Of a stretch of DNA of 64,000 nt, positions 1 through 64,000 are shown piece by piece. The notes beneath the pieces are model-generated. The model worked only from the letters and a program-made list of their open reading frames with translations, did not search any database and was not told the DNA's origin. The position numbers and the translations under genes were made by a program. Source of the stretch: Paraglaciecola sp. L1A13 (GTDB taxonomy: Bacteria > Pseudomonadota > Gammaproteobacteria > Enterobacterales > Alteromonadaceae); the NCBI RefSeq assembly GCF_009796745.1, contig NZ_CP047024.1, forward strand, positions 2,170,001 through 2,234,000, written 5' to 3'. How positions within the stretch are numbered: the stretch's first letter is position 1; every line of letters begins with the position of its first letter.

Positions 1-365
1 AATTCGAGCGGGGCGAGTAGAGGTTTTTTGACAAAGCTTACCCAACCACCTAAGCCACCAGGGCAAAAAGACCTTGCCACTTGCAGCACTTGCTTATAGC
101 CCTTTGTGGTCACTAAACCCACTTTTGCCCCTTTGCCGGTCAGTACTGCATTGGTCGCGACAGTAGTACCATGCATGACCCTGCCGATTTTACTTACGTC
201 AACGCCTGACTCTTGGCAAATACGGGCAATGCCATTGAGTACGCCGACAGATGAATCTTCTGGCGTAGAGGGAACCTTCGCCGTGTGTGTTTCACCCGTT
301 ATTTCATTTATCAACAGTAAGTCAGTGAACGTACCGCCTACATCTACACCTAATCGATAACTCAT
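1..365 (-). CDS. Hydantoinase/oxoprolinase subunit A (HyuA-like), partial
   Basis: The N-terminal 121 residues of a HyuA-type ATP-dependent amidohydrolase or carboxylase subunit are present; the rest lies beyond the left edge. The start MSYRLGVDVGGTFTD carries the acetate-kinase-like phosphate-binding motif, followed by MHGTTVATNAVLTGKGAKVG, which is typical of the family (5-oxoprolinase, N-methylhydantoinase, acetone/acetophenone carboxylase alpha-type subunits). The ATG is preceded by GGAG at a 6-nt spacing. It is the last visible gene of the operon, 32 nt after the HMG-CoA-lyase-like gene. Family members hydrolyse cyclic amides or activate ketones or amides using ATP, usually with a HyuB partner, which would lie outside the window. 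The substrate cannot be told from this fragment. Confidence 0.9.
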   Translation of the reverse strand, partial: MSYRLGVDVGGTFTDLLLINEITGETHTAKVPSTPEDSSVGVLNGIARICQESGVDVSKIGRVMHGTTVATNAVLTGKGAKVGLVTTKGYKQVLQVARSFCPGGLGGWVSFVKKPLLAPLE

Positions 366-397
366 ATTGCTCTCCGATGTGGGGCTAAATTAGCCTC

Positions 398-1300
398 TTA
401 ATTGTTATAATATTTTTCCATCCAGGATTTCGCTTTACCGCCGGTCGCGGTGCCCGTTAAGGCAATGGCTACATTAGATGCTTCTAACAGCAAAGGGATA
501 TTGATACCGGTATCAAAACCCATTTGTTCAAGCATCATGACGACATCCTCAGTCGCCACATTTCCGCTGGCGCCAGGGGCAAATGGACAGCCCCCTAAAC
601 CCGCTATTGAGGCATCGAATTTGCGAATACCAGCTTCAATTGCAGCGTATGTATTGGCAAGTCCCATGGCTCTAGTATCATGAAAATGGCACGACAATAT
701 GTTGCTGTCGAATCGACTCACCAGACCGCTCATCAAGCTTTGTACCTGGGCGGGATCCGCTGCACCAATAGTATCGGCGATAACAATAGCGCTGGCACCT
801 GCTTCGATAAGTTGTTCCGTTATCCGGTACACCTCATCGGGCGCTATTTTCCCCTCGAACGGGCAGGCCCATGCCGTGGCTACGTAGGCTTGCACATTTG
901 CCCCTTTTGACTTTGCTAAACTCAGTACTTCTTGACTGACTTTGATACTCTGCTGGGTTGTCATGTGAATGTTTTTTTCATTCATGGTGTTCGAGGCAGC
1001 TACCACCAGGGACGTCAAAGGCACTTTTGCGTCAAGGGCTAACTCGAATCCTTTCATGTTTGGGATAAGGGCTGAATACCGCGCACTTCCCTTAGGTAAC
1101 ATGGCAAATAAGTCCGCGGTACCCGCCATTGCCGGAACCGCTTTAGGAGACACAAACGCGCCCACTTCTATTTCAGGTATGCCTGCCGCCTCAAGGGCCA
1201 TAATCAGTGTTAAACGTTGTTCTAAATTGAGTACCCTGGGTTGGTTTTGTAAACCATCTCGAGGACCCACATCATTAATGATGACTTTATTTGATGCCAT
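398..1300 (-). CDS. HMG-CoA lyase-like enzyme (DRE-TIM metallolyase)
   Basis: This 300-residue TIM-barrel lyase belongs to the hydroxymethylglutaryl-CoA lyase family, which cleaves a 3-hydroxyacyl-CoA thioester to acetyl-CoA and an oxo-acid. Visible family features are DVGPRDGLQNQ near residue 10, the metal-binding HFHDTR motif in the middle, and the signature GLGGCPFAPGASGN with its mobile-loop cysteine. The length matches bacterial HMG-CoA lyases (about 300). Its ATG overlaps the TAA of the upstream CoA-transferase by one base (TAATG), so translation is probably coupled. Pairing with a CoA-transferase rather than with the full leucine-degradation (liu) set suggests that a free branched hydroxy-acid is activated and then cleaved here. 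That step is inference; true HMG-CoA may not be the substrate. Confidence 0.9.
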   Translation of the reverse strand: MASNKVIINDVGPRDGLQNQPRVLNLEQRLTLIMALEAAGIPEIEVGAFVSPKAVPAMAGTADLFAMLPKGSARYSALIPNMKGFELALDAKVPLTSLVVAASNTMNEKNIHMTTQQSIKVSQEVLSLAKSKGANVQAYVATAWACPFEGKIAPDEVYRITEQLIEAGASAIVIADTIGAADPAQVQSLMSGLVSRFDSNILSCHFHDTRAMGLANTYAAIEAGIRKFDASIAGLGGCPFAPGASGNVATEDVVMMLEQMGFDTGINIPLLLEASNVAIALTGTATGGKAKSWMEKYYNN

Positions 1301-2502
1301 TAGCCGATTACCTTTGCTGTTTTCAACCGTTTAACTTCTTGTGCATCCATACCTAATAATTCGTTCAGCACTTGGTCGGTATGTTGACCTAGCCCAGGGG
1401 CGGCAGTGAAGGTTTCTTCGTTGGTTCGTGAGAACTTAATAGGATTGCCTGGCCCCTTGGTTTTATATCCTTCAGGGTCTGATAACTCCACAACCATATT
1501 ACGGTGCAGCACTTGCTCGTCGTTCAGGGCTTGGGAGAACTTATTAACTGGCGCACAAGGGATACGCGCTTTTTCAAGTAGGTTTATCCAGTGCGCTGAG
1601 GTGTTTTTAGACAGCACTTTGTTGAGTGTTTCGTTGATGAAATCTTGATCTTTCCAGCGTCCGGGTTGCGTGTCGTATTCTGGTTTATCGAATTCGGCTA
1701 CCTTTAATAAATCTTTCAAATTTTGCCAGAAATTATCGGTGATAACGGCAATGACAATGTGCCCATCAGCCGTGGTAAAGGTATTGTATGGCACGTGTAC
1801 GAAGTGCGAGTTGCCGATTGGATAGGGGTCTTTACCTGATATAAAATGCATCGTTGCCATATAATTCAATAAAGAAATTTGGCAATCGAGCATTGACACA
1901 TCAACGTCCTGTCCTTCACCACTGCGCTCCCGCTCCAATAAAGCAGCTTGAATACCCATAACGGCGAACATGCCACCGCCCAAATCACCAATAGGGATAC
2001 CGGCTCTAATTTGTTGGTCAGGTCCAGTGCCAGTAATCGACATGCCGCCGCCCATTGCTTGTGCAACTTGATCAAAAGCAGGTCGTTTGAATCCCGGACC
2101 ATCGTTACCAAACCCAGTGATTGAACAAGAAATAATCCGTGGATTCACTTCTTTTAAGTGCTCATGGTCTATTTTTAAACGGGTAGGCACTCCAGCTCCG
2201 AAGTTATTGATAACAACATCTGATTTTTTGACTAAATCGTAAAATACCTTTAATCCTTCAGGCGACTTAAGATCTATACAGACGCTCTGTTTGTTTCGGT
2301 TAAGCGTAATGAAATACGCCCCCATGCCGTTAATAGAATTTTCAGGGTCGTTGGCCAGTAACGTGCGTGTTCCTTCACCTTTTAGGGGTTCAACTTTGAT
2401 TGTTTCAGCACCTAAATCGGCTAAGATCATCCCGCAATAAGGACCAGACAACATATGCGTTAAATCAATGATACGCAGTCCTGATAAGGGTTTATTTTTC
2501 AC
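1300..2502 (-). CDS. CaiB/BaiF family (class III) CoA-transferase
   Basis: This 400-residue class III acyl-CoA transferase moves CoA between carboxylic acids. The N-terminus LRIIDLTHMLSGPYCGMILA, the block GAETIKVEPLKGEGTR and the central GFGNDGPGFKRPAFDQVAQA are standard for the family. The expected catalytic aspartate is Asp206 in VSMLDCQ. The start is GTG with a GGAG Shine-Dalgarno 9 nt upstream. It sits 42 nt after the TonB-dependent receptor and overlaps the lyase gene by one base, so it should be co-transcribed with both. In context it would form the CoA thioester on which the lyase acts. The donor and acceptor acids cannot be predicted from sequence. Confidence 0.93.
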   Translation of the reverse strand: MKNKPLSGLRIIDLTHMLSGPYCGMILADLGAETIKVEPLKGEGTRTLLANDPENSINGMGAYFITLNRNKQSVCIDLKSPEGLKVFYDLVKKSDVVINNFGAGVPTRLKIDHEHLKEVNPRIISCSITGFGNDGPGFKRPAFDQVAQAMGGGMSITGTGPDQQIRAGIPIGDLGGGMFAVMGIQAALLERERSGEGQDVDVSMLDCQISLLNYMATMHFISGKDPYPIGNSHFVHVPYNTFTTADGHIVIAVITDNFWQNLKDLLKVAEFDKPEYDTQPGRWKDQDFINETLNKVLSKNTSAHWINLLEKARIPCAPVNKFSQALNDEQVLHRNMVVELSDPEGYKTKGPGNPIKFSRTNEETFTAAPGLGQHTDQVLNELLGMDAQEVKRLKTAKVIG

Positions 2503-2544
2503 TATAAATTACTCCAATGTGGAAAAGCCAAAGGGCTTTGGAAA

Positions 2545-5121
2545 TTAGAAACGATAAGCAAAGTCAACACCGTAAGAACGCTGTGCTGAAGGGTGTAAAA
2601 ATGATCCTCCAAACTCAGGTGTGGGTATCACTTCTTGTAGATAATTTTCATCAGTCAGATTTTTAGACCAAAGGGCCAGAGTCCAGTTTTCACTGTCTAG
2701 ACTGACACGTAAATTAAGGGTGCTGTAGGCGTCACGCGTAGCGTTTGAAAAATCAACCGAGTGCGGGCCAGCAGGTACACCGCCACCTAAGGTGCCAAAG
2801 AAGTCCCAAATAGTAGGGGTTTGTTCATCTTGTAGTGTATGGAAGTAAGTTTGACCCACGTACTGCCAATCAAGACGGCTAGTCATAAATAGATCTTCTG
2901 CTAACGAGTAATCCCAGCTAACACCAAGTGTGTAGGTTTCATCCGGTGATTGAGGCGCCGTATTGCCAACGGAAAGTGGACGGTTTTTATTTTCTTTTAT
3001 TTCACTATCAAGCAAACCAACTCCAGCAAAAATACTGACATCCTCGGTTACTTGAGCTTTTATATCCATTTCAAAACCTTGGATTTTAAGCTCATCGATG
3101 GTGGTAACCGCGCGAATTAGGCCAAATGGACCTGCGAAAAATTCGAAGAATTGGTTGTCGTCAACAGTTGTGTCGAATATTGCGCCGTTGAGTTTGATAA
3201 CGTCATCGAACAAGCTTGATTTAAAGCCTAACTCGATGTTAGTGGTGACTTCTTTGTCATATTCATCACTGACTAATAATTGTGCATTGACCGCATCGCC
3301 AGGGCTACCATCACCTGTGGCGTTAAACCAAAAATCAAGCGTCGCCTCAGTACCAATAGAATTGAATCCACCGCTTCTAAAACCCACACCGTAGCTTGCA
3401 TACCAGTTCCAGTCGTCACTAGCCGCATAGGCAAGGGTGACCTTAGGTTGCCAGTGACTGAATGTGCGGCTTCTATCTGGGATCCCATCTGGATTGGCGA
3501 TGAATGCTGGGTTAATCGGTCCGACTTCACCATCAATAATGGTGTTAATATTTAAGCCCGAAGCATTCACGTTGGGCACATTATTGCTTACATCACGAGA
3601 TTCGTGATCGTAGCGCAATGCGACTGATAGCTCCCACTGCTCATTAAAGTCGTACTCAAGTTGACCAAATGCAGACATGACTGAAGTATCAAATGTATCG
3701 TCGAATAATAGATCTGTAGGGTTAGGACCGGTTGCTGGAATGTAGGCTTGCTTTAGAAAGCCTTGACCTGTGTCTGCCCCATAGGCAACAACGACGTCTC
3801 GTTCAATTTCTGCAAAATATAAACCGGCGATCCAACGCAATGGGTCACTTGGCGAGTCTGAGGTGAAACGCAGCTCACCACTGAAGTCTGATTGACTGCG
3901 TTCTTGGAATTGATACCCATCACACGACGTCGGGGTGAAAGGACCGTATACGCCCGTGAATTCAACGCCTGGGGCGAAGACACCGTAAGGGGCGAAAAAC
4001 TCTCCGAACAAGTCAGTTCTACCGGCACCGCCGATCGCAGCAGGAGCGTTATTTAACGTGGCACGATCAGTTTGACATTGCGCTGTAAGCTCATAACCGT
4101 AAAAAGAAGCACTGGTGCCATCAGATAACAGGGTTTCTTCTAAGTCGTTGTAGGCAAGCACCGCGGTGACATCAAAACCGTCTAAATCTAGGTCTGCTTT
4201 TAGTGATGTTTCAAACGTAGATTGTTCGTTTATGCCCGGCACGTTGAAGGCGAAAATAAAATCGTGTTCGTTGACGTCGGCAAAATAGGCCGGTTGATTA
4301 AACGCGTCAACAAATGAGGGCAAAGCAAAAGCCGCATTGTAGTTAATGGCTCCGCCTTCTACGTCACTGACACTTGCACGAAAGTCCAGTGTGAGAATAT
4401 CTGACGCGTCCCATATTAATCGGCCTCGAATATTGCTGTCTTCTAAATAATCCACTGAGTCATCAGCACCGGTAAATGCATTACTGTAAAAACCATCGGT
4501 ACTGTTAGTACTTGCTGACAAGCGTCCGCGAAGGGAGTCTGAAAAAGCACCGGATATAACACCACTAATTTTTTGAGTATCATTGTTGGCCAAACCAACC
4601 TTGACTCGACCTTCAAATTCATCTGAAGGCTGTTTAGTGGTGACTATTATCGCACCTGCCACTGCATTGCGACCGTACAATGCTCCCTGTGGGCCTTTTA
4701 AAACCTCAATTTGGGCCACATCGAATAATTCTTCATTGAAGCCATTTGGATTGGTCATCAGCACACCATCAACCACGTAGGCAAAGGTTGATTCCGCGTC
4801 ACGGGTTGAGACTATCCCTCTAATGGTAACTTGTGTGTCACCGACGTTTGATGCGTCTACCATAGTGATGTTCGGGATCAAACCTATAGCGTCACCGGGG
4901 CGTTCTATACCTGCGTTTTCAATAACCTTTTCGGACAGCGCAGTAATCGCAATGGGCACTTCTTGTAGGCTTTCAGGTCGCTTACGCGAGATACTGATAA
5001 TTTCAAGTTGTTCATTAGATAACGTTGTTTCTTGCGCATTCGCTTCCACAAGGGGATAAAACCCGCTGCTCAGCGCTAATATTATGCTGCTAGTTAAGGT
5101 ATTTATTCGCAGATCTGCCAT
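2545..5121 (-). CDS. TonB-dependent outer-membrane receptor
   Basis: This is an 858-residue receptor. A signal peptide (hydrophobic stretch about residues 10-28, ending before QETTLSNEQ) precedes the plug domain. The plug shows the usual landmarks: ISISRKRPESLQEVPIAITA, a TIRGI motif, VDGVLMTNP, and VEVLKGPQGALYGRNAVAGA. The remainder is beta-barrel, ending in the aromatic C-terminus VDFAYRF expected for BAM-dependent insertion. The start ATG has GGAG upstream. It lies only 19 nt after the sigma-54 activator and 42 nt before the CoA-transferase, so it is very likely the importer of the substrate degraded by this operon. It resembles the broad group of iron-independent Alteromonadales and sphingomonad receptors; the ligand is unknown. 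Confidence 0.95.
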   Translation of the reverse strand: MADLRINTLTSSIILALSSGFYPLVEANAQETTLSNEQLEIISISRKRPESLQEVPIAITALSEKVIENAGIERPGDAIGLIPNITMVDASNVGDTQVTIRGIVSTRDAESTFAYVVDGVLMTNPNGFNEELFDVAQIEVLKGPQGALYGRNAVAGAIIVTTKQPSDEFEGRVKVGLANNDTQKISGVISGAFSDSLRGRLSASTNSTDGFYSNAFTGADDSVDYLEDSNIRGRLIWDASDILTLDFRASVSDVEGGAINYNAAFALPSFVDAFNQPAYFADVNEHDFIFAFNVPGINEQSTFETSLKADLDLDGFDVTAVLAYNDLEETLLSDGTSASFYGYELTAQCQTDRATLNNAPAAIGGAGRTDLFGEFFAPYGVFAPGVEFTGVYGPFTPTSCDGYQFQERSQSDFSGELRFTSDSPSDPLRWIAGLYFAEIERDVVVAYGADTGQGFLKQAYIPATGPNPTDLLFDDTFDTSVMSAFGQLEYDFNEQWELSVALRYDHESRDVSNNVPNVNASGLNINTIIDGEVGPINPAFIANPDGIPDRSRTFSHWQPKVTLAYAASDDWNWYASYGVGFRSGGFNSIGTEATLDFWFNATGDGSPGDAVNAQLLVSDEYDKEVTTNIELGFKSSLFDDVIKLNGAIFDTTVDDNQFFEFFAGPFGLIRAVTTIDELKIQGFEMDIKAQVTEDVSIFAGVGLLDSEIKENKNRPLSVGNTAPQSPDETYTLGVSWDYSLAEDLFMTSRLDWQYVGQTYFHTLQDEQTPTIWDFFGTLGGGVPAGPHSVDFSNATRDAYSTLNLRVSLDSENWTLALWSKNLTDENYLQEVIPTPEFGGSFLHPSAQRSYGVDFAYRF

Positions 5122-5140
5122 GGTGTGTTCTCCGTTAATT

Positions 5141-6991
5141 TTAATTATTGTTTATGCGTTTAAGCCGCCGCCATAACGTGGTTTGACTCAGTCCTAAATA
5201 CGCCGCGGCGCGGCGCTTGTCCCCATTGAAACGAGTCATAGCTTCAACAACTAGTTCAAGCTCTTTGGCTTTTACTAAACCGTTGTCTGGGTCAAAATTT
5301 TCATGCTGCAACATCTCTGGTGCAATGTGGTGTAAAACCTGTTGAATGTTGTTTGTGCTATTAGCGGTATACAAATAGGCAACTAAACGCTCTAAAACAT
5401 TTTCTAATTCACGGACGTTACCCGGCCAAGCGTAATCAACTAAGGTTGACATAACATGAGGTAAAATATCGTCGACGGAAAATGGCAATTTATAACTGAT
5501 AATGAATTCAGCTAACTTTTGTTCTGAGATACGTTTAATATCTTCAGGGCGCTCCCGAAGTGCTGGAATATGTATATTAAAAACGTTAAGGCGGAAAAAT
5601 AAATCTTCTCTAAAAAAGCCGGCTTCAACCAGTTCACGCAACGGTTTATTGGTTGCCGCGACTAATTTTAAATTAACCGGTTTCTCTTCGTTTGAACCAA
5701 GAGGGCGATAGTGCCTCTCTTGCATAAAGCGTAATAATTTTGATTGTTGATCGAGTGCAAGCTCACTTATTTCATCAAGAAATAACACACCATTTTGTGC
5801 TTCTTCGATAAGACCTTTTCGACCACCACGTTTCGAACCGGTAAAAGCGCCATCACGATAGCCAAAAAGCTCACCTTCAAACAATTCAGTCGGAATAGCG
5901 GAACAATTTAACGGGACAAAACGTCCTTCACAATAGGGACTGTGTTGATGAACGGCTCTGGCAATAAGTTCTTTACCTGTACCGGATTCACCAAAAATTA
6001 GCACGTTGCTAGGTGAAGTTGAAAATGATTTAACTTGGTTGACGACTTCAACTAATGCAGGTGACGAATACACTAAGTTATGACGGTTTGTGACTAGCTG
6101 TTTTTCTGTTTTAGGCTTCTTTCGATAGAATTGATAAACATAAGACGGGTTGCCTTTAGCCATTACGCAATCTTGATGAAACCACCAATCGGTGCCATGT
6201 ATCTGACATTCGCCATCCGTTGGACGCTGGTGTTCATCAGAGTGAATAAAGCTTTCTAGCTCGATATGACTCTCACTATCTACACCTAATTCGTCGAAAG
6301 CAGCTTGATTAAATATGACCGAGTCACCTTGTTCATCAGTCATAAAAATAGGGGTTTTTGATTGGTACACAAGCCAATCGGTTAGGGCGGTACGTTGCTG
6401 CGTCTGTAAATGATTACGTCCTGCGCTGATTGCATTGGCCAGAGTTTTTCTACAAGACTGTGCGGAATACAACAAGAACGCTGGGATTTCTTGCTGCGCT
6501 GCCAGGCCACAGACCAAGCTTGCGCCAACATATACCACATTTTTGAGTTGACGAGTCAGTTGAAATATTTCTCTGGCTTGGTCTGAGGTGGTATAAATTT
6601 CTTCTTGAATGGAAACGTTTAACGCTGATTCTAGTAGAGGTACGACGGGTGACGATTCTGCGAAATTGATTAATACGATATTGTCGGAAATCTGAGCTGC
6701 TCTTTTAACAGCAGAAATAATATCCCCTGGCGTACTGTCCAAAGACAATACTGGGATATCTAATGCTGACTTTAGGTAAGCGGCGTTAGCCCCTGCGCTG
6801 ACAATCACGTCAGGTTTGAAATCTGTAATGTGTTGTTCAATTTCTTTGACGCTTCCAACGATAGTATCAAGAATGCGAAAGTGCGCTTTTTCAGTAAACT
6901 CTGGCATAACGCTGGTCATGAGTTGACTAAATTCTTTGTGGCCAAATACCAAAACGCGCACATGCTCAAAAGTAGACTTTGAAATTTTCAT
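5141..6991 (-). CDS. Sigma-54-dependent activator with PrpR-type sensor domain
   Basis: This bacterial enhancer-binding protein has about 616 residues. The start at MKISKSTFEH is preferred to an ATG six codons upstream because AGGGG lies 7 nt before it. Residues 1-200 form a PrpR_N-like sensor (VLVFGHKEF, DVIVSAGANAAYLK, NVVYVGASLV), followed by a PAS-like linker. The AAA+ domain (about 310-545) has Walker A GESGTGKE, the sigma-54 contact loop GAFTGS (the canonical loop is GAFTGA; as I recall PrpR proteins also carry Ser here, followed by a similar basic stretch), LFLDEISEL and the arginine-finger region. A Fis-type HTH ends the protein (KRRAAAYLGLSQTTLWRRLK). PrpR_N domains sense small carboxylates or acyl-type metabolites in known cases. 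It is the first gene of the operon and has its own -24/-12 promoter and an upstream palindrome, suggesting autoactivation. Confidence 0.93.
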   Translation of the reverse strand: MKISKSTFEHVRVLVFGHKEFSQLMTSVMPEFTEKAHFRILDTIVGSVKEIEQHITDFKPDVIVSAGANAAYLKSALDIPVLSLDSTPGDIISAVKRAAQISDNIVLINFAESSPVVPLLESALNVSIQEEIYTTSDQAREIFQLTRQLKNVVYVGASLVCGLAAQQEIPAFLLYSAQSCRKTLANAISAGRNHLQTQQRTALTDWLVYQSKTPIFMTDEQGDSVIFNQAAFDELGVDSESHIELESFIHSDEHQRPTDGECQIHGTDWWFHQDCVMAKGNPSYVYQFYRKKPKTEKQLVTNRHNLVYSSPALVEVVNQVKSFSTSPSNVLIFGESGTGKELIARAVHQHSPYCEGRFVPLNCSAIPTELFEGELFGYRDGAFTGSKRGGRKGLIEEAQNGVLFLDEISELALDQQSKLLRFMQERHYRPLGSNEEKPVNLKLVAATNKPLRELVEAGFFREDLFFRLNVFNIHIPALRERPEDIKRISEQKLAEFIISYKLPFSVDDILPHVMSTLVDYAWPGNVRELENVLERLVAYLYTANSTNNIQQVLHHIAPEMLQHENFDPDNGLVKAKELELVVEAMTRFNGDKRRAAAYLGLSQTTLWRRLKRINNN

Positions 6992-7119
6992 TTCTGATCC
7001 CCTAGGCATGCCAGTGCCAACAATAGTTTGTTGAGCACAGTGGTTATATTTTGGGTATTTAAGTATTCCACGTTATTTTTTAGTTCTTTCATTTAACTTC
7101 TCGCAGGTATAGAGCATGT

Positions 7120-7135
7120 AGCATCAGCTGTGCCA
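7120..7135 (-). promoter_or_regulatory. Candidate sigma-54 (-24/-12) promoter of the catabolic operon
   Basis: On the minus strand the sequence reads TGGCACAGCTGATGCT. Against the sigma-54 consensus TGGCACGNNNNTTGCW it matches at all but two defined positions, and the essential GG-N10-GC spacing is exact. The predicted start site is near 7109, giving a leader of about 118 nt before the activator ATG at 6991. The next gene is itself a sigma-54 activator, which makes a functional -24/-12 element much more likely than chance. Not experimentally supported. Confidence 0.6.
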
Positions 7136-7229
7136 CACTCGTAATTTTATAATTGGCCCCCTGTTTTTAAAGGGCTGTAAAGGAAATTTGGGAATAATGT
7201 CGCTTACATCTTAGCAACAAAAAAGACAT

Positions 7230-7273
7230 AATTAATTTCATTATGAAAAATATTTTTCATAATGAAATTAATT
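7230..7273. promoter_or_regulatory. Perfect 44-bp palindrome, probable activator binding site
   Basis: Positions 7230-7273 are a perfect inverted repeat. Within it are two 13-bp dyads, TTTCATTATGAAA (7236-7248) and TTTCATAATGAAA (7255-7267), with centres 19 bp apart. The palindrome centre is about 142 bp upstream of the start site predicted for the sigma-54 promoter at 7120-7135, the distance usual for an enhancer-type activator site. An alternative reading is a terminator of the VOC gene: on the minus strand the hairpin lies 28 bp past that gene's stop, and a run of six T follows shortly after. The AT-rich stem makes the operator reading more attractive, but both are possible. Confidence 0.65.
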
Positions 7274-7301
7274 TGGGAGGCAAAAAGAAAAAACAAATGT
7301 T

Positions 7302-7706
7302 TTAGGTGGGTTGGCAAAGTTGCAAAACAAAGGCGAGAGATAAAGGACACTCAATATCATGGACAGACCAATTATCGAGGCCTGAGCGAGGACCCTTTGC
7401 ATCGGGTTTGATGCCGCGTTCAACGAGTGCGTCTAAGGCGTTACTTAGGTTGTCCACACCAAATGACAGTAAAAAAAGTCCTTCTCCACGCTGGGCTAAG
7501 ATACGTGCTACTTCGCTGTGTTCACTCACAGGCTGAACTAATACCAACCAAGCATCACCTACCGGAAAACGAGCGGTCTTCACATCTCGCCCTGATAATG
7601 CTTCAACGATCGGCTGGCAATTAAATAACTTGCTGAAATAGGGAATGGCCTGATTGAGATCGCTAACCAAATAATTAATGTGGTGGATTGAACGAATATG
7701 ATTCAT
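7302..7706 (-). CDS. VOC/glyoxalase-fold protein, metal site apparently incomplete
   Basis: This single-domain vicinal-oxygen-chelate protein has about 134 residues and starts at MNHIRSIHHINYLVSDL. A GTG 18 codons upstream is also open, but the fold begins right after the ATG and AAGGGG lies 12 nt before it. The betaalphabetabetabeta pattern resembles methylmalonyl-CoA epimerase or HPPD-like proteins. The first His ligand (HHINYLV) is present. The usual second His (HxAF) is replaced in LLSFGVDNL, and no clear C-terminal Glu is seen in the last strand (LAFVLQLC). It may therefore bind ligand without VOC chemistry. It lies on the operon strand upstream of the activator, separated by the palindrome, so membership in the operon is uncertain. 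Confidence 0.75.
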   Translation of the reverse strand: MNHIRSIHHINYLVSDLNQAIPYFSKLFNCQPIVEALSGRDVKTARFPVGDAWLVLVQPVSEHSEVARILAQRGEGLFLLSFGVDNLSNALDALVERGIKPDAKGPRSGLDNWSVHDIECPLSLAFVLQLCQPT

Positions 7707-8002
7707 GGTTTTTAAATGCCCCTTTATGTTAAGCCATAATACGAGCACGTAATGTGCCACAGTGAGTGATAGGGGCTTTGGGTGCCAAACGCTATTATTT
7801 AGAGCCTAGTTGAAAAACACATACTAAGGATATTGAGTCATAGTTTTCGTGGTTAGAGTATTTGAGCATATGCACGCGTTAGATTTGATTTATGAATACG
7901 TTTTTATCTTAATTGGCAGTTCCTATAGGGTTACGATGAAATGAAATAGCCCAACAAGCGTTCCCGTTGTAAGTATATAAATTTTAAAAGAGAACAGCGT
8001 AA

Positions 8003-8464
8003 ATGAAAAATGTAATTTTAATGATTGTCTTGTGCCTATTTTCAATCGCAAGCGACGCGCAGCAAAGTGTAAAGGGGATTGATCATGTGGGATTGACGGT
8101 GAGTCATTTGCAGGCATCTGAAAAATTCTTTATTAACCACGCGGGGTTTCGCGTTGTGGGTCGAGACGAGCAATACCCGGCTGTTTTTCTTTCTAATGAT
8201 AGTGTGGTCATTACACTATGGGCGGCGACTCACCCTGAACGTGCCGTTAAGTTTGACCGTAAAAATAATGTGGGGTTACATCATTTGGCCTTCAGAGTTG
8301 AAAGTGAAGATGCATTAAACGCATTGTATGAAACGTTATCGAAAGATGAGCGTGTGGTAGTAGAGTTTGCCCCAGAGCAATCCGGAAACGGCCCAAACAA
8401 ACATATGATGGTGTATGAGCCTAGCGGTAATCGAATTGAATTTATGTATCGGGCTTTGCCCTAA
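8003..8464 (+). CDS. Exported VOC/glyoxalase-fold protein
   Basis: This 153-residue protein has an N-terminal signal peptide (MKNVILMIVLCLFSIASDAQ, likely cleaved after the Ala) followed by one VOC domain: GIDHVGLTVSHLQASEKFF, then GLHHLAFRVES, and the C-terminal NRIEFMY. These supply the His-His-Glu metal triad expected of an active VOC enzyme, unlike the neighbouring VOC protein. Most VOC proteins are cytoplasmic, so a predicted periplasmic location is notable. It resembles the fosfomycin-resistance/dioxygenase-like branch, but no substrate can be assigned. It appears monocistronic and convergent with mltD. Confidence 0.82.
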   Translation: MKNVILMIVLCLFSIASDAQQSVKGIDHVGLTVSHLQASEKFFINHAGFRVVGRDEQYPAVFLSNDSVVITLWAATHPERAVKFDRKNNVGLHHLAFRVESEDALNALYETLSKDERVVVEFAPEQSGNGPNKHMMVYEPSGNRIEFMYRALP

Positions 8465-8483
8465 GCCTATTTATTAGTGTACC

Positions 8484-8505
8484 GACTCGCACTTAAGTGC
8501 GAGTC
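8484..8505. repeat. 22-bp perfect palindrome over the mltD stop codon
   Basis: Positions 8484-8505 form a perfect palindrome with central CTTAAG. It includes the TAA of mltD (minus strand) and lies 20 bp beyond the end of the plus-strand VOC gene. It could act as a shared transcription-end hairpin for the two converging genes, although there is no clear T-run on either side. Confidence 0.5.
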
Positions 8506-10175
8506 ACGTCCACCATAATTTTAAGCTTTTGACCGGGCTGAAGGTATTTATCTATATTGATTTGGTTCCAGCGCTGAATATCAGATACATTAACGTTGAA
8601 CCTATCCGCTATTCTTGCCAATGAATCGCCACCACGTACCGTGTAAGTTAACGTACGCATTACTGCATCACTGTGTTGACTCTTTCCTTTACCGTCTAAC
8701 CAAATAACAAGTTCTTTACCGGGACGCAGCGTATCGGCGGGCGCCATGCCATTCCACTTTGCTAGACTGCGCATATTTACTTTATATTTACGGCTGATGT
8801 CCCATATAGTATCGCCACTTTTCACTTTATGTTTGACTTGATAGGTGCCGCTTTTATGCTTTGACTGCGTGTCAGCTAATCGTTGGTCTTGTGATAACGA
8901 GTAAAAATCCATCGATTTAAGCGCCACCGGAATAACCAAGTATTTGCCCTCACGGATCATATTGCCCTTTAATTCATTTACCTGGCTAATAATGTCTGGC
9001 GTCGTATGATATTGATGTGCCAGTTTAAGCAAGCTATCACCACTTTTAATTTTATGCCGCACCCAATTCAAACGCTCTTTCGTGTCAGTTGCTGCAAGTG
9101 CCTCGCTAAATGCATCTACTTTGTCTACTGGCACCAATAGCTTAAACGGACCTTCTGGATCGGTTGCCCAGCGGTTATACCCGGGGTTTAGGGCATGGAG
9201 TTCTTCCACTGTTAAATTCGCCATATCGGCTGCAAGCGCTAAATCAATCTGTGAACCGACATCTACAATATCCGTCACTTTGTTATTTTCAATGACGGGC
9301 CAGCTGAATGCGTACTTTTCCGCGTCACGCAGAATATCGGCTAAGGCCAATAATTTTGGAACGTAAGCACGAGTTTCTCTTGGCAAATCTAGTGCCCAAT
9401 AATCCGTGTTTTTTCCTGCTTTTTTGTTCTTTTTAATGGCGCGCATTACGCGGCCTTCGCCACTGTTGTATGCCGCTAGTGCATGAAGCCAGTTACCATC
9501 AAACATTTCGTTAAGATAACGTAAATAAGCAATTGCACCGTCTGTCGATGCCATTACATCTCGGCGGCCGTCATACCACCAGGTTTGTTTCATGCCAAAC
9601 CGTTTGCCTGTTGCTGGCACAAATTGCCACATGCCAGCTGCGCGGCCATGAGAATACGCAAAGGGATCAAATGCACTTTCGACAATAGGTAGCAAGGCCA
9701 ATTCCAGTGGCATATTCTCGCTTTTTAAGCGTTCTACAATAAGATACAGAAAAGGCTTGGCTCGTTTGGCTACGCGCTGCATATACGAAGGGTGTTTTAA
9801 ATACCAATTACGCTGACTGGCAATGCGTTTGTTATCGTCATACTGTAGGGCAAGATTTTCACCTACATACTGCCAAACATCTAAGACAGCTACATCCTCA
9901 GGGATAGCTTCAGGCTCAATAATGACCTCAACTTCTTCTTCAGGATGAGTAATAGGGATGGTGCCTTCATCCGCAGCCTCGCAGTCGTATTCATCTTCCG
10001 CTCCCTCGCCTGATTGTTGGCAAGTACGCGCTATTTGTTGCGCTATTTCATGTTCCTGTTCGATTTGCTCGGCCATTTCTGGATGATGCTCTATCATTTG
10101 ACAAGCGGGTAAAAGCGCCACAAGAGATATGCATAACAAAGTTTTTATGCGCACTAAACGTTCCTTTTTATTCAT
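8493..10175 (-). CDS. mltD: Membrane-bound lytic murein transglycosylase D (MltD)
   Basis: This lipoprotein of about 560 residues cleaves peptidoglycan glycan strands with 1,6-anhydro product formation. The start MNKKERLVR gives a signal sequence ending in the lipobox LLPAC; an upstream in-frame start would overlap gloB. An acidic, Glu-rich linker (about residues 30-105) precedes the SLT domain, with the catalytic Glu in LPIVESAFDP, then GRAAGMWQFVPATG and ALAAYNSGEGRV. Three C-terminal LysM modules follow (KIKSGDSLLKLA, KVKSGDTIWDIS, TVRGGDSLARIA); E. coli MltD has two. The start is 10 nt after the gloB stop, so the two are probably co-transcribed, as in enterics. Confidence 0.95.
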   Translation of the reverse strand: MNKKERLVRIKTLLCISLVALLPACQMIEHHPEMAEQIEQEHEIAQQIARTCQQSGEGAEDEYDCEAADEGTIPITHPEEEVEVIIEPEAIPEDVAVLDVWQYVGENLALQYDDNKRIASQRNWYLKHPSYMQRVAKRAKPFLYLIVERLKSENMPLELALLPIVESAFDPFAYSHGRAAGMWQFVPATGKRFGMKQTWWYDGRRDVMASTDGAIAYLRYLNEMFDGNWLHALAAYNSGEGRVMRAIKKNKKAGKNTDYWALDLPRETRAYVPKLLALADILRDAEKYAFSWPVIENNKVTDIVDVGSQIDLALAADMANLTVEELHALNPGYNRWATDPEGPFKLLVPVDKVDAFSEALAATDTKERLNWVRHKIKSGDSLLKLAHQYHTTPDIISQVNELKGNMIREGKYLVIPVALKSMDFYSLSQDQRLADTQSKHKSGTYQVKHKVKSGDTIWDISRKYKVNMRSLAKWNGMAPADTLRPGKELVIWLDGKGKSQHSDAVMRTLTYTVRGGDSLARIADRFNVNVSDIQRWNQINIDKYLQPGQKLKIMVDVTRT

Positions 10176-10185
10176 TATTTTACGT

Positions 10186-10959
10186 TTAAAAATTGTCTTT
10201 CCAAGCCCGAATCGATGCAAATACGGCTTCAGGTGTCGGTAATATTTTGCCAGCGTAATGCTCGGCTTGGTGTTTTACTTCCGCGTTGTTAACACGTAAA
10301 AACGGATTTATCGCTTTTTGTTCGCTCATGGTCGAGGGCAGCGTAGGCTTCAAATCAACCCTTTGAGATTCGGCCCAACCTTTATAGTTCAATAGCGCCG
10401 CATTATTTGGCTCGACTGCTCGGGCAAACTTAACATTTGCCAAGGTGTACTCATGGGTACAATACACTTTTGTGTCATCAGGTAAGCTCATCAATCGATT
10501 GAGCGACTCATACATCTGACTCGGTGTACCTTCAAATAGTCTGCCACAGCCAGCAGAAAAAAGCGTATCGCCACAGAAAAGTCCGCATGAACCCACATAC
10601 GCAATGTGGTCTAGCGTGTGCCCTGGCACTTCAATAATAGCAAACTCAAGCCCTAATCCACCAAGTTCAATTTTATCACCATCGCTAACCCGCCTCGTTA
10701 TCGACTGAATTGCGGGATTTTGCGGCCCGTACACGTTTATACCGGCAAAGGCGTCAACTAAGTCATTCACACCACCAGTGTGATCACTATGATGATGAGT
10801 GATGAGTATGTCGGTTAACATGAGGTTATTGCGTTTACAATATTTGAGCACTGGTTTTGCATCACCAGGGTCAACAACTACGCAGGTTTCACCATTGGTT
10901 AGACACCAAATATAATTATCCTCGAATGCTTTAATAGGCCTAATTTTCAGGGATGACAT
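10186..10959 (-). CDS. gloB: Hydroxyacylglutathione hydrolase (glyoxalase II)
   Basis: This metallo-beta-lactamase-fold hydrolase of about 257 residues converts S-lactoylglutathione to D-lactate and glutathione, completing methylglyoxal detoxification. The start MSSLKIRPIKAFEDNYIWCL is chosen because GGAG lies 6 nt upstream; a longer in-frame extension has no family similarity. The binuclear metal motif THHHSDHTGG, the later ligands in VPGHTLDHIAYVG and GDTLFSAGCGRLFEG, and CTHEYTLAN are present, as is the C-terminal NPFLRVN of the glutathione-binding domain. It sits between mltD (downstream, same strand) and a divergent methyltransferase gene, the same arrangement as in E. coli. Confidence 0.96.
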   Translation of the reverse strand: MSSLKIRPIKAFEDNYIWCLTNGETCVVVDPGDAKPVLKYCKRNNLMLTDILITHHHSDHTGGVNDLVDAFAGINVYGPQNPAIQSITRRVSDGDKIELGGLGLEFAIIEVPGHTLDHIAYVGSCGLFCGDTLFSAGCGRLFEGTPSQMYESLNRLMSLPDDTKVYCTHEYTLANVKFARAVEPNNAALLNYKGWAESQRVDLKPTLPSTMSEQKAINPFLRVNNAEVKHQAEHYAGKILPTPEAVFASIRAWKDNF

Positions 10960-11114
10960 AACGATCTCCAGTAACAACAATGATAAAACAGTGTAAAGTA
11001 ATCCGACATTATACATATTCAAAACCTCAGTGCATGCACTAGTCTCACTATGCTGACTGTGAAAGGTGTAATATGTTGTTGCACATCTGATAAAAATAGG
11101 TCGTTATTGTATTG

Positions 11115-11864
11115 ATGAAACCAGCGTTATTAGACAAAAAACTCCGCTATCCTCGGTCTTGGTCGGTATTGCCCTCCGGTATTGAGCGTAAAGCTATTGT
11201 TGAAGCCGAACTTGACGAGATCACGCAACAGTTTTTTGGTTATCACCTCGTCAAAGTTGGAAATTTAAGCAGTGAACTTTCTTTGTCGAAATGTTCGATC
11301 AAACATTGCGTGAACATGGTAGCCAAAGAGCACGAAAACGCGAGTATGCGTTCTCTATCACGAGATATGGCCCTAAAAGAAAACAGTGTAGACGGTTTCG
11401 TATTGGCACATGAACTAGATTTTGCTCAAGATCCCCATCAAATTCTACGAGAGGTAGACAGAGCGATTATGCCAGACGGTGATTTGGTTATCGTTGGCTT
11501 TAATCCCTTGAGTTTGACGGGCTTGCGCAAGCTTGTTTGGTTTAATAGTCAAAGTTTGTTGCACGAAGCGCGTTTCTTCAGTGTGCCGAGGATAAAAGAT
11601 TGGCTACATCTACTTGGATTTGAAGTAACTCTTGTAAGGTATCGGCCCTATACAAAGCTATTTACCGCACGGCCAAACAATATTTTAATTCGCTGGTGTC
11701 AGCGCTTTTTACCTCAGTTGGCCAGTGTGTACATTATTGTGGCGAAAAAAAGAACGGTGCCTTTATCACCCATAAAACCAAAGTGGCAGCTTAAGCCTAA
11801 ATTTAGCACTGTAGGGGCAAGTATTCGTGCGGGAAATTTAAATAGCGAGAAGCCGCAAAACTAA
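11115..11864 (+). CDS. YafS-type SAM-dependent methyltransferase
   Basis: This 249-residue class I methyltransferase-like protein starts at MKPALLDKKLRYP; a TTG one codon earlier is also in frame. Recognisable elements are the DGFVLAHELDFAQDPHQ strand-helix motif, then LREVDRAIMPDGDLVIVGFN, as in the Methyltransf_11 family. The glycine-rich SAM motif I is weakly conserved (FFGYHLVKVGNLSSE). Divergence from gloB matches E. coli yafS, whose substrate is, to my knowledge, not established. The C-terminal 40 residues are basic and probably flexible. A terminator overlaps the stop codon. Confidence 0.85.
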   Translation: MKPALLDKKLRYPRSWSVLPSGIERKAIVEAELDEITQQFFGYHLVKVGNLSSELSLSKCSIKHCVNMVAKEHENASMRSLSRDMALKENSVDGFVLAHELDFAQDPHQILREVDRAIMPDGDLVIVGFNPLSLTGLRKLVWFNSQSLLHEARFFSVPRIKDWLHLLGFEVTLVRYRPYTKLFTARPNNILIRWCQRFLPQLASVYIIVAKKRTVPLSPIKPKWQLKPKFSTVGASIRAGNLNSEKPQN

Positions 11865-11906
11865 AAAAGCCTGCATCTGAGCTTTTAGCTTGGAAGCAGG
11901 CTTTTT
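11864..11906. terminator. Bidirectional intrinsic terminator
   Basis: An 11-bp perfect stem AAAAAGCCTGC/GCAGGCTTTTT encloses a 21-nt loop between the methyltransferase gene and the convergent metG gene. A/T runs on both sides allow termination in both directions. Confidence 0.9.
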
Positions 11907-11928
11907 ACTGTCGCTGTTTAGCGTGTGG

Positions 11929-13956
11929 TTATTTTACTTTCATACCTGGCTGGGCCCCTTCATGAGGCTCCATAATCCACAAGTCCTTTCCGCCAGGACC
12001 CGCAGCAAGTACCATTCCTTCGGATAAGCCAAATCGCATTTTACGCGGTGCTAAGTTTGCTACCATCACAGTCAATTTCCCTACTAAGTCTTCTGGCTGG
12101 TAAGCCGACTTTATACCAGCGAATACTTGACGAGTTTCGCCACCTAAATCTAATTCTAAGCGCAGTAATTTATCGGCCTTTTCTACGTGCTCAGCAACGA
12201 TAATTTTTGCTATACGTAAATCAATTTTCGCAAAATCATCAAATTCGATTGTTTCTGCAATAGGATCTTTTACCAGCGGACTGTTGGGGTCGAGTGTCAC
12301 CGTCGGCGCTAAGTTTTCTTTAGAGTCGTCAACCATGGCGTTAACCTTATCCATGTCTACGCGCTGCATCAGTGCTTTAAACTTATTGATCTCATGCCCG
12401 GTCAACACGCTTTGGGCGCTTGACCAGTTCAAATCATCATTAAAGAACGCTTCTGCTTGCTCGGCCAATTTCGGTACTACCGGCTTTAAATACACCATTA
12501 ATATGCGGAATAAGTTAATACCGAGTGAGCAAACGTCATGGGTGAATGCTTGTTGGCTTTCATCTTTGATGGTAACCCAAGGTGCGTTGGTATCAATAAA
12601 TTGGTTGGCTTTATCAGCTAACGCCATAATTTCACGTACGGCTTTATGATATTGACGCTCTTCAAATGCTTGACTAATACTAGCTTGAGCGTTTTGAAAT
12701 TCCGCAACTAACTCTGGCTCAAGGACATTTTCTGATAGCTTGCCATCGAAGCGCTTAGTAATAAAACTGGCACATCGGCTAGCGATATTAACGACTTTAC
12801 CTACTAAATCGGAATTCACTTTTTGCGCAAAATCTTCAAAGTTTAGGTCGATATCGCTGACGTTTGCTCCCAGTTTTGACGCAAAATAATAACGCAGATA
12901 CTCAGGATTTAGGTGCTCTAAATAGGTGCGACCTTTGATAAACGTACCTTTTGATTTCGACATTTTTGCACCATTTACGGTAACAAAACCATGCACGTTG
13001 ACTCCGGTCGGTTTTCTGAAACCGGCACCTTCAAGCATGGCTGGCCAAAACAAGCAGTGGAAGTAGGTAATGTCTTTACCAATGAAATGGTAGAGCTCGG
13101 CAGTGGAATCAGCTCCCCAATATTCATCAAAGTTTATACCAGTGCGGTCACATAGGTTTTTAAAGCTTGCCATGTAACCCACCGGGGCATCTACCCAAAC
13201 ATAGAAAAACTTGTTCGGTGCTCCAGGTATTTCAAACCCAAAGTAAGGCGCGTCACGACTGATATCCCATTGCTGTAGGCCTTTTTCAAACCATTCTTCT
13301 AGCTTATTGGTAATTTCACTTTGCAGCGCATCGCTTTTTAACCATGTATGCAACATGTCGGAAAACTGCGGTAAATCGAAGAAAAAGTGCTCTGAGTCTT
13401 TCAGCACAGGTGTCGCGCCAGAAACAACCGAACGAGGATTTTTCATTTCTGTTGGGTCGTATGTTGCACCACAGCTATCACAGCTGTCGCCGTTTTGATC
13501 TTCGGCACCACAGCTAGGGCAGGTACCTTTTACAAAACGATCAGGCAAGAACATGTTTTTTTCAGGATCGTAAAGTTGACTGATAGTGCGCTTTGAAATA
13601 TAACCCGCTTCATTGAGACGGTTATAAATCAGCTCAGAGAGTTCTTTATTTTCGTCACTGTGGGTGACGTGGTAATTATCGTATTCAACGAAGAAGTCGA
13701 GCAAATCTTGATGATGCTCTTCACGGGTACGTGCCACCATTTCTTCTGGGGTGATGCCAAGCTCTTGGGCTTTAAGCATAACGGGCGTACCATGTGCATC
13801 GTCGGCACATACACTGTATATTTCGTGGCCACACATTCGTTGAAAACGCGTCCATATATCCGTTTGAATATGCTCAAGAAGATGGCCTAAGTGAATGGAG
13901 CCATTTGCATAGGGAAGGGCGCTGGTAACAAGAATTTTACGTGGTTGTGACGACAT
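11929..13956 (-). CDS. metG: Methionyl-tRNA synthetase
   Basis: This 675-residue cytoplasmic enzyme charges tRNA-Met and initiator tRNA. It has the class Ia HIGH-type motif ([13 protein letters not shown]), the zinc knuckle [18 protein letters not shown] with four cysteines, the KMSKS loop ([11 protein letters not shown]), the anticodon-binding helical domain, and a C-terminal EMAP-II/Trbp111-like tRNA-binding domain ([20 protein letters not shown]) used for dimerisation. Length and domain order match E. coli MetG (677). It is divergent from apbC, the order conserved in enterics, and convergent with the yafS-type gene. Confidence 0.98.
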
Positions 13957-14073
13957 GTTTATTTTGGTTTCTTCGTTTAATTAAAAAGGTCGCAAATGGT
14001 ATCTAAAATCAGCCGCCATTGCATTAGGTAAAAGCTACCTTAGCCAAATTCATCGTTATTTATGAGGAGTGTC

Positions 14074-15138
14074 ATGTTATTTAGTCGGTCTACCCCCGAG
14101 CATAAAGTGCACCAGTTAGTATCAAAAGAACTTGCGGCGCAGTTCGCGCTACCCGCGAAACAGATTGAATCTTGGATAACAGTGTCATCAAGGGATGTAC
14201 TGATCACGTTACCATTTGCGGCTGCTCAGCTTCACGATGCACTTATCGAGCGTATAACTGATGCCGCTAGTAAGCAAAAGCTGTCGTTGCAGCATGTCGT
14301 TATTGAAACCGAAATACCTGCGTCACCGACTAAGGTGAGCAAAGTAAACAAGATCAAGAATATTATTGCTATTGCATCAGGTAAAGGAGGGGTAGGTAAA
14401 TCGACTACCAGTGTTAACATCGCCTATGCTTTAATGGCTCAAGGCGCGAAAGTTGGTTTGTTAGATGCCGATATATACGGGCCATCGATCCCAATCATGT
14501 TAGGTAACACTGAGTCAACACCGGCGTCACGGGATGATAAGACCATTGTACCTTTCTCTGCACATGGCTTGGTAGCCAGTTCCATTGGTTATTTTGTGCC
14601 AGCAGAAAATGCTACCGTTTGGCGCGGCCCAATGGCCAGTAAAGCGCTTGAACAGTTGCTACGGGAAACCGACTGGCCGGAGTTGGACTATTTGATTGTC
14701 GATATGCCTCCTGGCACGGGAGACATTCAGCTTACGCTTGCCCAGCAAATACCTGTCAGTGCCGCGGTTATTGTCACGACGCCCCAAGACCTAGCAGTGG
14801 CCGACGCCGCCAAAGGCATTGCCATGTTTAATAAAGTGTCAGTGCCTGTACTGGGCTTGATAGAAAATATGAGTTTGTATATCTGCCCCAAGTGCGGCCA
14901 TCAGGAACATATTTTTGCAGAAAATGGTGGTGTTGATTTGGCCAAACGCAATAAGGTGCCTTTGTTAGGTCAGTTACCCCTTAACATTAAGATTCGCCGG
15001 TACACGGATAGCGGTACGCCGTTGCTGATAGCTGAGCCTAACGATCCTCTGAGTCAAGCATATATGGATTGTGCCACGGCGATATCAAAGCAGTTGTATC
15101 TAAATGGCTTGATGGACTTGCGTGTACAAAATATTTAA
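14074..15138 (+). CDS. apbC: Iron-sulfur cluster carrier protein ApbC (Mrp)
   Basis: This P-loop ATPase of about 354 residues carries and delivers [4Fe-4S] clusters. The N-terminal DUF59/FeS-assembly-like region is followed by the deviant Walker A motif ASGKGGVGKSTTSVN, the LLDADIYGPSIP motif, DMPPGTGDIQLT, and the cluster-binding CPKC motif. The start at the second ATG (MLFSRSTPEH) is preferred because GAGGAG lies immediately upstream, although the spacing (about 4 nt) is short; the first ATG has no ribosome-binding site. Divergent from metG and followed by dcd, as commonly seen in gammaproteobacteria. Confidence 0.95.
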   Translation: MLFSRSTPEHKVHQLVSKELAAQFALPAKQIESWITVSSRDVLITLPFAAAQLHDALIERITDAASKQKLSLQHVVIETEIPASPTKVSKVNKIKNIIAIASGKGGVGKSTTSVNIAYALMAQGAKVGLLDADIYGPSIPIMLGNTESTPASRDDKTIVPFSAHGLVASSIGYFVPAENATVWRGPMASKALEQLLRETDWPELDYLIVDMPPGTGDIQLTLAQQIPVSAAVIVTTPQDLAVADAAKGIAMFNKVSVPVLGLIENMSLYICPKCGHQEHIFAENGGVDLAKRNKVPLLGQLPLNIKIRRYTDSGTPLLIAEPNDPLSQAYMDCATAISKQLYLNGLMDLRVQNI

Positions 15139-15215
15139 AAACGTTGAACATAGGGCCCTAGCTACGCATAATTGCGCGGTATTCATCTGAAACCTTATCA
15201 CTGAGTTAAAAAATT

Positions 15216-15812
15216 ATGCGTTTGTGCGACAAAGATATTCTGGCCTACCTGAAAGACGGCAAAATCAATATCACCCCTGAGCCGGATTATGCTGAGATAA
15301 GTGGTGTAACCGTCGATATACGATTAGGTAACAAATTTCGTGTTTTTAATGAGCACCAAGCGCCTTATATCGACTTAAGTGGCCCTAAAGCACAGGTACA
15401 AGAAGCACTTAATACCGTGATGAGCGATGAAATAAACGTGGGCCCTGATAAGTCATTCTTCCTACACCCTGGAGAGCTCGCTCTGGCAGTAACACTTGAG
15501 TCAGTGACCTTACCCGGCAATATTGTAGGTTGGCTCGATGGCCGCTCTTCTTTGGCGCGTTTAGGGTTAATGGTGCACGTCACTGCGCATCGAATTGACC
15601 CCGGTTGGTCAGGTAATATTGTCCTAGAATTTTTCAACAGCGGTAAATTACCACTGGCGTTAAAGCCTGGTATGAAAATCGGTGCTCTTAGTTTTGAAGT
15701 TATGTCAGATTTCGCAGACAAGCCTTATAATGCTCGTGCTGATGCCAAGTACAAGAATCAAGAAGGTGCTACGGCTAGCCGCATTAGCGGTGATGACAAA
15801 TCGGACCGTTAA
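15216..15812 (+). CDS. dcd: dCTP deaminase
   Basis: This 198-residue enzyme deaminates dCTP to dUTP, feeding dTTP synthesis. Characteristic motifs are [40 protein letters not shown] and [19 protein letters not shown], the last holding the catalytic Glu in VLEF. Length matches E. coli Dcd (193). It lies 77 nt after apbC on the same strand and may be co-transcribed. No intrinsic terminator is evident between the two genes. Confidence 0.97.
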
Positions 15813-15881
15813 CAAAACATGCTGACTATTCGTTAATTTAATCCTCTCACAATTTGAAGCAGGCTAGGCTGGGCAATATCG

Positions 15882-16805
15882 CTAGCCATCCTCTTTTAGG
15901 CCTTTTGACGAGACACTGATTTTCTGCGACCTAACGGCCCCAGGGCTGACACCCAGTACACGTTTAAACGCTTTAGAAAATGATGACTCGTTGTCATAAC
16001 CACAGGCTAATGCCGCGTGCAATGTTGATACGTTTTCATCTGCAAGCATGCTATAGGCCAAGCCTAAACGCCACTGAGTGACGTACTCCATAGGAGATTG
16101 CTGCACTACCGATTTAAACAGTTCATTAAACCCTGCCCGAGACATAAAGCATTGCTGTGCAAGCAGTTCAATCGTCCATTTTCTGTTGGGTGTACTGTGT
16201 ATCGCTTTGATGGCTGCGCTTAATTTAGGGTGGGCTGTGGCTGCAAGTACGCCACTATCGTTGGGTAGATGTTGTCGGAAAATAATCGCTAATATGGCCT
16301 CAGCGATACGGCCCATTATCAGTTCAGAGCCTTTATTTGCATGCTTAGACTCGTCTAGTAAGGCATCAAGCAGGTAATGTAGCCCGGTAGGCGAGCCGCC
16401 CAATGTTTGATTCTTGATAATAATGGTTTGAGGCAAGTGTGCTGTAATACTGCTAACCAGAGGATGATTATGGCTAAAATAACCACACACCAGACCTGTG
16501 GCAGTTGTGTCTGCACCGTTTGTATAATCTTGAGATGGCGAGCTATTAACCGCTGATGAGGAGTGAGCTTCGCCGCTAATAACGTGCTCGCTATCATTAG
16601 GAAATAATACTATATCCCCTTGCGACAACTTGGTTATCTCTTTATTGCCCGGCAGCGTCAAATAACAGTTACCGTGACTCACCACATGAAAATTCATATA
16701 GTGTGTTCCAGAGGTGTTGATTGCCCAACTACCGCAGTATTGTCCGTTGTGGAATATGTTGGCAGAGACTTTAAAAGTGGAAAATAACTGTTTTAATACA
16801 TCCAT
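15882..16805 (-). CDS. AraC-family transcriptional regulator with cupin sensor
   Basis: This 307-residue regulator has an N-terminal cupin-type sensor (about 1-150; GTHYMNFHVVSHGNCYLTLPG and LSQGDIVLFPNDSEHV, as in the cupin_6/AraC group) and a C-terminal pair of HTH motifs (IELLAQQCFMSRAGFNELFK and ALACGYDNESSFSKAFKRV, ending VLGVSPGAVR). These regulators typically respond to small molecules or stress. It is divergent from the YHS-protein gene with 113 bp between starts, so control of that gene is the simplest hypothesis. A serine/alanine-rich insertion (SAVNSSPSQDYTNGAD) lies between sensor strands. Confidence 0.92.
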   Translation of the reverse strand: MDVLKQLFSTFKVSANIFHNGQYCGSWAINTSGTHYMNFHVVSHGNCYLTLPGNKEITKLSQGDIVLFPNDSEHVISGEAHSSSAVNSSPSQDYTNGADTTATGLVCGYFSHNHPLVSSITAHLPQTIIIKNQTLGGSPTGLHYLLDALLDESKHANKGSELIMGRIAEAILAIIFRQHLPNDSGVLAATAHPKLSAAIKAIHSTPNRKWTIELLAQQCFMSRAGFNELFKSVVQQSPMEYVTQWRLGLAYSMLADENVSTLHAALACGYDNESSFSKAFKRVLGVSPGAVRSQKISVSSKGLKEDG

Positions 16806-16918
16806 AGACGTTTTGACATAACCTTTGGTTTTGCAGACATAGTGATGAAAAGCATCACGACCTATACTTTTCCCCGTTGACTACTTCAGTCCTGAATATC
16901 TAAAACGAGGAAATAAAA

Positions 16919-17386
16919 ATGAAAAATCTATTCGTCCTAAAATCTATTTTTACCGCAGTAGCTATCACTGTTTCTAGCTTAAGCTTTGCGGGTGTCGACA
17001 CGCAAACTGACAGTAACGACGTAATTTTAGCGGGACACGATGCAGTTGCTTATTTCACACAAAATAAACCGGTGTTAGGTAAATCTGAGTTCACTGCTGT
17101 ACACAATGACGCTATATATCGTTTTAGCAATGCCGACAACCGCGATGCATTTAACAGCAATCCTGAAAAATACGCACCGGCTTATGGTGGGTACTGCGCC
17201 TTCGGTACAACCTTTGGTAAAAAGTTTGAAATCGATGGCAAGGCGTTTGAAATTGTCGATGGCACACTTTACGTAAATAAAAATCTTGAAGTCTACCAAG
17301 CGTGGGAAAAAGATATTCCTAAGCACTTAGTTGAAGCGCAAGAGCAGTGGCCTAACATTGAATTCACGCCGAGCGAACAGCTCTAG
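16919..17386 (+). CDS. Exported YHS-domain protein
   Basis: This 155-residue protein has a signal peptide (about 1-24, ending SLSFAG) and a YHS domain: VILAGHDAVAYFTQNKPVLG, YRFSNADNRDAFNSNPEKYAP, and AYGGYCAFGTTFGKKFE. YHS domains are thought to bind metal through the conserved Cys and His residues, and occur near copper- and heavy-metal-handling proteins. The length and the tail (EVYQAWEKDIPKHLVEAQ) match the stand-alone periplasmic YHS family seen in marine gammaproteobacteria. GAGGAA precedes the ATG. The gene is divergent from an AraC regulator and ends at a clear terminator, so it is monocistronic. Confidence 0.9.
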   Translation: MKNLFVLKSIFTAVAITVSSLSFAGVDTQTDSNDVILAGHDAVAYFTQNKPVLGKSEFTAVHNDAIYRFSNADNRDAFNSNPEKYAPAYGGYCAFGTTFGKKFEIDGKAFEIVDGTLYVNKNLEVYQAWEKDIPKHLVEAQEQWPNIEFTPSEQL

Positions 17387-17420
17387 TCGACGTGTTGTGA
17401 TTGTATTTACACTTGATCTT

Positions 17421-17443
17421 AAACCCCATTTACTTGGGGTTTT
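17421..17443 (+). terminator. Intrinsic terminator of the YHS gene
   Basis: An 8-bp stem AAACCCCA/TGGGGTTT with a 6-nt loop is followed by TTTTG, 35 bp after the stop codon. Confidence 0.85.
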
Positions 17444-17762
17444 GCTTATATCCCATGTTGGTTTTTGTCCCTCGCTACAGCGGAATCACAAATAGCACCT
17501 TAAAATGTAAACCTATCATCGTCTGCGTCGAACATATGACCGGAGTTGAGGATCTATCCATTCACGATATCAAGTGTTTTTTTAATCTGCGTACTTGCTG
17601 AATAGGCTAGAGCACGAGGCCATCCAAGAGAGTAATGCGCGAATAGTGGGAGAATATGACGTGAATTACAGCAAGTTTGTTTAACAAATAAGCGAACAGA
17701 CAAATCAAAGTACATTTCTCATTGCAAAAAATCCAAACTGCCGTAATATGCGGCTCCTCGGT

Positions 17763-17839
<77 letters not shown>

Positions 17840-18178
17840 ATTAATACTTTATCCACACCCTCTATGCTGGTTCCTGTCTTTTATCCATTCTATACACGTT
17901 ATTTCCTGTCAATCGACAATGTGCTTTATATTTTATTGTTAGCTAATTCATTGTACTTTTTGTGATTACGAATTTTTTGTCGAACTGGTAGGTGTTTAAA
18001 CATCAATGATGTGCAAAAAACGCTGGGATTTAGGCGCGTTTAGGAAAGCTGTTCAGCAAATTTTACTTCCTGATTGATGTCTGTTTTAGATCTGTGAGAA
18101 TCTAACCGCTTGGCACTCACCATAATTTTAGTAAGTGCATAGATTAGGCTGTTTTTCAAAAGCCAAAAATAGCCATGT

Positions 18179-18568
18179 CTAAGTCTGCCGCGGGGCTATA
18201 TGTGCATTGGTGATCTGGTGCAAAGAAGCTAATGGCGTTTTGCCAGCGATGTCCCTCAGTAGCTCATTTCGAGAATTCAGCTTGTAAAGGATATGTGTAT
18301 CATCGGCTCCCTTGATACGTTTAGTTTTACATTCGATTATATGCAGCTTTTTATTCATAATGGCGACGGTATCCAACTCGTTTTTAACTGTCTTGGCGTC
18401 TACTAGGTGATCTATTTGCTTACATTGTTGACGGTATGCTTGAGTTCCAGCATTAATAAACTTATGACTCGCAATAGCGGATTGGGCAATCGGGCCTAAG
18501 GACAGTCGTAGGATATTCGCTAAGCGAACAGATATGGGTTGCAAACGAGTCGGGCATGTTAATTCATC
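18179..18568 (-). pseudogene. Decayed fragment, DUF1887/Card1-like nuclease domain
   Basis: An open stretch of about 129 codons lies between two stops with no ATG at its head; the only available start is a TTG. Its second half reads KNELDTVAIMNKKLHIIECKTKR in two blocks, then ILYKLNSRNELLRDIAGK. This resembles the PD-(D/E)xK nuclease part of DUF1887/Card1/Can2-type proteins (as in V. cholerae VC1899), with Asp in NELD and Glu/Lys in ECK. The family is about 350-400 residues, so the N-terminal CARF-like half is missing. The same frame stays open upstream as a 34-codon piece (18569-18673) ending in TAA. The family call rests on motif recall and is moderate. Confidence 0.5.
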
Positions 18569-18724
18569 TTAGTCCGTTGGGGTAGAATCGAGCCAGAGGT
18601 TAAGATGACAAAGTGTATCCTCTAGAAATGACTTATCTTGAATGGGGCGATATGGTGAAAACTCTAAACGCATAGCGGGTTGTTTGTCTTATAAGATTCA
18701 AACACTACGGACATACCAAGCTAC

Positions 18725-21268
18725 TTATTTAGCCATCTCACGCACCTTTTCTTCGAATTTTTCTGAAGTCAGTGGTTTTGCAATTATATAGCCTTGTATC
18801 CAGTCCGCACCTCGTAAACATTGCATTTGAGCGTCGGTTTCAACCCCTTCCGCTATGACATTAAGACTGAGTCGTTCAGCTAATGCTATTAACATTTCAC
18901 AAATGGCGAGACCACTGGTGGTTTTTGTCTGTGTGACAAAGCTACGGTCGATTTTGAGAATATCCAATGGAATTTTTTGTAAATAACTGAGTGATGAATA
19001 CCCAATGCCAAAATCATCAATTGCGACCAATACGCCCAAACTGCGAACTTTAGTGAGTGCTTTAATGGCAAGTTCTGGCTCTTCCATAAAGCTAGACTCA
19101 GTCACCTCTAATACCAAATTACTCGGTTTGAGTCCTGTATCTTGAAGGACCTCGGCAACCATATCGGCGAAATCTAATTTTGCCAGCTGTTTAGTTGATA
19201 TGTTGACGGCGATATTTTCCATTGCCAAACCATTGTCTTGCCATGTTTTAAGTTGCAAACAAGCTTCACGCAAGACCCATCGTCCCACATCGTTAATTAA
19301 ACCAGAACGTTCTAACATCGGAATAAATTCTGTAGGCATAACAAGACCAAAATCTGGGTGATGCCAACGCAGTAACGCTTCTGCAGCGTTGATTTTGGCA
19401 CTTTCAATATGCAACTCTGGCTGAAAAAGAATAAAGAACTGTTCTTCTTGGAGCGCTTCATGAAGCCCAGCCATCATCTTCAGTCTGCGTAACGCGTCTT
19501 CGGTTAACTCAGGGGAAAATGTGACTGATTGACCGCGACCAAGTCGCTTGGCCTCGTATAACGCTACATCTGCGTTGCGTAGCAATGTCGCGGTATGTTT
19601 ACCGTCGTTAGGATAATTCGCAACGCCCATACTTGCGTGGGCATAAATTTTTTCAATACCAATTTCAATTGGATCTTGCAGCGATGCCATTAACCTATCA
19701 ATTATAATTTTAACGACATGTTCATCGGGGAGCTCACTCAATATAATCAAAAACTCATCACCGCCAAGACGCCCCACAACACCATTCACTGTGGTCGTTG
19801 TTTGAGCCGCTCTATTTCGAAATATATTTGTTTTACAACTGTCATTATCAGACATGCGTAACACCGAATCCTCGTTTCTCAAAACACAACTAAAACGATG
19901 ACCAATTTCAATCAACATGCGATCTCCGGCTTCATGCCCCATACTGTCATTGACGTGTTTGAAATCGTCTAGATCAATCATTATGACCGCGAAGCACTGT
20001 CCGGGTTTGGTTGTCTTTAATACGGTATTTAAGTACAAACCTATCATTCTGCGATTAGGTAACCCTGTGAGTGGATCAATATCAGCTAATTCTTGCAACT
20101 GCGAGGCGTTATTTCGCTGAGATTTCAACACAGCACTGACTGCCAACCAAAGCAGAAGTAAGACCACGCTTAGAATGCCTACTTGAATGATAAAACTGTT
20201 GCGCGCAACCGCCATTTTAGCGTTCAGTATCGGCTGAGGAACATAATTATGCAGGACCCAATTACCAGGCCCAGACAGTGTTAGTTTGGCCTCAAAATGA
20301 TAAGCAGCCGTTTTTTGTATAGTAGTAAAATTTGTATTACGGCTATCAGTGACCTCAATCCCGTTAGTCTGCTCTTCGAGCAGGTAATTCACTGGAGGTG
20401 TATTTAAATCTAAACCTCGAATACTGTTAAGTAACGCGCGATCTTCATCGGTCACGGGTAAAACGGGCCAGCCAACCAGCGCCGCTTCAAGTACGTTAGT
20501 ACGTAGTACGGCGGTAACAAGTCCCTTGAATTGTCGATCATCAAGACCATAAATAGGAACGGACAACGTAAATCCATAGGTGTGTTTTACATGGCCATGA
20601 GATTTAGATAGAAATTGTGTATTGTCACAGGTTCGCAACAAACCTGAATTAATGACAGTAATACTGTCGAGGGACTGATTTGGCATATCAAAATTTTGCT
20701 GACGTAAATAATCCAACTGACGAACATAATCCTCGTATTCTTCGGTCTCATCCTCCTCAGGAAAATCTCCTTCATGGTGGCCGTCTAATGACATAGTCAG
20801 CTTAGCGAAATTATCAACAATGACATGATCAAACATCAAGAAAGGAACCTGACCAACTTCAGGGTTAAAGCCGTCATAAACAATATATATTTCAGATAAT
20901 GCAACTGAAGAGGCAACATGATTATAAAGCTGCTGCACGGTGTCGTAATTGGCTGCTGAAATAAGCCCCATTTCAACAATGTCTTCGTCATCAGAATTTC
21001 GATTACTAGGTGCGGTGTCGCGCACACCTGGCAGTAATGAAATCGTGCGCACGGAGTGATAGATTTGCTGCAGTATTCCTTCAATTTCAGTGGCTTTACC
21101 CTGAAGTGATATTTCTGCATCACGGGCTAGTGTTTCTCGAATACGCTGTTGCTCAGTGTTCCAATTACTCCAAAATAATGCGCTTGATAGCAGCCACAAC
21201 AAGATAAACCCCAATCCTATTGCCGGAAAAAAATAACGTTGGAGTTTTCTTTTTGTTAAAAAAGCCAT
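18725..21268 (-). CDS. Membrane GGDEF-EAL c-di-GMP protein with inserted segment
   Basis: This 847-residue inner-membrane protein has a TM helix at about 12-32, a periplasmic sensor (about 33-355, Cache-like, binding unknown), a second TM (about 358-380), GGDEF (about 400-590) and EAL (about 600-845). GGDEF reads RLGGDEFLIIL with the motif at residue 502. EAL shows AEALLRW, VLEVTESSFMEE, IDDFGIGYSSLSYLQ and DILKIDRSFV, the signatures of an active c-di-GMP phosphodiesterase. Between RNEDSVLR and LGGDEF about 29 extra residues are present (19769-19855), including SCKTNIFRNRAAQTTTTVNG. This separates the RxxD inhibitory site from GGDEF. Cyclase activity is therefore uncertain while phosphodiesterase activity is likely. 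Confidence 0.93.
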   Translation of the reverse strand: MAFLTKRKLQRYFFPAIGLGFILLWLLSSALFWSNWNTEQQRIRETLARDAEISLQGKATEIEGILQQIYHSVRTISLLPGVRDTAPSNRNSDDEDIVEMGLISAANYDTVQQLYNHVASSVALSEIYIVYDGFNPEVGQVPFLMFDHVIVDNFAKLTMSLDGHHEGDFPEEDETEEYEDYVRQLDYLRQQNFDMPNQSLDSITVINSGLLRTCDNTQFLSKSHGHVKHTYGFTLSVPIYGLDDRQFKGLVTAVLRTNVLEAALVGWPVLPVTDEDRALLNSIRGLDLNTPPVNYLLEEQTNGIEVTDSRNTNFTTIQKTAAYHFEAKLTLSGPGNWVLHNYVPQPILNAKMAVARNSFIIQVGILSVVLLLLWLAVSAVLKSQRNNASQLQELADIDPLTGLPNRRMIGLYLNTVLKTTKPGQCFAVIMIDLDDFKHVNDSMGHEAGDRMLIEIGHRFSCVLRNEDSVLRMSDNDSCKTNIFRNRAAQTTTTVNGVVGRLGGDEFLIILSELPDEHVVKIIIDRLMASLQDPIEIGIEKIYAHASMGVANYPNDGKHTATLLRNADVALYEAKRLGRGQSVTFSPELTEDALRRLKMMAGLHEALQEEQFFILFQPELHIESAKINAAEALLRWHHPDFGLVMPTEFIPMLERSGLINDVGRWVLREACLQLKTWQDNGLAMENIAVNISTKQLAKLDFADMVAEVLQDTGLKPSNLVLEVTESSFMEEPELAIKALTKVRSLGVLVAIDDFGIGYSSLSYLQKIPLDILKIDRSFVTQTKTTSGLAICEMLIALAERLSLNVIAEGVETDAQMQCLRGADWIQGYIIAKPLTSEKFEEKVREMAK

Positions 21269-21763
21269 AAAAAGGTAAATCCAATAATGTAATAACCGCG
21301 AGTCATATAGATTGTTTTGGTCCTTTGGTTCAGTAACTGCTTCAGTAACTGTTCCAGTAATTTGATCAGTAACATGAACACCATAATGGAAAAAATAGAT
21401 ACCATACTAATATACTGCAAAATCATAGTATTGCGACTACCTAATAGTATTAATCTAGGCATATTTCGAAGTGAGAGCTCGGCAACATTGCCAGGTTATA
21501 AAATTACGATCTATTTTAGGAATATCGAGCGGGGCGGTCTGTGAATAGTAGCCCATTTTCCGTTCTAACATGCGTAAAGACCTTTCATTTAGCTAAACCT
21601 TAAAGGTGTCAGTGATAGACGCAATGCAATCAAGGCCTTCAAAGCAGATCACAGAAGAATAAAGCTAAAAAAGGTCCTAAAAGTCAATAAGCTCTATACG
21701 CCCCACAACTAACAACACTCAGTGAAGTCAACAAGAGTAGCTAAATGTGTTTATTATAAACAT
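21269..21763. other. Gene-poor interval with short tandem repeats
   Basis: About 500 bp lie upstream of the GGDEF-EAL gene and downstream of the Usp gene. A 68-codon minus-strand reading frame overlaps the GGDEF-EAL start, but its leucine-rich run (LLEQLLKQLLNQ) is simply the translation of the 12-bp repeats, and I do not call it a gene. No RNA gene was recognised. Confidence 0.5.
21331..21378. repeat. Four tandem 12-bp repeats (CAGTAAnnnnnn)
   Basis: Four consecutive 12-bp units begin with CAGTAA: two nearly identical (CAGTAACTGCTT, CAGTAACTGTTC) and two degenerate (CAGTAATTTGAT, CAGTAACATGAA). They lie 60-110 bp upstream of the GGDEF-EAL start codon. The 12-bp period is close to one helical turn, so they could be an array of regulator half-sites or a plain slippage tract. 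Confidence 0.7.
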
Positions 21764-21795
21764 CAAAAGCGAGAAGCAGACGCGTCTCGCTTTTG
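21764..21795 (-). terminator. Intrinsic terminator after the Usp gene
   Basis: A perfect 11-bp stem CAAAAGCGAGA/TCTCGCTTTTG with a 10-nt loop lies 41 bp beyond the stop codon of the universal stress protein gene. A T-tract is formed by the TTTTG arm. Confidence 0.8.
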
Positions 21796-21836
21796 GAATA
21801 ATCACAGCGCGGTAAAATATCACTTTAGTACTTAAG

Positions 21837-22808
21837 CTACGAAACCGGGGAAACGAAGTCTCTGGGCTTAATGGCAAGTACCGAACATTGGAGTTGTGAC
21901 AGTACATTTTCTGCAGTATTACCGATAAGAATACCAGCAATTCCAGAGCGCGCGACTGTACCCATTATGACTAAATCAGCATTAATAGCCTCTGCCAATT
22001 TGGGTAGCTCATGACTAGGGGTGCCCTGAACAAGTTGGGTCTTAGGCGACAAATACTCAAACAGTTCAGCCCCTATATTAAGCTTTAACGCTTCTATAAG
22101 TGCATTCATTTTATACTGCCTATTACGGTATTCTGTCTCAAATAACTCTTTCTCAATTTTGTCTGGCTGATCGGCCCAAAGACTGATATATCCAGAGTGC
22201 GGTACATCGAAAACGTTTACTAAATGCAGTGTAGTGAAATCTGAAAGGGACAGCGAAATGGAGCATTGTATTAATTTTTGGTTTAACTCATCGTTGTAGC
22301 TATATTCATATTTATCAAAGTCGTCATCAAAGTCGATTGCCACCATAATATTTTTGTATGCAGACTTTTCATTTTTTTTCATTAACAAAACCGGACATGG
22401 GCATTTACGCAATAGATGCATATCTTCGCTACCAAAAAGACGTTCAAGCCAATCAATACTTTCTACCTCTTTAAGTAACAAATCATATTTATGCGCTTTT
22501 ACTGCGCGAATGACCTCGATGTACTTTTTCCCAATCTTTACCTCAGTTTTTATATCGAGTGCAGCGTCTAAAGAAGCGATAAGAACTTGTAATTTGGCAT
22601 GCTCTCGGGCAATAACCTTATTTTGCAGCTCTTTTTCACTGCTGTTTGTTAATTTCGAAGAAATAACCGTCGGCATATTTGGAATTATTCTCATCAAGGT
22701 TAAATCTGCCTGATTTATCCTCGCTAAACTGACAGCACGAAGGAATGTTGTTGATGATTCATTCATACGGTCACTGAGAACATAAACAATATTGTTAAAC
22801 TTTTTCAT
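21837..22808 (-). CDS. Tandem-domain universal stress protein (UspE-like)
   Basis: This 323-residue cytoplasmic protein has two UspA domains (about 3-150 and 155-318). The first ends in CPCPVLLMKKNEK. The second carries the ATP-binding loop GTVARSGIAGILIGNTAENVL, which fits the G2xG9xG(S/T) pattern, followed by CSVLAIKP. Two-domain Usps act in stress survival and are often linked to membrane-energy or motility functions. AAGGAG lies just before the ATG. The gene starts 24 nt after a CPA2 antiporter gene on the same strand, suggesting an operon in which Usp modulates or accompanies ion exchange; that link is inferred. Confidence 0.93.
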   Translation of the reverse strand: MKKFNNIVYVLSDRMNESSTTFLRAVSLARINQADLTLMRIIPNMPTVISSKLTNSSEKELQNKVIAREHAKLQVLIASLDAALDIKTEVKIGKKYIEVIRAVKAHKYDLLLKEVESIDWLERLFGSEDMHLLRKCPCPVLLMKKNEKSAYKNIMVAIDFDDDFDKYEYSYNDELNQKLIQCSISLSLSDFTTLHLVNVFDVPHSGYISLWADQPDKIEKELFETEYRNRQYKMNALIEALKLNIGAELFEYLSPKTQLVQGTPSHELPKLAEAINADLVIMGTVARSGIAGILIGNTAENVLSQLQCSVLAIKPRDFVSPVS

Positions 22809-22832
22809 AGAATCTCCTTATCACTTCTGTAG

Positions 22833-24515
22833 TCACTTTGACCGAGTGTCAAGTCCTTCGAGCAATAGCTCGACAGCTCGGTCAGCTGCATCTTGAAATG
22901 GTTCCAGCACTAGATTTATTGCTAAACCCTCTAGTTCCTTGGTTTCTTGCTTACTCTGGGATACTACTGCCAGTTTCCCAGTAAAATCACTCGAAACTAT
23001 TGCCTGCAATATGGTATTTCTTGTGTCTTCATAGGTTAGTCCACTGTGGTGGTGCGGAATGGTCGAGACAATCCACTGTGCGTGGCGTAGAGGGAGTTCC
23101 TGTAAAAAATCGGAGTCAGTTACGTCTCCATATGCCGTATCCACGGATAATTGTCCCCAGTGCTTAGTAACCGACGGGTTAAAATCCACCCCTAGTACAT
23201 TAACGCCTTTATCTATGAGGCGAGCAGCGATAGCGGTTCCTAAACGGCCTAACCCGAGAATGATAACTTGGTGGTGATCATCGGATTGATGTTCCGATAA
23301 TTGCTCGCGCTTGGTATCTTTTCGTTCAAATACATCTAACAGCGGCTCAAAGATGGCGTAAAGTTGGTGAGAGTAGGTAATCATGTAAGTCGATAAAGTG
23401 ATCGTTATCATACCTATTAATGTCACCAAGCCGAGAATGTCTTGTGCCAGATGCCCCAGGCTGATACCCATCGCAATAAAAATAAGTGAAAATTCGCTAA
23501 TTTGGGCAACCGTTAGCCCCGCCAAAAAGCTCGTTCTTTTTCGATAACCCATTATGCCCATGATAATTAATACGATGAGCGGGTTACCAATCAGAACAAA
23601 CAATGAAAATACTATGGCATCCGATACATGCGAGCCCAATAGGGAAAGGTCAAGATTGGCACCTAAGGCTATAAAGAAAAATAGCAGTAAGAAGTCACGC
23701 AGGGGCGCCAATCTTGCCGCTATGCTTTCTCGATAAGGTGTTGACGCTAGCGCTACGCCAGCCAACAAGCCACCAACTTCCATTCCAAGCCCCACCATGC
23801 TTCCTATCGTTGCAAACAGTGCAGCTTGAGCAATCGCGTAGATGAGTAACAACTCTTTATTTTTAGCAATCTGTTCAGTGAGCGGGTTAGCAATATATCG
23901 AACGAATATGATAACAAATGATAAAAGCCCAATGCCTGACAGTGCCACTTGCAATATAGAGCCATTAGCTTCACGTTCATGACCGGCCCCTATACCAATT
24001 GTTGCCAGAACGATCATAGCCATGACGACGACAAGATCTTGAACAATCAAAAAACCAAGTGCAATTTGACCGTGTAACGAATCAATTTCGCGTTTATCAG
24101 ATAGAATTTTTACAATGATAATTGTGGAAGAAAAGGTTAAGGCTACGGCGACATATGTGCTGGTAACGCGGTCTAAGCCAACAGCAAGCCCAATGAAATA
24201 TCCAATAATTGAGGTAAATAACACTTGCCCAAGACCAGTAAATACGGATACAACACCGATAGAACGAATAAGTTTTACATCGAGTTTAATACCGACCAAA
24301 AATAACAGAACTGCAATACCCAATTCAGAAAGCAGTGAAATTTGTTCTTTTGAATGCACAATATCCAGTGCAGACGGACCAGAAAGCAAACCTACGGCGA
24401 TAAAGCTAACGATAAGAGGTTGCCTGAGTAATGATCCTATAAAACCAATAACCGCCGCCAGTACCAATAGGGTAGCAATCTCAGAGAAAGCCGACTGCGT
24501 AATAACCTCAACCAT
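22833..24515 (-). CDS. CPA2-family monovalent cation:proton antiporter (Kef-like)
   Basis: This 560-residue inner-membrane exchanger has about 12-13 hydrophobic segments over residues 1-380, including IGFIGSLLRQPLIVSFIAVG, ALTFSSTIIIVKILSDKRE and GFLIVQDLVVVMAM, as in KefB/KefC and related proteins. A cytosolic RCK_N/TrkA-N domain (about 410-545) begins with VIILGLGRLGTAIAARLI and carries YGDVTDSDFL, a nucleotide-binding Rossmann fold. It would exchange K+ or Na+ for protons under pH or electrophile stress. It is first in a two-gene operon with the Usp gene. No separate KefF/KefG-type ancillary gene was seen nearby. Confidence 0.93.
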   Translation of the reverse strand: MVEVITQSAFSEIATLLVLAAVIGFIGSLLRQPLIVSFIAVGLLSGPSALDIVHSKEQISLLSELGIAVLLFLVGIKLDVKLIRSIGVVSVFTGLGQVLFTSIIGYFIGLAVGLDRVTSTYVAVALTFSSTIIIVKILSDKREIDSLHGQIALGFLIVQDLVVVMAMIVLATIGIGAGHEREANGSILQVALSGIGLLSFVIIFVRYIANPLTEQIAKNKELLLIYAIAQAALFATIGSMVGLGMEVGGLLAGVALASTPYRESIAARLAPLRDFLLLFFFIALGANLDLSLLGSHVSDAIVFSLFVLIGNPLIVLIIMGIMGYRKRTSFLAGLTVAQISEFSLIFIAMGISLGHLAQDILGLVTLIGMITITLSTYMITYSHQLYAIFEPLLDVFERKDTKREQLSEHQSDDHHQVIILGLGRLGTAIAARLIDKGVNVLGVDFNPSVTKHWGQLSVDTAYGDVTDSDFLQELPLRHAQWIVSTIPHHHSGLTYEDTRNTILQAIVSSDFTGKLAVVSQSKQETKELEGLAINLVLEPFQDAADRAVELLLEGLDTRSK

Positions 24516-24645
24516 ATTCGATTCCCCAATTCAGATTTCAATTGTCATGTTATTATTAATCCAGTAATGACGTTCATGGATAGGTATATTTTTCTCTGAG
24601 CGATAGCGAAGAAAATTACTCAAACGAAAAAAATTTTCTATAAAA

Positions 24646-24834
24646 CTAATGTCGGCATGTGCGCCTTGGTTGAGCGCAATACTCAACAGGGCTAACAAAG
24701 TTGCCTATCGCAGCAAAAATAAATTCCCATCGTAAAGTACACTTAAACATTGTGGGCTTATCAGCCAGCAAATTTAGGGCAATCAAATAAACGAACCAAG
24801 ATAGCACTATCGATAAGGCGCCTAATTTTTTCAC
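24646..24834 (-). CDS. Small hydrophobic protein (hypothetical)
   Basis: A possible 62-residue protein starts from GTG (KKLGALSIVLSWFVYLIALN), with AGGGA about 9 nt upstream. The first 25 residues would form a membrane helix or signal anchor. The C-terminus (EYCAQPRRTCRH) does not look like a domain and may be frame-shifted relative to an ancestor. I recognise no family. It lies 131 bp upstream of the antiporter gene on the same strand. Weak call. Confidence 0.35.
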   Translation of the reverse strand: MKKLGALSIVLSWFVYLIALNLLADKPTMFKCTLRWEFIFAAIGNFVSPVEYCAQPRRTCRH

Positions 24835-25569
24835 CGCTAATTTCCCTTTTGATAAGCCAAAGTTAATCCTGCAGATAATAATTGCAAGCCGAGTAATGTA
24901 AAAGTTTTAGTGCTAGTTCGACTTGATCCTAGTCAATTTTATTGTCTCAAAATAGATTTTTAAGGGTAATTTTTTATGGCGGACAAAATAGCTTTATTTG
25001 ATATTAGTCTGCAAGTGGCGTTTCTAAAGGTATGGGCATTTTATAAGGTGAAAACTCACCCGTAAATAAGGTGGTGTTAGGCTTAAAATAGCATTAGTCA
25101 TAGACATAGTGCATCAAGTTCAAGTGGCTTAGCCAAATTTGTGTGAACGCATCGAAGACACTTGATGAACATTAATGAGTAGCACATAAGCATATTTTAT
25201 ATTCTGCCCATCTTTTTAGTTATTAAATGTAGTGGGCATTTTTTATAAAATTCTGGTTTTTTTTAATTTAATATCCGACAAAGTATTCAACAGTAACCCA
25301 ATTTGTAAAAAACGATTATCAACTCCTTTATGCAAAACATGAAGGTTGCTCACCGACATCATATTCAAGTACTGACAAAGCTGCGACTTACGCTGCGAGA
25401 GGCCTAAAGGTAAAACCTGAAACCAGCATGATTAATTTTTGATTATGGTTGCTCAAATTGATCTGTGTCTACGATTCATCTTCCATGATCTTGTAAACTA
25501 ACAATACTCTGGTTATTCCCAAGACGATTAATTCGTCGTCTCCATCCTATTTTCAATAAGGACACAGGT
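24835..25569. other. 735-bp intergenic region, no confident gene
   Basis: AT-rich sequence upstream of the SDR gene. I found no coding stretch I would support. Visible structure is limited to the hairpin at 25205-25244 and an inverted pair around CATCAAG (25107-25113) and CTTGATG (25161-25167). It probably holds the SDR promoter and possibly a small RNA ending at that hairpin. Confidence 0.5.
25205..25244 (+). terminator. Possible intrinsic terminator without an assigned transcript
   Basis: TGCCCA pairs with TGGGCA across a 22-nt loop, followed by a run of Ts. No annotated gene precedes it on the plus strand for more than 7 kb, so if it is real it may end an unannotated small transcript. Confidence 0.35.
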
Positions 25570-26349
25570 ATGTCATTAAACAGTAAAGTCGCGCTAGTAA
25601 CAGGCGCAGGTCAAGGAATCGGGCGCGCCATTGCATTGCGTTTAGCACAAGATGGAGCAGACATAGCAATTGTTGATCTAAACACAGAAAAGATGCTGGC
25701 AGTGTCTCGTGAGATTGAAATCTTGGGGCGAAAAGCGACAACTTTCAAAGCGGATGTCAGTGATCAGAAACAAGTGTATGCGGCCATTGAACATACAGAA
25801 AAAACCTTGGGTGGATTCGATATTATGGTGAATAACGCAGGTATTGCGCAAGTGCAAGCCATTGCTGATATTACCCAAGAGGAAATGGATAAAATTCAAA
25901 AAATTAATGTAAATGGCACGCTTTGGGGGATACAGGCAGCGGCAAAAAAATTCATCGAACGTAAGCAAAAAGGAAAAATCATCAACGCGTCTTCCATTGC
26001 TGGTCACAACGGATTTGCGTTACTGGGCGCCTATTCAGCAACTAAATTTGCGGTGCGTGCGTTAACACAGGCAGCTGCGCAGGAATATGCCAGTGCAGGT
26101 ATCACAGTAAATGCATATTGTCCCGGTGTGGTTGGGACTGATATGTGGGTGGAGATTGATAAACGCTTTTCCGAAATTACCGGCGCACCCGAAGGTGAAA
26201 CGTATAAAAAATATGTGGAAGGTATTGCATTAGGACGAGCACAAACTCCAGTAGACGTGGCTAACTTTGTTTCATACTTAGCGAGTTCAGACTCTGATTA
26301 TATGACAGGTCAAGCACCTCTGATTGATGGTGGAATGGTTTACCGTTAA
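25570..26349 (+). CDS. Short-chain dehydrogenase, acetoin (diacetyl) reductase-like
   Basis: This 259-residue classical SDR has the nucleotide motif TGAGQGIGRAIA, the NNAGIA motif, and catalytic Ser142, Tyr155 and Lys159 (NASSIAGHNGF..., AYSATK). The combination GGFDIMVNNAGIA, GTLWGIQAAAKKF and DSDYMTGQAPLIDGGMVYR closely follows BudC-type acetoin reductase/2,3-butanediol dehydrogenase, which reduces diacetyl or acetoin with NADH. Asp at the end of beta-2 (IVDLN) fits NAD(H) preference. AAGGAC precedes the ATG. It is followed by alpha-glucan phosphorylase and a proton-pumping ATPase, suggesting a low-oxygen or acid-stress context. The exact substrate is inferred. Confidence 0.9.
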   Translation: MSLNSKVALVTGAGQGIGRAIALRLAQDGADIAIVDLNTEKMLAVSREIEILGRKATTFKADVSDQKQVYAAIEHTEKTLGGFDIMVNNAGIAQVQAIADITQEEMDKIQKINVNGTLWGIQAAAKKFIERKQKGKIINASSIAGHNGFALLGAYSATKFAVRALTQAAAQEYASAGITVNAYCPGVVGTDMWVEIDKRFSEITGAPEGETYKKYVEGIALGRAQTPVDVANFVSYLASSDSDYMTGQAPLIDGGMVYR

Positions 26350-26576
26350 TCGATGACCTAAAAGTTCACCAGTAATTTCTTGTATGGATCGTAATAACTT
26401 GAATTTACGCAACGTACAAAGTCGATTTTCAATATATTGTTGGATGATGTTCGGACTATTAGTGGTGATCATTTAAAATGCCAATCGTTCGGCAGGCTAA
26501 GCGTTTAATTGACAAAACAGCTGAGATAGAAACTCGGTGCAAAACAATGCCCCCAACAGATTCAACAGGAAACAAA

Positions 26577-29123
26577 ATGGACAAACAAATACCGTGCAGT
26601 TCGCCATTGCATGCTCTTTTTCCAAGAGCGCTTGAAGGCTTTGATATGTTGGCAGAATTGGCGCTGGATTTACGTTGGTCGTGGAATCATGCTGCGGATG
26701 AAATCTGGCGACAACTTGATCCCCAGCTTTGGGACTTAACACATAATCCATGGGGGGTATTACAAACGGTATCGCGAGATCATATTGCGAAACTGTTGGC
26801 TGATCCAGTTTATCGTGCATTGCTCGATACGTTGGTCAAAACCAAACGTGAAGCGGCAGAATCACCCGCGTGGTTTCAGCAAACGTATCCTGACTCAGCG
26901 CTAAATACTGTGGCTTATTTCAGTATGGAGTTTATGTTGAGTGACGCACTGCCCATATACTCCGGTGGTTTGGGGAACGTTGCGGGAGATCAATTAAAAG
27001 CCGCCAATGATTTAGGTGTGCCCGTGATAGGGGTAGGGCTGCTTTATCAGCAAGGCTATTTTCGTCAGATCATAGACACAAATGGTTTACAGCAGGCCGT
27101 TTATCCCTACAACGATCCTGGACAATTGCCGATTACTCCTTTACGCCACGCTAATGGTGAGTGGTTGCGGATAAAACTTGATCTACCCGGACACCCTATC
27201 TGGTTGCGAGCCTGGCAGGTACAGGTTGGCAGAACAAAATTATACTTGTTGGATAGCAACGACACCGCAAACTATGCACCTTTTCGTGCTATCACTAGTG
27301 AGCTTTATGGTGGCAGTGCAGATTTGCGCCTTATGCAAGAATTAGTGCTGGGTATTGGTGGTTGGCGTTTACTTAATGCACTCGGTATTGAGCCTGAAGT
27401 ATGTCATTTGAATGAAGGGCATGCCTCATTCGCTATTTTAGAAAGGGCTCGGGGCTTTATGCATAAGACTGGGCTATCATTTTCGGCAGCCCTAGCGGCA
27501 ACGCGCGCAGGTAATGTTTTTACTACACATACTGCGGTAGAGGCGGGTTTCGATCGTTTTGCGCCGGCTTTGATTGAGCAATGGCTAGGCGATTATGCCA
27601 ATGTAGAGTTGGGTATTTCAACTGCAGAGCTGTTATCCCTAGGGCAGGAAGATTCGAGCCATGCAGATGATGATTTCAATATGGCTTACTTGGCGATTAG
27701 GGGGAGTGGAGCGGTAAACGGGGTGAGTGCGTTGCATGGTGAGGTTAGCAGACGACTATTTGCCTCATTATTTCCGCGCTGGCCTTTGGATGAAGTACCT
27801 ATTGGTCACGTAACCAATGGTGTGCATACGCCTAGTTGGGATTCTGCTGGTGCGGATGAATTATGGACTAAAGCCTGTGGCAAAGAGCGCTGGCTTGGCA
27901 CGACGGATAGTTTGGGGAAATCTATTAGGGCTGTTTCTAATGCAGATCTTTGGCACTTTAGAACTGCCGCTAGTCAGACGTTTGTGACCTATGTGCGTGA
28001 CCACCTAGCGCGTCAGATGGCTGCTTCAGGTACATCATTGGCTGAGGTTGACGAAGCTCAACATTTATTTGATCCCAAGGTACTTACATTAGGTTTTGCT
28101 AGACGATTTGCTACCTATAAGCGACCCAATTTACTATTACATGATCCTGCACGTTTGCTGCGTCTGTTGACTAATCCTGAACGTCCTGTGCAGCTTATTC
28201 TTGCAGGCAAAGCGCATCCAGCTGATTTGGCTGGGCAAGCGTTGATACAACAATGGGTGCAGTTCATTCGTCAGCCCCAAGTGCGTCAACATGTTATCTT
28301 TCTTAGCGATTACGATATGTTTTTAAGTGAGCATCTTGTAGCAGGCGTTGACGTATGGCTAAACACGCCGCAACGTCCTTGGGAAGCAAGTGGTACTAGT
28401 GGTATGAAAGTATTGGTCAACGGTGGCATTAATTTGTCTGAATTGGATGGTTGGTGGGCCGAAGCCTATAGTCCTGACATTGGTTGGGCGCTAGGAGATG
28501 GCAAAGAACATGGTAATGATCCTGCTTGGGACGCGATTGAGGCAGAAGCGCTTTACGATTTGCTTGAGAATGAGGTGATACCAGAATTTTACCAGCGAGA
28601 TGCTGAAGACATTCCTGTGGCTTGGACAACACGGATGCGTGAAAGCATGGCGCGCCTTACACCACAGTTTTCAACCAATCGCGTAGTGCGTGAATACACT
28701 GAACAACGTTACCTTCCCGCCGCCGAGGCCTTTCGTGCCCGGGCAGCCGACAACGGCAAAGTGGCACAACAGATAGCCGATTGGCAGCAAACACTAGAGC
28801 AACAATGGGTGGGATTACGTGTGGATGGCTTTACCGCAAGGCAAGAGGGCGAACAGTACATATTTGCTGCAAATGTATTGCTAAATGGTTTAGCTCCACA
28901 GGATGTGACGGTTGAACTTTATGCCAATGGTAGTGGCGGTGGTGATGCGATGCACCAATCAATGGATTGTGTTTATTTACCTGATGACAATATGGGCGCT
29001 CACTTGTATCGCGTCACATTACCCGCATTGCACGCGTTATCGCAATACACGCTGCGAATAGTACCTTCTCGAGTGGGTGTATCAATACCCCTAGAAGTGA
29101 ACCACATTCTGTGGGAGCACTGA
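26577..29123 (+). CDS. Alpha-glucan phosphorylase (GT35, DUF3417-containing)
   Basis: This enzyme of about 848 residues releases glucose-1-phosphate from alpha-1,4-glucans. The start MDKQIPCSSPL is chosen because AGGA lies upstream and the conserved N-terminal DUF3417 block (LDLRWSWNHAADEIWRQLDP) follows; 33 further in-frame codons upstream have no such support. Core motifs are YFSMEFMLSDALPIYSGGLG, CHLNEGHASFA, FARRFATYKRPNLLL, and the PLP-lysine region EASGTSGMKVLVNGG. It belongs to the short alpha-glucan phosphorylase group (TIGR02094-like) rather than E. coli GlgP/MalP. The C-terminal 120 residues form an extra domain. It lies between the SDR and P-type ATPase genes. Confidence 0.93.
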   Translation: MDKQIPCSSPLHALFPRALEGFDMLAELALDLRWSWNHAADEIWRQLDPQLWDLTHNPWGVLQTVSRDHIAKLLADPVYRALLDTLVKTKREAAESPAWFQQTYPDSALNTVAYFSMEFMLSDALPIYSGGLGNVAGDQLKAANDLGVPVIGVGLLYQQGYFRQIIDTNGLQQAVYPYNDPGQLPITPLRHANGEWLRIKLDLPGHPIWLRAWQVQVGRTKLYLLDSNDTANYAPFRAITSELYGGSADLRLMQELVLGIGGWRLLNALGIEPEVCHLNEGHASFAILERARGFMHKTGLSFSAALAATRAGNVFTTHTAVEAGFDRFAPALIEQWLGDYANVELGISTAELLSLGQEDSSHADDDFNMAYLAIRGSGAVNGVSALHGEVSRRLFASLFPRWPLDEVPIGHVTNGVHTPSWDSAGADELWTKACGKERWLGTTDSLGKSIRAVSNADLWHFRTAASQTFVTYVRDHLARQMAASGTSLAEVDEAQHLFDPKVLTLGFARRFATYKRPNLLLHDPARLLRLLTNPERPVQLILAGKAHPADLAGQALIQQWVQFIRQPQVRQHVIFLSDYDMFLSEHLVAGVDVWLNTPQRPWEASGTSGMKVLVNGGINLSELDGWWAEAYSPDIGWALGDGKEHGNDPAWDAIEAEALYDLLENEVIPEFYQRDAEDIPVAWTTRMRESMARLTPQFSTNRVVREYTEQRYLPAAEAFRARAADNGKVAQQIADWQQTLEQQWVGLRVDGFTARQEGEQYIFAANVLLNGLAPQDVTVELYANGSGGGDAMHQSMDCVYLPDDNMGAHLYRVTLPALHALSQYTLRIVPSRVGVSIPLEVNHILWEH

Positions 29124-29302
29124 TAAAGGGTACCAACGGTGTCTAACGATGAGTGTTGCGTAAGCTTTGGTTCAAGGTAAATCAAGGCTTACGTTAATAG
29201 ACGCACTTTAATTGTATTGTCAGAAGCTGTTGGGAACATCTGCTAAAAGCGAGGATAAAGCATTTAATTTCTACAATTCAACATTATGAGAAGACGAATA
29301 AT

Positions 29303-31843
29303 ATGAAAACTAATGCTCACCAATCCAAAGCACCGGGGCTGGAAAACGGTGAATCATCAGGAACTCATGACGATCTTAAGACTTTGCCCATCAGTGAGGT
29401 GGAAAAAATATTAGGGACGACGCCTGAAGGTCTTACGCAACTGGACGCAACGAAACGCTTGAGCAAATTCGGGCCCAATGAGATCCAAGAAAAGAAGACC
29501 AATCTATTCCTAAAATTTCTCAGCTATTTTTGGGGGCCTATCCCTTGGATGATCGAAGTTGCGGTTATTCTTTCAGCCGCGGTCGGACACTGGCCGGATT
29601 TCTTTATTATCCTTATTTTACTTTTGACCAACGCCGTAATTGGCTTTTGGGAAGAACGCCAAGCCGGTAATGCGATCGAGGCTTTAAAGGATAAACTTGC
29701 GAGCAAAGCGCGTGTGAAGCGCGACGGAAAGTGGATCACTCCTCCCGCTCGAGAGTTGGTGCCCGGTGACATAATACGCATGCGATTAGGTGATATTGTG
29801 CCGGCGGACGCGCGTTTGTTAGAAGGCGACAGTGTCGAGGTTGATCAATCTGCTTTAACGGGAGAGTCATTACCCACTACGCTTAAATCTGGCGACGCTG
29901 TGTTTTCCGGTTCTATTATTCGCCGAGGCGAAATTGGAGCGTTGGTTTATGCCACTGGCGAGAAAACTTACTTCGGCAAGACCGCTCAATTAGTAAAGGA
30001 AGTACATTCTGTTAGTCATTTCCAAAAGGCAGTGTTGAAGATTGGTAATTACTTGATTATTTTGGCGATAGCTTTGGTAGCGTTAATTGTTACGGTCGCT
30101 ATATTACGCGGTGACCCGATACTTACTACTATTCAGTTTGCTCTAGTGCTGACAGTGGCTGCAATACCTGTGGCGATGCCAACAGTATTGTCGGTCACGA
30201 TGGCAGTTGGCGCGCGTTTGCTCGCTAGAAAAAAGGCTATTGTTAGCAAGTTGGTGGCCATCGAAGAACTGGCTGGCATGGATTTACTTTGCTCAGACAA
30301 GACCGGCACTTTGACCCAAAATAAATTAAAATTGGGCAATCCGTTTGGGGTAAACGACGTTGATGCAGAGGATGTCATCCTTAACGGCGCATTGGCGTCG
30401 CGCGCAGAAAATAACGACACTATTGATCTGGCGGTGCTCAGTGGATTAAAAACTGAGGACGCGTTAAGTGCATATGAGGTGGTGCATTTTCAGCCGTTCG
30501 ACCCAGTCCATAAACGTACAGAAGCCACCGTTAAAAACAAAGAGGGAAAAACATTCAAGGTGACCAAGGGGGCACCGCAAGTCATTTTGAAACTGTCGGC
30601 TAATGCAAGTCAAGTGAATGAAGCTGTTGAAAAAGCAGTGAATGAATTCGCGGCGCGTGGTTTTCGTTCGCTGGGCGTAGCACGCGACGAGGGGGATGGA
30701 CAATGGCAGTTTTTGGGAGTCTTACCCCTGTCTGATCCACCGCGGGAAGATGCTAAAGCGACTATCGCTGCGGCGTTGGCAATGGGTGTAAAAGTTAAAA
30801 TGGTGACCGGTGATGCCTTGGCTATCGCTCAAGAAACCGCTAAAGATTTAGGCATGGGTTCAAACATTCTCAACGCCACGGGCTTGGGAGACTCAGAAAA
30901 GCTAGAAAGCGCCGAAGTGTCCAATTCTATAGAGAACGCTGACGGATTCGCTCAAGTGTTTCCCGAACACAAATATCACATTGTTGATGTAATGCAAAAG
31001 CGCGGCCACATCGTGGGTATGACCGGCGATGGCGTGAACGACGCGCCCGCGCTTAAAAAAGCCGACTGTGGGATTGCGGTCTCAGGAGCAACAGACGCAG
31101 CACGTGCAGCAGCGGACATAGTGATAACCACCCCAGGTTTGGCGGTGATTATAGATGCGATAAAAGAAAGTCGGCGGATTTTCCAGCGGATGAACAGCTA
31201 TGCGATATATCGTATCACCGAGACGATCCGCGTACTGCTATTCATGACGCTTGCGATCCTTGTGTTTAACTTTTACCCGCTTACTGCAGTGATGATCGTT
31301 ATGTTAGCCCTGCTCAACGACGGCGCAATATTGTCCATTGCGTATGACAAGGTACACTACAAAAATCAGCCAGAGAAATGGAACATGAAAATGGTGCTGG
31401 GTGTGTCAAGTGTCTTAGGTGTCATGGGTGTCATCTCTGCCTTTGGTTTATTCTATCTTGGTGAACGCGTGTTTCATCTCGACCGGGCGCACATCCAGAC
31501 ATTGATGTATTTAAAACTGTCAGTAGCCGGCCACCTAACTATTTTCCTAACAAGAACACGTAAGCCGTTCTGGTCGATACGCCCAGCAAAAATTCTATGG
31601 ACCGCAGTACTGGGTACGCAAATAGTGGCAACTTTAATAGCCGTTTATGGTGTGTTTATGACGCCATTGGGCTGGGGATGGGCGGGGTTTGTGTGGGGAT
31701 ATGCACTGTTGTGGTTCCTCGTTAATGATCGAGTAAAGTTATTGGCTTATCGAATATTCGATCCTGTCAAAAAGACGCCAGAAAAACCTAGATCTGACAC
31801 TTTGCAAAACCCGCCGCCAAATGGCATACCCAAAGTAAATTAA
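29303..31843 (+). CDS. P3A-type plasma-membrane proton-efflux ATPase
   Basis: This 846-residue P-type ATPase has the actuator motif ALTGESLPTT, the phosphorylation site CSDKTGTLTQNK (Asp near residue 332), the KGAPQVIL nucleotide-domain motif, and the hinge GDGVNDAPALKKADCGIAVS. The membrane segment has the signature PVAMPTVLSVTMAVGARLLA. These resemble fungal/plant H+-ATPases and their prokaryotic relatives (TIGR01647), which export protons using ATP; heavy-metal CPC and Ca2+-type motifs are absent. About ten TM segments are expected. It lies 179 nt after the phosphorylase gene. Such pumps are uncommon in gammaproteobacteria, and by eye this stretch is somewhat richer in G+C than its neighbours, so transfer is possible. 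Confidence 0.92.
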   Translation: MKTNAHQSKAPGLENGESSGTHDDLKTLPISEVEKILGTTPEGLTQLDATKRLSKFGPNEIQEKKTNLFLKFLSYFWGPIPWMIEVAVILSAAVGHWPDFFIILILLLTNAVIGFWEERQAGNAIEALKDKLASKARVKRDGKWITPPARELVPGDIIRMRLGDIVPADARLLEGDSVEVDQSALTGESLPTTLKSGDAVFSGSIIRRGEIGALVYATGEKTYFGKTAQLVKEVHSVSHFQKAVLKIGNYLIILAIALVALIVTVAILRGDPILTTIQFALVLTVAAIPVAMPTVLSVTMAVGARLLARKKAIVSKLVAIEELAGMDLLCSDKTGTLTQNKLKLGNPFGVNDVDAEDVILNGALASRAENNDTIDLAVLSGLKTEDALSAYEVVHFQPFDPVHKRTEATVKNKEGKTFKVTKGAPQVILKLSANASQVNEAVEKAVNEFAARGFRSLGVARDEGDGQWQFLGVLPLSDPPREDAKATIAAALAMGVKVKMVTGDALAIAQETAKDLGMGSNILNATGLGDSEKLESAEVSNSIENADGFAQVFPEHKYHIVDVMQKRGHIVGMTGDGVNDAPALKKADCGIAVSGATDAARAAADIVITTPGLAVIIDAIKESRRIFQRMNSYAIYRITETIRVLLFMTLAILVFNFYPLTAVMIVMLALLNDGAILSIAYDKVHYKNQPEKWNMKMVLGVSSVLGVMGVISAFGLFYLGERVFHLDRAHIQTLMYLKLSVAGHLTIFLTRTRKPFWSIRPAKILWTAVLGTQIVATLIAVYGVFMTPLGWGWAGFVWGYALLWFLVNDRVKLLAYRIFDPVKKTPEKPRSDTLQNPPPNGIPKVN

Positions 31844-32078
31844 TAAGGTTGTGGTGGGATAGCAACGATTACAACAATATTGCTCAACTTTGGCATTACC
31901 CGCACTGATCAATTTAACTAATGCTCCGTGCGAATGATTTTTTTTGGATAGTATGTATCAAAACATAGAATGGTTAGCCGCATACTGTGGGAGTGTAAAA
32001 TAGTAATGCTAATGATGCTTAGTTATTTGAATTGTTGGTGTTAACGTAAACTAAAAACGATTTAAGGAAAACTACCTG

Positions 32079-32771
32079 ATGTCCCATTCGCAACCTCATC
32101 GCCAGAATCGAGTGGGTTGGTTGAGAGCGGCGGTACTTGGCGCAAATGATGGCATTGTATCAACGGCAAGCCTGATTATAGGCGTCGCCTCTGCTAATTC
32201 TAGCCATATTTCCATCGTAGTCGCCGGCACAGCAGGTCTGGTTGCTGGGGCGATATCCATGGCGGCTGGTGAGTACGTATCGGTTTGTGCTCAAGCTGAC
32301 ACAGAAAAAGCGGATCTATTACTAGAAAAGCAATCACTTGAAAGTGATTACGAGTCAGAAGTAATCGAGTTGGCAAAAATATATCAACAGCGCGGAGTTG
32401 AGCAGGCGTTGTCTGTGACGGTAGCGCAACAATTGATGGCTCACGATGCCCTTGGTGCACATGCTAGGGATGATATCGGTATTTCTGAGCTAACGTCAGC
32501 CAATCCATTATCTGCAGCGTTTGCCTCGGCGCTGAGTTTTACCCTCGGTGCAGTTTTGCCCTTGCTCACTGCATATTTTTACTCAGCAGATAACTTGTCC
32601 TTGATTATTGCCTTATTGTCACTGGTTTTTCTGGCCATGTTGGGTGCTGTATCTGCGTATCTGAGCGGGGCCAAAATTATAACCGGTGTCGCTAGAGTGA
32701 CCTTTTGGGGGTCATTGGCAATGGTTGCGACAGCGTTGGTTGGCCTTGCTTTTAATGTAACAATTCGCTGA
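32079..32771 (+). CDS. VIT1/CCC1-family iron/manganese transporter
   Basis: This 230-residue membrane protein begins with VGWLRAAVLGANDGIVSTAS, the family signature of TM1, then GLVAGAISMAAGEYVSVCAQ with the metal-coordinating Glu and Met residues. A cytoplasmic helical region rich in Glu (EKADLLLEKQSLESDYESEVIELAKIY in two pieces) precedes three further TM helices ending in TFWGSLAMVATALVGLAFN. Eukaryotic VIT1/CCC1 proteins move Fe2+ or Mn2+ into vacuoles; bacterial forms probably export these metals. The plus-strand gene stands alone, 235 nt after the ATPase. Confidence 0.93.
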   Translation: MSHSQPHRQNRVGWLRAAVLGANDGIVSTASLIIGVASANSSHISIVVAGTAGLVAGAISMAAGEYVSVCAQADTEKADLLLEKQSLESDYESEVIELAKIYQQRGVEQALSVTVAQQLMAHDALGAHARDDIGISELTSANPLSAAFASALSFTLGAVLPLLTAYFYSADNLSLIIALLSLVFLAMLGAVSAYLSGAKIITGVARVTFWGSLAMVATALVGLAFNVTIR

Positions 32772-32940
32772 GTCATTTATTTTGTATAACGCTAAGCAAG
32801 GAGTATGGGATCTGTAAAGCTATCTACGTGTTTAGAATCTCTCGTGACAAGAACACGCCTATAGTGATTTTGGTGGGTTAATATTGACCTAGCTATAGGA
32901 AACATAAGTGCGTGTCGAGTGTAGCTATTCAGCTAAAACA

Positions 32941-32964
32941 AAAAAGCCCTCCGTAGAGGGCTAG
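32941..32964 (-). terminator. Intrinsic terminator of the GDSL hydrolase gene
   Basis: A 7-bp stem AGCCCTC/GAGGGCT with tetraloop is followed on the minus strand by a run of six Ts, 21 bp after the stop codon. Confidence 0.9.
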
Positions 32965-32984
32965 TTGTTATTCCACTATATTTT

Positions 32985-33896
32985 TTAGGCTAAGATTTTA
33001 CGTTTTGTGCGCATCAGTCCAATTAATCCAATGCTGAAAATAGCCAGCATGGCTGGCTCCGATACAGGTAAGGCCGCAAGTGCCGCTGCCGCAATAAACT
33101 GGTGGCCGGCTGCGGTAGGGTGTACTTGGTCCCATAACAAGTATTCATCAGGATTTGCACAAGCGGTAACGCCGTCAAAACAAGGTTCTGATACGTTAGT
33201 GAATGGATAATCATTCGGGTTAAGCGTTATGTCAAGAAAGGTACTGAACGCATCGACTTGAGTAATGTTTAATCCGCCACCAATTGTGCCAAGACTACTT
33301 GCTAACGCGGAATTAAAGGCGAAAGCCCAAGGATCTGCGATAGGCAGGTTGGGAATTAAAAAGTCCATTGCACCTGCTGCTGAGAGAGATAAAACACTAT
33401 CGACGATGTTAGTGACAGCACTAAGTGGGCTGTAAGAGCCAACCGGATCGTTCTGCAGAAAATCATTACCTCCAGCCCAAATAACGTAGAGTGCATCAGG
33501 GTCTGCGACGCCACCATTTTGTGCCAGAAATCCAGGGATTTGTTGTTCAAGAACATTATCAGATCTTTGCCCGCCGATAGCGTAATTCGAACCGCCTGCA
33601 TAAGCGGTAGCGGCAGATAAGCCTAGCTCGTCTGCAAGAAGTTCAACCCAAACCGGGCCATTGGAGAATCGACATTCAGAATAGGGATCTGGAGGACACG
33701 CTGCTGGGGCAAGATAAGTAAGTGCTCCTGTGTCTGACAGCGAATCGCCGAAAATATTAAGGCTGCTGATTGGTGTAGCTGACGCTGTCGCGCTGACAAC
33801 TAGTAGCAGAGAAGCCGCAGTTAAAGAAATGGTTTGTTTTACTTTGCTCCCAAAAAAAATGAGACCTCTAGCGAGTGGATTGGTTATTATTTTCAT
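32985..33896 (-). CDS. Exported SGNH/GDSL hydrolase with PEP-CTERM-like tail
   Basis: This 303-residue extracytoplasmic esterase/lipase-like protein has a signal peptide (about 1-40, ending SATASA). SGNH blocks are FGDSLSDTG (nucleophile Ser), GGSNYAIGG, WAGGNDFLQ and DQVHPTAAGH. The last 25 residues read PVSEPAMLAIFSIGLIGLMR followed by basic residues: a Pro-rich motif, TM helix and Arg/Lys cluster, as in PEP-CTERM sorting signals (here SEPAM). Proteins with such tails are processed by exosortase in exopolysaccharide-making bacteria. No exosortase is in the window. Related proteins act as esterases or thermolabile-haemolysin-like lipases; the substrate is unknown. Confidence 0.9.
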   Translation of the reverse strand: MKIITNPLARGLIFFGSKVKQTISLTAASLLLVVSATASATPISSLNIFGDSLSDTGALTYLAPAACPPDPYSECRFSNGPVWVELLADELGLSAATAYAGGSNYAIGGQRSDNVLEQQIPGFLAQNGGVADPDALYVIWAGGNDFLQNDPVGSYSPLSAVTNIVDSVLSLSAAGAMDFLIPNLPIADPWAFAFNSALASSLGTIGGGLNITQVDAFSTFLDITLNPNDYPFTNVSEPCFDGVTACANPDEYLLWDQVHPTAAGHQFIAAAALAALPVSEPAMLAIFSIGLIGLMRTKRKILA

Positions 33897-34377
33897 TAAA
33901 TTACCTTTAGGCGCGCCTTAACTAGATGACGCCATGTAGAATTTATTGTTATTTGTACCCCACGCGGATACGCATCAGCCAAGAATACCTCCAAAGCGCA
34001 TAGAAGTTTTCATGCTAATGGAAGCAATGCAAATTTCGAGCCTTCTAGTAAAATCAATTACTTAACTCGATTAAAGAGGATAAGTGGAAAAAAAACGGAC
34101 ACTTTTTAAGCGTTTTAAGTTTGTGCGTATTGAAGAATGGCTTATCACTTTTATCAGCTACATATAGCCGTTCTTATGAAGAGTATTTAATAAGCGGTCA
34201 ACCTCATATGTATCGACTGTCAGTCCGAAGATATTGCTTAAAAACAGATTTTATGTCTTTTAAATTACGCCTAAATAACGGCTTAAAGACGCTTGGACGG
34301 CAATGTGAAGTAGACAAATTCAGTCTAAAATAAGGTCACGGTTTGCGTTTTACCACTATTCATAAAACGGTTGTAAA
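33897..34377. other. 480-bp interval, no confident gene
   Basis: It holds the promoter side of the GDSL hydrolase gene and the downstream flank of the PGPGW membrane-protein gene. A 70-codon plus-strand frame (34121-34333) lacks a ribosome-binding site and family resemblance, so I do not call it. No repeats or RNA genes recognised. Confidence 0.45.
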
Positions 34378-34836
34378 TTAATCAAAAATGAAGGGTTCTT
34401 TATTGGCTTTAGCGCGGATCCAATTCAAGGACGATCTGACTGACTTTTTCGCAAGAAGATTCTGTTCGAGTTTGTTTTTACCTGGGAAGGGGATCAAGCT
34501 CAGACCAATTAACATGGTAATTAAACCTTGCCCAGGTAAAACCAACATGATGATCCCACATACGACCAAGCCTATGCCAACGATAATTTTTGCCATTTTA
34601 ACGATGAAGATTATACTGCTTTTGCCCACCGATAGATGAGGAAGAATGCTAGCCTTATTATCTTTGATCCTTCTACGGATAAAGTATCGTTTATCCATGT
34701 GTGTAATGATGTAACTCATCAATATAAAATAACCAATAGAAACCGTTGTCGTTAGCAAAATGGTTAAGAATATAAAATTTGCGCCAAATGTCTCAGTTAA
34801 ATAGGTTGCAATATTGTTGTAATATTCTGTTAGCAC
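34378..34836 (-). CDS. PGPGW-type small integral membrane protein
   Basis: This 152-residue protein has one N-terminal TM (about 20-45) and a hydrophobic pair around residues 85-125 that reads VVCGIIMLVLPGQGLITMLI then GLSLIPFPGKNKLEQNLL. That is the core of the PGPGW (putative transmembrane) family. The function of the family is not known. It is divergent from the cardiolipin synthase gene, with only 48 bp between the two starts, so the genes probably share a control region and may both act in membrane homeostasis. Confidence 0.8.
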   Translation of the reverse strand: MLTEYYNNIATYLTETFGANFIFLTILLTTTVSIGYFILMSYIITHMDKRYFIRRRIKDNKASILPHLSVGKSSIIFIVKMAKIIVGIGLVVCGIIMLVLPGQGLITMLIGLSLIPFPGKNKLEQNLLAKKSVRSSLNWIRAKANKEPFIFD

Positions 34837-34884
34837 TTTGTTTTCCGAAATTGATTTAGATGCACATTATTTGAGTTGGATTTT

Positions 34885-36339
34885 ATGCAAATAGTTGAAG
34901 AATGGGTTGAATGGATTAACATCCATTGGGTAACCATAATAGTTGTTTTGCATATTGGCTTGTCCATTATGACATCGTTACATGTACTTCTGTTCAAAGA
35001 AAACGAACGAACATCATTAGCGTGGATTGGATTGGTTATATTTTCGCCCGTCGTGGGCAGTCTATTTTATTGGCTGTTTGGTATAAACCGTATTAAACGC
35101 TCAGCGCAGAAAAAACATCCACAAATACTTAAGCAAGATTTTCGCTCTCAAGAAAAACCTAATAAAATACCCCATCTACCTAATCATTGGCATCCGGCAA
35201 TCATTGCAGGACATACCATCCATCCCGTTGACTATGTTTCAGATAATAGCGTTGAACCGCTGATTAATGGTGATACAGCTTACCCTGAAATGATTCAATC
35301 TATTCATAGCGCGAAACGCTATATCGTTTTATCGAGTTATATATTCGACTGCGATTCACTTGGACGTCAATTTGTAAATGCTTTGTCTGATGCGCATCAA
35401 CGAGGTGTTATCGTTAACGTTTTATTGGACGGTGTTGGCATTGGCTATAGCTGGCATAAATCAGACAGAGCGTTAAAGAAACTAGGGGTAAAGACTGCTC
35501 GTTTTTTACCTGCCATTTCGCTTACCAGTATTCGTTTTATTAATTTACGAAACCACCGAAAAATACTCTGCGTAGATGGTGAAGTGGCCTATGTAGGTGG
35601 GATGAATATAAGTAAAGATAATGAGGTGAAATCGGCAGAACACCCCATTGATGATATTCATTTTAAAGTGATGGGGCCGGTGATTGATCAGATTAGCCAG
35701 GTATTTGTAGAAGATTGGTTTTTTGCGACGGGTGAATTAATTGAATTTCCCTCTTTCGTGCAAAATGCAATGAAGCAACCAAGCAATAAACCGGTTGTCG
35801 CCCGGGTCATTCAAGATGGTCCAGATGAAGACCATAATAAAATACGTTGGACCTTGGTTAACGCATTAGTTTGCGCCCAAACCAGTGTGAAAATTATGAC
35901 CCCCTATTTTATACCAGACCAGACATTAATGACTTCTCTACACGCAGCTGCATTGCGCGGTGTATCAGTGGAAATAATTGTGCCTCAACACAGTAACATT
36001 CCTTTTGTGGATTGGGTGATGGAAGCAAATTTCTCGCGCATAATTGAACATGGTGTAAAAATTTATAAAAACAAAAGGCCGTTTGACCACAGTAAAATTG
36101 TTGTTATCGATGATATTTGGTCATTTGTGGGCTCCACCAACTGGGATGCCAGAAGTTTGGAGTTCAATTTTGAAATCAATCTAGAATGTTTTGATAAACA
36201 ACTAAATGCCAAGTTGAGCGCTTTTTTTAACTCGAAAAAACAAAATACATTACAGGTTTCGCAAGAGGGAATTAACGATTTACCGTCCTATAAGAAAATT
36301 CGCAACAACTTGTTTCGTTTATTTTCACCTTATCTTTGA
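34885..36339 (+). CDS. cls: Cardiolipin synthase (phospholipase D family)
   Basis: This inner-membrane enzyme of about 484 residues joins phosphatidylglycerol molecules to form cardiolipin. The start ATG (MQIVEEWVEW) follows an in-frame TTG three codons earlier. Two N-terminal TM segments form the PLDc_N region (TSLAWIGLVIFSPVVGSLFY and WLFGINRIKR). Two HKD motifs follow: NHRKILCVDGEVAYVGGMN in the first half and DHSKIVVIDDIWSFVGSTN in the second. Length and layout match ClsA-like synthases (about 480). An endonuclease/exonuclease/phosphatase-family gene follows 59 nt later on the same strand, a likely operon partner. Confidence 0.94.
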   Translation: MQIVEEWVEWINIHWVTIIVVLHIGLSIMTSLHVLLFKENERTSLAWIGLVIFSPVVGSLFYWLFGINRIKRSAQKKHPQILKQDFRSQEKPNKIPHLPNHWHPAIIAGHTIHPVDYVSDNSVEPLINGDTAYPEMIQSIHSAKRYIVLSSYIFDCDSLGRQFVNALSDAHQRGVIVNVLLDGVGIGYSWHKSDRALKKLGVKTARFLPAISLTSIRFINLRNHRKILCVDGEVAYVGGMNISKDNEVKSAEHPIDDIHFKVMGPVIDQISQVFVEDWFFATGELIEFPSFVQNAMKQPSNKPVVARVIQDGPDEDHNKIRWTLVNALVCAQTSVKIMTPYFIPDQTLMTSLHAAALRGVSVEIIVPQHSNIPFVDWVMEANFSRIIEHGVKIYKNKRPFDHSKIVVIDDIWSFVGSTNWDARSLEFNFEINLECFDKQLNAKLSAFFNSKKQNTLQVSQEGINDLPSYKKIRNNLFRLFSPYL

Positions 36340-36398
36340 TAAGGTCCATAAACGAGTAAATCTCACTGTAATGCTGTTTGTTAAAGGCCAAGATATTC

Positions 36399-37172
36399 AT
36401 GCTTAAGAGTCGTTATAGTCCAGTGGAATCCTTAAAAATAATGGGGCATGCACCCAACCAAGTGATGGGGCCAAACATTGAGCTACTGCTGTGGAATGTT
36501 TTTAAATGCAAAAAAAAGGGCTGGTTAGAAGATTTCAAAACACTCACGTGTGACAAAGATTTAATTCTTTTGCAGGAAGCGATATTAAATTCCCCCTTTG
36601 ATATCGATTTTAAAAAGTCGTTACAGCATCAGTGGATGATGGCGCGTAGTTTCAAGAACGTAAAAACGAATATTGTAACGGGTGTTAAAACGGGATCGAC
36701 TGTTGCGGCGCAGCAACATTATTTTTCGGTGTCAAAGTATAGTGAACCTGTTTCACAGACAAAAAAAATGTTGTTAGCAACTTTATATCCGTTACCCACA
36801 TTAGGGCAGTCGTTGCTCGTAGTGAACTCCCATCTTATTAACTTTGTTTCTTTCGAAAAATTTAGGGCGCATTTGGATCAAGTTTTCCACACGTTGGAGA
36901 ATCACAATGGGCCCATATTGTTAGCCGGTGATTTTAATACTTGGAATGGGAAAAGATTGCGCTATTTTAATCAGCTCGCAATGTCGTTTTCGTTAGAGGA
37001 GGTGAAAATGGACCGTAAGCCTAGGTTAAACCATTTATTTCAGCATCTTGACCATATCTACTTTCGCGGATTAGAGGTTGTGAATGCCCACGTGCATACG
37101 AATATTCACTCTTCTGATCATTATCCAATCAGCTTGTCGTTGCATACACTAAATCCAGTTGCTATAAAGTAA
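36399..37172 (+). CDS. Endonuclease/exonuclease/phosphatase (EEP) family protein, YafD-like
   Basis: This protein of about 257 residues (start MLKSRYSPVE; an in-frame TTG lies seven codons upstream) has the EEP fold motifs: ELLLWNVFKCKKKGW, ILLQEA with the metal-binding Glu, VVNSHLINF, LLAGDFNTWNGKR with catalytic Asp/Asn, and LDHIYFRG...SSDHYPIS at the end. It resembles E. coli YafD. EEP enzymes hydrolyse phosphodiester bonds in DNA, RNA or lipids. The position right after cardiolipin synthase leaves a lipid or phosphodiester role open, but the substrate is not predictable. Confidence 0.88.
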   Translation: MLKSRYSPVESLKIMGHAPNQVMGPNIELLLWNVFKCKKKGWLEDFKTLTCDKDLILLQEAILNSPFDIDFKKSLQHQWMMARSFKNVKTNIVTGVKTGSTVAAQQHYFSVSKYSEPVSQTKKMLLATLYPLPTLGQSLLVVNSHLINFVSFEKFRAHLDQVFHTLENHNGPILLAGDFNTWNGKRLRYFNQLAMSFSLEEVKMDRKPRLNHLFQHLDHIYFRGLEVVNAHVHTNIHSSDHYPISLSLHTLNPVAIK

Positions 37173-37482
37173 CCTAGGTTTGATTATTACTGATCCCATA
37201 GGGGCCATTTTAACAATGCGTTGTAGAGGTGTTTTACTGATGATAGGTAAGACAGGCTTATTTTATACTGCCAACCACTGCTGACGAAAAGCTATACTCT
37301 TAGTGTTTCGTACGCTCTTCATTCGCGCTATTTGGATCCTATTTTTATCTATGTGAAATTTTATTTATCAACTAGATATTCAAGGTGAATTTAAAGGGTC
37401 AGACGGGTATTACAAACAGTAATGTCATGATAGCTACAGGTGTTATTTACTTCGCTTAATATGGATTGTTAAGGATAACAGC
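37173..37482. other. 310-bp interval, nothing recognised
   Basis: AT-rich, non-coding by inspection. It contains AAGGAT just before the small membrane-protein ATG at 37483. No repeats, terminator or RNA gene was recognised. Confidence 0.4.
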
Positions 37483-37764
37483 ATGCAATTTAAAACATCG
37501 TTAAATGCGCCTCTGGGTATTATCCCCCAGATCGAGCTCTATATCTTTGATGTATTGCTCATCCATCGTTTCGTAATGAACGAGTCAAAACATCTCAATA
37601 CCGCCAAAATTTTATACTTTTTCGATGTTGCAATAACAGTCTTCCTACCCGTAATAATGATTGGAAAGTGGATTTTCAGGCAACTATGTTTGCTTTATCT
37701 GAATGATTCAACTCAGAATTATAAACATGCAGCCTTAGGTTTTTTCAATAGAAAACGTTGGTAA
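37483..37764 (+). CDS. Small membrane protein (hypothetical)
   Basis: This 93-residue predicted protein has AAGGAT at a 6-nt spacing before the ATG. One clear hydrophobic segment (YFFDVAITVFLPVIMIGKWI, about residues 45-64) and a weaker one near 17-30 (LYIFDVLLIHRF) suggest one or two TM helices with a basic C-terminus (FFNRKRW). I recognise no family. It lies 90 nt upstream of the TonB-dependent receptor on the same strand and could share its transcript. Confidence 0.5.
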   Translation: MQFKTSLNAPLGIIPQIELYIFDVLLIHRFVMNESKHLNTAKILYFFDVAITVFLPVIMIGKWIFRQLCLLYLNDSTQNYKHAALGFFNRKRW

Positions 37765-37854
37765 ATGTTGCGCGTAGTGCGCATACGGTGACCAGCCAAA
37801 AATTAAACGAAAAATCGATTTAAAACGATAAACTGCCAGGAAAAGGACACACAC

Positions 37855-40497
37855 ATGGATAAAATAGCACCCCCTAAATTTATAAGAAATCCGATTGCGG
37901 TATTGGTTACACTTTCTTTGGGCCTTACGATCCCAATTGTTTGTGCTCAGGAAATTGAAGAAGAAGTAGAAACATTACGCCTAGAAACTATTACGGTTAA
38001 AGCGCAAAAACGAAAACAAAATATGCAAGCAGTGCCTGTGTCAGTTAGTGCTATTTCCGGTAAGCAGATGACTGAAGCTGTGCTACAAGATGTGTTTGAT
38101 GTTACAGCGGGTGTGCCGGCGTCATCGGCATTTCAAACGCAGAATGTGACTAATTCAAGCTTTTCAATACGTGGAATTGGCACTTCTTCACAGAACTTTG
38201 GTTTAGAGTCGTCAGTTGGGCTTTATGTTGATGGAGTTTATCGTGCACGTCAGAGCTCTATGGTCAACAACCTCGTCGATATTGAAGCTGTAGAAGTGCT
38301 ACGCGGTCCTCAAGGAACTTTATTTGGTAAAAATACGCCATCAGGTGCAATGTTGATCCGTACTGTAGCCCCTGATCATATTGGCGCTAACAATTTTGTC
38401 GAAGCAACAGTCGGTAATTACGGCTTAGTGAATTATTCCGGTGCTGCATCAATTTCTGCCATTGATAATGTTCTCGCTTTTCGTTTTACGGGCTTTGGTA
38501 GTCAACGTGACGGCTTTGTTAGCGATGTTAACTTCGGTGATGACGTACTAAATGATAGAGATCGTTGGGGGGGCAGGTTACAAGCCCTATATACGCCAAA
38601 TAAAGATGTATCCGTTCGAATCATTGCAGATTATTCAGAGATAGATGAAGTATGCTGCGCTGCTCCAGTACAGATGAGTAATGCTAAAGCGACTGGAATT
38701 GAAGGTAAATTTGGTTCGGATAGTTTGCTATCACAAGCGCCATTTAACGCGACTATTTTTGACGGCGATGATTTTTTTGAGCGAGAGGTTGCGCTTTCGT
38801 TTTTACCAGAGTCAAGCATGAAAGATCGTGGTTTGTCAGCTGAGATTAACTGGAATATTGATAAACAATACACGTTGGTATCGATTTCTGCTTATCGCAA
38901 CTTTGACTCTGTTGACAATATTGATAGTGACTTTACCGATGCCGATTTGTTTGGCACTCGCAATGATTCACAACAGCGCTCTTTTTCTCAAGAGTTACGC
39001 ATTGATTATAACGGTGAAAACATGTCGGGCATACTCGGCGCCTACTATTTTCATCAGAATCTAGATTTGGATTACAGCTTGTACACGGGGGAGCAATTCA
39101 ATGAGTTTTTTCTGTCAGGCTTCGCTCAAGGAGCGTTTAACGACTTACTTGCTGGCATCGATAGCCTGAGTGCTTCAACTAATGGGCTTATTGCTGCGTC
39201 GGCTGCACCTGCGCCTGCTTTTTCGACATTTGATCACATTGCTAAACAAACACACGAAAGTTATGCGATTTTCGGGCAGGTTGATTATCAACTAACTGAA
39301 AAGTTTACCCTCACCGCTGGTTTGCGCTACACCGATGAAAGTAAAGACTTATCAACGGTCTTTACTGAGAATTTAGCGGACGATTCCTTATTCCCTACGT
39401 TTTTTACTTCTGTGGGTGATCCTGAAAATCCGACTTCAATTGTTCCAGATACACTACTTTATGGCGCCGCGGTGGCTGGAAATGTATTAACGGGCATTCA
39501 AACGAATGTTATTGATATTACTAGCCCCGAAGGGCAGGCGGCTCTTACTGCTTTAACGCCATTTCAAAGTGTAGGGTGGGGGTTTAATCCTCTTGGTGCT
39601 ATTACCGCAAACAGGTCAGATATTGCAGATTCGTTAAGCGATGATCAAGTAACTGGGACCTTAAAACTGAGTTACTTCCCAGACCGGAATACCTTGCTTT
39701 ATGCGTCGTACGGTACCGGATATAAGTCTGGTGGAACGAATACGGATAGGATAGCAGAGGGTTTTGATCCTATTTTTGGGGCGGAAACCTCGCGGGCTTT
39801 CGAACTAGGTCTTAAGAAAGACTTCCCTGCACATGATTTGCGGGTCAATGTTGCTGTTCACTCAACTGTAGTAGATGATATACAAGCCAGTACATTTACG
39901 GGCACCGGCTTTAATCTGCAAAATGCAGGTGATTATAAGACCTCAGGTTTGGAAATCGAGTTGACGTGGTTACCAACAGACACGGTACAAGTCGATTTTG
40001 TTTACGCTCGTGTCAATGCTGAATACGATAACTTTATGCGAGGAAATTGCTGGACTGCATATACCTGGCATACTGGTATAGCTGATCCAGGACAGGAAAG
40101 CACCGATCCGGCAGCCCCTAATCCATATTGTGACCGTTCAGGTGATCGACCAGGTGGCGAGCCTGAAGACTATGCGATGATTAAGGTCAAGAAAGATTTT
40201 GCTATTCGAGATGATATCAACGCTTATGTGGTAGCCGAATTTAGTTACACCGGCGACATCGTTTTGGACGGCAGCAATGATCCCTTTGCGGTTCAAGATT
40301 CATACAACTTGCTTAATTTGCGCTTTTTTATGAACTTCGAAAAATACGATATGGACTTGGTCTTTTGGGGGCGTAACGTATTGGACGAGGAATATCTTAA
40401 TCACATAGATTTCAACACCCCCCTGCAAGAAGGCAAACTCAACGCCTATATATCTGATCCTGCTACGTTTGGGGTAACATTACATAAGCGCTTTTAA
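37855..40497 (+). CDS. TonB-dependent outer-membrane receptor
   Basis: This is an 880-residue receptor. After the signal peptide (about 1-31, ending VCAQ) come an acidic stretch, the TonB-box-like ETITVKAQKRKQ, then plug motifs VPVSVSAISGKQM, FSIRGIGTSSQN, VDGVYRARQ and VEVLRGPQGTLFGKNTPSGA. The beta-barrel ends in the aromatic C-terminus VTLHKRF. It shares with the first receptor the YASYGVGF/YASYGTGYKSGG strand, so both belong to the large FecA-like receptor group abundant in marine Alteromonadales. AAGGAC precedes the ATG. It has its own terminator. No transporter or enzyme gene is adjacent to hint at the ligand. Confidence 0.95.
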   Translation: MDKIAPPKFIRNPIAVLVTLSLGLTIPIVCAQEIEEEVETLRLETITVKAQKRKQNMQAVPVSVSAISGKQMTEAVLQDVFDVTAGVPASSAFQTQNVTNSSFSIRGIGTSSQNFGLESSVGLYVDGVYRARQSSMVNNLVDIEAVEVLRGPQGTLFGKNTPSGAMLIRTVAPDHIGANNFVEATVGNYGLVNYSGAASISAIDNVLAFRFTGFGSQRDGFVSDVNFGDDVLNDRDRWGGRLQALYTPNKDVSVRIIADYSEIDEVCCAAPVQMSNAKATGIEGKFGSDSLLSQAPFNATIFDGDDFFEREVALSFLPESSMKDRGLSAEINWNIDKQYTLVSISAYRNFDSVDNIDSDFTDADLFGTRNDSQQRSFSQELRIDYNGENMSGILGAYYFHQNLDLDYSLYTGEQFNEFFLSGFAQGAFNDLLAGIDSLSASTNGLIAASAAPAPAFSTFDHIAKQTHESYAIFGQVDYQLTEKFTLTAGLRYTDESKDLSTVFTENLADDSLFPTFFTSVGDPENPTSIVPDTLLYGAAVAGNVLTGIQTNVIDITSPEGQAALTALTPFQSVGWGFNPLGAITANRSDIADSLSDDQVTGTLKLSYFPDRNTLLYASYGTGYKSGGTNTDRIAEGFDPIFGAETSRAFELGLKKDFPAHDLRVNVAVHSTVVDDIQASTFTGTGFNLQNAGDYKTSGLEIELTWLPTDTVQVDFVYARVNAEYDNFMRGNCWTAYTWHTGIADPGQESTDPAAPNPYCDRSGDRPGGEPEDYAMIKVKKDFAIRDDINAYVVAEFSYTGDIVLDGSNDPFAVQDSYNLLNLRFFMNFEKYDMDLVFWGRNVLDEEYLNHIDFNTPLQEGKLNAYISDPATFGVTLHKRF

Positions 40498-40521
40498 TGA
40501 CTAGATAAGGGGATGAACAGA

Positions 40522-40553
40522 AAAAAATAACCGGCTTATGCCGGTTATTTTTT
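40522..40553. terminator. Bidirectional intrinsic terminator
   Basis: A perfect 14-bp stem AAAAAATAACCGGC/GCCGGTTATTTTTT with a TTAT tetraloop lies between the receptor gene and the convergent TPR gene. Both strands end in a T-run. Confidence 0.95.
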
Positions 40554-40619
40554 ACGTCAATTAAAGCCCAAATATGTATTTATCACTCGGTACTAAAAAA
40601 TTAGTATCGTTGTTTTGCA

Positions 40620-43616
40620 TCACTGCCAGCGTGCATCCTTTGCAATGTCTATGTTGTTGCGAGTTGTCGTTATGAAAGGATGGTCTTTTACATATATTTC
40701 CAGCCCCGACTTTAATGCTAATTGATAATACTTAAGGGCTTTTTTATATCGTCCTTTTGCCTGCCATGCACTGCCTAAGTTAGAACGAGTTGTCGCAACA
40801 GACGGATGATTTTCACCAAAATTATCAAGACTATTTTCTAGGGCTAACTCGTAATATTCAATGGCCTTATCGTACTCTCCTTTCGCCTGCCACGCGCTAC
40901 CTAGATTGCTTCGCGTAGTGGCCACATTGGGATGGTTTTCACCCAAGGTTAAGATATAAGTTGCCAGAGCTTGTTGATAATATTCGATCGCCTTGTCGTA
41001 TTCGCCTTTTGCTTGCCATGAATTGCCTAAATTGTTCTGCCTGATGGCGACAGAGGGATGGTCTTTACCAAGCATTAAAATGCCACTTTTTAAAGCCTGT
41101 TCATAATATTCAATGGCTTTGTCATATTGGCCTAAAGATTTGAATACACTCCCTAAATTACTGCGTCTTTTGGCCACTGAAGGATGGTTTTCACCAAAGT
41201 TTTTAATGCCTCCTTCAAGGGCTAACTCATAATATTTAATCGCCTTGTCGTATTCACCTAATGATTCCCATGCACTGCCTAAATTACTGCGCCTAATCGC
41301 GACTGAAGGGTGATCTTCACCAAATGTTTTGATCCCACTGGCAAGCGCTAATTGATAATATTCGATGGCTTTATTGTATTGTCCTTGAGCTGCCCATAAA
41401 CTAGCTAAATTACTACGCCTAATTGCAACCGAAGGGTGATCTTCACCTAAGGTTTTGATTCCACTATTAAGCGCTTGTTCGTAATACTTAATAGCTTCAC
41501 GATATTGCCCTCTGGCTTTTAATATCCGGCCGAGACTACTGCGTATTTCAGCGACATCAGGATGATCTTCACCTAATATTTGTATATTGCTGGCCAACGC
41601 CTGTCCATAAAACTCAAAAGCTTTATCGTATTGACCTTTTGCCAGCCAAAGGCTACCTATATGACTACGCGTTGTAGCCACAATAGGGTGCTCTTCGCCA
41701 AAAGATCGTCGCGCACCTTGCAATGCTAATTCATAATATTCACTGGCTTTTTCGTACTGACCTTGAGCCTGCCATGCACTGCCTAAATTATTGCGAATTT
41801 TTGCCACGTCAGGGTGGTCTTCCCCAAAGATAAGTAGCGCTTGGTGAAGCGCTAATTCGTAATATGCGACCGCTTTTTCGTATTGACCTTGTACTTGCCA
41901 TAGACTGCCAAGTAACCTTCGCGTGCGAGCTACATCTGGGTGTTCTTCTCCATAGGTTTGTATATCACTTGCCAGCGCCTGCGTATAATATGCCATGGCT
42001 TTATCATATTGGCCTTTTTCCTGCCAAACGCTGCCAAGCCGTCTACGAGTGCTTGCCACGTCAGGATGACTATCTCCAAATGTCAGAAGACTACTGGCAA
42101 GGGACAACTCATAATATTCAATCGCCTTATCGTATTGGCCTTTCGCTTGCCACAGGCTGCCAAGCAAGCTTCTTGTCACCGCTACGTTTGGGTGTTCTTC
42201 TGTAAAAATTTGTGTATCACTTGCCAAGGCCTGTTCGTAATACTCTAATGCAATTTCATACTGACCTTTTTCCTGCCACGCGCTGCCGAGCTGACGGCGA
42301 ATGCTCGCCACGTCAGGGTGCCTTTCGCGGAATGTTAAAAGGCTAGTGGATAACGCCAGTTCATAAAATTCAATCGCTTTCTCGTACTGACCGTTTGCCT
42401 GCCACAGGCTGCCAAGTAGTCTGCGTGAAACCGCTACACTGGGATGTTCCATCCCAAACGTTTTTATATCACTTGCCAAGGCTTGTTCATAATATTCCAA
42501 GGCTTTTTTATACTGTCCTTTTTCCTGCCAAGCGCGTCCCAGTTGCCGACGTGTGCTTGATACATCAGGATGGTCTTTACCAAAGGTACGAACGTTAATG
42601 GCAAGGGCTTTTTCGTACTGTTCAATTGCCTTGGCATACTCGCCTTTTGCTTCCCATGCACTGCCTAAACTATTACGTATAATGGCTACCGAGGGATGGT
42701 TCACACCAACTGAACGAACACTGCTGGTTAACGCTAATTGGTAATAGTGAATTGCTTTGCCATATTGGCCAAGTGTTTGCCATGCGCTCCCTAGTTTATT
42801 GCGTCTTGTCGCTACGGTTGGGTGGTTATCACCAAGGTTTGAAATACCACTTTGCAACGCGAGTTCGTAATACTTGAGTGCTTTTTTGTACTGACCTTTT
42901 GCTTCCCAAGCACTGCCTAAATTACTGCGCCTTATGGCAACTGAGGGATGATCTTCTCCGTAGGTGGAAATGCCATCTTCAAGGGCTAATTCAAAGTTGC
43001 GAATGGCTTTGTCGTATTCCCCCTTGGCTTGTAAAACCAGCCCGATATTGCTGTGTATAGTTGCAATGAACGAATGATTTTGTTTTACATTAAGAAGGCT
43101 GCTAGCGAGCGCTAATTCATAATAATCAATTGCTTTGTCATATTGCCCTTTGGCATACCAGACCAAGCCTAAATTACTTCTTATTGACGCCACCTCTCGG
43201 TGGTCTTTACCAAAATAATCTAGGGTGCTGGCAAGGGCCAATTCATAATAGAAAATAGCTTTGTCGTATTGGCCCTTAGCTTTCCAAGCGAGCGCTAAGT
43301 TATTGTGGATTGTTGCTACATTTGGATGCGCTTTACCATAGGTTTCAATATTACTGGCAAGCGCTTGTTGAAAGTATTCAATGGCTTTGTCGTATTCGCC
43401 TTTAGTATACCACGAGCTTCCTGACTGACTGAGTATCGTTGGTGTTTCGTTCTGATCATTTTGCGCGGAAAATACGGTTACAGGATAAACTGCAACTATC
43501 AGGACAAATAGTATGGTTTTTGTGATTTTGGGTGAACATTGCATCCATATTTTTGCTTGCTGCTCACGCTTAACTAACATTTTAAATTGACTACTACGTT
43601 TTCCGTTCATACGCAT
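40620..43616 (-). CDS. Giant exported TPR protein, 22 tandem 42-residue repeats
   Basis: This 998-residue protein has an N-terminal hydrophobic signal (TILFVLIVAVYPVTVFSA, about residues 33-51; the true start may be an internal Met at 13 or 25). It then consists of 22 contiguous 42-residue TPR_12/kinesin-light-chain-like units (about residues 70-995). A typical unit reads KGQYDKAIEYYELALAS, then a loop with GEDHPSVA, then a second helix ending NLGSAWQA. Units 8, 10 and 12 resemble each other, as do 9 and 11, showing a two-unit (84-residue) duplication. No catalytic domain is attached. An exported protein scaffold is the likely role; the partner is unknown. No ribosome-binding site decides the start. 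Confidence 0.92.
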   Translation of the reverse strand: MRMNGKRSSQFKMLVKREQQAKIWMQCSPKITKTILFVLIVAVYPVTVFSAQNDQNETPTILSQSGSSWYTKGEYDKAIEYFQQALASNIETYGKAHPNVATIHNNLALAWKAKGQYDKAIFYYELALASTLDYFGKDHREVASIRSNLGLVWYAKGQYDKAIDYYELALASSLLNVKQNHSFIATIHSNIGLVLQAKGEYDKAIRNFELALEDGISTYGEDHPSVAIRRSNLGSAWEAKGQYKKALKYYELALQSGISNLGDNHPTVATRRNKLGSAWQTLGQYGKAIHYYQLALTSSVRSVGVNHPSVAIIRNSLGSAWEAKGEYAKAIEQYEKALAINVRTFGKDHPDVSSTRRQLGRAWQEKGQYKKALEYYEQALASDIKTFGMEHPSVAVSRRLLGSLWQANGQYEKAIEFYELALSTSLLTFRERHPDVASIRRQLGSAWQEKGQYEIALEYYEQALASDTQIFTEEHPNVAVTRSLLGSLWQAKGQYDKAIEYYELSLASSLLTFGDSHPDVASTRRRLGSVWQEKGQYDKAMAYYTQALASDIQTYGEEHPDVARTRRLLGSLWQVQGQYEKAVAYYELALHQALLIFGEDHPDVAKIRNNLGSAWQAQGQYEKASEYYELALQGARRSFGEEHPIVATTRSHIGSLWLAKGQYDKAFEFYGQALASNIQILGEDHPDVAEIRSSLGRILKARGQYREAIKYYEQALNSGIKTLGEDHPSVAIRRSNLASLWAAQGQYNKAIEYYQLALASGIKTFGEDHPSVAIRRSNLGSAWESLGEYDKAIKYYELALEGGIKNFGENHPSVAKRRSNLGSVFKSLGQYDKAIEYYEQALKSGILMLGKDHPSVAIRQNNLGNSWQAKGEYDKAIEYYQQALATYILTLGENHPNVATTRSNLGSAWQAKGEYDKAIEYYELALENSLDNFGENHPSVATTRSNLGSAWQAKGRYKKALKYYQLALKSGLEIYVKDHPFITTTRNNIDIAKDARWQ

Positions 43617-44425
43617 TCAATTACCAAGTCGCTTATTAACTCACTCTGAAATAAAATGATAAAATAGCTGACACGATTAAAGATGGTGAGTTTGCACCTT
43701 ACTTGATGTTGTCAGATCATATCGTCGTTATTTGTTCACATTTCAAGAAAGAAAAGAATCAATACACAAAGGTATCCGAGACACAGCATCCTAGCTTCTC
43801 AAGTTGTATCTTAGTAAGTCTGTTTGGAATGTCTATCATTCAATGCTATTAGCGCAACGAATATACAATATTAATTGCTTGTAAGGGGGTAATTTAAGCC
43901 TTATTCACAGCAAAATTTACTTGCCAAGTTATACTGCAATTTAACTATTCCCTTATAACGCTGGGCGGGAACGGTTGAGTGCGAGTAAATGATCTATATT
44001 AAACATTATCAATTATTTAAATATTTGAGTGGGGATGGGTGATAGACGGACCGTTCAAGAACAAATAGATACAAGTACAGAGGACTCAGTTGAGATTGTG
44101 AAAAGTCATTTGTCAGCATGACACAGTGCTGAAATTTTGAGTAATGTGATAAGCGTTTTCCACAAGCTCGCACAGACGTGATCCCTAGTATAATATTATG
44201 CGTTGATTATCAATCTGAAGCAGAATAAAACCGGTGGTTCCGTTGACCATTAGTCGTCGCGATAATAAAGACAGACAATTACGATCGGGGGGGCTATTTT
44301 GATTAACATATCAGCTATATGTTTGATAATGAACGTTAATCTATGAGGATTTGGTTAACGTTTAATTAGTTCTATCACTGGGAAATTCAATACAGTTGTG
44401 GTTGTCACAGAGGAATAAATAGTTA
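43617..44425. other. 809-bp non-coding interval
   Basis: The space between the divergent TPR and diguanylate cyclase genes has many stops in all frames and no recognised RNA gene. A TATAAT-like box occurs near 44190, but I could not pair it with a convincing -35 element. It is long for a simple promoter region and may hold a small RNA or decayed sequence. Confidence 0.45.
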
Positions 44426-45445
44426 ATGGCGATTTCCAAGTTATGGGTCGACGAATTCGATTATCGGCGCAATGTGTTAAAGGCTGTGTTAATCGTAATA
44501 ATATTTGCTGGCTGCATTTTTATAGTCAATAACTGGCTAATGGGTTTTAAAGTCTATGCGGTAATTCAATTAGGCCTAGTCCTCCTGGCGCTTGGTATCC
44601 TTACTATCCATCAGAAAACCCCTAATCTTACGTTATGGTCTTCAGTTTTTTTGCTTGCCTTATATTCAGTAATATTGATTGGAATATATAGTACTTCGTT
44701 TAATTCAACCCTATATACGTGGTTATATATTATCCCCGTTTTATCGTATCTGTTGCTTGGCATTAAATTAGGCAGTCTATTTACCATCGTCTATTTGGGA
44801 GCTGGGGTGGGTATGCTTATTTTCGCTCATTTACTCAGTAATCCTGATATCAATCCTATTGCTATTGTTAATATTGCTTTATGTCTGACGGCAATTTGGG
44901 TGTTATCTTATACCTACGAATTTAAAAGGGCTGCTATGATAAAACGCTTGCAGCAGATGGCAGCCATTGATCCGTTAACGGGCTTAAACAATCGTCTGCA
45001 TCTTGATTCCATCTTTGAAATACTGTGTCAAAGTGTCCCCGAAAAGCAGCAATCCGTGTCAATGTTGTTGCTAGACTTGGATCATTTTAAACGAGTTAAT
45101 GATCGATACGGTCACGATATGGGTGATGCGGTACTGGTGAAGGTATCTAAGTTGATAAATGATATGCGTCGTCGAAACGACTGGGCTTTTCGTTTTGGTG
45201 GTGAGGAATTTTGTCTGCTAATACCTGATACAAGTGAGCTACAGATACAACAAATCGCTGAACGTTTAAGAAAGGCAGTAGAAAAAGATATAACCATCGA
45301 TAATTGTACACTGAATATTACTGTCAGTATTGGGGTTGCCCGTTGGCCTGCGGATGGGAGTAGTTTAGCGCAGATTTATAAGACTGCCGATGGTCGACTT
45401 TATCAAGCAAAAGAACAGGGACGGAATCACATCATTACTCGCTAA
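44426..45445 (+). CDS. Membrane-bound diguanylate cyclase
   Basis: This 339-residue protein has about five or six TM helices in residues 20-170, then a GGDEF domain (about 175-338) that makes c-di-GMP from two GTP. The active-site motif is RFGGEEFCLLIP (GGEEF at residue 258), with DPLTGLNNRLHLD at the domain start and LLLDLDHFKRVNDRYGHD. An RxxD inhibitory site (RRND) lies exactly five residues before GGEEF, so product inhibition is expected. The membrane part resembles MASE-like sensors without a recognised ligand. GAGG lies 12 nt before the ATG. It appears monocistronic. Confidence 0.94.
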   Translation: MAISKLWVDEFDYRRNVLKAVLIVIIFAGCIFIVNNWLMGFKVYAVIQLGLVLLALGILTIHQKTPNLTLWSSVFLLALYSVILIGIYSTSFNSTLYTWLYIIPVLSYLLLGIKLGSLFTIVYLGAGVGMLIFAHLLSNPDINPIAIVNIALCLTAIWVLSYTYEFKRAAMIKRLQQMAAIDPLTGLNNRLHLDSIFEILCQSVPEKQQSVSMLLLDLDHFKRVNDRYGHDMGDAVLVKVSKLINDMRRRNDWAFRFGGEEFCLLIPDTSELQIQQIAERLRKAVEKDITIDNCTLNITVSIGVARWPADGSSLAQIYKTADGRLYQAKEQGRNHIITR

Positions 45446-45448
45446 GTT

Positions 45449-45468
45449 ATTGCAATTATAATTGCAAT
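45449..45468. repeat. 20-bp perfect AT-rich palindrome
   Basis: Positions 45449-45468 form a perfect inverted repeat (ATTGCAATTA/TAATTGCAAT) immediately after the diguanylate cyclase stop. It may serve as a weak shared hairpin between this gene and the convergent DUF1801 gene. Confidence 0.55.
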
Positions 45469-45513
45469 TATTATTGCTATCTTCGCTAAACTATTTCCAA
45501 TGTATTTTTGTAT

Positions 45514-45918
45514 TCACGCACCCAGTAAAGGCTGTTGCTTAAGGGTGTGATACTGAAGCGCAAGCGTTAAACAATGGCGCAGAGGTGTGTGCTTAATTAT
45601 GCAGGTTAGGGGAATGGTTATCGCTCTATTGCCTTCGTAAACGAAGTCTTTTGGATAAAGCTCTTTGAACGTCTCAAGTAAAATTGTTTGGCAATGGAAG
45701 TACACCTTGATGAAATTCGGATCCTTGGCTTTCCAGCCTATTCGAATGGCGCTGCCACCTTTAACTTTATAACTTGCTTCCCCCCATTTTAGCGTTTCCT
45801 CAACAGGATTTAATTCATTCTCGTTGGCGAGCGAAAATATTAATTGTCTAACGGACATAAACTGGCTGACTGCTTGTGGTGGATAGCGCGCCAATAATGC
45901 TTGAATATCGTTATTCAT
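45514..45918 (-). CDS. DUF1801 (YdhG-like) protein
   Basis: This 134-residue cytoplasmic protein has the DUF1801 core: ETLKWGEASYKVKGGSAIRI, then GWKAKDPNFIKVYFHCQTIL and a C-terminal helical segment. Family members are small alpha/beta proteins of unknown function (YdhG/YjbR-like fold). The start codon is ATG, divergent from the GH13 gene nearly 300 bp away. No operon partner is present. Confidence 0.85.
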   Translation of the reverse strand: MNNDIQALLARYPPQAVSQFMSVRQLIFSLANENELNPVEETLKWGEASYKVKGGSAIRIGWKAKDPNFIKVYFHCQTILLETFKELYPKDFVYEGNRAITIPLTCIIKHTPLRHCLTLALQYHTLKQQPLLGA

Positions 45919-46211
45919 GATTTTTTCTGCCTTATTTCGTCATTGAACAATAAACATCTTAATGACGATATTCAAATATGTGAGGCTACTGACAATAATT
46001 CTATTGCGTAGAACTTTATAAATTGCCATTACGTTATATAAATACGCAATTGTTTGCTGATTTACCCATGAATACGTATGTAGTCTGCTGTTCGAAGCAT
46101 GTGCTCAAGGGTATCATTTGTGATTAAATTGTTAACGTTTTAAGCTAAGTTTTACAATACTGTGTGAATTGCAGTGAGTGAAATGTGCGGCTGTTCTAGG
46201 ATATCGAAACC

Positions 46212-48137
46212 ATGTATGCACACATTCAAAAATATAATAATAGAGGCCGAATATTTAGTCTAATATTTATGGCCGCAGGATTACTAGCTTGTTCATATGA
46301 ATTACAAACCCAGACAGACCAGCATTCAAAGGAAACTATCGATAAGGTGAAAGCCCCTGATGTAAGAAACGGTAAGCCAGTGGTTTATCAGGTGTTTACC
46401 AGACTGTTTGGTAATACAAATACCACCAACAAGCCTTGGGGCACCATTAACGAAAACGGTGTGGGTAAGTTTAGTGATTTTACTGATACAGCGCTTAAAG
46501 GAATTAAGGAGCTTGGAGTAAGCCACATTTGGTATACCGGCGTGCCGCACCATGACGTGATTACCGATTACACTGAATTTGGCATTTCGCAAGATGATCC
46601 TGATGTGGTGAAAGGGCGCGCGGGTTCGCCTTATGCCGTGAAGGATTATTACTCGGTTAATCCTGATCTTGCTGATAACCCCGCTAACCGCATAGCGGAA
46701 TTTGAAGCATTGATAAAGCGCACACATGCCAACGAAATGCGTGTGATCATTGACATTGTTCCGAATCACGTCGCTCGAAATTATCAGTCGCTTGCCAAGC
46801 CTGATGGGCTAACGGATTTTGGTGAAAATGATGATACGTCTGTGGAATACGCCCAGAATAACAACTTCTATTATGTCGTTGGTCAAGATTTCAAAGTACC
46901 TATGGGTGTTGACGGTTACCGACCTCTTGGGGGCGAATCCCATCCTTTAGCTGATGGTAAGTTTATAGAGTCACCGGCTAAGTGGACCGGTAATGGTTCA
47001 CGCAAGGCGCAACCCGATGCAAATGACTGGTACGAAACGGTTAAAGTAAATTATGGCGTAAAGCCTGACGGTAGCTTTGATTTCGACACCTTACCCGATA
47101 GTTATCGCGATAAAAATATTAGCGAGCATGTGGCATTTTGGGCGGACAAAACAGTGCCGAATTCATGGCTTAAATTTCGTGACATCACACAATATTGGCT
47201 CGCCAAAGGGGTAGATGGTTTTCGATATGATATGGCTGAGATGGTGCCGGTTGAATTTTGGAGTTACCTTAATTCACAGATTAAACAAACTAACCCTCAG
47301 GCGTTTTTACTAGCTGAAGTCTACAACCCAGACAAATATCGAGATTACATTGCCTTAGGCAAGATGGATTATCTATATGACAAAGTTGGATTTTACGACA
47401 GTTTAAAAGGTGTAATGCAAGAAACATCCCCAACTTCAGTGTTGATTGATGCGCAAGCGAGCGTGATGGACATCGAGCAACATATGCTGCATTTCCTTGA
47501 AAACCATGACGAGCAGCGGATCGCGAGCCCGGAATTTGCTGGCACCAGTGAAAAAGGCAAACCGGCGCTAGTCGTATCAGCGTTGATTAGTCGCTCGCCC
47601 ACGCTTATCTACTTTGCTCAAGAAGTAGGGGAGGATGGCAGCGAGAACATGGGTTTTGGTTTACCGTCTCGCACCACCATATTTGATTATGCCGGCGTAC
47701 CCGCTTATCAGCGCTGGACGAATCAAGGTAAATTTGATGGTGCAATGCTTTCATCTCAAGAGCGAGAATTGCGGGAATACTATCGCCGAGTGTTAGTCAT
47801 TTCAGCGAGCCAGATTGCAATGCAGGGTGAATATGTTGACCTACATAAGGTCAATATCGCGTTAAACGGTGATTACGACGAAACGCTTTTCGCCTATACC
47901 CGTTTTCATCCTTTGCAACAAATGGTTGTGGTGAGTAATTTCGCACAAACCCCAAAACGTTTTGAATTAACGGTACCGCTTAATATGATTCAAAAGTGGG
48001 ATGTTAATGATGGCCGTTATCAGATGACTGATTTACTTACTGGACAAAAAATAGATTTTGTCGTGGAAAATCAAAAAGGTCATATCTCAATGGGCTTAGG
48101 ATCGTTACAATCTATGGTATTGAGTCTCGCCGTATAA
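46212..48137 (+). CDS. GH13 alpha-amylase-family lipoprotein
   Basis: This 641-residue protein has a lipoprotein signal ending in the lipobox GLLAC, so it is likely anchored in the outer or inner membrane. The (beta/alpha)8 barrel shows the four GH13 regions: IIDIVPNHV, DGFRYDMAE with the nucleophile Asp (about residue 339), LLAEVYNP with the acid/base Glu (about 368) and ENHDEQRI with the transition-state Asp (about 433). A C-terminal beta-domain follows. It would hydrolyse or transfer alpha-1,4-glucan chains. It is the first of three same-strand genes with an esterase-like protein and a GH31 alpha-glucosidase, forming a starch/maltodextrin locus. Confidence 0.94.
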   Translation: MYAHIQKYNNRGRIFSLIFMAAGLLACSYELQTQTDQHSKETIDKVKAPDVRNGKPVVYQVFTRLFGNTNTTNKPWGTINENGVGKFSDFTDTALKGIKELGVSHIWYTGVPHHDVITDYTEFGISQDDPDVVKGRAGSPYAVKDYYSVNPDLADNPANRIAEFEALIKRTHANEMRVIIDIVPNHVARNYQSLAKPDGLTDFGENDDTSVEYAQNNNFYYVVGQDFKVPMGVDGYRPLGGESHPLADGKFIESPAKWTGNGSRKAQPDANDWYETVKVNYGVKPDGSFDFDTLPDSYRDKNISEHVAFWADKTVPNSWLKFRDITQYWLAKGVDGFRYDMAEMVPVEFWSYLNSQIKQTNPQAFLLAEVYNPDKYRDYIALGKMDYLYDKVGFYDSLKGVMQETSPTSVLIDAQASVMDIEQHMLHFLENHDEQRIASPEFAGTSEKGKPALVVSALISRSPTLIYFAQEVGEDGSENMGFGLPSRTTIFDYAGVPAYQRWTNQGKFDGAMLSSQERELREYYRRVLVISASQIAMQGEYVDLHKVNIALNGDYDETLFAYTRFHPLQQMVVVSNFAQTPKRFELTVPLNMIQKWDVNDGRYQMTDLLTGQKIDFVVENQKGHISMGLGSLQSMVLSLAV

Positions 48138-48186
48138 AGTGGGCAGGCTCTATTTTTAGCTAAGTAACTGAATAAGGCGGGTTGTA

Positions 48187-49053
48187 ATGGGTATGTGGAC
48201 ACGTAGCGCGAGTAGAATGTTGCTATCGATTATGGTTGTCATTGTTGCGCTAATGGGTGTTTCTGGCTGCGGACAAGTAGAACAACGGCCTTCAACCGCT
48301 GCGCCCAATGTATCCGTTTTGCCTTATCCATTTCTCATTCCAGGTCTTGACCGTCAGCGCATTGTGCGCTTGTATTTACCACCAAATTACAACAATGAAA
48401 CGCAATCTTATCCCGTTATATACATGCACGACGGTCAAAACCTCTTCGACAACGCAACGGCATACGCTGATGAGTGGGGAGTGGACGAAAGCCTGAATGC
48501 ATTGGCTAAAAAATCTGGGCGAGAATTTATCGTTGTTGGTATCGATAATGGCGGTGACTTTCGCATGAACGAAATGAGTCCATGGCCCAATGAGCGGTTC
48601 GGTGAAGCGCAAGGTGACGAGTATATGCAATTGATAGTTGAAGTCGTAAAGCCGTATATTGATAGTAATTATCGCACCCTAAGTGATGTGCAAAATACCG
48701 CTATAATAGGGAGTGCGATGGGCGGATTAATGTCTCATTATGCTGTTCATAATTATCCTGATGTATTTGGTAAGGCGGGCATGTTTTCACCGTCCTATTG
48801 GTATTCACAGGACGTGTTTAGTGATACCAAATTGCATCGAGCAAATAATAAGGCGCGCTTATTTATGTTATATGGCAGCGGTGAAGGGGATGGAATGATT
48901 TCTGATGCGGACAAAATGCAGCGACTATTGAAACAACAAGGTCATCCTCGCAATAACATGAAGTTTGTCAGTGTGCCACAGGGCAAACACAACGAGCAAT
49001 TATGGGGTCAGTCTTTGACCGATGCAATTAAGTGGTTATTTCAAATTCACTGA
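48187..49053 (+). CDS. Esterase-like alpha/beta-hydrolase lipoprotein, catalytic Ser replaced by Ala
   Basis: This 288-residue protein has a lipoprotein signal (lipobox VSGC) and an esterase-D/IroE-like alpha/beta-hydrolase domain: YPVIYMHDGQNLFDN, DEWGVDESLNAL, VVGIDNGGDFRMNEMSPW. The nucleophile elbow, normally G-x-S-x-G (GSSMGG in close relatives), reads GSAMGG: codon GCG at 48715-48717 encodes Ala177 where the catalytic Ser is expected. The His-region PQGKHNEQLW is kept. Either the protein has lost hydrolase activity or the adjacent Ser176 substitutes. AAGGCGG precedes the ATG. It lies 49 nt after GH13 and 73 nt before GH31, so a sugar-binding or accessory role in glucan use is plausible. 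Confidence 0.88.
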   Translation: MGMWTRSASRMLLSIMVVIVALMGVSGCGQVEQRPSTAAPNVSVLPYPFLIPGLDRQRIVRLYLPPNYNNETQSYPVIYMHDGQNLFDNATAYADEWGVDESLNALAKKSGREFIVVGIDNGGDFRMNEMSPWPNERFGEAQGDEYMQLIVEVVKPYIDSNYRTLSDVQNTAIIGSAMGGLMSHYAVHNYPDVFGKAGMFSPSYWYSQDVFSDTKLHRANNKARLFMLYGSGEGDGMISDADKMQRLLKQQGHPRNNMKFVSVPQGKHNEQLWGQSLTDAIKWLFQIH

Positions 49054-49126
49054 TAAAACGAGTTAATTTAAGTGCTACTTTAGATAAGATAATATAGCTA
49101 AAACACACATTTCAAATGGACGGAAA

Positions 49127-51559
49127 ATGACACTACGATCTATCGGCTTATGCCTGCTGCTTTTGACATTCTCGGTTTCAAGCAGCGAGTATTTATCTCA
49201 CTCGCTTAATGGGCAAGTACTGCAAATTCAAACCGATGAAGGCGAGCTGAGCATTACTGCGTTGGCTGATGACGCATTCGAAGTGTTTTATCAGCCAATT
49301 GATGTGAAGCAATTACCTTCGTTTGCCATTGACGGGGTAGCAAAACCTGCCAAGTTAACGATATCAAATGAGGCTGAAACCATTATTTTCTCAGCCCTAG
49401 GCATACGTGCTGAAATTGAAAAATCTCCATTGCGCATTCGTTATTACCGGGACGATAAGTTGCTATTGGCTGAACAAAGTGGTTTGTTTATCAATGATAA
49501 ACAGCGCGGCTTTAGCTTTGACTTACAAAAAAATGAAAAGCTACTCGGTGGAGGGGAACGAATTGTAGGGATGGATCGACGTGGTCAGCGTTTTCCGTTA
49601 TATAACAAAGCCCATTACGGCTACACCACTGAATCAAAACAAATGTATTTTGGTTTGTCAGCGGTCATGTCGAGCAAAAAATACGTTTTGATATTTGATA
49701 ATTCGGCTAGTGGTTATATGGATTTAGGTGCTACAAATTCTGATGAGATGCGTTTTGAGGCTATGGGCGGGCGTACTAGTTACATTGTGGTGGCGGGGGA
49801 TACCTATCCGCAGCTTATTGAGCACTATGTTACCGTAACCGGAAAACAACCACTGCCTCCGCGTTGGGCACTGGGTAGCTTCGCTTCACGTTTTGGGTAT
49901 CGAAGTGAACAAGAAGTGCGTGATACGGTCAAGCTATATCAGGATTCTGGTTTTGGATTAGATGCCATTGTGCTCGATTTATATTGGTTTGGAGCTGATA
50001 TTAAAGGCCATATGGGAAATTTAAGCTGGGATAATAAGGCGTTTCCTACGCCACTGAAAATGATCAGTGATTTGCGCCGCGATGGCGTTAAAACAATATT
50101 GATTACCGAGCCTTTTATCTTATCGTCATCAAAAAAATGGCAAGATGCGGTGAGCAATAATGCACTGGCACTGAATGACGAAGGTAAGCCTTATCAGTTT
50201 GACTTCTATTTTGGCAACACTGGCTTAGTGGATGTATTTGATCAAGATGCACGAGATTGGTTTAACCTAACCTATACCGAACTTTTCAAGCAAGGCGTTG
50301 CAGGCTGGTGGGGGGATTTGGGCGAACCTGAGGTACACCCCAGTGATATGTTACATAATCTGAACGGTATCGTTGCCACAGCTGATGAAGTTCACAATGC
50401 CTATGGACATAAATGGGCTGAGCAAGTCTACCAACACCAACTTTCATTAGCGCCCAATGCGCGCCCGTTTATTATGATGCGTTCTGGTTTCGTTGGCTCA
50501 CAGCGCTATGGAATGATCCCCTGGACCGGTGATGTGAGTCGCTCTTGGGACGGCTTAAAGCCTCAGGTCGAGTTGTCACTGCAAATGGGTTTATTCGGAT
50601 TGGCCTACACCCATTCTGATTTAGGCGGATTCGCTGGTGGGGAGGTTTTTGACCCGCAGATGTATATAAGATGGCTACAATATGGCGTATTTCAGCCAGT
50701 GTTTAGACCTCACGCTCAAGATAATATAGCCCCTGAGCCAGTCTATCATCAAGGCAAAACCAAAGAAATATTGCGCTCTTATGTTGAATTACGCTACGCC
50801 ATGTTGCCTTACAATTATTCGTTAGCATATGAAAATAGTTTAACGGGCATGCCACTAATGCGTCCGATGTTCTTTGAGGATGAGAGTGATCTGACTTTGA
50901 TTGACGAAAAGGATCAATATTTTTGGGGCGATGCGTTATTGGTAAAACCGATCACCAGCGCAAATATGCAAGAAGTGAGTGTTAAGTTACCCAAAGGTAC
51001 CTGGTTTAACTTTTGGAGCGATGAGCGTTACGACGGTGGCCAAACCATCACCGTCACCACGGATATTAAACTATTACCGGTATTTGCTCGAGGTGGGGCA
51101 ATCATACCGATGACGACACCGGTACTGAGTACTGATAACTATTCTACTGAGTCGTTGGATTTACATTATTATGCTGATCAAAGCGTTCCTCACTCTAGTG
51201 GCGTTATGTACAACGATGATGGTAAAAACCGGCACGCGATACGAGACGGTACATTTGAAACGTTAACGTTCTCTGCCAAGCGTGGGAAAGATGCAAAGGG
51301 AGACCATGACACACTTGAATTCAGTTTAAATCGAAAAGGAACCTTCAAAGGTATGCCAAGTAACCGCATGATCACTTTGTGGGTTCATAACTGGTCGCAG
51401 AATATTAATCAGGTGAAGGTTGGTGAAAATCAACTAGAGTTGATCGAGGACAAAACGGCGTTTTTAAATGCTAACCGCGGGGCAAGGTGGGACAGTGAGA
51501 GCAATACGCTTGAAATGAAATTTAGTTGGCAAAAAGACAGTGTTGTATTCGTACAGTAA
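49127..51559 (+). CDS. GH31 alpha-glucosidase, exported
   Basis: This 810-residue protein has a signal peptide (about 1-20, ending SVSSSE) and GH31 architecture: N-terminal beta-sandwich (ending before KQPLPPRWALGSFASRFGYR), catalytic barrel and C-terminal beta-domains. The nucleophile Asp lies in GWWGDLGEPE (about residue 398) and the acid/base Asp in WTGDVSRSW (about 468). The substrate-binding YTHSDLGGF is also present. Such enzymes release glucose from maltodextrin ends or related alpha-glucosides. It is the third gene of the glucan locus and probably acts in the periplasm on products of the GH13 enzyme. Confidence 0.94.
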   Translation: MTLRSIGLCLLLLTFSVSSSEYLSHSLNGQVLQIQTDEGELSITALADDAFEVFYQPIDVKQLPSFAIDGVAKPAKLTISNEAETIIFSALGIRAEIEKSPLRIRYYRDDKLLLAEQSGLFINDKQRGFSFDLQKNEKLLGGGERIVGMDRRGQRFPLYNKAHYGYTTESKQMYFGLSAVMSSKKYVLIFDNSASGYMDLGATNSDEMRFEAMGGRTSYIVVAGDTYPQLIEHYVTVTGKQPLPPRWALGSFASRFGYRSEQEVRDTVKLYQDSGFGLDAIVLDLYWFGADIKGHMGNLSWDNKAFPTPLKMISDLRRDGVKTILITEPFILSSSKKWQDAVSNNALALNDEGKPYQFDFYFGNTGLVDVFDQDARDWFNLTYTELFKQGVAGWWGDLGEPEVHPSDMLHNLNGIVATADEVHNAYGHKWAEQVYQHQLSLAPNARPFIMMRSGFVGSQRYGMIPWTGDVSRSWDGLKPQVELSLQMGLFGLAYTHSDLGGFAGGEVFDPQMYIRWLQYGVFQPVFRPHAQDNIAPEPVYHQGKTKEILRSYVELRYAMLPYNYSLAYENSLTGMPLMRPMFFEDESDLTLIDEKDQYFWGDALLVKPITSANMQEVSVKLPKGTWFNFWSDERYDGGQTITVTTDIKLLPVFARGGAIIPMTTPVLSTDNYSTESLDLHYYADQSVPHSSGVMYNDDGKNRHAIRDGTFETLTFSAKRGKDAKGDHDTLEFSLNRKGTFKGMPSNRMITLWVHNWSQNINQVKVGENQLELIEDKTAFLNANRGARWDSESNTLEMKFSWQKDSVVFVQ

Positions 51560-51610
51560 TGTTGTTGCTGGCGTCGAGTTTAGTTTTGTTAATTACACAT
51601 TATGAAATGA

Positions 51611-51655
51611 GGGCGGCAATAATTCTGGTCAAGACGTGACCGCCCGTTATTTCAA
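51611..51655 (+). terminator. Possible terminator after the GH31 gene
   Basis: GGGCGG (51611-51616) pairs with CCGCCC (51640-51645) and an inner GGTC/GACC pair is possible; a TTATTTC tract follows. It lies about 50 bp past the GH31 stop. The T-run is imperfect. Confidence 0.45.
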
Positions 51656-51778
51656 TAATAATCAAAATGCCGATAACAAATATTTCATCGTTTAAGTTGG
51701 TAAGTTTTGCGCTCTGCGTTACTTTAAGTATTAGCGTCAAATTTTGGCGTTGTAAAACGGGTCATTAAGCCAAAGAGA

Positions 51779-52609
51779 ATGGACTGCTTGAAATATCGAA
51801 AAGGCGTTTTAGTTGCTTCAATTTTGTTAATGAGTCAAGTTGCAATCGGCAGTGAAAAGCAGACTTTAAAGGCGTGCGGTCATCACGATTACGCTCCCTG
51901 GAATTGGTTAGACGGGGACAATATTGTCGGTGTTTGTGCCGAAGTGGCCACGCAACTTTTCGGTGAGCTTGGTTATCACGTCGATTTGACGTATGTGGGC
52001 CCATGGAAGCGCTGCCAGCAATTAATTGAACAGGGCGATGTCGATCTCAATATATGTTCTTTCATAAATTTAGAACGTAAAAGCTATTCTGTTTTTTCTG
52101 CAATACCCATGGCAACCAATGAAAATGCACTGTTTGTAAACAAAGAACGCTATTTTGATTACGAAGGACCAGAATCGTTAAATGCAAAGTTTATCGGCTT
52201 AGTCCATGGTGTCAGTCTTGGTAGCACGCTAGATAATCATTTACTTAATAATAGCTACGTAATTCGAGTCGCAAACCACCAGAGCTTATTTTCAATGCTC
52301 GCGTTACAAAGAATTGATGCAGTGATTGTTGGGCGCCAATCTGGGCAACATCTGCTTAACCTATATGATTTAAATACGCAAATAGTTGATGTACCCACGC
52401 CTTTACTAACAGGTAACTTATTTTTCTCCATGTCAAAAGAATCTCCGCATATTGGCTTACTTGATGACGTGGAAAAGGTCTTAGCTTCGGAACAATACCG
52501 CGTATGGTTATCAAGCCTCTTAGAGAGGTACTCCTTCAAACATAAGGCGTTTGTACACAGTAAGACGTTAGCGATGGATAACCCCCCTAAGGTAGCGCCT
52601 GAAAATTAA
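51779..52609 (+). CDS. Periplasmic solute-binding protein (SBP_bac_3-like)
   Basis: This 276-residue exported protein has a signal peptide (about 8-25, ending VAIGSE) and then the type-II binding-protein pattern: LKACGHHDYAPWNWLDGDNI, GVCAEVATQLFGELGYHVDL and a repeat of lobe motifs ending at VEKVLASEQYRVWLSSLL. No permease or ATPase gene is adjacent, so it may be an orphan binding protein or a sensor-associated one, as is common in Alteromonadales. The AGAGA before the ATG is very close, so the start is slightly uncertain. Two cysteines (ACG and GVC) near the N-terminus could form a disulfide. Confidence 0.85.
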   Translation: MDCLKYRKGVLVASILLMSQVAIGSEKQTLKACGHHDYAPWNWLDGDNIVGVCAEVATQLFGELGYHVDLTYVGPWKRCQQLIEQGDVDLNICSFINLERKSYSVFSAIPMATNENALFVNKERYFDYEGPESLNAKFIGLVHGVSLGSTLDNHLLNNSYVIRVANHQSLFSMLALQRIDAVIVGRQSGQHLLNLYDLNTQIVDVPTPLLTGNLFFSMSKESPHIGLLDDVEKVLASEQYRVWLSSLLERYSFKHKAFVHSKTLAMDNPPKVAPEN

Positions 52610-52726
52610 CCGCAATTTTTCAGGTGATAAATATGCTCTAGTACGTATTGATATACATATCTATACTGGTTTTGCTCTACTGGATTATTATATGCTGTCG
52701 CTAAGTCATCGAAAGGGAGTGAGACA

Positions 52727-53047
52727 ATGAGAAAATTAATTGTCTTGTCGTTATTATGTTTCGCAACGATTCAAAATATTGCGGCGCTTAATGCACAATC
52801 AAATCACACTGATTTGCTTACACAAAGCACAAAACAGATCATTCCAGCAAAAAATACTGCACAATCTGAAAAAAAAATCACGCGTAAGCCAGCTCCTACG
52901 ATAATGAATTTCCGCTGTGACGGTCGGCAATATTGTGCGCAAATGACATCTCGAGCCGAAGCCGAGTATTTTTTGCAGCATTGCCCCGATACTCGTATGG
53001 ACGGTGATAACGACGGTGTTCCTTGTGAAAATGACAGTCGTTTTTAA
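52727..53047 (+). CDS. Small exported Excalibur-domain protein
   Basis: This 106-residue protein has a signal peptide (about 1-20, MRKLIVLSLLCFATIQNIAA), a Lys/Thr/Gln-rich linker, and a C-terminal Excalibur domain. The domain has FRCDGRQYCAQM and the calcium-binding DGDNDGVPCEN motif; four cysteines would form two disulfides. Excalibur domains are found in surface proteins and nucleases and bind Ca2+. In many marine bacteria similar short proteins occur alone with no proven role. GGGAGTGAGACA precedes the ATG. Confidence 0.88.
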   Translation: MRKLIVLSLLCFATIQNIAALNAQSNHTDLLTQSTKQIIPAKNTAQSEKKITRKPAPTIMNFRCDGRQYCAQMTSRAEAEYFLQHCPDTRMDGDNDGVPCENDSRF

Positions 53048-53188
53048 AAAAACATGCGATTTTAATTAATAAAATTCAAATAATAGTGCTTTATTCTTTC
53101 GTTTATTCGTTAATCTTTACGGTCAAAAAGCGACCAGTATTTTAACGTGTTTGATTTGGCAAAAACACGCATAGCATAGGTAATTCTC

Positions 53189-53818
53189 ATGGACGTATTT
53201 TTAGCTAAAATGGCTGAGTTCATAAAAGTTGAGATGGTCACTGATCTCGCTCATGATTTTGAACATGTTAGGCGTGTGGTAGCTAACGCTAAGCAGTTAA
53301 GCAGAGCAGAAAGAGCCAATGAGTGGGTGGTTATGCCTGCAGTTTGGTTACACGATTGTGTAACCTTACCTAAAGATCATCCTCAGCGCGCGTCGAGCTC
53401 AGCATTGGCAGCCGATAAGGCATTGGTTTTTTTAGCTGATATTGACTATCCAACGGAACATTTTGCCCATATTCACCATGCAATAATGGCACACAGTTTT
53501 AGTGCCAATATAGCGCCTATAAGCTTAGAAGCATGTGTGGTTCAAGACGCAGACAGACTAGATGCCCTTGGCGCAATTGGCATAGCACGTTGTTTGCAAG
53601 TCGGAAGCGCTTTACACCGTGATTTGTATGAGTCAAAAGACCCATTTGCACTGTATCGGGAGATAGATGATAAGCAGTTTACCTTAGACCATTTTTATCA
53701 AAAATTACTTAAAATTGAAGAGACATTACATACAGAAGAAGCAAAGAGAGAAGCGCGGCTTCGTACCGATTTTATGCACCAATATATTCGCCAATTACGT
53801 CACGAAATCGGTGTATAG
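53189..53818 (+). CDS. HD-domain phosphohydrolase (YedJ-like)
   Basis: This 209-residue cytoplasmic metal-dependent phosphohydrolase has HD-domain ligands in LAHDFEHVRRV (first His-Asp), VWLHDCVTLP, and DADRLDALGAIGIAR (Asp and hydrophobic core). The C-terminal helical part matches E. coli YedJ-type proteins, whose natural substrate is not established. It could act on nucleotides. The gene is isolated on the plus strand, with a long leader relative to the preceding gene. Confidence 0.88.
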   Translation: MDVFLAKMAEFIKVEMVTDLAHDFEHVRRVVANAKQLSRAERANEWVVMPAVWLHDCVTLPKDHPQRASSSALAADKALVFLADIDYPTEHFAHIHHAIMAHSFSANIAPISLEACVVQDADRLDALGAIGIARCLQVGSALHRDLYESKDPFALYREIDDKQFTLDHFYQKLLKIEETLHTEEAKREARLRTDFMHQYIRQLRHEIGV

Positions 53819-53967
53819 CACGTGGTAAAAAACAGGTGAATATAGTTGTAGTATAGTTTTATTACCCTAGAGTAAGAGGTTCATGATTAACTTTATATAG
53901 ATCGTTCTATTGTGGATCGTGTTTAAGATTATAAAAGTATGTAGGACATTCTAAAAGGAGCGTTAGT

Positions 53968-54354
53968 ATGTGTCAGTTGTTTATTGGGGCAGAAGCCGAA
54001 CAGTGGCTAAGTAGAACAAAGTCGTTACGGATCGAGGGGGTGGTAACATCAATTCGTTTAGAAAATTTCTTTTGGGATGTATTAGCAGAAATTGCCTTTC
54101 GTGATGAAATGTCTGTAAATCAACTGATAACAAAACTGTACTTTGAATCTCAGGAAGCCGAGTTAGACTTGAGTAATTTTACGTCATTTTTACGCGTGTG
54201 TTGCGGTCGTTATTTGTCATTGGTTGCCGATGGTGAATTAACCCGCTGTGAACAAACACCGATGAAAAAAGACGGAATCGATTTATTATTATCGAATGAA
54301 AATAAACGAACCCAAGCTCGACGTCGCTGCTTTACCCGGGAGCCATCTGTATAA
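53968..54354 (+). CDS. Ribbon-helix-helix DNA-binding-like protein
   Basis: This 128-residue protein has a strong AAGGAG site 7 nt before the ATG. Residues 25-70 (VTSIRLENFFWDVLAEIAFR, then DEMSVNQLITKLYFESQE) match the RHH_4 ribbon-helix-helix family, with the DNA-contacting beta-strand TSIRLE and two helices. The C-terminal 30 residues are basic. RHH proteins usually repress small operons; no toxin gene is adjacent, so it is probably not an antitoxin. The target is unknown. Confidence 0.82.
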   Translation: MCQLFIGAEAEQWLSRTKSLRIEGVVTSIRLENFFWDVLAEIAFRDEMSVNQLITKLYFESQEAELDLSNFTSFLRVCCGRYLSLVADGELTRCEQTPMKKDGIDLLLSNENKRTQARRRCFTREPSV

Positions 54355-54588
54355 TTTCGATTTAATACGGTATTACCATTCAAGTGATACCGAATTTTGT
54401 GCCCTTATATTGCTTTTCTTCGCTACTTATTCGTTACCTATTAGTCAATAATTCCTGACAAAAACCTGTATCGTTTAAAAAGAATAAATCTTTCCTTGTC
54501 TGACTATTACTTATAAATACTTTACTATATTCGTGTTTTCATTATCGCCGCTATTATGTAGCGACTCACAATATTTTATAGGTAATTC

Positions 54589-55512
54589 ATGACTCAACAG
54601 CTTAGTTACAGCATTGGTAAACCCGGTATCCCTTGGACTCTCTTAGAAAAAGAACAATGGCTTGGGCAGCAAGTTATCAAGCGCAGCTACCATAACGAAG
54701 TTGTCGTGCACATTGACAGTTTGCGTGGTGATTTCAATGTTGAGCAATATGGTGTTCTCGAATACGCCAATGGTCCGTATCCGCTTTATGTTGTTTGCAC
54801 TAAAGAATTTAGCCAACAAAAACCGACGATATTAGTGACCGGTGGTGTACACGGTTATGAAACAAGTGGTGTACAAGGTGCTCTGCGCTTCGCGTTACAA
54901 CATGCGGTAAAATATCAAACTGATTTCAATCTAATTATTGCGCCATGTATCAGTCCTTGGGGATACGAAACGATTAATCGCTGGAATCCTATAGCGGTCG
55001 ATCCTAATCGCTCCTTTATACCTAATACTTTATCACCGGAAGCGGCGCAAATTATGGCATACGTCAGTAGTTTAGGTACGCCAATTTATGCCCATATCGA
55101 TTTGCATGAAACCACTGACACCGATAATAGTGAGTTTCGGCCAGCACTATCCGCTCGCGATGGTATCTTTCAGGAAAATTGGCAGATCCCAGATGGTTTT
55201 TATACGGTCGGAGATACGAACAATCCCCAGGAAGCATTTCAACGAGCTGTGATCGAAAGTGTTGAGAAGGTTACCCATATTGCTTTGCCAGATGACACAG
55301 GCAAGTTAATTGGTTCACCCATGATGCAACATGGTGTTATTAATTATGCGTTAAAAGATTTGGGTTTATGTGCAGGATTTACTAATGCGACCTATACCAC
55401 GACCACTGAGGTTTATCCTGACAGCGCTAATGCAACGCCCGAAGAGTGTATATTAGCCCAAGTCGCAGCAGTGACTGGAGCATTAGCGTATTTACAACAA
55501 CATAAGCCATAA
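54589..55512 (+). CDS. M14-family metallocarboxypeptidase / AstE-like deacylase
   Basis: This 307-residue zinc hydrolase-like protein has the HxxE motif in TGGVHGYETSG, then a third zinc ligand in HIDLHETTD, as in M14/succinylglutamate desuccinylase-aspartoacylase proteins. DPNRSFIPN and the C-terminal CAGFTNATYTTTTEVYPD are consistent with the substrate pocket. No signal peptide is visible, so it is likely cytoplasmic. Substrates in the family range from C-terminal amino acids to N-acyl amino acids; the exact one cannot be told. It is followed by a strong hairpin and looks monocistronic. Confidence 0.85.
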   Translation: MTQQLSYSIGKPGIPWTLLEKEQWLGQQVIKRSYHNEVVVHIDSLRGDFNVEQYGVLEYANGPYPLYVVCTKEFSQQKPTILVTGGVHGYETSGVQGALRFALQHAVKYQTDFNLIIAPCISPWGYETINRWNPIAVDPNRSFIPNTLSPEAAQIMAYVSSLGTPIYAHIDLHETTDTDNSEFRPALSARDGIFQENWQIPDGFYTVGDTNNPQEAFQRAVIESVEKVTHIALPDDTGKLIGSPMMQHGVINYALKDLGLCAGFTNATYTTTTEVYPDSANATPEECILAQVAAVTGALAYLQQHKP

Positions 55513-55557
55513 TTTTCAACGTTATTAATTACCGTGAATACTACTGCGTTAGCAAGG

Positions 55558-55589
55558 ATAAAACGAACAACGTATGTTGTTCGTTTTAT
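55558..55589. terminator. Perfect 14-bp hairpin, likely terminator of the M14-type gene
   Basis: ATAAAACGAACAAC and GTTGTTCGTTTTAT form a perfect 14-bp stem with a GTAT loop, 46 bp after the stop codon. The T-rich arm closes the stem rather than following it, so it may work in both directions. Confidence 0.7.
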
Positions 55590-56070
55590 ACTGATAGGAT
55601 TAGGCTAAAAAGCGAGGAATTTGTGTTAACAGCATCAAATATAAAGGTTGAAAGTTGCCCCAAGTAACCCGTTAAGAGCCATTCACGGATTGAAATAAAA
55701 CACTTATTGTTTAATCAGGTCCAATCGAGTGGGAGCAATCACAATTGAATGATTATTGTCCAGCGCATCTTTGTTAATATCACGCCTTGCTGGACGGCTT
55801 TGGCTGTCATAACCTAATAGCCCAATAAGATGATTTACCCTTAGTCTGGTATTAATAGCTAATTTAGGCAGTGATGAGCTTATTTGTGCACAATAAGTTG
55901 GTTTTTTACCGATATATTTGTTAAACAATGAGGTTTAACGGACTAAATTCCTGTATATTTCGCCATCGTTTTTTAAACCAATCACGCAAATTCAACATTC
56001 AGACGTTACGCTTACCAATATAACGTCATGGCAACTATTTACACAGATAGCATGTAAACAAGTTGCGTCT
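55590..56070. other. 480-bp interval upstream of the RhlE-like helicase gene
   Basis: A 74-codon minus-strand frame here begins at TTG without a ribosome-binding site and shows no family pattern, so I do not call it. The last 100 bp likely hold the helicase promoter and a leader, as is common for cold-inducible DEAD-box helicases. Confidence 0.4.
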
Positions 56071-56100
56071 ATGTTTTTGTCTGCCGAAAGAGAAATTAGC

Positions 56101-57384
56101 ATGAACTTTTCATCATTAGATTTAGCGCCAGAGTTACAACAAGCAATCGATGCTTGTGGCTACAAGAAAATGACCCCAATTCAACAGCAAGCCATTGTGG
56201 TTGCGCGTCGTGGTCGTGATGTTTTAGCCAGCGCCCAAACAGGTACCGGTAAAACTGCCGCATTTGCAGTGCCTATTTTGCAGCAAATGTTAGCTAAGCC
56301 AAAAGCGACCGTACCGGGCACTCCTCGCGTACTTATTTTAACACCCACCAGAGAGCTCGCGGAACAACTTGCGACTAACATTGCAAGCTACGCGCAATTT
56401 ACCGAGATTTCAGTGTTGGCACTTTATGGTGGCGTGAAGCTAGGGGGACAAGCCAGTAAACTTAAAGCCGGTGTGGATATTGTTATTTCTACTCCTGGGC
56501 GTTTACTTGAGCACATGATGCTAAAAAATGTTGAATTAGCGAAGGTAGAATTTGTAGTACTTGATGAAGCAGACCGCATGCTGGACATGGGGTTCATTGC
56601 TGATGTCCGTCAAATGCTTGCTCAGATCACTTCGGCGCACCAGACGCTATTATTTTCAGCGACTATTTCTCCAACAGTGAATGAGCTAGCTCATAAGCTG
56701 CTTAAAAATCATCAAGAAATTCGTGCCACTCAGTTAAACAGCGCGGCTGATACAGTTCAACATGTAATGTACCCTGTGGCAGAAGAAGACAAAACGCGTC
56801 TATTCAAAACTTTGCTAGCCGAGCAAAATTGGTACCAGGTACTTGTTTTTACCAGTACTAAAGAGCAAGCCGATAAACTTATGGCCGCTTTGAAAACCAG
56901 TAAAATTGATGCGGCTGTTTGTCATGCAGATAAAAGCCAAGGTGCTCGTCGCCGTGCTATCGCTGATTTTAAATCCGCGAAACTTCAGGTCTTAATTGCT
57001 ACTGAAGTCGCTGCCCGTGGTCTCGATATTCAGGGCCTTGATCATGTCGTAAACTACAACTTACCTTACCTGCCAGAAGACTATGTGCATCGTATTGGCC
57101 GCACCGGGCGAGCGGGACAGCAAGGTAATGCTATCTCGTTTGTTAGTCGGGAAGAGGAGCGCACCGTAGAGCGTATCGAACGTTTAATTAACAGTAAGAT
57201 TAAACGTATTTCACGCCCTGATTTTGCGGTAAGTAATCGTGAGTCGTTGTTAAAAACAGTGCGTAAACACAGTAAAAATAGCCGGACCAATAAGGTCTCG
57301 CAAACTGTTATACGCATGGATAAAACCCCAGGCGCTAAAGTCAAGCCAAAGGCAAAGCCAAAAGCGAAACGCCCAAGTAAATAG
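56101..57384 (+). CDS. DEAD-box RNA helicase (RhlE-like)
   Basis: This RNA helicase of about 427 residues has all core motifs: Q-motif (KKMTPIQQQAIV), AQTGTGKT, PTREL, TPGR, DEADRMLDMGF, SAT, ARGLDIQGLD and HRIGRTGRAG. The basic, Lys/Pro-rich tail (KVKPKAKPKAKRPSK) is usual for RhlE-type enzymes that remodel ribosomal or mRNA structures, especially in the cold. The start MNFSSLDLAPE is preferred to an ATG ten codons earlier because AAGAGA precedes it and the family begins there. A strong terminator follows. Confidence 0.95.
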   Translation: MNFSSLDLAPELQQAIDACGYKKMTPIQQQAIVVARRGRDVLASAQTGTGKTAAFAVPILQQMLAKPKATVPGTPRVLILTPTRELAEQLATNIASYAQFTEISVLALYGGVKLGGQASKLKAGVDIVISTPGRLLEHMMLKNVELAKVEFVVLDEADRMLDMGFIADVRQMLAQITSAHQTLLFSATISPTVNELAHKLLKNHQEIRATQLNSAADTVQHVMYPVAEEDKTRLFKTLLAEQNWYQVLVFTSTKEQADKLMAALKTSKIDAAVCHADKSQGARRRAIADFKSAKLQVLIATEVAARGLDIQGLDHVVNYNLPYLPEDYVHRIGRTGRAGQQGNAISFVSREEERTVERIERLINSKIKRISRPDFAVSNRESLLKTVRKHSKNSRTNKVSQTVIRMDKTPGAKVKPKAKPKAKRPSK

Positions 57385-57441
57385 GCGGTTTGTTAGGTCG
57401 TTAACGATGGGCTAACAAATAAAAATACTGAATAAATTTAT

Positions 57442-57474
57442 AAAGCGAGCCTAAAGATTTAAGCTCGCTTTTTT
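57442..57474. terminator. Intrinsic terminator after the helicase gene
   Basis: A 9-bp stem AAAGCGAGC/GCTCGCTTT with a 12-nt loop and T-run lies 57 bp past the helicase stop; it is also well placed for the convergent MFS gene. Confidence 0.9.
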
Positions 57475-57567
57475 AATGGCTGTGTTTTTTAGTTAGCTGC
57501 ACTATAAAAGGTTATTCAACGGTAAAATACTTGATGTTCCATCGCCCTTACGTATTAATGATTATTA

Positions 57568-59001
57568 TTAGTCATCATCTTTACTGACAGTCGAAGCGAG
57601 ATAATCTGGCTTTTTTTCACGACCACGAAAGCCTGAAATAATACACGCCATAACAACGCAACCGAAGGATATATTCAGAGCAACTAAGACGGTTTGTAGC
57701 AACGCCGGGTATTGCTCAGGCACAATTTGCGCATCACCTATGTAATGATGTACCAATAGATTCACTAGGCTCATACCAACTAAATTTCCTATTGTTCTGG
57801 CTAGATTAAGTGAAGCTGAGGCCACTCCAAGTTCACTGCTATGTACTGCTCCCATTATGGCGTTGTTGTTCGGGGTCGAAAATAAACCAAAGCCAATGCC
57901 TATAAGTAATAGCGAGCTACCGATATACCAAGCTTGAGTGTCGATATCCATTCTGCTTAAAATAAAGAACCCACATGCAACGATACAGCAACCTGTAGTG
58001 GCGAGCAGGCGAGGCTGCACTTTATCGGATAAGCGACCCGACAACGGCGCCAGAAATGCCATAGCCAATGCCTGAAGTAATATTATTTGTCCTGATTCCG
58101 ATGGGCTGAATCCCTTTACATATTGTAAATATAAACTGAGTAGAAAGGTGAGCGGGTAGTTGCTGGCATACATTAATAACGACGTGATGAGCGACATCGA
58201 AAAAACACGGCTTTCTTTAAACATTTGAACGCGTATAAGGGGATGATCTCGCTTAGACTGGTGCACAACAAATAGCACCATGGCAATAACCGCAATACTC
58301 AATAGTACAACACCTATCATTGAAGGCAATTGACTCAAACCAAACACTAAGCAAGTAGCTGCGACGATAAAAATACCAGAACCGCGCCAATCAAATTTTA
58401 CTTTGCGTTCGTTTTTCCATTCGCCGTGCATTTGTAATTTGATTAACACAAGCAGCATGATTACCAATGGTACTTGGAACAAAAACACCGAGCGCCAGCC
58501 CCATAACTCCGTTAACCAACCTCCTACTGCAGGCGCAACAGTTAAGCCAATATAAACACACGCAGCTGCAATACCGAGAGCGAAACCACGTTTCTCAGCG
58601 GGCGTAACGGAGGTCAGTATCGCCACTCCCGTACCAAAAATCATAGCCGCTGCCGCGCCCTGCATAAAACGCCAAAACAGCAACCATTCTATATTGTACG
58701 CCAGAGCGCACATGGTAGAAGACAGTATATTAAGCACTAACCCATAGCTATAAATACGCTTGCGGCCGTAGTTATCGGCGAGTTTTCCAAATGGCAGCAT
58801 AAGCGCCACGTTAGCGAGTAAGAATATAGTGGGTAGCCAACTGACCATTTTTGCGTTGGCGTGTAATTCTGCAGCGAGATCAGGAATGGCAATATTGACC
58901 GATGCCATGCCCAAAGGACCAATAAATGACCCCGCGCATACAACAATAAGTGCAACAGTGGTTAAGGGAAGTTTTGAAAATGAAGCAAATAAAGAAGCCA
59001 T
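57568..59001 (-). CDS. DHA2-type (14-TM) MFS drug exporter
   Basis: This 477-residue inner-membrane proton-coupled exporter is largely hydrophobic, with about 14 TM segments as in EmrB/QacA. Motif A is seen in FGKLADNYGRKRIYS, with ASVNIAIPDLAAEL in TM1, and GTGVAILTSVTPAEKRGFALG between TM4 and TM5. It would export amphipathic drugs or metabolites. No EmrA-type membrane-fusion gene or regulator is adjacent. The C-terminus (GREKKPDYLASTVSKDDD) is polar and cytosolic. Confidence 0.93.
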   Translation of the reverse strand: MASLFASFSKLPLTTVALIVVCAGSFIGPLGMASVNIAIPDLAAELHANAKMVSWLPTIFLLANVALMLPFGKLADNYGRKRIYSYGLVLNILSSTMCALAYNIEWLLFWRFMQGAAAAMIFGTGVAILTSVTPAEKRGFALGIAAACVYIGLTVAPAVGGWLTELWGWRSVFLFQVPLVIMLLVLIKLQMHGEWKNERKVKFDWRGSGIFIVAATCLVFGLSQLPSMIGVVLLSIAVIAMVLFVVHQSKRDHPLIRVQMFKESRVFSMSLITSLLMYASNYPLTFLLSLYLQYVKGFSPSESGQIILLQALAMAFLAPLSGRLSDKVQPRLLATTGCCIVACGFFILSRMDIDTQAWYIGSSLLLIGIGFGLFSTPNNNAIMGAVHSSELGVASASLNLARTIGNLVGMSLVNLLVHHYIGDAQIVPEQYPALLQTVLVALNISFGCVVMACIISGFRGREKKPDYLASTVSKDDD

Positions 59002-59207
59002 ACACGCCGAAAGTGACTAGAAGAGGGGACATGATACCCACTGGCGTCTTGAGTTTCACTGAAGAAATTTAGATTAATCGGCATTTAGCAAACCTCAATG
59101 AAGTTTACTCACAAAAAACTGCTGGCGGGTTATTCGCTATGGAAAAAGACAAAGTATTTAACATTGTCTCAATAACATCATGATCAAAAAAGCCTTTTGC
59201 TATTAGC

Positions 59208-60899
59208 TTAGAAATCGGGCTCGCAGGTAAACTCAAGCCACTGTTGTGTGACGGGATGAAACAAACCTAAATATTGGGCATGTAAATGCAGACGACGGTC
59301 GCGATTACCATATAAGTCGTCACCCACTATCGGCATATTTAAGCCTCGCTCATGGGCACAATGCACGCGCAATTGATGGGTTCGACCGGTCTTGGGATGT
59401 AAGTAGACTTTAGTTCGTTGCAGGTGTTGTTGCCTTTCAATCACTTGCCAGGTGGTATGGGCTGGCTTACCTGTTTTATCACAAACACACTGACGTGGCC
59501 GATCGTAAAAATCTCCCGCTAAGGGAAGGGTGATGACGCCCTGGTCCCCCTCTATTAAACCCTCAATCAGGGCCACATAACGTTTGCTTACTTGGCGACT
59601 GATAAATTGTTTCTGCAATACTTTATGCGATGCTCCGGTTAGTGCAATGACCATGAGCCCTGAGGTCGACATGTCTAACCGGTGGACGATCAATGAACCG
59701 GTAGCATGGGGGAACAGGTCTCTTATGCGACTAAATACAGAATCAGTTATATGCTTGCCGGGCACTGATAACAGTTGCGCAGGTTTATTAATGATAAGCA
59801 TCTCATTGTCTTGATATATGATATCAATTTTTTCTTTGCCGCCGACATTCTTGAGCAGAAGGTTTTCATCCACTGTAAGGCCTTGTAGCATGTGCTCGAG
59901 TATGGGTTGGCATTTCCCAATACAGGCAGGGTAGAACTGTTTATGACGACGAACTTGTGACTTTGGTGATGCACCCCACCAAAATTCAGCCATCGCTATT
60001 GGCGTTAAGTCATGTTTGAAAGCGTAATGTAGTAACTTAGGTGCCGCACATTCTCCGGCACCAGCGGGCGGGGTTCGCATAACTGTTTCGCTAAATATTG
60101 CCGCCAAGGACTTGTTTATCCCTTGTGCGTTTAAGAACTGGTATTGCTCAAAAATACGTTGCTGCAACGTGGCTGATAAGGTTTTTCGTTGCTTTTTTAG
60201 CGCCTGAATACGGACTTCGAATATGATCAATACGTGTTTGGCGTCATTAACTTCACGGGTTAAATCTGTTTTTAGCTGGGTATATTTAAGCTTATCTTCG
60301 ATGCTTTGCTTAGCCAGCTTTTCATACAAAGCTAATACCTTATCAGAATCAGAATCACTGGTTACTGAATCCCGTTGCATTTTTCGATTTGCCCGATTAG
60401 CAATTACGTTGTTGCGCTGTTTTTCAATTTCAGCATCACAAAATGTTTTCAGTTTAAAAAAGCTGTTTTTCTCTTCAATATATTCGTCGCTGCAAAGTAA
60501 ATGGTTCAAATCTGTTGTGACCTGATTGATAACTTTCTGTTGGGCATGAAAAAAACTGTCCTGGGCGAGAAGATCGAATACTGGCGGTACAAACATAGGT
60601 AGATGATTTTGCTCGGCTAACTTACCTGAAAAGGCACACAAATATCCTAATTGACCATTGCTATTTCTAACCAATAACACACCAAACATTTTGCCAATGA
60701 TTAGCGTGGGATCGTCATTTAGTCCAAAGTTGTGGTACCACTCACTTTGTGTCAATAAATGCTGCTGAAGTTCTTGGGCGGCTAATACACATAAGGGATG
60801 AGGCTGATAATAAAATGGAAAGGTGAATTTGTCTGGCATACTGTGCGCTGATACGTCAGATGTGAATGTGATAAAGCAGGGCGCGTTAGTAGAGGTCAT
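59208..60899 (-). CDS. RluA-family pseudouridine synthase with long N-terminal extension
   Basis: This protein has about 563 residues. The C-terminal 200 (from DIIYQDNEMLIINKPAQLLS) form an RluA-type pseudouridine synthase with catalytic Asp in HRLDMSTSGLMV and GRTHQLRVHCAH. The N-terminal 340 residues are an extension seen in some large Alteromonadales and Shewanella homologues; about residues 160-260 look like a coiled coil (IEDKLKYTQLKTDLTREVND). The start ATG (MTSTNAPCF) lies two codons after a TTG. It would modify rRNA or tRNA uridines; the target site is not predictable. Confidence 0.9.
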   Translation of the reverse strand: MTSTNAPCFITFTSDVSAHSMPDKFTFPFYYQPHPLCVLAAQELQQHLLTQSEWYHNFGLNDDPTLIIGKMFGVLLVRNSNGQLGYLCAFSGKLAEQNHLPMFVPPVFDLLAQDSFFHAQQKVINQVTTDLNHLLCSDEYIEEKNSFFKLKTFCDAEIEKQRNNVIANRANRKMQRDSVTSDSDSDKVLALYEKLAKQSIEDKLKYTQLKTDLTREVNDAKHVLIIFEVRIQALKKQRKTLSATLQQRIFEQYQFLNAQGINKSLAAIFSETVMRTPPAGAGECAAPKLLHYAFKHDLTPIAMAEFWWGASPKSQVRRHKQFYPACIGKCQPILEHMLQGLTVDENLLLKNVGGKEKIDIIYQDNEMLIINKPAQLLSVPGKHITDSVFSRIRDLFPHATGSLIVHRLDMSTSGLMVIALTGASHKVLQKQFISRQVSKRYVALIEGLIEGDQGVITLPLAGDFYDRPRQCVCDKTGKPAHTTWQVIERQQHLQRTKVYLHPKTGRTHQLRVHCAHERGLNMPIVGDDLYGNRDRRLHLHAQYLGLFHPVTQQWLEFTCEPDF

Positions 60900-61186
60900 T
60901 GGCAAATATGTCGTTGGTTCTAAATAGGGTTAAGTCAATTGGCGGCACAATGTTGTCAGCTTTGAAGCGACGAGCCTAAAAGCATGAGCAGTGATTAATG
61001 AAACATCGTCAGTGTAAAAAGGGCCAAATATAAGCGGCGTATTCTATCATATTCAGCAGAATTGACCCGCTTTACCCACTGCATATTTATCTGCGAGCAT
61101 AGCTAAAACAAGTATGTTATAAATTGAAGTTCAAGACTGAGCATGCAACAAAGCTCTATAATAAAAATAATACACAGGGTACTACT

Positions 61187-61594
61187 ATGAATATATTTGA
61201 AACTGCGTGTCTATTGGGCGGTAGATTGTTACTTGGCTTGTATTTTATCTTGCCTGGGTTGCAAAAAATCGTCAGTTTCGACGCCATGAGCCAATACATG
61301 GCACAGCACAATGTTCCTGTTGTCACACCTCTGCTAGTACTGACGATCGTTTTACAATTGTCCGCTGGCCTAGCCATTATTGTTGGTTTTAAAGGGCGTA
61401 TCGCGGCGTTTATCTTGGCCGGTCTGACTTTGGTCATAAGCGTATTTATGCATAATTTCTGGAATTTACCTGAAGGTGGGAACGTGGCTCACGAAACGCA
61501 AAACTTTGTTAAAAATATGGCTATTATGGCGGGTTTATTGATTCTATCTGCTCGAGGAACAGGCCCGTTCAGTTTAGATAACCGGACTAAATAG
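61187..61594 (+). CDS. DoxX-family membrane protein
   Basis: This protein of about 135 residues starts at MNIFETACLLGGRLLLGLYF; AGGG lies 7 nt upstream, and a longer upstream frame is unsupported. Four TM segments and the pattern GRLLLGLYFILPGLQKI, then LSAGLAIIVGFKGRIAAFIL, match DoxX/YphA-type proteins, linked in some bacteria to thiosulfate oxidation or redox homeostasis. The exact role here is unknown. Monocistronic. Confidence 0.9.
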   Translation: MNIFETACLLGGRLLLGLYFILPGLQKIVSFDAMSQYMAQHNVPVVTPLLVLTIVLQLSAGLAIIVGFKGRIAAFILAGLTLVISVFMHNFWNLPEGGNVAHETQNFVKNMAIMAGLLILSARGTGPFSLDNRTK

Positions 61595-62150
61595 AGTCGT
61601 CATTATCCAGTCGTGTCCTGCGCTAGTGGGGAGCATGATTGGTAATCCAGCATATCCACTTTCGTCCGGTCTAAGTCATAGCCCGTGCGATTAATTTTTG
61701 TCGCCTAGCAGCCGCTTCGATTGGTGTTATTCTTGGCACGCCTGCAGAGGAGCAGGAATAACATCAGACACCCTGAATACGCAGCGGCTCGTCAATATTC
61801 TCGTGAGTGATTATTTTTCTAATCAATAAACCATTGTGCATAAAAAGTATGCACAATGTGGCTAGCGAGTGCTATTTAAAGTTGATAATAACCAGTGTAG
61901 CGATTAATCATAGTTATATTTAGTTTTCTAATCATTTTGAAATTCCCTTCTAAACATATTTATAAAAATTAAAGAAATAAAATTTTATTTTATATTCAAA
62001 AGTTACAAGTCACTAAAAGTAATATAAGGGTACGTTTAAGATGGTTATTATTTGAAATTCTACAGATTATTAACTATTTTTAAACTAGCCGCACGTTAGT
62101 GCATACGGTATTAAAGCTAAATTTTTTCATATTCGAATAAAGGATTATTT
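61595..62150. other. 556-bp interval containing a nested inverted repeat
   Basis: No coding stretch is supported. The notable content is the structured segment 61710-61789, listed separately. The last 200 bp are very AT-rich and should hold the promoter of the outer-membrane protein gene. Confidence 0.5.
61710..61789. other. Nested inverted repeat, possible structured RNA
   Basis: An outer stem AGCCGCT (61710-61716)/AGCGGCT (61783-61789) encloses a 10-bp stem at 61723-61732/61756-61765 with one G-T pair, and an inner CCTGC/GCAGG pair (61741-61745/61752-61756) that shares one base with it. No T-run follows, so it does not look like a simple terminator. It could be a structured leader or an intergenic repeat. 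Confidence 0.5.
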
Positions 62151-63461
62151 ATGAAAAGTGTGCCAACTAAGTTACGTCTCGACCGTACAATTCATTTTTC
62201 TTTCATTACGCTTTCTTTATATTTAGCGGTGCCTCAGTTTTGTAACGCAGCACAAAGTACTTCTGATGATGACGAACTTATTGATTTCTATCAAGTAGAG
62301 CTTGAGAAGCAACGTACGATGCTGCTAGAACAAGGGCAACAAATAGCCGAATTAAAGCGAATGGTTAATGCGTTATCCGAAAATCGGCAAGTTCAGGCGA
62401 CTCAACAGCGTGTTAAAAAAGCAGGTAAGCCGGTTAATGCGAGTAAAGTGGTGGTGGCTAACAATATTTCGCGAAAAGTCGCGAAAGAAACGAGCCTATC
62501 AAGGACTGATAATAAACCTGTAGGTCAAGCCCCGCCAAAAAACGCCAATGCAATTGACGTTAATGCGATACCTAAATTAAATGACAATGTCAGTGGGGTA
62601 TTAACGGGAAAGGGCTCACTGGTGTTAGAAACATCAATCGGGTATTCGTATACGGATAATAATCGGGTTTTTCTCGATGCGTTTTCATTTATTCCAGCAC
62701 TTGTTGTGGGACTAATCGATTTACGCGAAATTAAGCGCCACAGTTTTATTGGCAGTGTTTCTGCAAGGTATGGCATAACCGAACGGTGGGAACTGGATGT
62801 AAAACTTCCTTATATTGCGCGTAACGACAGTCAGCGTTCGCGACCTGTCAGTATTGGTGTCAGCGAAGATGAAATATTCAATGCTAGCGGACACGGAATG
62901 GGCGATATCGAATTGTCTACGCGATATCAATTGAATGCTCCGACCGATGGCGGCCCAATTTATGTAGCTAACTTAGTGGCAACTATACCCACCGGCACTA
63001 GCCCATTTGAGGTTGAATTTGTGCAATCAACTCCCGGGGCGGTTTTCCCAACTGAGCTGCCAACAGGTTCGGGATACGTTAGCATTCAGCCTAGCCTAAC
63101 GGCTATATACGCTACAGACCCAGGCGTCTTTTTTGGTAATGTCAGTTATGGCTACAATATGGACACCGATGAAAATGTAGGTAATGTGGACCTAGGTGAC
63201 AGTGCAGGGGTAAGTTTTGGTTTAGGTGTATCGCTAAATGAACGTACCTCCATGAGCCTAAGTTATTCTCATAAACACGTTTTAAAATCCAAAATAAACA
63301 ATATGAAGATTGATGGAAGTCAGCTTGATATTGGCCAACTAATTATCGGCTATTCTTTTCGCTACTCAGAGCTGACTAATTTAAGTCTTTCTTTAGCCAT
63401 AGGTGTGACGGACGATGCGCAAGACACTCGTTTGAACTTTAGAGTCCCAGTAACGTTTTAA
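62151..63461 (+). CDS. Predicted outer-membrane beta-barrel protein (MetA-phenol-degradation-like)
   Basis: This 436-residue exported protein has a signal peptide (about 1-34, ending QFCNAA), a coiled-coil-like N-terminus (DFYQVELEKQRTMLLEQGQQ), then a low-complexity linker and a C-terminal barrel. The barrel has alternating strands such as LETSIGYSYTDNNRVF, RYGITERWELDVKLPYIARN and GMGDIELSTRYQL, ending in DTRLNFRVPVTF. This resembles the Phenol_MetA_deg (DUF-type porin) family. A transport or secretion-associated role is likely. It faces a partial gene on the opposite strand. Confidence 0.82.
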   Translation: MKSVPTKLRLDRTIHFSFITLSLYLAVPQFCNAAQSTSDDDELIDFYQVELEKQRTMLLEQGQQIAELKRMVNALSENRQVQATQQRVKKAGKPVNASKVVVANNISRKVAKETSLSRTDNKPVGQAPPKNANAIDVNAIPKLNDNVSGVLTGKGSLVLETSIGYSYTDNNRVFLDAFSFIPALVVGLIDLREIKRHSFIGSVSARYGITERWELDVKLPYIARNDSQRSRPVSIGVSEDEIFNASGHGMGDIELSTRYQLNAPTDGGPIYVANLVATIPTGTSPFEVEFVQSTPGAVFPTELPTGSGYVSIQPSLTAIYATDPGVFFGNVSYGYNMDTDENVGNVDLGDSAGVSFGLGVSLNERTSMSLSYSHKHVLKSKINNMKIDGSQLDIGQLIIGYSFRYSELTNLSLSLAIGVTDDAQDTRLNFRVPVTF

Positions 63462-63664
63462 GAGCGCTATTCATATTAAATGTTGCTGAAAATTAATAGT
63501 TAGGCCGTATTTTAAAGCGGATTTTATTGTTTTATTGAGAGTAATTCTTAGGGGGTTCCTTAGTCCGCTTATATCAAAATGTAATCGCACCTAAAACCTC
63601 AACGTTGATGTCATCTAGAAACGTATCTTTGAACAACAGCCAGTTAGTATTCGAAAAATGGCGA

Positions 63665-64000
63665 TTACTGGTGAGTACGCGCATTAAAAAAGGTGCTATA
63701 CAGCTCATTGTGGGCAAAGGCCTGCTGCGCTTGCTGTAAATTTTTGATGGTAATATCGATATTGGTAATGGCTGAAAGAGTCTGATTATCGAGTGTATTT
63801 TGCAATACTGAATTCAGGCTGTCGTTCGGTATCACTGAGCTTAACCTAAAATCATCTTTATTTAAAAAGCTGATGTCTTGGGGGGATTGGAAGTAAGAAT
63901 GTGACGTTAACTCGCCGTTTCTGAAAATATTTTTTTGAAAATTTATATCTACCACAACGCCATTACTCAATACAAAACCTCCGCGCAGGGTCGATAGTGT
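63665..64000 (-). CDS. Unknown protein, C-terminal part (gene continues past window)
   Basis: The last 111 residues of a minus-strand protein are visible; its start is beyond the right edge. The visible part contains STLRGGFVLSNGVVVDINFQ, then DISFLNKDDFRLSSVIPND and a tail of helical Gln/Asn-rich segments. The LRGGFxLSNGxxxDI pattern recalls short proteins that I remember near C39-type peptidases and barrel proteins in marine bacteria, but this is recall, not proof. It probably belongs with the facing barrel-protein gene. Function unknown. Confidence 0.65.
   Translation of the reverse strand, partial: TLSTLRGGFVLSNGVVVDINFQKNIFRNGELTSHSYFQSPQDISFLNKDDFRLSSVIPNDSLNSVLQNTLDNQTLSAITNIDITIKNLQQAQQAFAHNELYSTFFNARTHQ

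Follow-up and report, generated by a model that had tools for sequence, protein, structure and literature searches.

Organization of the locus

The window, by which we mean the whole 64-kb stretch of Paraglaciecola sp. L1A13 DNA that was analyzed, carries on its minus strand a gene (5141..6991) for a sigma-54 activator of 616 aa with PrpR_N, AAA+ and Fis-HTH domains. It is followed on the same strand by genes for a TonB-dependent outer-membrane receptor (2545..5121), a CaiB-type (family III) CoA-transferase (1300..2502), an HMG-CoA-lyase-like enzyme (398..1300) and HyuA (hydantoinase/oxoprolinase A), the 5' end of which (1..365) reaches the window edge. Past this edge the operon goes on (locus L069) with the remainder of HyuA, then HyuB, an isochorismatase-family hydrolase, LeuC and LeuD, and this is the order of the operon from the activator as first gene. 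Upstream of the activator gene lies a VOC (glyoxalase-fold) gene, again on the minus strand (7302..7706), and the region between the two contains a perfect 44-bp palindrome (7230..7273, no strand assigned) and a -24/-12 element, TGGCACAGCTGATGCT (7120..7135, minus strand), the predicted driver of the activator gene and the genes downstream of it. Divergent from this VOC gene is another gene of the VOC family (8003-8464, plus strand), the product of which begins with a signal-peptide-like sequence.

The palindrome search returned two arms of 22 nt each (7230-7251 and 7252-7273) with 100% complementarity and a loop of 0, the runner-up gapless perfect palindrome in the window having arms of 11 bp; by a simple base-composition estimate, about 5e-7 palindromes with 22-bp arms are expected in the 4.97-Mb genome. 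The palindrome holds two 13-bp candidate activator dyads of the form TTTCA-N3-TGAAA, both given on the minus strand: a proximal one, TTTCATTATGAAA (7236..7248), which starts 113 bp ahead of the point where the -24 element begins, and a distal one, TTTCATAATGAAA (7255..7267), the two starts being 19 bp apart. The element TGGCACAGCTGATGCT shows the exact GG-N10-GC spacing and two mismatches to TGGCAC-N5-TTGCA, and so qualifies by sequence as a sigma-54 promoter. A screen of both strands of the window for this consensus (at most two mismatches, exact GG-N10-GC) yielded 10 elements, including TGGCACAGCTGATGCT and a second -24/-12-like element, TGGCACATTACGTGCT (7744..7759, minus strand), upstream of the VOC gene. 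The original prediction had placed a palindrome with two dyads, a -24/-12 element of exact spacing and a sigma-54 activator gene heading a minus-strand operon at this locus, and all three were confirmed.

For comparison, 395 genomes of the family, a sample of a larger group, were searched, and those giving a match at E ≤ 1e-100 (n = 26) were counted as genomes with the activator; homologues beyond the family were compared as proteins or by tblastn on plasmids only. The cassette is scattered, being present in 4 of 22 genomes of the genus and in 26 of the 395 sampled from the family. Named relatives comprise Paraglaciecola polaris, Paraglaciecola sp. MB-3u-78, a Paraglaciecola MAG and Pseudocolwellia sp. 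AS88. Loci of three named relatives were read; that of P. polaris has the same neighbours as the window, and the genes around the other two differ. All 26 loci have the CaiB-type and HMG-CoA-lyase-like genes, 25 have the TonB receptor as the gene directly after the activator, 25 have HyuA and HyuB, and 22 the isochorismatase-family hydrolase; the tblastn search behind these counts used a 50% coverage filter on loci of limited length, so that an absence of LeuC or LeuD is uninformative there. Some loci do not fit a fixed operon: L045, where none of HyuA, HyuB and the hydrolase lies within reach, and L060-L062, which lack the hydrolase. A variant operon is found in genome G302 (L082, 4968-15551), where the activator is the last gene and where genes judged by eye to be RND-, YCF48-, DUF1302- and DUF1329-like stand between the HMG-CoA-lyase-like gene and HyuA, replacing the TonB receptor. 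The Paraglaciecola genome holds another leuC, 68% identical to the operon LeuC, between leuB- and leuD-like frames; the operon LeuC was for this reason taken to be an extra copy, and its assignment to leucine biosynthesis was rejected.

The activator protein

Pfam recognizes four domains in the activator, PrpR_N (PF06506, E 9.1e-25), Sigma54_activat, an AAA lid and a Fis-type HTH_8. Features of a sigma-54 enhancer-binding activator are present, namely the Sigma54_activat AAA+ domain, a Walker A motif GESGTGKE, the sequence LFLDE and HTH_8. The open frame extends to 7009, but AGGGGA directly precedes the ATG at 6991, and 616 aa is the length of most of the closest homologues among those listed; the start codon is therefore probably the one at 6991. 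The loop that contacts sigma-54 reads GAFTGS, within GYRDGAFTGSKRGG, instead of GAFTGA. Its last residue is Ser in 81 and Ala in 36 of the 120 homologues listed, and the other activators of the same genome show GAFTGA in five of seven loci, no loop being detected by the script in two. Searching the genome with the activator gave 11 matches, the other 10 of which cover residue 298 onwards only.

The recognition helix of the activator, GLSQTTLWRRLK, is close to that of Escherichia coli PrpR, GISRTTFWRRLK, and the HTH pattern G-[ILM]-S-x-TT[LF]WR[RK]LK, also found in the latter, occurs in all 26 orthologues. The protein nevertheless scores 426.4 against the PrpR equivalog TIGR02329, below the cut-off of 499.2, and 398.6 against NF011953, for which the cut-off is 703. 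With its PrpR_N domain and the TTTCA/TGAAA half-sites upstream of its gene, the activator belongs to the wider PrpR-like family. Its original description as PrpR-like can thus be kept in this wider sense; an identification with PrpR itself cannot, given the score below the TIGR02329 cut-off and an operon without prpBCDE.

A pair of dyads conserved at the operon head

Upstream of the orthologous activator genes, strict dyad pairs (at most one mismatch in each dyad, 19-21 bp apart, within 400 bp of the gene) were found in 22 of the 26 loci, versus 1 of 5200 sequences obtained by first-order Markov resampling of the same regions. A looser definition (at most two mismatches in each dyad and three in all, 18-30 bp apart) gives 25 of 26 loci versus 25 of 5200; among these are a locus with two exact dyads 29 bp apart (L050) and two in which one dyad of the pair has two mismatches (L060 and L066). 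These loci are not independent, since some come from close relatives: the spacers of L049, L051 and L052 are 94-98% identical, and the site and promoter of L061 and L062 are identical. Column conservation amounts to 1.62 bits in the dyads, 0.57 in their central N3 and 0.28 in the flank, values that are partly circular because the loci were aligned on the dyad.

The remaining locus (L067) has no dyad pair upstream of its activator gene under either definition. It belongs to genome G302, in which an exact tandem dyad together with a -24/-12 element, TGGCATTTATGTTGCT, is found at the operon head before CaiB, about 16 kb from the activator. As the activator is the last gene there, the site tracks the head of the operon and not the activator gene, and no other single observation speaks as strongly for a cis-regulatory role.

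In only 7 of 25 orthologue loci do the two dyads have central N3 that are reverse complements of each other, so that perfection of the palindrome is confined to some lineages, and the whole 44-bp palindrome was rejected as a conserved unit. From these alignments the conserved unit is the pair of dyads, and neither the palindrome nor an RNA hairpin. The expectation that the palindrome would recur upstream of orthologues was accordingly borne out for the dyad pair, which precedes the activator gene in 25 of 26 loci and stands at the head of the operon in the last one, and failed for the perfect palindrome; the claim that the activator binds the palindrome and turns on its own operon gains support from the comparison, provided that the two dyads and not the whole palindrome are understood as its probable target.

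How specific the dyads are to this operon bears on whether they could be the operator of another regulator, for instance a repressor, with the activator binding elsewhere. The motif TTTCA-N3-TGAAA is generic and AT-rich, and of the 13 family genomes among 395 that contain an exact tandem dyad, once each, two (G162 and G364, from one genus) have no activator match. In these two the dyad lies at the 3' end of a gene and is flanked by CCG and CGG, so that it may be a terminator stem. Speaking against this, a -24/-12-like element with two mismatches is located about 315 bp from the dyad, inside that gene and on the other strand, and about 2.5 kb away lies the AAA+ part of a different sigma-54 activator (39% identical over residues 316-622). 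The other 11 exact tandem dyads come from the 26 genomes with the activator, versus the 2 of 369 without it, and all 11 stand at the operon head. Moreover, the dyads keep narrow classes of distance to the -24/-12 element (see below), and both the half-site and the HTH are PrpR-like. An operator for a different regulator is consequently regarded as quite improbable.

Outside the activator upstream regions, 491,483 bp of the same loci contain three strict pairs, around position -2000 in L060, L061 and L062, each 86-87 bp before another -24/-12 element; in L062 the frame that follows, starting about 330 bp further on, encodes a LytTR-type regulator (Pfam). Further dyad-like sequences adjoin the main dyad pair, one of them 20 bp upstream of it in the same three loci and another, in L061, L062 and L064, 14-15 bp past the point where the proximal dyad begins. 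In L046, L068 and L047 a TTTCA-N3-TGAAA-like dyad is found about 30 bp downstream of the -24/-12 start, at about -120 relative to the start of the activator match, and possibly acts as a brake on self-activation.

Within the whole Paraglaciecola genome, TTTCAN3TGAAA-N6-TTTCAN3TGAAA with at most three mismatches, a search restricted to the 6-bp gap, occurs in three places, exactly at the palindrome and with three mismatches at the other two. The reversed control of the pattern likewise gives two matches per strand at this threshold, and a wider regulon in the genome was rejected, there being no second site under three mismatches. A related tandem motif, TTAAATTATGAAACTATAGTTTCATAATGGAA, was noticed at L013 (C1:233435) upstream of frames that by eye resemble a HipB/HipA pair, the first small-HTH-like and the next HipA-like; it is probably the own operator of that system, and the locus was judged unrelated to the regulon.

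Distance between dyads and promoter

Dyads precede the activator gene in 25 loci, and in 24 of them an element with GG-N10-GC and at most three mismatches lies between dyads and gene. In the other one (L056) the -12 position reads GA instead of GC, which makes its promoter doubtful. When the starts of the proximal dyad and of the -24 element are taken as end points, the distances in the 24 loci form two narrow classes: 15 loci have 112-115 bp, and nine, from two genera, have 87-90 bp; outside these, the distance is 112 bp in L056 and 135 bp in G302. In the 112-115 bp class it varies with a standard deviation of 0.97 bp, compared with 21.7 bp for the distance between the promoter and the start of the protein match, and the spacers of this class and L056 have a gapless median identity of 0.33 versus 0.27 after shuffling. 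The two classes differ by about 26 bp, or about 2.5 helical turns, which is not a whole number and for which we offer no explanation.

The IHF consensus (at most one mismatch) is present in all nine spacers of the 87-90 bp class, compared with 26% of resampled sequences, and in eight of the nine at a fixed place, but in only 2 of the 15 spacers of the 112-115 bp class, where resampling gives 19%. IHF was for this reason discarded as a general feature and is proposed for the 87-90 bp class alone. A narrow enhancer-promoter distance maintained despite diverged spacers offers a natural test of the constraint that loop geometry places on sigma-54 activation, and the presence of an IHF consensus in the class around 87 bp, versus none that is clear in the class around 113 bp, is part of the same test.

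The VOC gene and the terminator question

The VOC gene is a conserved upstream neighbour, found within 1 kb upstream of the activator gene in 23 of 26 loci. A -24/-12 element with at most two mismatches lies within 160 bp upstream of it in 5 of these 23, against about 0.3 expected at the background rate; of the rest, three have an element at three mismatches and 15 have none. The VOC gene is probably part of the regulon, and in this genome has its own sigma-54-like promoter as judged by sequence. Control by the same dyad site is plausible in this genome, P. polaris and Pseudocolwellia, and would not be general, since the element was found at this threshold in only 5 of 23 loci and is missing in 15.

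Lying after the stop codon of the VOC gene, the palindrome could in principle terminate transcription of that gene or form an RNA hairpin at its 3' end; the RNA fold of the palindrome in this genome is stable (-22.1 kcal/mol, z -6.98), with a T-rich stretch within about 10 nt after it. The original prediction had itself raised a VOC terminator as one of its refuting outcomes, which was looked for and did not appear: a terminator search of 6900-8100 found no terminator-like site, a G+C-containing stem with an immediate T-run being absent. The pair of dyads is kept in the orthologues even though their central N3 are complementary in so few of them, the RNA energies of the orthologue sites vary from -3.8 to -21.8 kcal/mol, and no common T-run is apparent by eye in their tails. 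Furthermore, dyads are present in two loci without a VOC match within 1 kb (L050 and L056) and at the CaiB head in G302. A terminator or hairpin as the function of the site is on these grounds hardly credible, although the stable hairpin of this genome may have a side role.

The proximity of the VOC gene raises another question, namely whether the activator acts on the dyads while its own gene is transcribed mainly by read-through from the VOC promoter or from a weak sigma-70 promoter, self-activation being minor. The VOC gene is just upstream and on the same strand in most loci, its own -24/-12-like elements exceed the background rate, and a positive loop needs some basal supply of activator to start. 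Against this, 24 of the 25 loci arranged in this way have a -24/-12 element that separates the dyads from the activator gene. We consider a main contribution from read-through or sigma-70 a minority possibility that deserves some weight.

Proposed regulatory mechanism

The site, the promoter, their geometry, the operon and the conservation of each are direct observations, and taken together they make it very probable that the dyads and the sigma-54 promoter let the PrpR-like activator switch on its own catabolic operon. The palindrome would provide an upstream activating sequence, its two TTTCA-N3-TGAAA dyads, about two helical turns apart, being bound by activator dimers through the C-terminal Fis-type HTH. 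On meeting a metabolite of the pathway, the presumed effector, the N-terminal PrpR_N domain would allow assembly of the AAA+ hexamer, and looping of the spacer of about 100 bp would bring the activator into contact with sigma-54 RNA polymerase at 7120-7135. Transcription, predicted to depend on RpoN and to start from this promoter, would then include the gene of the activator itself and the catabolic genes after it, which amounts to positive autoregulation. The dyads may act on the sigma-54-like promoter of the VOC gene just upstream as well.

Possible pathway

The closest solved structures of HyuA are N-methylhydantoinase, 5-oxoprolinase and acetophenone/acetone carboxylase subunits, and that of the hydrolase is N-carbamoylsarcosine amidohydrolase; the structure entries 4l07 and 3uao are maleamate amidohydrolases. 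A sequence of reactions from cyclic imide through alkyl-maleamate, alkyl-maleate and alkyl-malate to alkyl-malyl-CoA would draw on every enzyme that the operon encodes apart from VOC. We put forward, as a speculation more likely wrong than right, that the operon degrades a substituted cyclic imide or lactam (e.g. an alkyl-maleimide from tetrapyrrole breakdown) by a route not described so far, in which HyuAB would open the ring, the isochorismatase-family hydrolase remove ammonia, the LeuCD-like pair hydrate the alkyl-maleate, the CaiB enzyme add CoA and the HMG-CoA-lyase-like enzyme split the product. PrpR_N would be retuned to the acid of this pathway, with a positive loop acting through an enhancer about 113 or 87 bp from the promoter. 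The genes of such a route are incomplete nearby in L045 and L060-L062.

A search of the open-access literature yielded no description that we recognized of the regulator, the operon, the pathway or the site; the type of switch is well known, and it is for this regulator and pathway that no description was found. Regulators of this kind, often named propionate-operon regulators by sources, are now tied to a specific site, promoter and operon, and this link gives a direct reporter for finding the substrate of the operon.

Comparison with known systems

NtrC of the glnALG operon, itself a sigma-54 activator, increases its own expression by way of a sigma-54 promoter preceded by dyads, as is predicted here for the PrpR-like activator. 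NtrC is, however, a two-component response regulator of nitrogen control, whereas the present activator has a PrpR_N domain and a local operon.

In the sarcosine locus of Bacillus thuringiensis, one inverted-repeat site of the sigma-54 activator SoxR serves two sigma-54 promoters (PMC4941409), a precedent for the arrangement proposed here, and the likeness to SoxR thus consists of one site for a sigma-54 activator, two sigma-54 promoters and a catabolic locus. SoxR inhibits its own expression (PMC4941409), in contrast to the positive autoregulation predicted here.

Parallels are also offered by PrpR and prpBCDE. Both systems have the PrpR_N, AAA+ and Fis-HTH architecture, E. coli PrpR has nearly the same recognition helix, and the E. 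coli prpR-prpB region likewise contains TTTCA/TGAAA half-sites and a -24/-12 element. On the other hand, the activator remains below the PrpR equivalog cut-off, its operon has TonB-CaiB-HMGL-HyuA-HyuB-Isoch-LeuC-LeuD in place of prpBCDE, and its gene reads in the same direction as its targets, while in E. coli and Mycetohabitans prpR and prpB are divergent. Half-site spacing differs as well. The PrpR enhancer is given in the table of a review as CGTTTCATGAAACG (PMC4987338), which as printed there has N0 between the half-sites instead of the N3 found here; E. coli K-12 prpR-prpB contains GTTTCA-N12-TGAAAC, TTTCA-N4-TGAAA occurs near the Mycetohabitans prpR and an unannotated PrpR-like gene of Paraburkholderia caribensis, and a PrpR-like gene of Caballeronia shows fits with two mismatches only. 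Judged from these sequences, the activator and the PrpR systems have the half-site in common and differ in its spacing.
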